DNA from: Burkholderiales bacterium | GTDB taxonomy: Bacteria; Pseudomonadota; Gammaproteobacteria; Burkholderiales; Burkholderiaceae_C | DNA: 12,237 nucleotides | Assembly: GCA_025354615.1 (NCBI GenBank) | Contig: JANXMO010000553.1 | Coordinates: 1-12,237 of the forward strand | Direction of reading: 5' to 3' | Part shown: positions 1 to 12,237 of the stretch, in pieces | How the letters are laid out: the number at the start of each line of letters is the position of its first letter | How positions within the stretch are numbered: position 1 is the first letter of the stretch | Notes under the pieces: model-generated | The model's database searches: none | What the model was told of the DNA's origin: nothing | What the model saw: only the letters and a program-made list of their open reading frames with translations | Translations under genes and position numbers: made by a program

Positions 1-3000
1 GCCGGCCAGGCCGCGGCAGGCGCCGCAAAACGTCTGGCCCGCCTGCGCACCCGTGTTATCACACCGACGTTGGCGTCTGTTGGACCCTCTGCAAGCACGG
101 CCGCGGAGCCGGCACCAGCACCGGCGCCAACCCGTCCTGCCGCAAGCCTTGCTGCAGTGAACCAACCACCGATCAACGGCCTGCGTTCGATGATCCACAA
201 CGCGTTCGGCGGCCAACCACAAGCTTATTTGTCCGAGCGCTTGTTGGAGCAGGAGATCGGGCGCAGCTTCAAACCGCCAGCGGGGCCGTCGAGCGGGGCA
301 ACGGCCGACCCGGTGCCTCAGCGGCTGCTCATTCAAGCACTGGCTGCGGCCAGCGGCTCGGACGCCTCGCAGGCCACGGCAACCCTGGCAGCACTCCACT
401 CGCTTGACTTGGCGGGCGACATCCGCACTGCCGCGACGCAAGCTCTGCCCACGCCCTCCACTGCCGCGGCCTGGAAGCTGGCAACGGCATTGGCCGCACG
501 GCCTGGCGGCATGGCGGTACTGAATTCGGTGTTGAAAAACCCGGTGAAAGACAAAGCGCAGCAGGCAGACGTGGCCCTGGTGCTGGAAACACTGGTGCTG
601 TTGCGCGGGGAAAAGCAGCGGGCCTTGACGCCGGTACACCTGTTGCAAGATCCCGCTTTGCGCGGCAGTTGGGCCGGGATGGCCGCGGTTGGCGCCATCA
701 GACGCATGGCTGGCGGCGGTGAACCTGCGGCGGCCAAACAGCCAGCCGTGGTACCACCAGCTGCTGTCTCCCACCCGTTGCTCAACACAGTGGTGCAGGA
801 GGAACCAGCAATGGCCTCGCTGGTGGAAAGCCAGTTTGGTACGGTGGCGCAGGCAGGGCTGTCGAAAATGCGGCTGTCGCGGGCGCTGCAGCAATGGCGC
901 GGCGCAGTGACCGCGGCACCGCCGATGGCCTTGCCCGGCCTGGCGCCCACACTGCTGGTGCAAGCGCTGGCCAGCGCCACCGGTAGCCATGCCGCAGCAG
1001 CCGTGGAGGCGCTGGCTGCGCTGCGCCAGCTCGATCCCTCCGAAGCCCTGGCCGCAGCGTGGCGCAACCGCCTGGCACCAGCACCCACAGCCCCTGCGGC
1101 GCAAACGGCAGCCTGGACAGTGGCGGCGGAACTGGCCACCACGCCCAGCGGCATGGAAGTGCTGCAGTCGGTGGTGGCAAGACCCGTAGCGCCTCAACAC
1201 CGTGAAGACGTCGCCTTGCTGTTGAAAGCCTTGCGCGCGCTGGGCAGCGGCCTGTCGCCCGAAACCGTGTTGCGCAACGCTGATTTGAAGGATGACATCG
1301 CGGCGCAAGCCGTGGCCTGCGTCGCCGCCCGGCTGGCCGACCGGCCCAACGAGGCACACGTGTACCGCTGGGCACTGGGCGCCGTTGGCAACGACTTGTA
1401 CAAGCGGGAGGCTGGCTCCGATTGGGCCTTCATCGAAAAACGCATCCGGAAATGGGGCGTGTGGATCGACCGCGCTGAAGGAAACGACGGCAAAGTGCGC
1501 AATGCATTGATCAACAAATCGGCTTTCCGTGCGCTCAGCATGGGAATTCAGCAGGTGGAACGCGGGCCGGTATCGCGCCATACAGCGGCTTATGAAAAAG
1601 CCTTGCGCAGCACTGCGCAAGCTTTGCAGACGCCGCTTTTGACGTTGGCGCCGCTGTTACGCCTGACCGGTAGCGCCGGCAGGGAAGGCGCTGAAGTGCC
1701 GCCCGATCTGCTCAAGGCAGTGGTGCTGGAGCATTGCCTGGCGCTGCCACCGACGGTGTCGATGGATCGCTACGCCCTTGCCGATGCGGCGCTTGAAGAT
1801 CTTCAAGCGCGGCTAAACGTCCACTTGACCTCCGCTGCAACACCGGATGGCGCCGTGCCGCTGCAGCCGCTGTTGCCACAAATTCAAGCCCTGGCGGGGG
1901 CGCAGATGAACTTCGAAATACTGAGCCAGTGGGTGGACGCAGCAGAACTTTCCCTTTCACGCCGTCCCGCTGTGCCGGCACCGCGCGAATCAGCGTTGAC
2001 CGAGGCCAGCACCTCACTGCAGCCAGCTGTCGCTGCAAGCCCCACCGAGCAACCAGACGCATCGATCCAACAAGCCCGCGCCGGATTGCAAACCGCTTTT
2101 GAAGAGGCTTATGGCCGCGATACCAGAATGCCAACAGTCACCCGTGAGGCATTGCGGGCTTTGCTGCATGACATCGTGGCCAATATTGAAGGCTCGTCAC
2201 GCCTGCGGCTGGCCAGCGGGGGGGTTGCCGGCCTCAGCTTGCGGCAGTTGACGGCCGCCCTTTCGGCGCTGGCAACAGGCGCCACCGTACGGGTTCGCCT
2301 GGACCTGAAATTACAGGGCGGTCGGCAAGCCATTTTTGAAATCGCCATGCCGCCTTACGACATGGAAATCGTGATGGCCACGCAGCAACAGGTGGCACAC
2401 CAGACGGGCGTCGGCGGCTCGGCCGGGCCGGAAATCGAAGGCGTGCTGGGAATAGGCCCCAACATCGACGCCGTCTTGCATGCCAAGGAAAACGCCAGCT
2501 GGACCGGCATTTCAATACGCTTGCCGCGCGTGGGCCGCCCGATGCCCGAGTTGCGCGCCGAATTCTCGAAGCTGGTCGACCGGTTGATCGACGGCACGGC
2601 GCGCGGTGGCGCGGGAGAGCAGGATTCACTGCTCAAGGCGCTGCTGCAGGAGTTCCCCAAGCTGACCGTCAATGTCATCGACAGCGCAGGTGATAGCCGC
2701 CGCCGCCGCGGCGCTTCTGCAGAAGTGGGAGCGTTCGCCAACGCCGGGTTCGTTCGCGGCACGGCGGCAGCCGGTGTCAGCGTCGAAAAACACCGCAAGG
2801 TGACCCGGCATTACCGCGATGCCATCGGCCGCATGCGCGTCGAGCGCGAAATCATTGGCGCCACGACCCGCGTCAACGTGGGCGCTCGCGCAAGTGCCGG
2901 TGCCAACACCAGCACTGCGCCCGTCTCGTTCAGTTCGGGCAACACCAGCCTGGGCTTTGGCATCAGTGCCGACGTCGTGTCTAAAGGCAGCTACAACCGG

Positions 3001-3507
3001 GCTGAAGCCGTCTACGAACTCGGGCGGCTGCACCCGATTTCTTTCCGGGAGGTCGAAGAACACAGCCTCAATGTGTTTCTCGAAAAGGTGGACGGGGAAA
3101 AAGAGGAATGGGTGCAGGCCCGGGTGGCCGCGCCCGGCAAGGTGCGCAATGCCGATGAGGAGCGCGTCAACCTGGAAGCGTTTTTGAACAAGTTGCGGGA
3201 ACAAGCCCAGCCCACACACACCTATGGAATACGCAGAACCATCAAACCGGATGCGGCGGCGCGCATCGACGCCTACCGCAGCGTTTCGATCCTGGCCGAG
3301 CGAAGCGGCCAGGACACGGCAGCGTTTGAAGCCGCCATCAATGCCATCTGGTCGGATGCTGAATCGTTTCAGCCCTATTCGTTGCGCTCTTACGAGCGGG
3401 CCGCCGACCAAAAGACGACAGGTTTGCCACCCATTATTCTTGGGCACTTGAACGGCTTTCACAGCGCTGAGGCCAACCACATCAACAACCGCTTTGATGT
3501 TGCATGA
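1..3507 (+). CDS. Large Ala-rich repeat protein, effector-like, 5' truncated by window
   Basis: I do not recognise this gene. The frame is open from base 1 to the TGA at 3505-3507 (1168 codons). The only candidate start near the left edge is a TTG at 70 with no Shine-Dalgarno sequence, and there is no in-frame ATG before it, so the true start probably lies outside the window. In window codons, 24-50 are Ala/Pro/Ser-rich. Codons about 109-240 and 318-449 are two diverged copies of a helical repeat. Codons about 450-740 are mixed helical. Codons about 760-900 hold alternating beta and helical segments. After an Arg run at about 900-903 comes a Gly/Ala/Ser/Val-rich beta-like stretch to about 1010, then a charged helical tail. 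There is no visible catalytic motif, transmembrane helix or export signal in the visible part. Large repeat-rich proteins of this build occur among type III effectors of Ralstonia and Acidovorax (for example AWR/RipA or AvrE types), but that link is only an inference from style. Codon use resembles the neighbours. Confidence 0.75.
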   Translation, partial: AGQAAAGAAKRLARLRTRVITPTLASVGPSASTAAEPAPAPAPTRPAASLAAVNQPPINGLRSMIHNAFGGQPQAYLSERLLEQEIGRSFKPPAGPSSGATADPVPQRLLIQALAAASGSDASQATATLAALHSLDLAGDIRTAATQALPTPSTAAAWKLATALAARPGGMAVLNSVLKNPVKDKAQQADVALVLETLVLLRGEKQRALTPVHLLQDPALRGSWAGMAAVGAIRRMAGGGEPAAAKQPAVVPPAAVSHPLLNTVVQEEPAMASLVESQFGTVAQAGLSKMRLSRALQQWRGAVTAAPPMALPGLAPTLLVQALASATGSHAAAAVEALAALRQLDPSEALAAAWRNRLAPAPTAPAAQTAAWTVAAELATTPSGMEVLQSVVARPVAPQHREDVALLLKALRALGSGLSPETVLRNADLKDDIAAQAVACVAARLADRPNEAHVYRWALGAVGNDLYKREAGSDWAFIEKRIRKWGVWIDRAEGNDGKVRNALINKSAFRALSMGIQQVERGPVSRHTAAYEKALRSTAQALQTPLLTLAPLLRLTGSAGREGAEVPPDLLKAVVLEHCLALPPTVSMDRYALADAALEDLQARLNVHLTSAATPDGAVPLQPLLPQIQALAGAQMNFEILSQWVDAAELSLSRRPAVPAPRESALTEASTSLQPAVAASPTEQPDASIQQARAGLQTAFEEAYGRDTRMPTVTREALRALLHDIVANIEGSSRLRLASGGVAGLSLRQLTAALSALATGATVRVRLDLKLQGGRQAIFEIAMPPYDMEIVMATQQQVAHQTGVGGSAGPEIEGVLGIGPNIDAVLHAKENASWTGISIRLPRVGRPMPELRAEFSKLVDRLIDGTARGGAGEQDSLLKALLQEFPKLTVNVIDSAGDSRRRRGASAEVGAFANAGFVRGTAAAGVSVEKHRKVTRHYRDAIGRMRVEREIIGATTRVNVGARASAGANTSTAPVSFSSGNTSLGFGISADVVSKGSYNRAEAVYELGRLHPISFREVEEHSLNVFLEKVDGEKEEWVQARVAAPGKVRNADEERVNLEAFLNKLREQAQPTHTYGIRRTIKPDAAARIDAYRSVSILAERSGQDTAAFEAAINAIWSDAESFQPYSLRSYERAADQKTTGLPPIILGHLNGFHSAEANHINNRFDVA
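325..1347 (+). repeat. Two diverged protein-level tandem repeats inside the large gene
   Basis: Copy 1 (325-720) and copy 2 (952-1347) start 627 bases apart and each spans about 132 codons. They share, in the same order, LL-x-QALA-x-A-x-GS, then AAL followed by LD, then AAW with LA-x2-P-x-GM-x-VL-x-SV-x3-PV, then DVAL-x-L, then an L-x-P segment, and an Ala-rich helix with a final Arg. Small gaps are needed in two places. The region before each copy (about 169-324 and 775-951) may also be related, but this is less clear. The DNA itself is too diverged for recent duplication. The copies look like helical-bundle modules. Confidence 0.65.
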
Positions 3508-3558
3508 GCGGCGGCCCGAAGGACTGACGACCGTTACAGACACGGCAGAATTACGAGG

Positions 3559-3574
3559 CGCCTGCCTGCAGGCG
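3559..3574. other. Hairpin in the 136-base gap before the sigma factor gene
   Basis: CGCCTG (3559-3564) and CAGGCG (3569-3574) form a perfect 6-bp stem with loop CCTG. No T-run follows, so it is not a standard intrinsic terminator. It lies between the large gene and the sigma factor gene and could weakly separate their transcripts. Nothing else convincing, including an ECF-type promoter, was seen in 3508-3643. Confidence 0.3.
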
Positions 3575-3643
3575 ACGCTGCGCCCCGGTTCACCGCTGCG
3601 GTTAGGACAATGAACCTTTTGTCCCTTTCGTCCCACCCACGCC

Positions 3644-4213
3644 ATGACCCAGCCGATCGACGATGTGCAGGCCCGCGACTTGTTGCAACGGTGCGCACAA
3701 AAAGACGAACAAGCGCTCAAGGACTTGCATGCCCTCATGGCACGAAGAATTTATGCGTTTGCGTTTCATCGGTTTCGTGACGAAGTGACAGCGGAGACCG
3801 TTGTGGTGGATACCCTTTTTGAAGTGTGGAACAGCGCGGCCAAATTTCGTGGCGAATCGCAGGCGAGCACCTGGATTCTCGGTATCGCCCGCTACAAGCT
3901 GCTGGCGCTGTGGCGCCAGCGGTCGCCAAGCCACGATGACATCGACGACCACGCGGAAACGCTGCCCAGTGACCTGGACGATGCCGAAACCACGTTGAGC
4001 CGCTGGCAGCAAAGCCGCCTGGTGCAGCAGTGCATGAGCGGCCTCAGCGCGGCGCACCGCGAGTGCCTGCAACTGGTGTATTTCGAAGGGCTGGGGCTGG
4101 CGGAAGTGGCCGCCATTCAGCAAGTGCCCGAGAACACCGTCAAGACGCGCATGTTCCACGCACGGAAAAACATGCGCAGCTGTGTCGAACAAAACGGCGG
4201 GAGTCAACCATGA
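3644..4213 (+). CDS. ECF-family RNA polymerase sigma factor
   Basis: This 189-residue protein has the size and two-domain layout of group 4 (ECF) sigma factors, which direct RNA polymerase to a small stress regulon. Region 2 spans about residues 25-93. Its region 2.4 part, FRGESQASTWILGIARYKLL (68-87), is typical. A variable acidic linker with no sigma region 3 follows (about 95-118). Region 4 (about 125-178) carries the helix-turn-helix LAEVAAIQQVPENTVKTRMF and a basic end. The ATG at 3644 is the first start after an in-frame TGA at 3611, but it has no Shine-Dalgarno sequence; the leader is pyrimidine-rich. The stop overlaps the start of the anti-sigma gene by ATGA (4210-4213), so the pair is probably translationally coupled. 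The family is certain, but the target promoters and the exact ECF subgroup are unknown. Confidence 0.95.
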   Translation: MTQPIDDVQARDLLQRCAQKDEQALKDLHALMARRIYAFAFHRFRDEVTAETVVVDTLFEVWNSAAKFRGESQASTWILGIARYKLLALWRQRSPSHDDIDDHAETLPSDLDDAETTLSRWQQSRLVQQCMSGLSAAHRECLQLVYFEGLGLAEVAAIQQVPENTVKTRMFHARKNMRSCVEQNGGSQP

Positions 4214-4881
4214 GCATCGAACCTTTGACCGCGCAGGCCGCGCAGCTGCTGGAAGAGCGCTTGCCCTGGTATGTCAATGGCACGCTGCCGGAAGCAGAGC
4301 GGGCCTGGGTTGAACAGTTGTTGGCGACTTCCCCTGCCGCAGCGCAGCGCCTGCAACGCGAGCAAGCCTTGCTGCGTGCCGTGCCGGAAATGCTCCAACC
4401 GGCTGCGCAAGACGTCGGGCTGGACCGGTTGATGGCGCAGGTTCGCCAGCAGTCCCACCCGGCCGCAGCGGCCACGCAGCGGCCACCATCACGGGCCTCT
4501 TGGTGGCAACGCGCATCGGCTGGCCTGCAGTCGCTGCTGGCCGGCCCGGCCTGGGCCACGGGACTGGCCGCCGTGGTCGTCGTTCAATCGGGCGTGATGG
4601 GTTGGCTGGCTCTTTCCGACGCGCCCGACAGCGGTTTCCGCTCGATCGGCGTTACCGAAGTGCGCACCCTGCGGGTCAGCTTCAAACCGGCGTTTTCAGA
4701 AGCCCAAATCCGCGCGGCGCTGGTTCGCGCCAGCGCCCGCATCGTTGGCGGGCCGACCCAGGTGGGCGAGTACTGGGTGGCTTCCGACTTGTTGTCGCTG
4801 GACGAAATACGGGCTTCGCTCAGCCAGTCAGGCGTGGTGGCGACGATGGAAACCGACCTGGCCGGGCCAAGGGGGCAATGA
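4210..4881 (+). CDS. Single-pass membrane anti-sigma factor with I9-like periplasmic domain
   Basis: Starting at the ATG that overlaps the sigma stop, this is 223 residues. Residues 1-80 form a helical cytoplasmic domain with the LPWYVNGTLPEAER pattern common in ECF anti-sigma factors. There is no Cys in the protein and no H-x3-C-x2-C zinc site, so it is a zinc-less type. A Trp/Arg-rich segment (about 98-112) precedes one transmembrane helix at about 114-135. The C-terminal part (about 150-215) is periplasmic if the topology is N-in. Its pattern V-x-FKP-x-FSEAQIRAAL, then RIVGGP, then G-x-Y-x-V resembles subtilisin propeptide (inhibitor I9-like) domains. It likely holds the upstream sigma factor at the membrane and releases it on an envelope signal. 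Its stop overlaps the next start (ATGA at 4878-4881). The anti-sigma role is firm from context and domain style; the I9 resemblance is judged by eye. Confidence 0.85.
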   Translation: MSIEPLTAQAAQLLEERLPWYVNGTLPEAERAWVEQLLATSPAAAQRLQREQALLRAVPEMLQPAAQDVGLDRLMAQVRQQSHPAAAATQRPPSRASWWQRASAGLQSLLAGPAWATGLAAVVVVQSGVMGWLALSDAPDSGFRSIGVTEVRTLRVSFKPAFSEAQIRAALVRASARIVGGPTQVGEYWVASDLLSLDEIRASLSQSGVVATMETDLAGPRGQ

Positions 4882-5798
4882 TGCTGACGACACGTTCAGG
4901 GACCGCCGCCGTGCCGCTGGCCGCCGAACCCGTTCAGCGCCGCCGTGTGTTGGCGCTGCTGGGCGCCGCGGCCTGCTCAGCCGCGCTCAGGCCGGCGGTG
5001 GCAGAAACCGCGGCCGCACCCAAGGTGGCGTGGATCATCGGCAACACGCGCTATAGCGGGGCTCCGCTGGCCAATGCCGGCAACGATGCCCGGCTGGTGG
5101 CGGCAGCCGTCCGCGAACTGGGCTTCAACGTCACGCTGCAGCTCGATGCCAGCCATGCCGCCATGTTGGAGACGGCCCGCAGCTGGCTGGCCGCGGCCGC
5201 GGCGGCTTCCGTGCGCATGGTTTATTTTGCCGGCCATGGCGCCCAATACCGCGGCCGCAACTTCCTGCTTCCGGTTGACGCGCGGCTGCGTTCCGAAGAC
5301 GATTTGCCGGCCAGCGCCTTCAGCGTCAACGACCTCGTCGACCGGCTGTCGCGCTTCGAGGCCGGTGTCAATGTGGTGGTGCTCGACGCCTGCCGCAGCA
5401 TTGCGGCACTGTCGTCACCGCCCGGTCTGCGCATGCGGGGACCGTCGGCTGCATTCGGATTGCCGGGCTTGTCGCCGACTCTTACTCCGCGCGGCACCAT
5501 CGTGGCTTATTCGACGTCACCGGGCGCCGTGGCGGCTGACAATCCGCAGGCGGCCAACAGCACCTACACGCGGCATTTAGTGGCCCAACTGCGCACGCCT
5601 GGGCTGCCTATTGAAGCGGTTTTCAAACGCACGCGTGCCGCGGTTTTGCAGGAATCGAACGGCACCCAGGTGCCATGGGAAAGCAGCAGCCTGATCAGCG
5701 AGTTCTGCTTTGCGCCCAGCGCTGCCGGTGTGTGCAGCGCCAGTGGTGAACCCGTCCGGCCTTCGCTGGCGGGCAAAGCCCATTCAACAGTAGGCTGA
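4878..5798 (+). CDS. Exported caspase-like (C14) cysteine peptidase
   Basis: This caspase-fold (peptidase family C14) protein has 306 residues from the ATG at 4878, or 305 from the next ATG at 4881. The 4878 start overlaps the anti-sigma stop. The catalytic dyad is intact: His120 in YFAGHGAQ and Cys172 in VVVLDACRS. The N-terminal strand AWIIGNTRYSGAPLANAGND (51-70) and the YSTSPG loop (211-216) are typical of bacterial caspase homologues. A basic segment QRRRVLALLG (20-29), then a hydrophobic core and a likely cut after AVA (about residue 42), form a signal peptide. The Arg pair before the core makes Tat export possible. Such enzymes usually cut after basic residues, but the substrate here is unknown. 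Overlapping coupling with the sigma and anti-sigma genes suggests it works in, or is controlled by, that circuit. The C-terminal 35 residues have no recognised domain. Confidence 0.92.
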   Translation: MMLTTRSGTAAVPLAAEPVQRRRVLALLGAAACSAALRPAVAETAAAPKVAWIIGNTRYSGAPLANAGNDARLVAAAVRELGFNVTLQLDASHAAMLETARSWLAAAAAASVRMVYFAGHGAQYRGRNFLLPVDARLRSEDDLPASAFSVNDLVDRLSRFEAGVNVVVLDACRSIAALSSPPGLRMRGPSAAFGLPGLSPTLTPRGTIVAYSTSPGAVAADNPQAANSTYTRHLVAQLRTPGLPIEAVFKRTRAAVLQESNGTQVPWESSSLISEFCFAPSAAGVCSASGEPVRPSLAGKAHSTVG

Positions 5799-5852
5799 TA
5801 GAGGGGCAAGAGGCACGCCGCCAAAGCCACTCCATAATGGGCCTACACCGGG

Positions 5853-5889
5853 CTGCTGAGTGAGCGCATTGTCACTCCGTGCGAAGCAG
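5853..5889. promoter_or_regulatory. Bulged inverted repeat between caspase and DUF883 genes
   Basis: GAGTGA (5858-5863) and TCACTC (5872-5877) form a perfect 6-bp dyad with an 8-base centre. An outer CTGCT (5853-5857) pairs with AGCAG (5885-5889) across a 7-base bulge. No T-run follows. It could be an operator for the downstream gene or a weak transcript end for the sigma-caspase unit. The rest of the 147-base gap shows no convincing promoter. Confidence 0.35.
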
Positions 5890-5945
5890 ACCGGGCACCA
5901 TATCAATGGCGCCAATCCTTTTTCGCAACCTTACGGGAACAATCC

Positions 5946-6251
5946 ATGAACACTTCTTTTTCTTCGAATGATCAGCCGGCAGATGTCCAACATGCTTTGC
6001 GCGGCGCTGAACAGTTGCTGAATGACGCCACCGCTGCAGGCGGTGAAAAAGCGGCTGAATTGCGTGAACGCGCCTTGCACCAGCTCAAAGCGCTGCGCGA
6101 ACGGCTGGCTGACGCACAAGCCGCCGCCGTTGAAAAAGGCCGGGCCGCTGCGCGCGCCACCGACAACTATGTTCATGAAAACCCATGGCGAGTCGTGGCT
6201 GGCGCCGTTGGCATCGGCGTGGTGGTCGGCTTGCTGCTCAATCGCCGCTGA
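5946..6251 (+). CDS. DUF883 family (ElaB/YqjD-like) membrane-anchored protein
   Basis: At 101 residues this matches the DUF883 family in length and layout. A soluble helix likely to form a coiled coil (about 15-75, rich in Ala, Glu, Arg and Lys) leads to the family hallmark HENPWRVVAGAVGIGVVVGL (77-96). One C-terminal transmembrane helix runs from about 81 to 98 and ends in NRR. In E. coli, YqjD and ElaB sit in the inner membrane and bind ribosomes in stationary phase; the same role here is inference. The ATG at 5946 has only a weak purine tract upstream. In many proteobacteria a YqjE-like holin-family gene follows, but here the next gene does not look like one. Confidence 0.93.
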   Translation: MNTSFSSNDQPADVQHALRGAEQLLNDATAAGGEKAAELRERALHQLKALRERLADAQAAAVEKGRAAARATDNYVHENPWRVVAGAVGIGVVVGLLLNRR

Positions 6252-6304
6252 ACATAGGCTGAACTGCAGCATGATGCCCCTGCGCTGAGGCAAACCGAAG
6301 GCAA

Positions 6305-6320
6305 GGGAGCTGCGGCTCCC
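6305..6320. other. Hairpin after the DUF883 gene
   Basis: GGGAGC (6305-6310) and GCTCCC (6315-6320) form a perfect 6-bp stem around TGCG. A short T-run (TTTT) occurs only about 17 bases later, so terminator function is doubtful. The purine-rich left arm is the only Shine-Dalgarno-like stretch before the next gene and would be hidden by the stem. Confidence 0.3.
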
Positions 6321-6359
6321 ACTCCGGTGTTGACCCCTTTTGATTTGCGTCCGAGATTC

Positions 6360-6713
6360 ATGAGCTTTCAAGAATGCTGCCGTTTGCCCGTAAGCCGTAT
6401 GGTGGTTGAACGCTTGCAGTCGGGGGGCGATATCGAGCCGCTTGAGCAGGCCGCGGCGCCTTCGCGCTGCTTGCGTCAGGCATTGTGTGAGCCGAAAGCT
6501 TTGTGGAGTCGTTTCCGGACAAAAACAGCCAGGACGCCGGCCTCGAAAGGTTGGATTACGCTGTTGTTCGCCCTGTGGCAACAGGGGCGCCGCCTGGCGC
6601 TGTGGTGGCGCTTGGTGGCGCTGGTGCTGCGCAGCCGCAGTTGGCCGCTGCGGCTGGTGCTTGCCAGTGGTTTTGCGGTGGGCGCCTGGATGTCATCGCG
6701 CCACCGCCGCTAG
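6360..6713 (+). CDS. Hypothetical basic protein with hydrophobic C-terminal half
   Basis: I do not recognise this gene. From the ATG at 6360 it is 117 residues; a GTG at 6327 in the same frame would give 128. Neither start has a clear Shine-Dalgarno sequence. The first 60 residues are polar with four Cys (6, 7, 37 and 43). Residues about 64-110 alternate Trp/Leu-rich hydrophobic stretches with Arg (WITLLFALWQQGRRLALWWR, then SWPLRLVLASGFAVGAW), and the protein ends in SRHRR. This suggests one or two membrane-associated helices. Its place directly after a DUF883 gene is where YqjE or YqjK-like proteins usually sit. The C-terminal part might be a diverged YqjK-like protein or a remnant of that operon. 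It ends 3 bases before the peptidase start. GC-rich third codon positions support coding. Confidence 0.55.
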   Translation: MSFQECCRLPVSRMVVERLQSGGDIEPLEQAAAPSRCLRQALCEPKALWSRFRTKTARTPASKGWITLLFALWQQGRRLALWWRLVALVLRSRSWPLRLVLASGFAVGAWMSSRHRR

Positions 6714-6716
6714 TTC

Positions 6717-7601
6717 TTGGCTGCCGTGTTTCGACCAGGGCGAGCCCTCGGCCTCGCAAGCTGTTGTTTGTCGCTGTTTGTCTGGCTGCCGGCCGGAGCG
6801 GCGGGTTCATCAACGCCGCCGTCGCGTCCGGTGGACTGCCGCAAGCTGTCACGTCCGCTGCCCAAAGTGAGCCTGGCACTGTGTGAATCTGCGCGCTTGC
6901 AGGACTCGAATGCAAAGTCCGTGCGCGGTGTGCCGCTTTACCAGCGTGACGTCCAAGCCGCCAGCGCCGTAGCCAGAAATCGTCCCCGCGTGCTGGTGTT
7001 GGGGGGAATTCATGGCGACGAACTGTCCGCCAGTTCATTGGCATTTCACTGGATTGCGCTCGCGTCCAACATGCCGGGCGGCATGGACTGGCGTTTCGTA
7101 CCGGTACTCAACCCTGACGGCATGCTGCAAAAAACGCCCACGCGCACCAACGCGCGCGGTGTGGACTTGAACCGCAACTTTCCCACACTCAACTGGAGCC
7201 GCGAGGCGCCGCAGTATTGGGTCAAGCAAACCGACCGCGATCCGCGCCGCTGGCCGGGACCGACCGCGCAGTCGGAACCCGAGACACGCTACGTCGTGGA
7301 CACCATCCAGAAGTGGAAGCCGGACCTGATCGTCAGCGTTCACGCGCCCTACGGGGTGCTGGATTACGACGGCCCGCGGGTGCCGCCACAGCGGCTGGGC
7401 CGGCTGGTGCTTGACCGCGTTGGCGTGTTTCCTGGTTCATTGGGGTTTTATGGCGGCGCTCAAAAGGAGGTGCCCGTGGTCACCATCGAGCTGCCCAGTT
7501 CGAATGCCACCCCCACTGAAGCCGAGATGCGCCAGATGTGGCTGGATTTGCTGCGCTGGGCAAGTGAGCGCAAGCCGACGCCTGCAGCCGTAAAGCCGTA
7601 G
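6717..7601 (+). CDS. Exported M14 zinc carboxypeptidase, MpaA-like
   Basis: This is a 294-residue M14 metallopeptidase. Numbered from the TTG at 6717, the zinc ligands are His99 and Glu102 in GGIHGDE and His209 in VSVHAPYG. Substrate-binding Arg147 and the NRNFP motif lie in NARGVDLNRNFP, and catalytic Glu258 is in TIELPS, so the active site is complete. The GGIHGDE and NPDG-x-RTNARGVDLNRNFP style matches the MpaA group, which trims murein tripeptide between D-Glu and diaminopimelate. E. coli MpaA is cytoplasmic, whereas this protein starts with a hydrophobic signal-like segment (about 10-30), so it is likely periplasmic. A GTG at 6726 is an equally good start and keeps the signal peptide. 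Neither start has a Shine-Dalgarno sequence, which fits coupling to the gene ending 3 bases earlier. Substrate is inferred only from family style. Confidence 0.9.
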   Translation: MAAVFRPGRALGLASCCLSLFVWLPAGAAGSSTPPSRPVDCRKLSRPLPKVSLALCESARLQDSNAKSVRGVPLYQRDVQAASAVARNRPRVLVLGGIHGDELSASSLAFHWIALASNMPGGMDWRFVPVLNPDGMLQKTPTRTNARGVDLNRNFPTLNWSREAPQYWVKQTDRDPRRWPGPTAQSEPETRYVVDTIQKWKPDLIVSVHAPYGVLDYDGPRVPPQRLGRLVLDRVGVFPGSLGFYGGAQKEVPVVTIELPSSNATPTEAEMRQMWLDLLRWASERKPTPAAVKP

Positions 7602-7672
7602 CGCCTGTATCGGAAAGTAAAGCCGATCGGGTTGACTCTTTCCACGTCTTCCCTCCCTGGCGGCTGGACGTT

Positions 7673-7691
7673 GATGGACCATCGGCGATGG
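7673..7691. promoter_or_regulatory. Alternating short complementary segments in a 5' leader
   Basis: GATGG (7673-7677), CCATC (7679-7683) and GATGG (7687-7691) alternate, so the middle segment can pair with only one neighbour; the 3' pairing, with a GGC loop, is sterically better. They lie about 15 bases before the ribosome binding site GGAG (7706-7709) of the gene starting at 7717. The stems are only 5 bp, so chance is a real possibility. No clear promoter was seen in the 115-base gap. Confidence 0.2.
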
Positions 7692-7716
7692 ATTTCGCCT
7701 CTTCTGGAGAAAACAC

Positions 7717-8154
7717 ATGAAATGGCTTTTGGCTCTGGTTTCTGCTGCGTCGCTGGCATCCGCTGCCACCGCTACGCATGCCGCCACCGATATCGGTGTG
7801 TCGATCGGCATCAACCAACCCGGCATTTACGGGCGTGTTGACATCGGCAATTACCCACCGCCGCCTGTGGTCTATGCGCAGCCGGTGCTGGTTGCGCCAC
7901 CCCCGGTGGTGTTGCAACGCCAACCCATCTATCTCTACGTTCCGCCGCAGCACCAGCGTGATTGGCGCCACTATTGCAACCGCTATGCAGCATGCGGCCA
8001 GCCGGTTTACTTCGTGCAGGAACAGTGGGTTCAGGAACGCTATGCTCATGAGCACCAGGGCGGGCGTCAACGGCACGATGACCGGGACGGTTTTCATGAT
8101 CACGGCAAGGGCCATGGCAAAGGGCACTGGAAAGACCGCGACGACAACCGCTAA
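7717..8154 (+). CDS. Secreted Pro/His-rich protein of unknown function
   Basis: This 145-residue protein has a clear signal peptide (MKWLLALVSAASLASA, likely cut after THA at about residue 22). A strong GGAG ribosome binding site lies 7 bases before the ATG. The mature part starts DIGVSIGINQPGIYGRVDIG, followed by a Pro/Val-rich stretch (47-66). A core with IYLYVPPQHQRDWRHYC and CGQPVYFVQ places two Cys (87 and 93) that could form a disulfide. The tail (about 110-145) is rich in His, Asp, Gly and Lys, with an HGKGHGKGHWKD pattern. Small proteins of this layout are common hypothetical exported proteins in Burkholderiales. The His/Asp tail may bind metal ions, but no function is established here. 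It appears to be transcribed on its own. Confidence 0.85.
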   Translation: MKWLLALVSAASLASAATATHAATDIGVSIGINQPGIYGRVDIGNYPPPPVVYAQPVLVAPPPVVLQRQPIYLYVPPQHQRDWRHYCNRYAACGQPVYFVQEQWVQERYAHEHQGGRQRHDDRDGFHDHGKGHGKGHWKDRDDNR

Positions 8155-8180
8155 AAGCCACTTGGAAAAAGCCGCGCCTT

Positions 8181-8186
8181 TACAAT
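8181..8186 (+). promoter_or_regulatory. Possible -10 element upstream of yajC
   Basis: TACAAT at 8181-8186 is a good sigma-70 -10 match, 48 bases before the yajC start. The best -35-like match, TTGGAA at 8162-8167, is only 13 bases away, which is too short for a normal spacer. A promoter for the yajC-secD-secF operon is expected in this 80-base gap because the gene before it is unrelated. The call rests on the -10 match alone. Confidence 0.3.
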
Positions 8187-8234
8187 CACGGGAATGGTTG
8201 GCGGCTTGGCGCCCGGCCTTGAAAAGGAATTTCC

Positions 8235-8567
8235 GTGTTCATTTCTGAAGCATTTGCGCAGGCCGCTTCCAGCGGCGCTGCGGCCGAGTCCCCGATGAGC
8301 AGCATTGCCTCGATGTTGCCGTTGTTGTTGATGTTCGTTGTCCTGTACTTTGTCATGATCCGCCCGCAAATGAAGCGGCAAAAGGAACAGAAAGCGATGA
8401 TCGACGCGCTGGCCAAAGGCGATGAAGTGATCGTCGGCGGCGGCTTGTTGGGCCGGGTTTCGCGGGTTGGCGACACGTTTTTGCAGGTTGAAATCGCCAG
8501 CGGCGTTGAAATTCAGGTGCAACGCGGATCGGTCGTTCAAGTGCTGCCCAAGGGCACGTTCAAGTAG
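8235..8567 (+). CDS. yajC: Sec translocon accessory subunit YajC
   Basis: At 110 residues this is the usual YajC length. One transmembrane helix (about 26-43) is followed by the hallmark FVMIRPQMKRQKEQKAM and a small cytoplasmic beta domain with GDEVIVGGGLLGRVSRV and GVEIQVQRGSVVQVLPKGT. It binds the SecDF complex at the inner membrane and supports SecYEG-driven export. The start is a GTG at 8235, backed by a good AGGAA site 5 bases upstream. It is followed by secD after 116 bases and then secF, the standard order. In many proteobacteria queA and tgt precede yajC, but here a secreted His-rich protein gene does. Confidence 0.97.
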   Translation: MFISEAFAQAASSGAAAESPMSSIASMLPLLLMFVVLYFVMIRPQMKRQKEQKAMIDALAKGDEVIVGGGLLGRVSRVGDTFLQVEIASGVEIQVQRGSVVQVLPKGTFK

Positions 8568-8570
8568 CCG

Positions 8571-8604
8571 CCTCAGGCTGTTCGATGTTGCAGCGGCACT
8601 GAGG
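8571..8604. other. Bulged hairpin just after the yajC stop
   Basis: CCTCAG plus GCTG (8571-8580) can pair with CAGC (8591-8594) and CTGAGG (8599-8604), leaving a 4-base bulge on the 3' side and a 10-base loop. A short T-rich stretch (8618-8623) lies too far away for a standard terminator. It may act as a 3' stabiliser or partial terminator between yajC and secD. Confidence 0.3.
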
Positions 8605-8639
8605 GCTTGGCAGCCATTCTTTTGCGTTGCGCTTCCGTT

Positions 8640-8661
8640 GCCTCGGCGTCTGCGCCGGGGC
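8640..8661. promoter_or_regulatory. Strong GC hairpin 22 bases upstream of secD
   Basis: GCCTCGGCG (8640-8648) pairs with CGCCGGGGC (8653-8661) over 9 bp with one T-G wobble and a TCTG tetraloop. No T-run follows, so it is not an intrinsic terminator. It ends 22 bases before the secD ATG, just outside the ribosome footprint, so it could affect secD translation or mRNA processing. Confidence 0.4.
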
Positions 8662-8683
8662 CTTGCCCCTGCAGAAAGCTGTC

Positions 8684-10567
8684 ATGAACCGTTACCCTGT
8701 TTGGAAATACGCGATTCTTCTCATCGCGTTGCTCATCGGCGTGGTTTACACCCTGCCCAACGTGTTTGGCGAGGCGCCAGCGGTGCAGGTCAGCAGCGCC
8801 AAAGCCACCCTCAAGCTGTCAAGCACGTTGGTGGAGCGCATTCAACAAACATTGAGCGCCGCCAATATCAAGGCGGATTTCGTCCAGTTTGAAGGCAATT
8901 CGATCAAAGCCCGTTTTGGCGATACCGACACCCAGCTCAAAGCCAAGGATGCGATTGCGCTGGCGTTGAACCCGGATGCCACCGACCCTGGCTACACCGT
9001 GGCCCTGAACCTGCTGTCACGTTCGCCCGCCTGGTTGACCGCACTCCATGCGCTGCCGATGTACCTGGGGCTGGATTTGCGCGGCGGCGTGCACTTTCTG
9101 CTGCAAGTCGACATGAAAGCGGTGCTGACGAAAAAAGCCGAGGCTTTGACAGGTGATGTGCGCTCATTGCTGCGCGAAAAAAATGTCCGCCATGGCGGTA
9201 TTTCACGCGAGGGTGAAACCGTGGAAGTGCGCTTGCGCGACCAGGACACGCTCACCGCCGCCCGCCGCTTGCTGGCCGACCAGCTGCCAGACCTGCAATG
9301 GGCCGAGTCGCCCGAAGGCGCGCAGTTCAAGTTGATCGGCACGCTCAAGGCGGCGGCGGCCACCCGCTTGCAGGATGCCGCCGTCAAGCAAAACATCACG
9401 ACCTTGCACAACCGGATCAACGAACTGGGCGTTTCCGAGCCCATCATCCAGCAGCAGGGTGCCGACCGCGTCGTGGTGCAGTTGCCGGGTGTTCAGGACA
9501 CGGCCAAAGCCAAGGACATCATTGGCCGCACCGCCACGCTGGAAGTGCGTATGGTCGATGAAAGCACCGAGGCGGCGGCAGCGCTTGCGGGCGGCATGCC
9601 GACGCCCTTCGGCGGCGAACGTTTTAACGATCGCAACGGTGGGCCGATCGTCGTCAAGCGCCAGGTCGTGCTGACGGGTGAAAACTTGATTGACGCACAA
9701 CCCGGCTTTGATGGTCAGACACAGGAACCCACAGTCAATCTGACGCTCGATGCCCGTGGTTCGCGGCTGTTCAAAGACGTCACGCGTGAAAATATCGGCA
9801 AGCGCATGGCCATTTTGTTGTTCGAAAAAGGCAAAGGTGAAGTCGTCACCGCGCCAGTGATTCGTTCTGAAATCGGCGGCGGACGGGTGCAGATTTCCGG
9901 TCGCATGAGCACACAGGAAGCCAATGACACGGCGCTGCTGTTGCGCTCGGGTTCACTCGCTGCGCCGATGGACTTCATCGAGGAACGCACGATCGGCCCC
10001 AGCCTGGGCGCCGACAACATTGCCAAAGGCTTCCGCAGCGTGGCTTACGGCTTTGCCGCGATTGCGGTGTTCATGTGCCTTTACTACCTGCTGTTTGGTG
10101 TTTTTTCCACGCTGGCACTGGCGTTCAATCTGCTGCTGCTGCTGGCGGTGCTGTCGATGTTGCAGGCCACGTTGTCGCTGCCCGGCATTGCCGCCATTGC
10201 GCTGGCGCTGGGCATGGCGATCGACGCCAACGTGCTGATCAACGAACGGGTACGCGAAGAACTGCGTGGCGGCGCATCACCGCAGGCAGCCATCAGCATT
10301 GGCTATGAACGGGCGTTCGCCACCATTGTCGACTCCAACATCACGACCTTGATTGCCGGCGTCTCGCTGCTCGCCTTCGGCTCCGGCGCGGTGCGCGGCT
10401 TCGCGGTGGTGCACTGCCTGGGCATTTTGACTTCGATGTTTTCTTCGGTCGTGTTCTCCCGCGGGCTCGTCAACCTTTGGTATGGGCGACAGAAAAAGCT
10501 CAAGAGCGTGTCCATCGGCCAGGTCTGGAAACCCGACGGTGGCATGTCGACTTCGGTACGAATCTGA
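8684..10567 (+). CDS. secD: Protein translocase subunit SecD
   Basis: SecD has 627 residues from the ATG at 8684, close to the usual proteobacterial length. The start MNRYPVWKY matches the usual SecD N-terminus, so the in-frame extension upstream to 8627 was not used. The layout is transmembrane helix 1 (about 9-25), the large periplasmic part with the family motif LGLDLRGGVHFLLQVD (128-143), the P1 domain with LHNRINELGVSEPIIQQQGADRVVVQLPG split over 241-269, and then a block of five helices (about 451-600). The GMAIDANVLINERVREE motif (510-526) carries Asp514, equivalent to the proton-path Asp519 of E. coli. With SecF it uses proton flow to pull exported proteins across the inner membrane. 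secF follows after an 18-base gap. A weak AGAAAG site precedes the start. Confidence 0.98.
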   Translation: MNRYPVWKYAILLIALLIGVVYTLPNVFGEAPAVQVSSAKATLKLSSTLVERIQQTLSAANIKADFVQFEGNSIKARFGDTDTQLKAKDAIALALNPDATDPGYTVALNLLSRSPAWLTALHALPMYLGLDLRGGVHFLLQVDMKAVLTKKAEALTGDVRSLLREKNVRHGGISREGETVEVRLRDQDTLTAARRLLADQLPDLQWAESPEGAQFKLIGTLKAAAATRLQDAAVKQNITTLHNRINELGVSEPIIQQQGADRVVVQLPGVQDTAKAKDIIGRTATLEVRMVDESTEAAAALAGGMPTPFGGERFNDRNGGPIVVKRQVVLTGENLIDAQPGFDGQTQEPTVNLTLDARGSRLFKDVTRENIGKRMAILLFEKGKGEVVTAPVIRSEIGGGRVQISGRMSTQEANDTALLLRSGSLAAPMDFIEERTIGPSLGADNIAKGFRSVAYGFAAIAVFMCLYYLLFGVFSTLALAFNLLLLLAVLSMLQATLSLPGIAAIALALGMAIDANVLINERVREELRGGASPQAAISIGYERAFATIVDSNITTLIAGVSLLAFGSGAVRGFAVVHCLGILTSMFSSVVFSRGLVNLWYGRQKKLKSVSIGQVWKPDGGMSTSVRI

Positions 10568-10585
10568 CCTTCAGGACCTCCTCTC

Positions 10586-11617
10586 ATGGAATTTTTCAGA
10601 ATCCGTCGTGACGTGCCATTCATGCGGCATGCCATCGTCCTCAATGTCATTTCGGCGTTGACATTTGCTGCAGCCATGTTTTTCATCGCGACGCGCGGTT
10701 TGCACCTGTCGATTGAATTCACGGGCGGCACGGTTATCGAAGTGGCCTACCCACAAACAGCAGACGTTGGCAAGATACGGCAAAGTATCGAAGCCTTGAA
10801 ACTGGGGGAATTGCAGGTTCAAAACTTCGGCACCTCGCGTGACGTGTTGATTCGGCTGCCCGTGCGCACGGACATGCCGCAAGCCCAAGTCGTCAGCCGG
10901 GTGTTTGCCGCCCTTTGCCAGGCCGAAGGCGGAGAGGTTCGTCAGGGGCGAGCCGTGACGCCCAAAGGTGAGTCCGTCAGCAAACCCCTGTGTGGCGCAG
11001 CCGACGCCGAAAAACTGCTGCTACAGCGCAGCGAGTTCGTCGGCCCGTCAGTGGGTTCGGAATTGGCGCATGACGGCGCAATGGCACTGGCGGCCACCAT
11101 CGTCGGCATCATGCTGTACTTGGCTGTGCGCTTCGAGTGGAAGTTTGCCGTGGCTGGCATTTTCGCCAACCTGCACGATGTGATCATCATCATCGGCTTT
11201 TTTGCCTTCTTCCAATGGGAGTTCTCGTTGGCCGTTTTGGCCGCGGTGTTGGCGGTACTGGGCTATTCGGTCAACGAGTCGGTGGTGATTTTTGACCGCA
11301 TCCGCGAAACCTTTCGTCGCCAGCGGAAGATGAACACCCGTGAAACGATTGATCACGCCATCACCAGCACCATCAGCCGTACGCTGATCACCCATGGCTG
11401 CACTTTGATGATGGTGTTGTCCATCTTGTTTTTCGGCGGCCAAACGCTGCATGATTTCGCTGTGGCCTTGACGATCGGTATTTTGTTCGGCATCTACTCT
11501 TCGGTTTTCGTCGCCGCGGCGATTGCCATGTGGCTGGGTGTCAAACGCGATGATCTTGTGAAACCTTTGTCCAAAGCGCTTGATCCTGAAGACCCGAACG
11601 CCGGCGCTGTGGTGTAG
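10586..11617 (+). CDS. secF: Protein translocase subunit SecF
   Basis: SecF has 343 residues, somewhat longer than the E. coli protein of about 323. Transmembrane helix 1 (about 16-35) is followed by the SIEFTGGTVIEV motif (42-53), a periplasmic P4 domain, and five further helices (about 163-318). The conserved FVGPSVGSEL (151-160), GYSVNESVVIFDRIRE (226-241) and SRTLITHGCTLMMV (264-277) segments are present. Glu231 stands where E. coli has proton-path Asp213; I recall Glu here as usual in betaproteobacterial SecF. A stretch at about 110-145 holds two Cys (111 and 136) and appears to be extra length in the periplasmic domain. The AGGA site at 10573-10576 lies 9 bases before the ATG. It partners SecD and YajC at the inner membrane. 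Confidence 0.97.
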   Translation: MEFFRIRRDVPFMRHAIVLNVISALTFAAAMFFIATRGLHLSIEFTGGTVIEVAYPQTADVGKIRQSIEALKLGELQVQNFGTSRDVLIRLPVRTDMPQAQVVSRVFAALCQAEGGEVRQGRAVTPKGESVSKPLCGAADAEKLLLQRSEFVGPSVGSELAHDGAMALAATIVGIMLYLAVRFEWKFAVAGIFANLHDVIIIIGFFAFFQWEFSLAVLAAVLAVLGYSVNESVVIFDRIRETFRRQRKMNTRETIDHAITSTISRTLITHGCTLMMVLSILFFGGQTLHDFAVALTIGILFGIYSSVFVAAAIAMWLGVKRDDLVKPLSKALDPEDPNAGAVV

Positions 11618-11670
11618 AGTCATAAAACTCAATCGACTTTTCTTTTCTCCCAGTCCGTTCACCTCTCCTC

Positions 11671-12237
11671 ATGCCCTCCAACGCCTACTCGATGGCACTG
11701 GCTGCACAAGCGCGCCGTGCTTACGTCGAAGGCCTGCTGAACGGACTGCCCGACGTTGTTCAGGCGATTGATCAAAGCGTGCGCCTGCTGCTCAGTCAGG
11801 TTGCTGAACCTTCGCTGGTCGCGCGCCGGCGCATGGCCGTCGAGGAAATGACGCGCCTTGGCAACCCCTGGTTGAACACGCTGCTGGATACATTGCGCAA
11901 AGCTGCGGCTTCTGGCGTTATGCCCGCTTCTATTGCCATCGAAGTGCCACCAGGCGGGCGCCGGCTTCCTTTCAGCTTGGTCGACAACGCGGTGATCGAA
12001 AACGAAATCGTCAGTTCGCGGCTTGCGTTGGCGATGATGGAACGGGCGTCTTGGGAATTCAATGACTTGTGTTCGCGCATCAACCTGCTTGAAGCAAACG
12101 AAGAACTTCCAGCCAATGACCTGCTGCGGCCGCATGTGATAGCCCGTACGATTACGTCAACTTGGCAGGCGTGCGGCTTTGAGCCGAACGTCTGGCGCAC
12201 GTTGCAAACGGTGATCCATGATGAATTTTCGAACTTC
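11671..12237 (+). CDS. DUF1631 family protein, 3' truncated by window
   Basis: The frame is open from the ATG at 11671 to the window end (189 codons), so only the N-terminal part is seen. The pattern is helical and polar with no signal peptide or membrane helix. The segment ENEIVSSRLALAMMERASWE (110-129), then FNDLCSRINLLE with an acidic loop and NDLLRPHVIARTITSTWQA, matches the N-terminal style of DUF1631 proteins found in Burkholderiales and some Gammaproteobacteria. These are usually about 700 residues or more and have no established function. Some database entries carried the name thymidine phosphorylase in error. The start has no Shine-Dalgarno sequence; the leader is pyrimidine-rich (CACCTCTCCTC before the ATG). 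It follows secF after 53 bases with no clear terminator, so read-through from the Sec operon is possible. Confidence 0.8.
   Translation, partial: MPSNAYSMALAAQARRAYVEGLLNGLPDVVQAIDQSVRLLLSQVAEPSLVARRRMAVEEMTRLGNPWLNTLLDTLRKAAASGVMPASIAIEVPPGGRRLPFSLVDNAVIENEIVSSRLALAMMERASWEFNDLCSRINLLEANEELPANDLLRPHVIARTITSTWQACGFEPNVWRTLQTVIHDEFSNF

Follow-up and report, generated by a model that had tools for sequence, protein, structure and literature searches.

Organisation of the locus

The window, that is the whole 12,237-nucleotide stretch of DNA analysed here, corresponds to contig C168 of an assembly that comprises 697 contigs and 2.8 Mb and is 80.85% complete. Three genes of the window code for an ECF sigma factor, a membrane anti-sigma factor and a caspase-like peptidase of family C14 that is predicted to be exported. 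The features of the locus are the following.

3611..3639, + strand: putative ECF promoter TGAACC-N17-CACCCA, 4 nt 5' of the sigma ATG
3644..4213, + strand: ECF sigma factor, 189 aa; Pfam Sigma70_r2 and Sigma70_r4_2 above cut-off
4210..4881, + strand: membrane anti-sigma factor, 223 aa; weak matches to zf-HC2 and anti-sigma models, AlphaFold2 model
4210..4452, + strand: anti-sigma residues 1-81, four predicted helices, presumed cytoplasmic sigma-binding part (predicted model)
4546..4614, + strand: anti-sigma residues 113-135, predicted transmembrane helix (model; hydrophobic by eye)
4660..4863, + strand: anti-sigma residues 151-218, predicted periplasmic beta-alpha-beta-beta-alpha-beta domain, prodomain-like
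4864..4878, + strand: C-terminal tail G-P-R-G-Q of the anti-sigma factor; GPR is common to window-type anti-sigmas
4878..5798, + strand: C14 caspase-like peptidase, predicted to be exported, 306 aa; Pfam C14, structural matches to MALT1
4878..5003, + strand: predicted signal sequence; RRR spans residues 21-23, and AVA at 40-42 marks the cut site as read by eye
5235..5237, + strand: catalytic His120, invariant in 38 aligned caspases; GHG in 48 of 48
5391..5393, + strand: catalytic Cys172 (DACR), invariant in the 38 aligned caspases; DACR in 47 of 48, DSCH in one

Analysis of the open reading frames places ATGA overlaps at 4210-4213 (sigma/anti-sigma) and 4878-4881 (anti-sigma/caspase), and a further in-frame ATG for the caspase lies at 4881. 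An earlier note on this DNA had proposed a unit of sigma factor, anti-sigma factor and exported C14 peptidase. Its reading frames and both overlaps are confirmed, and the unit recurs at 48 of 130 anti-sigma loci (see below).

A frame of 1168 aa, open at the first base of the contig, occupies positions 1-3507 immediately 5' of the triplet. Part of it resembles type III effectors of the XopZ family, with a score of 103.4 bits where the cut-off is 1300. On the 3' side of the triplet lie genes for a DUF883 protein, an M14 peptidase, a small protein, YajC, SecD, SecF and a DUF1631 protein; YajC, SecD and SecF were named by eye, and the DUF883, M14 and DUF1631 proteins by profile match. No Cas gene was found among the eight window proteins scanned by profile.

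The sigma factor matches Sigma70_r2 with 33.0 bits and Sigma70_r4_2 with 45.1 bits, both above the Pfam cut-offs. Judged by its sequence, it is an ECF sigma factor, with regions 2 and 4 and without region 3. The nearest relative found belongs to locus L183 (69-70% identity).

The caspase-like peptidase

The peptidase scores 113.9 bits with the Pfam family Peptidase_C14, whose cut-off is 21.4. Its score against CHAT is below the cut-off (23.5 bits against 24) and there is no TPR match. With a predicted caspase fold and a His/Cys dyad it belongs to family C14, and proteolytic activity is predicted. The earlier note had called the dyad intact; the positions of His120 and Cys172 are right, and neither residue varies in the alignment of 38 caspases. 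Asp70, Asp170 and Asp221 are likewise invariant in these sequences.

The N-terminus is read by eye as a signal sequence of the twin-arginine type, which predicts export. Of the 48 caspases that fill the same slot in related loci, 41 have an RR pair among their first 35 residues and 40 carry a C-terminal cysteine pair.

MALT1 is the best match of the caspase both by sequence and by fold: the first 28 structural matches are all MALT1, with a target TM of 0.79 for 3v4o_A. Asp221, outside the printed alignments, presumably corresponds to MALT1 Glu500. Asp70 and Asp170 align with MALT1 Asp365 and Asp462. According to the available part of PMC4357240, these two MALT1 residues bind the P1 arginine in an arginine-specific S1 pocket; arginine specificity is therefore predicted for the caspase.

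The anti-sigma factor and its outer domain

The only Pfam match of the anti-sigma factor is to zf-HC2, below the cut-off (16.5 bits against 22.2), and its scores against NCBIfam anti-sigma models fall far below their cut-offs. With four predicted N-terminal helices and a gene that adjoins the sigma gene, the protein is a candidate class I anti-sigma factor (ASDI), which would bind and inhibit the sigma factor. The HxxxCxxC motif is absent from the protein; zinc is not needed in class I anti-sigma factors, as stated in the accessible text of PMC7406223.

The AlphaFold2 model (pLDDT 84.6) has a folded C-terminal domain after the helix at 113-135. The earlier note had placed the caspase and the sensor part of the anti-sigma factor in one compartment. 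Both are predicted to share the periplasm.

Subtilisin prosegments stand at or near the top of the structural matches of the predicted periplasmic domain, but the fold is a common one; structures of POIA1 are also among the matches. The Pfam family Fervidolysin_NPro (PF22148) matches 22 of 56 S8-linked relatives of the anti-sigma factor and one of 46 caspase-linked ones, the latter weakly (E 0.087). The window protein has no match to this subtilase N-prodomain profile at E up to 1 and was accordingly rejected as a plain member of PF22148. These similarities suggest that the outer part of the anti-sigma factor is related to protease-inhibiting domains.

A tail of P-(x)-R/K with at most two further residues ends 30 of 48 caspase-linked anti-sigmas versus seven of 61 S8-linked ones, counts that are inflated by phylogeny. 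GPR is present in 29 of 34 window-type anti-sigmas. The codons of the GPR tail vary among the four loci of the window branch, and it is therefore unlikely that the tail is a mere ribosome-binding site of the caspase gene. A universal cleavage site with P1 arginine was rejected for the tail, which has the required form in only 30 of 48 proteins and would lose just two residues by the cut.

Recurrence of the unit and exchange of the peptidase

A sample of 150 family genomes contains 26 with a match to the anti-sigma factor and 52 with a match to the caspase. The unit was annotated in 11 of the 150, including the genome of the window; in this group the contig of L100 ends before the sigma gene and the caspase of L101 is cut by the contig end. 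Sampling at the level of the order gave 61 of 399 genomes. A further set of 80 named loci represents the best 80 of 216, and this biased sample favours relatives of the window.

In total 130 distinct anti-sigma loci were compared. A C14 peptidase is encoded in the next two genes at 48 of them and an S8 subtilase at 61, and 21 have neither or are undecided. The labels come mostly from purpose-built profiles, and S8 was confirmed by Pfam in eight loci. The 130 do not include six duplicates, nor L151, L174, L024, L195, L205, L223, L248 and L255, which have no anti-sigma call; 25 named loci were excluded from the hhalign sets where present. Neither C14 nor S8 was found in 20 hand-picked control regions (0/20 each), which span 7.5 kb at the sites of other ECF sigma matches; the sigma gene was called in 16 of them.

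The S8 proteins of the slot bring a prodomain-type N-terminal region of their own, as seen by eye. In cultured genera the S8 version is found in Dyella and the C14 version in Azohydromonas, Variovorax and Rhizobacter. The record with the caspase triplet of L196 is a plasmid by its name (Variovorax sp. WS11 pVarWS11_2).

The overlaps had been taken to indicate fixed stoichiometry, which the wider set does not bear out. At caspase loci the sigma and anti-sigma genes overlap in only 28 of 46 cases and the anti-sigma and caspase genes in only 13 of 48, although the genes are at most 60 nt apart in 33 of 46 and 43 of 48, respectively. Genes were called by a simple caller, whose call is wrong for L193 (identical with locus L094) and probably for L200.

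A tree of the sigma factors with 109 rows places 45 of the 46 caspase rows in one moderately supported branch of 51 rows (SH-aLRT 80), which lies among S8 rows and also includes a single S8 row and five further rows. The 46th caspase row, from a Nitrospira locus with a different caspase of 738 aa, falls inside an S8 branch. The tree is unrooted and omits eight divergent rows and the rows without a usable sigma call; an earlier tree of 56 rows was more poorly resolved. The peptidase label changes five times on the tree, compared with 35.2 times when labels are shuffled, and the starred branches require at least two changes. From this clustering it follows that the slot was swapped at least once between unrelated peptidases while the sigma and anti-sigma factors were retained. 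Three Xanthomonadales-type loci of the caspase branch (L192, L226 and L253) lack both C14 and S8 in the next two genes, and L192 and L226 have OmpA and autotransporter genes in place of the slot peptidase.

The earlier note had held that homologues occurring mostly without the caspase gene would speak against the pairing. This is the case across the wide family (61 S8 against 48 C14 loci), where another peptidase usually fills the slot of loci that have no caspase, but it is not the case in the caspase branch.

Putative promoter and candidate regulon

At nine of 46 caspase loci and four of 57 S8 loci the motif TGAACC-N17-SACNNA lies no more than 100 nt from the sigma start, against shuffle means of 0.005 and 0.01, respectively; this enrichment is partly circular because the motif itself was derived by eye from the regions in question. 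The sigma factor may regulate its own operon through the putative promoter at 3611-3639.

Ten genomes contain 136 occurrences of the motif and 50 of the reversed pattern; the genome of the window has only nine and six. PF00656 has 58 matches in the ten genomes, ten of which are the slot caspases. Seven of the 48 non-slot genes have a same-strand motif within 2.6 kb upstream, where 0.16 were expected and the opposite strand gives none. Five same-strand motifs lie 3' of the 48 genes, four of which read as the promoter of the sigma factor itself. The seven genes form about four gene groups in four genomes (that of the window, G542, G545 and G546), and a Poisson estimate for them is therefore too strong. 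Larger caspase genes are preceded by the motif in four of the ten genomes, including that of the window.

Contig C156 of the latter genome (L291, 4238-7407) has the motif 108 nt 5' of a gene for an autotransporter-domain protein, which is directly followed by a Sel1/C14 gene of 599 aa. These two genes are candidate regulon members. Caspases of 760-778 aa in three Rhodocyclaceae genomes are 38-40% identical to the Sel1/C14 protein over about 370 aa, and a second N-terminal stretch is common to them.

Genes of the OmpA family also lie 3' of the motif. At L183 (1789-8936) copies of the motif precede both the OmpA/autotransporter side and an operon that follows the triplet and codes for a lytic transglycosylase, a FHIPEP export protein and a secretin. 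The genome of the window has FHIPEP-type genes on three contigs, two of which have type III neighbours as judged by eye.

Surroundings of the loci

OmpA matches are found at 24 of 48 caspase loci and TssM (type VI secretion) matches at ten of 48, versus none at the 61 S8 loci or the 20 controls for either. At 34 of 48 caspase loci and none of the 61 S8 loci there is at least one member of a cluster formed by OmpA, a repeat protein, a lipoprotein and another small protein family. Examples are L092 (5145-9703), L230 (150-5096), L099 (10421-15721) and L187 (8613-12504), and the members are a secreted protein with regular short repeats, a DUF4384 lipoprotein, a small beta-rich protein and OmpA. 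A likeness of the repeat protein and lipoprotein to curli was rejected, since the curli families PF03783 (CsgG) and PF07012 (curlin repeats) have no match at the caspase loci of six genomes. Neither protein matched a solved structure.

In L095 (9299-10564) and L096 (9453-10784) a C14 domain is fused to the type VI lipoprotein TssJ (SciN); the fusion gene lies two genes after the anti-sigma gene, beside DotU and IcmF genes. Similarity to Gcw_chp (PF09694) is present at 18 of 61 S8 loci versus none of 48 caspase loci, and Pfam finds the family beside the S8 version in two loci (L103 and L105). A type III secretin query has matches at 23 of 48 caspase loci. The link was dropped, as outside L183 the listed matches cover only residues 617-748 at the C-terminus of the query; in the loci inspected the partial matches are to lipoprotein-like genes.

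A proposed model of the switch

We tentatively favour, at a little below an even chance, an envelope-sensing ECF switch in which a prodomain-like sensor is paired with an exported MALT1-like caspase that signals to the anti-sigma factor, with feedback. The anti-sigma factor would span the membrane and retain the sigma factor in the cytoplasm. The exported caspase would dock on the prodomain-like domain and the C-terminal tail and, active or displaced, would break or destabilise the anti-sigma factor and so free the sigma factor. Free sigma factor would then transcribe its own operon together with further caspase and outer-membrane genes, giving positive feedback and output. Sequence and computation establish the operon and its recurrence, the alternation of C14 and S8 in the slot, the predicted sensor fold, the conserved dyad and the motif counts; the topology, the contact, the cleavage, the direction, the release of the sigma factor by the caspase and the autoregulation are what we infer. 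The caspase probably acts directly on the switch, because the outer part of the anti-sigma factor appears related to protease-inhibiting domains. Direct contact gains an independent argument from the prodomain-like character of this domain together with S8 in the slot at 61 of 130 loci.

The earlier note had also considered the caspase as the output of the circuit, and this idea gains support from the putative motif before other, larger caspase genes. As the sole function it is a rather unlikely but serious alternative: the caspase would be a secreted effector that is co-transcribed with the regulator, has other envelope or secreted targets and leaves the anti-sigma factor untouched, and the signal would come from elsewhere. 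A caspase regulon would be expected to have the motif before larger Sel1-type caspases and OmpA genes, as is found, and genes outside the operon vary, with type VI secretion genes at some loci, type III secretion genes at L183 and an autotransporter in the genome of the window. It leaves unexplained, however, both the S8 peptidases, of unrelated fold, in the same slot at 61 of 130 loci and the prodomain-like sensor.

The relation could also be reversed, which we consider improbable. The prodomain-like domain would then inhibit, chaperone or gauge the peptidase. Anti-sigma factor in its free form would keep the peptidase inactive, and substrate load or an excess of peptidase would be the signal, giving negative feedback. 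The P-(x)-R tail could sit like a product in an arginine-specific site, and the prodomains of subtilases help the enzyme to fold and inhibit it tightly, with some of them standing alone (available part of PMC6993865). Their chemistry is not directly transferable, as the peptidase of the caspase loci is no subtilase, and the S8 slot proteins already have their prodomain-type region. That a widespread C14 gene merely happens to lie 3' of a sigma/anti-sigma pair is highly improbable: C14 is common here (52 of 150 genomes) and the overlaps are not strictly conserved, but 48 of 130 loci against 0/20 controls and the five label changes against 35.2 tell against it, and the recurrence of the unit refutes it well enough.

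An extension of the favoured caspase-to-anti-sigma switch is a doubtful proposition as yet. It describes a two-tier envelope circuit that kept a sensor derived from a subtilase prodomain and swapped its partner for an arginine-specific caspase of no homology to the former one, which as initiator would now unlock the sensor; the freed sigma factor would induce its own operon and larger secreted executioner caspases, tied to genes of the outer membrane and of injection systems.

If the favoured reading holds, the unit is a new form of protease-controlled sigma switch. Exported bacterial caspases, whose roles are mostly unknown, would gain a concrete job in transcriptional signalling, and a protease prodomain would be a type of anti-sigma sensor that was not found in the literature searched. 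Two unrelated protease folds would serve one regulatory socket in nature. The unit is directly testable, because its S8 version (Dyella) and C14 version (Azohydromonas, Variovorax and Rhizobacter) occur in cultured bacteria.

Comparison with known systems

In the literature searched, most of it outside subscription papers, neither the unit nor the prodomain sensor is described; an earlier mention, for example in ECF classifications, is possible. Orthocaspases have a C14 domain and, in some cases, an N-terminal helix or signal, and sigma factors are among their operon partners; the available part of this survey (PMC3501461) contains no description of a sigma/anti-sigma/caspase unit. ECF54 resembles the unit in that S8 and caspase-like peptidases adjoin an ECF sigma factor, and regulation by neighbouring carboxypeptidase, subtilase and CHAT proteins has been proposed for it (accessible text of PMC8999054). 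According to the same text it has no anti-sigma factor, whereas an anti-sigma-like gene is present here. The MALT1 paracaspase (C14B) differs in that the caspase described here is bacterial and predicted to be exported, and has no death or Ig domains.

Proteolysis in RseA/DegS and RsiW-type systems involves S1C proteases or PrsW. The protease of the unit is encoded in the operon and is C14 or S8 rather than S1C or PrsW; at the window it is C14, not an S1C/PDZ site-1 protease of the DegS/RseA type. The likeness lies in a membrane anti-sigma factor with a periplasmic part and protease-dependent release (systems named in the available part of PMC10028731).

Craspase (type III-E CRISPR; Csx29, Csx30 and CASP-sigma) is the nearest functional analogue. 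Its caspase-clan protease, Csx29, is a TPR-CHAT protein of the cytoplasm under the control of crRNA-guided Cas7-11, and it cuts the inhibitor to which a sigma factor of ECF type is bound (available part of PMC10028731). The unit described here has no TPR-CHAT protein with Cas7-11; it has a stand-alone C14 peptidase, predicted to be exported, and a membrane anti-sigma factor, with no CRISPR gene among the identified genes of the window. The earlier note knew of no characterised system of this form. This stands for the unit, which is undescribed in the literature searched, but strict novelty of caspase-type sigma control is unsupported because Craspase already exerts it.

Stand-alone subtilisin propeptides (SUB1-ProM) and I9-type inhibitors such as POIA1 resemble the unit in having a prodomain-like domain in trans, as far as the accessible text of PMC6993865 describes them. 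They differ in that the prodomain-like domain of the unit forms the sensor end of the anti-sigma factor.
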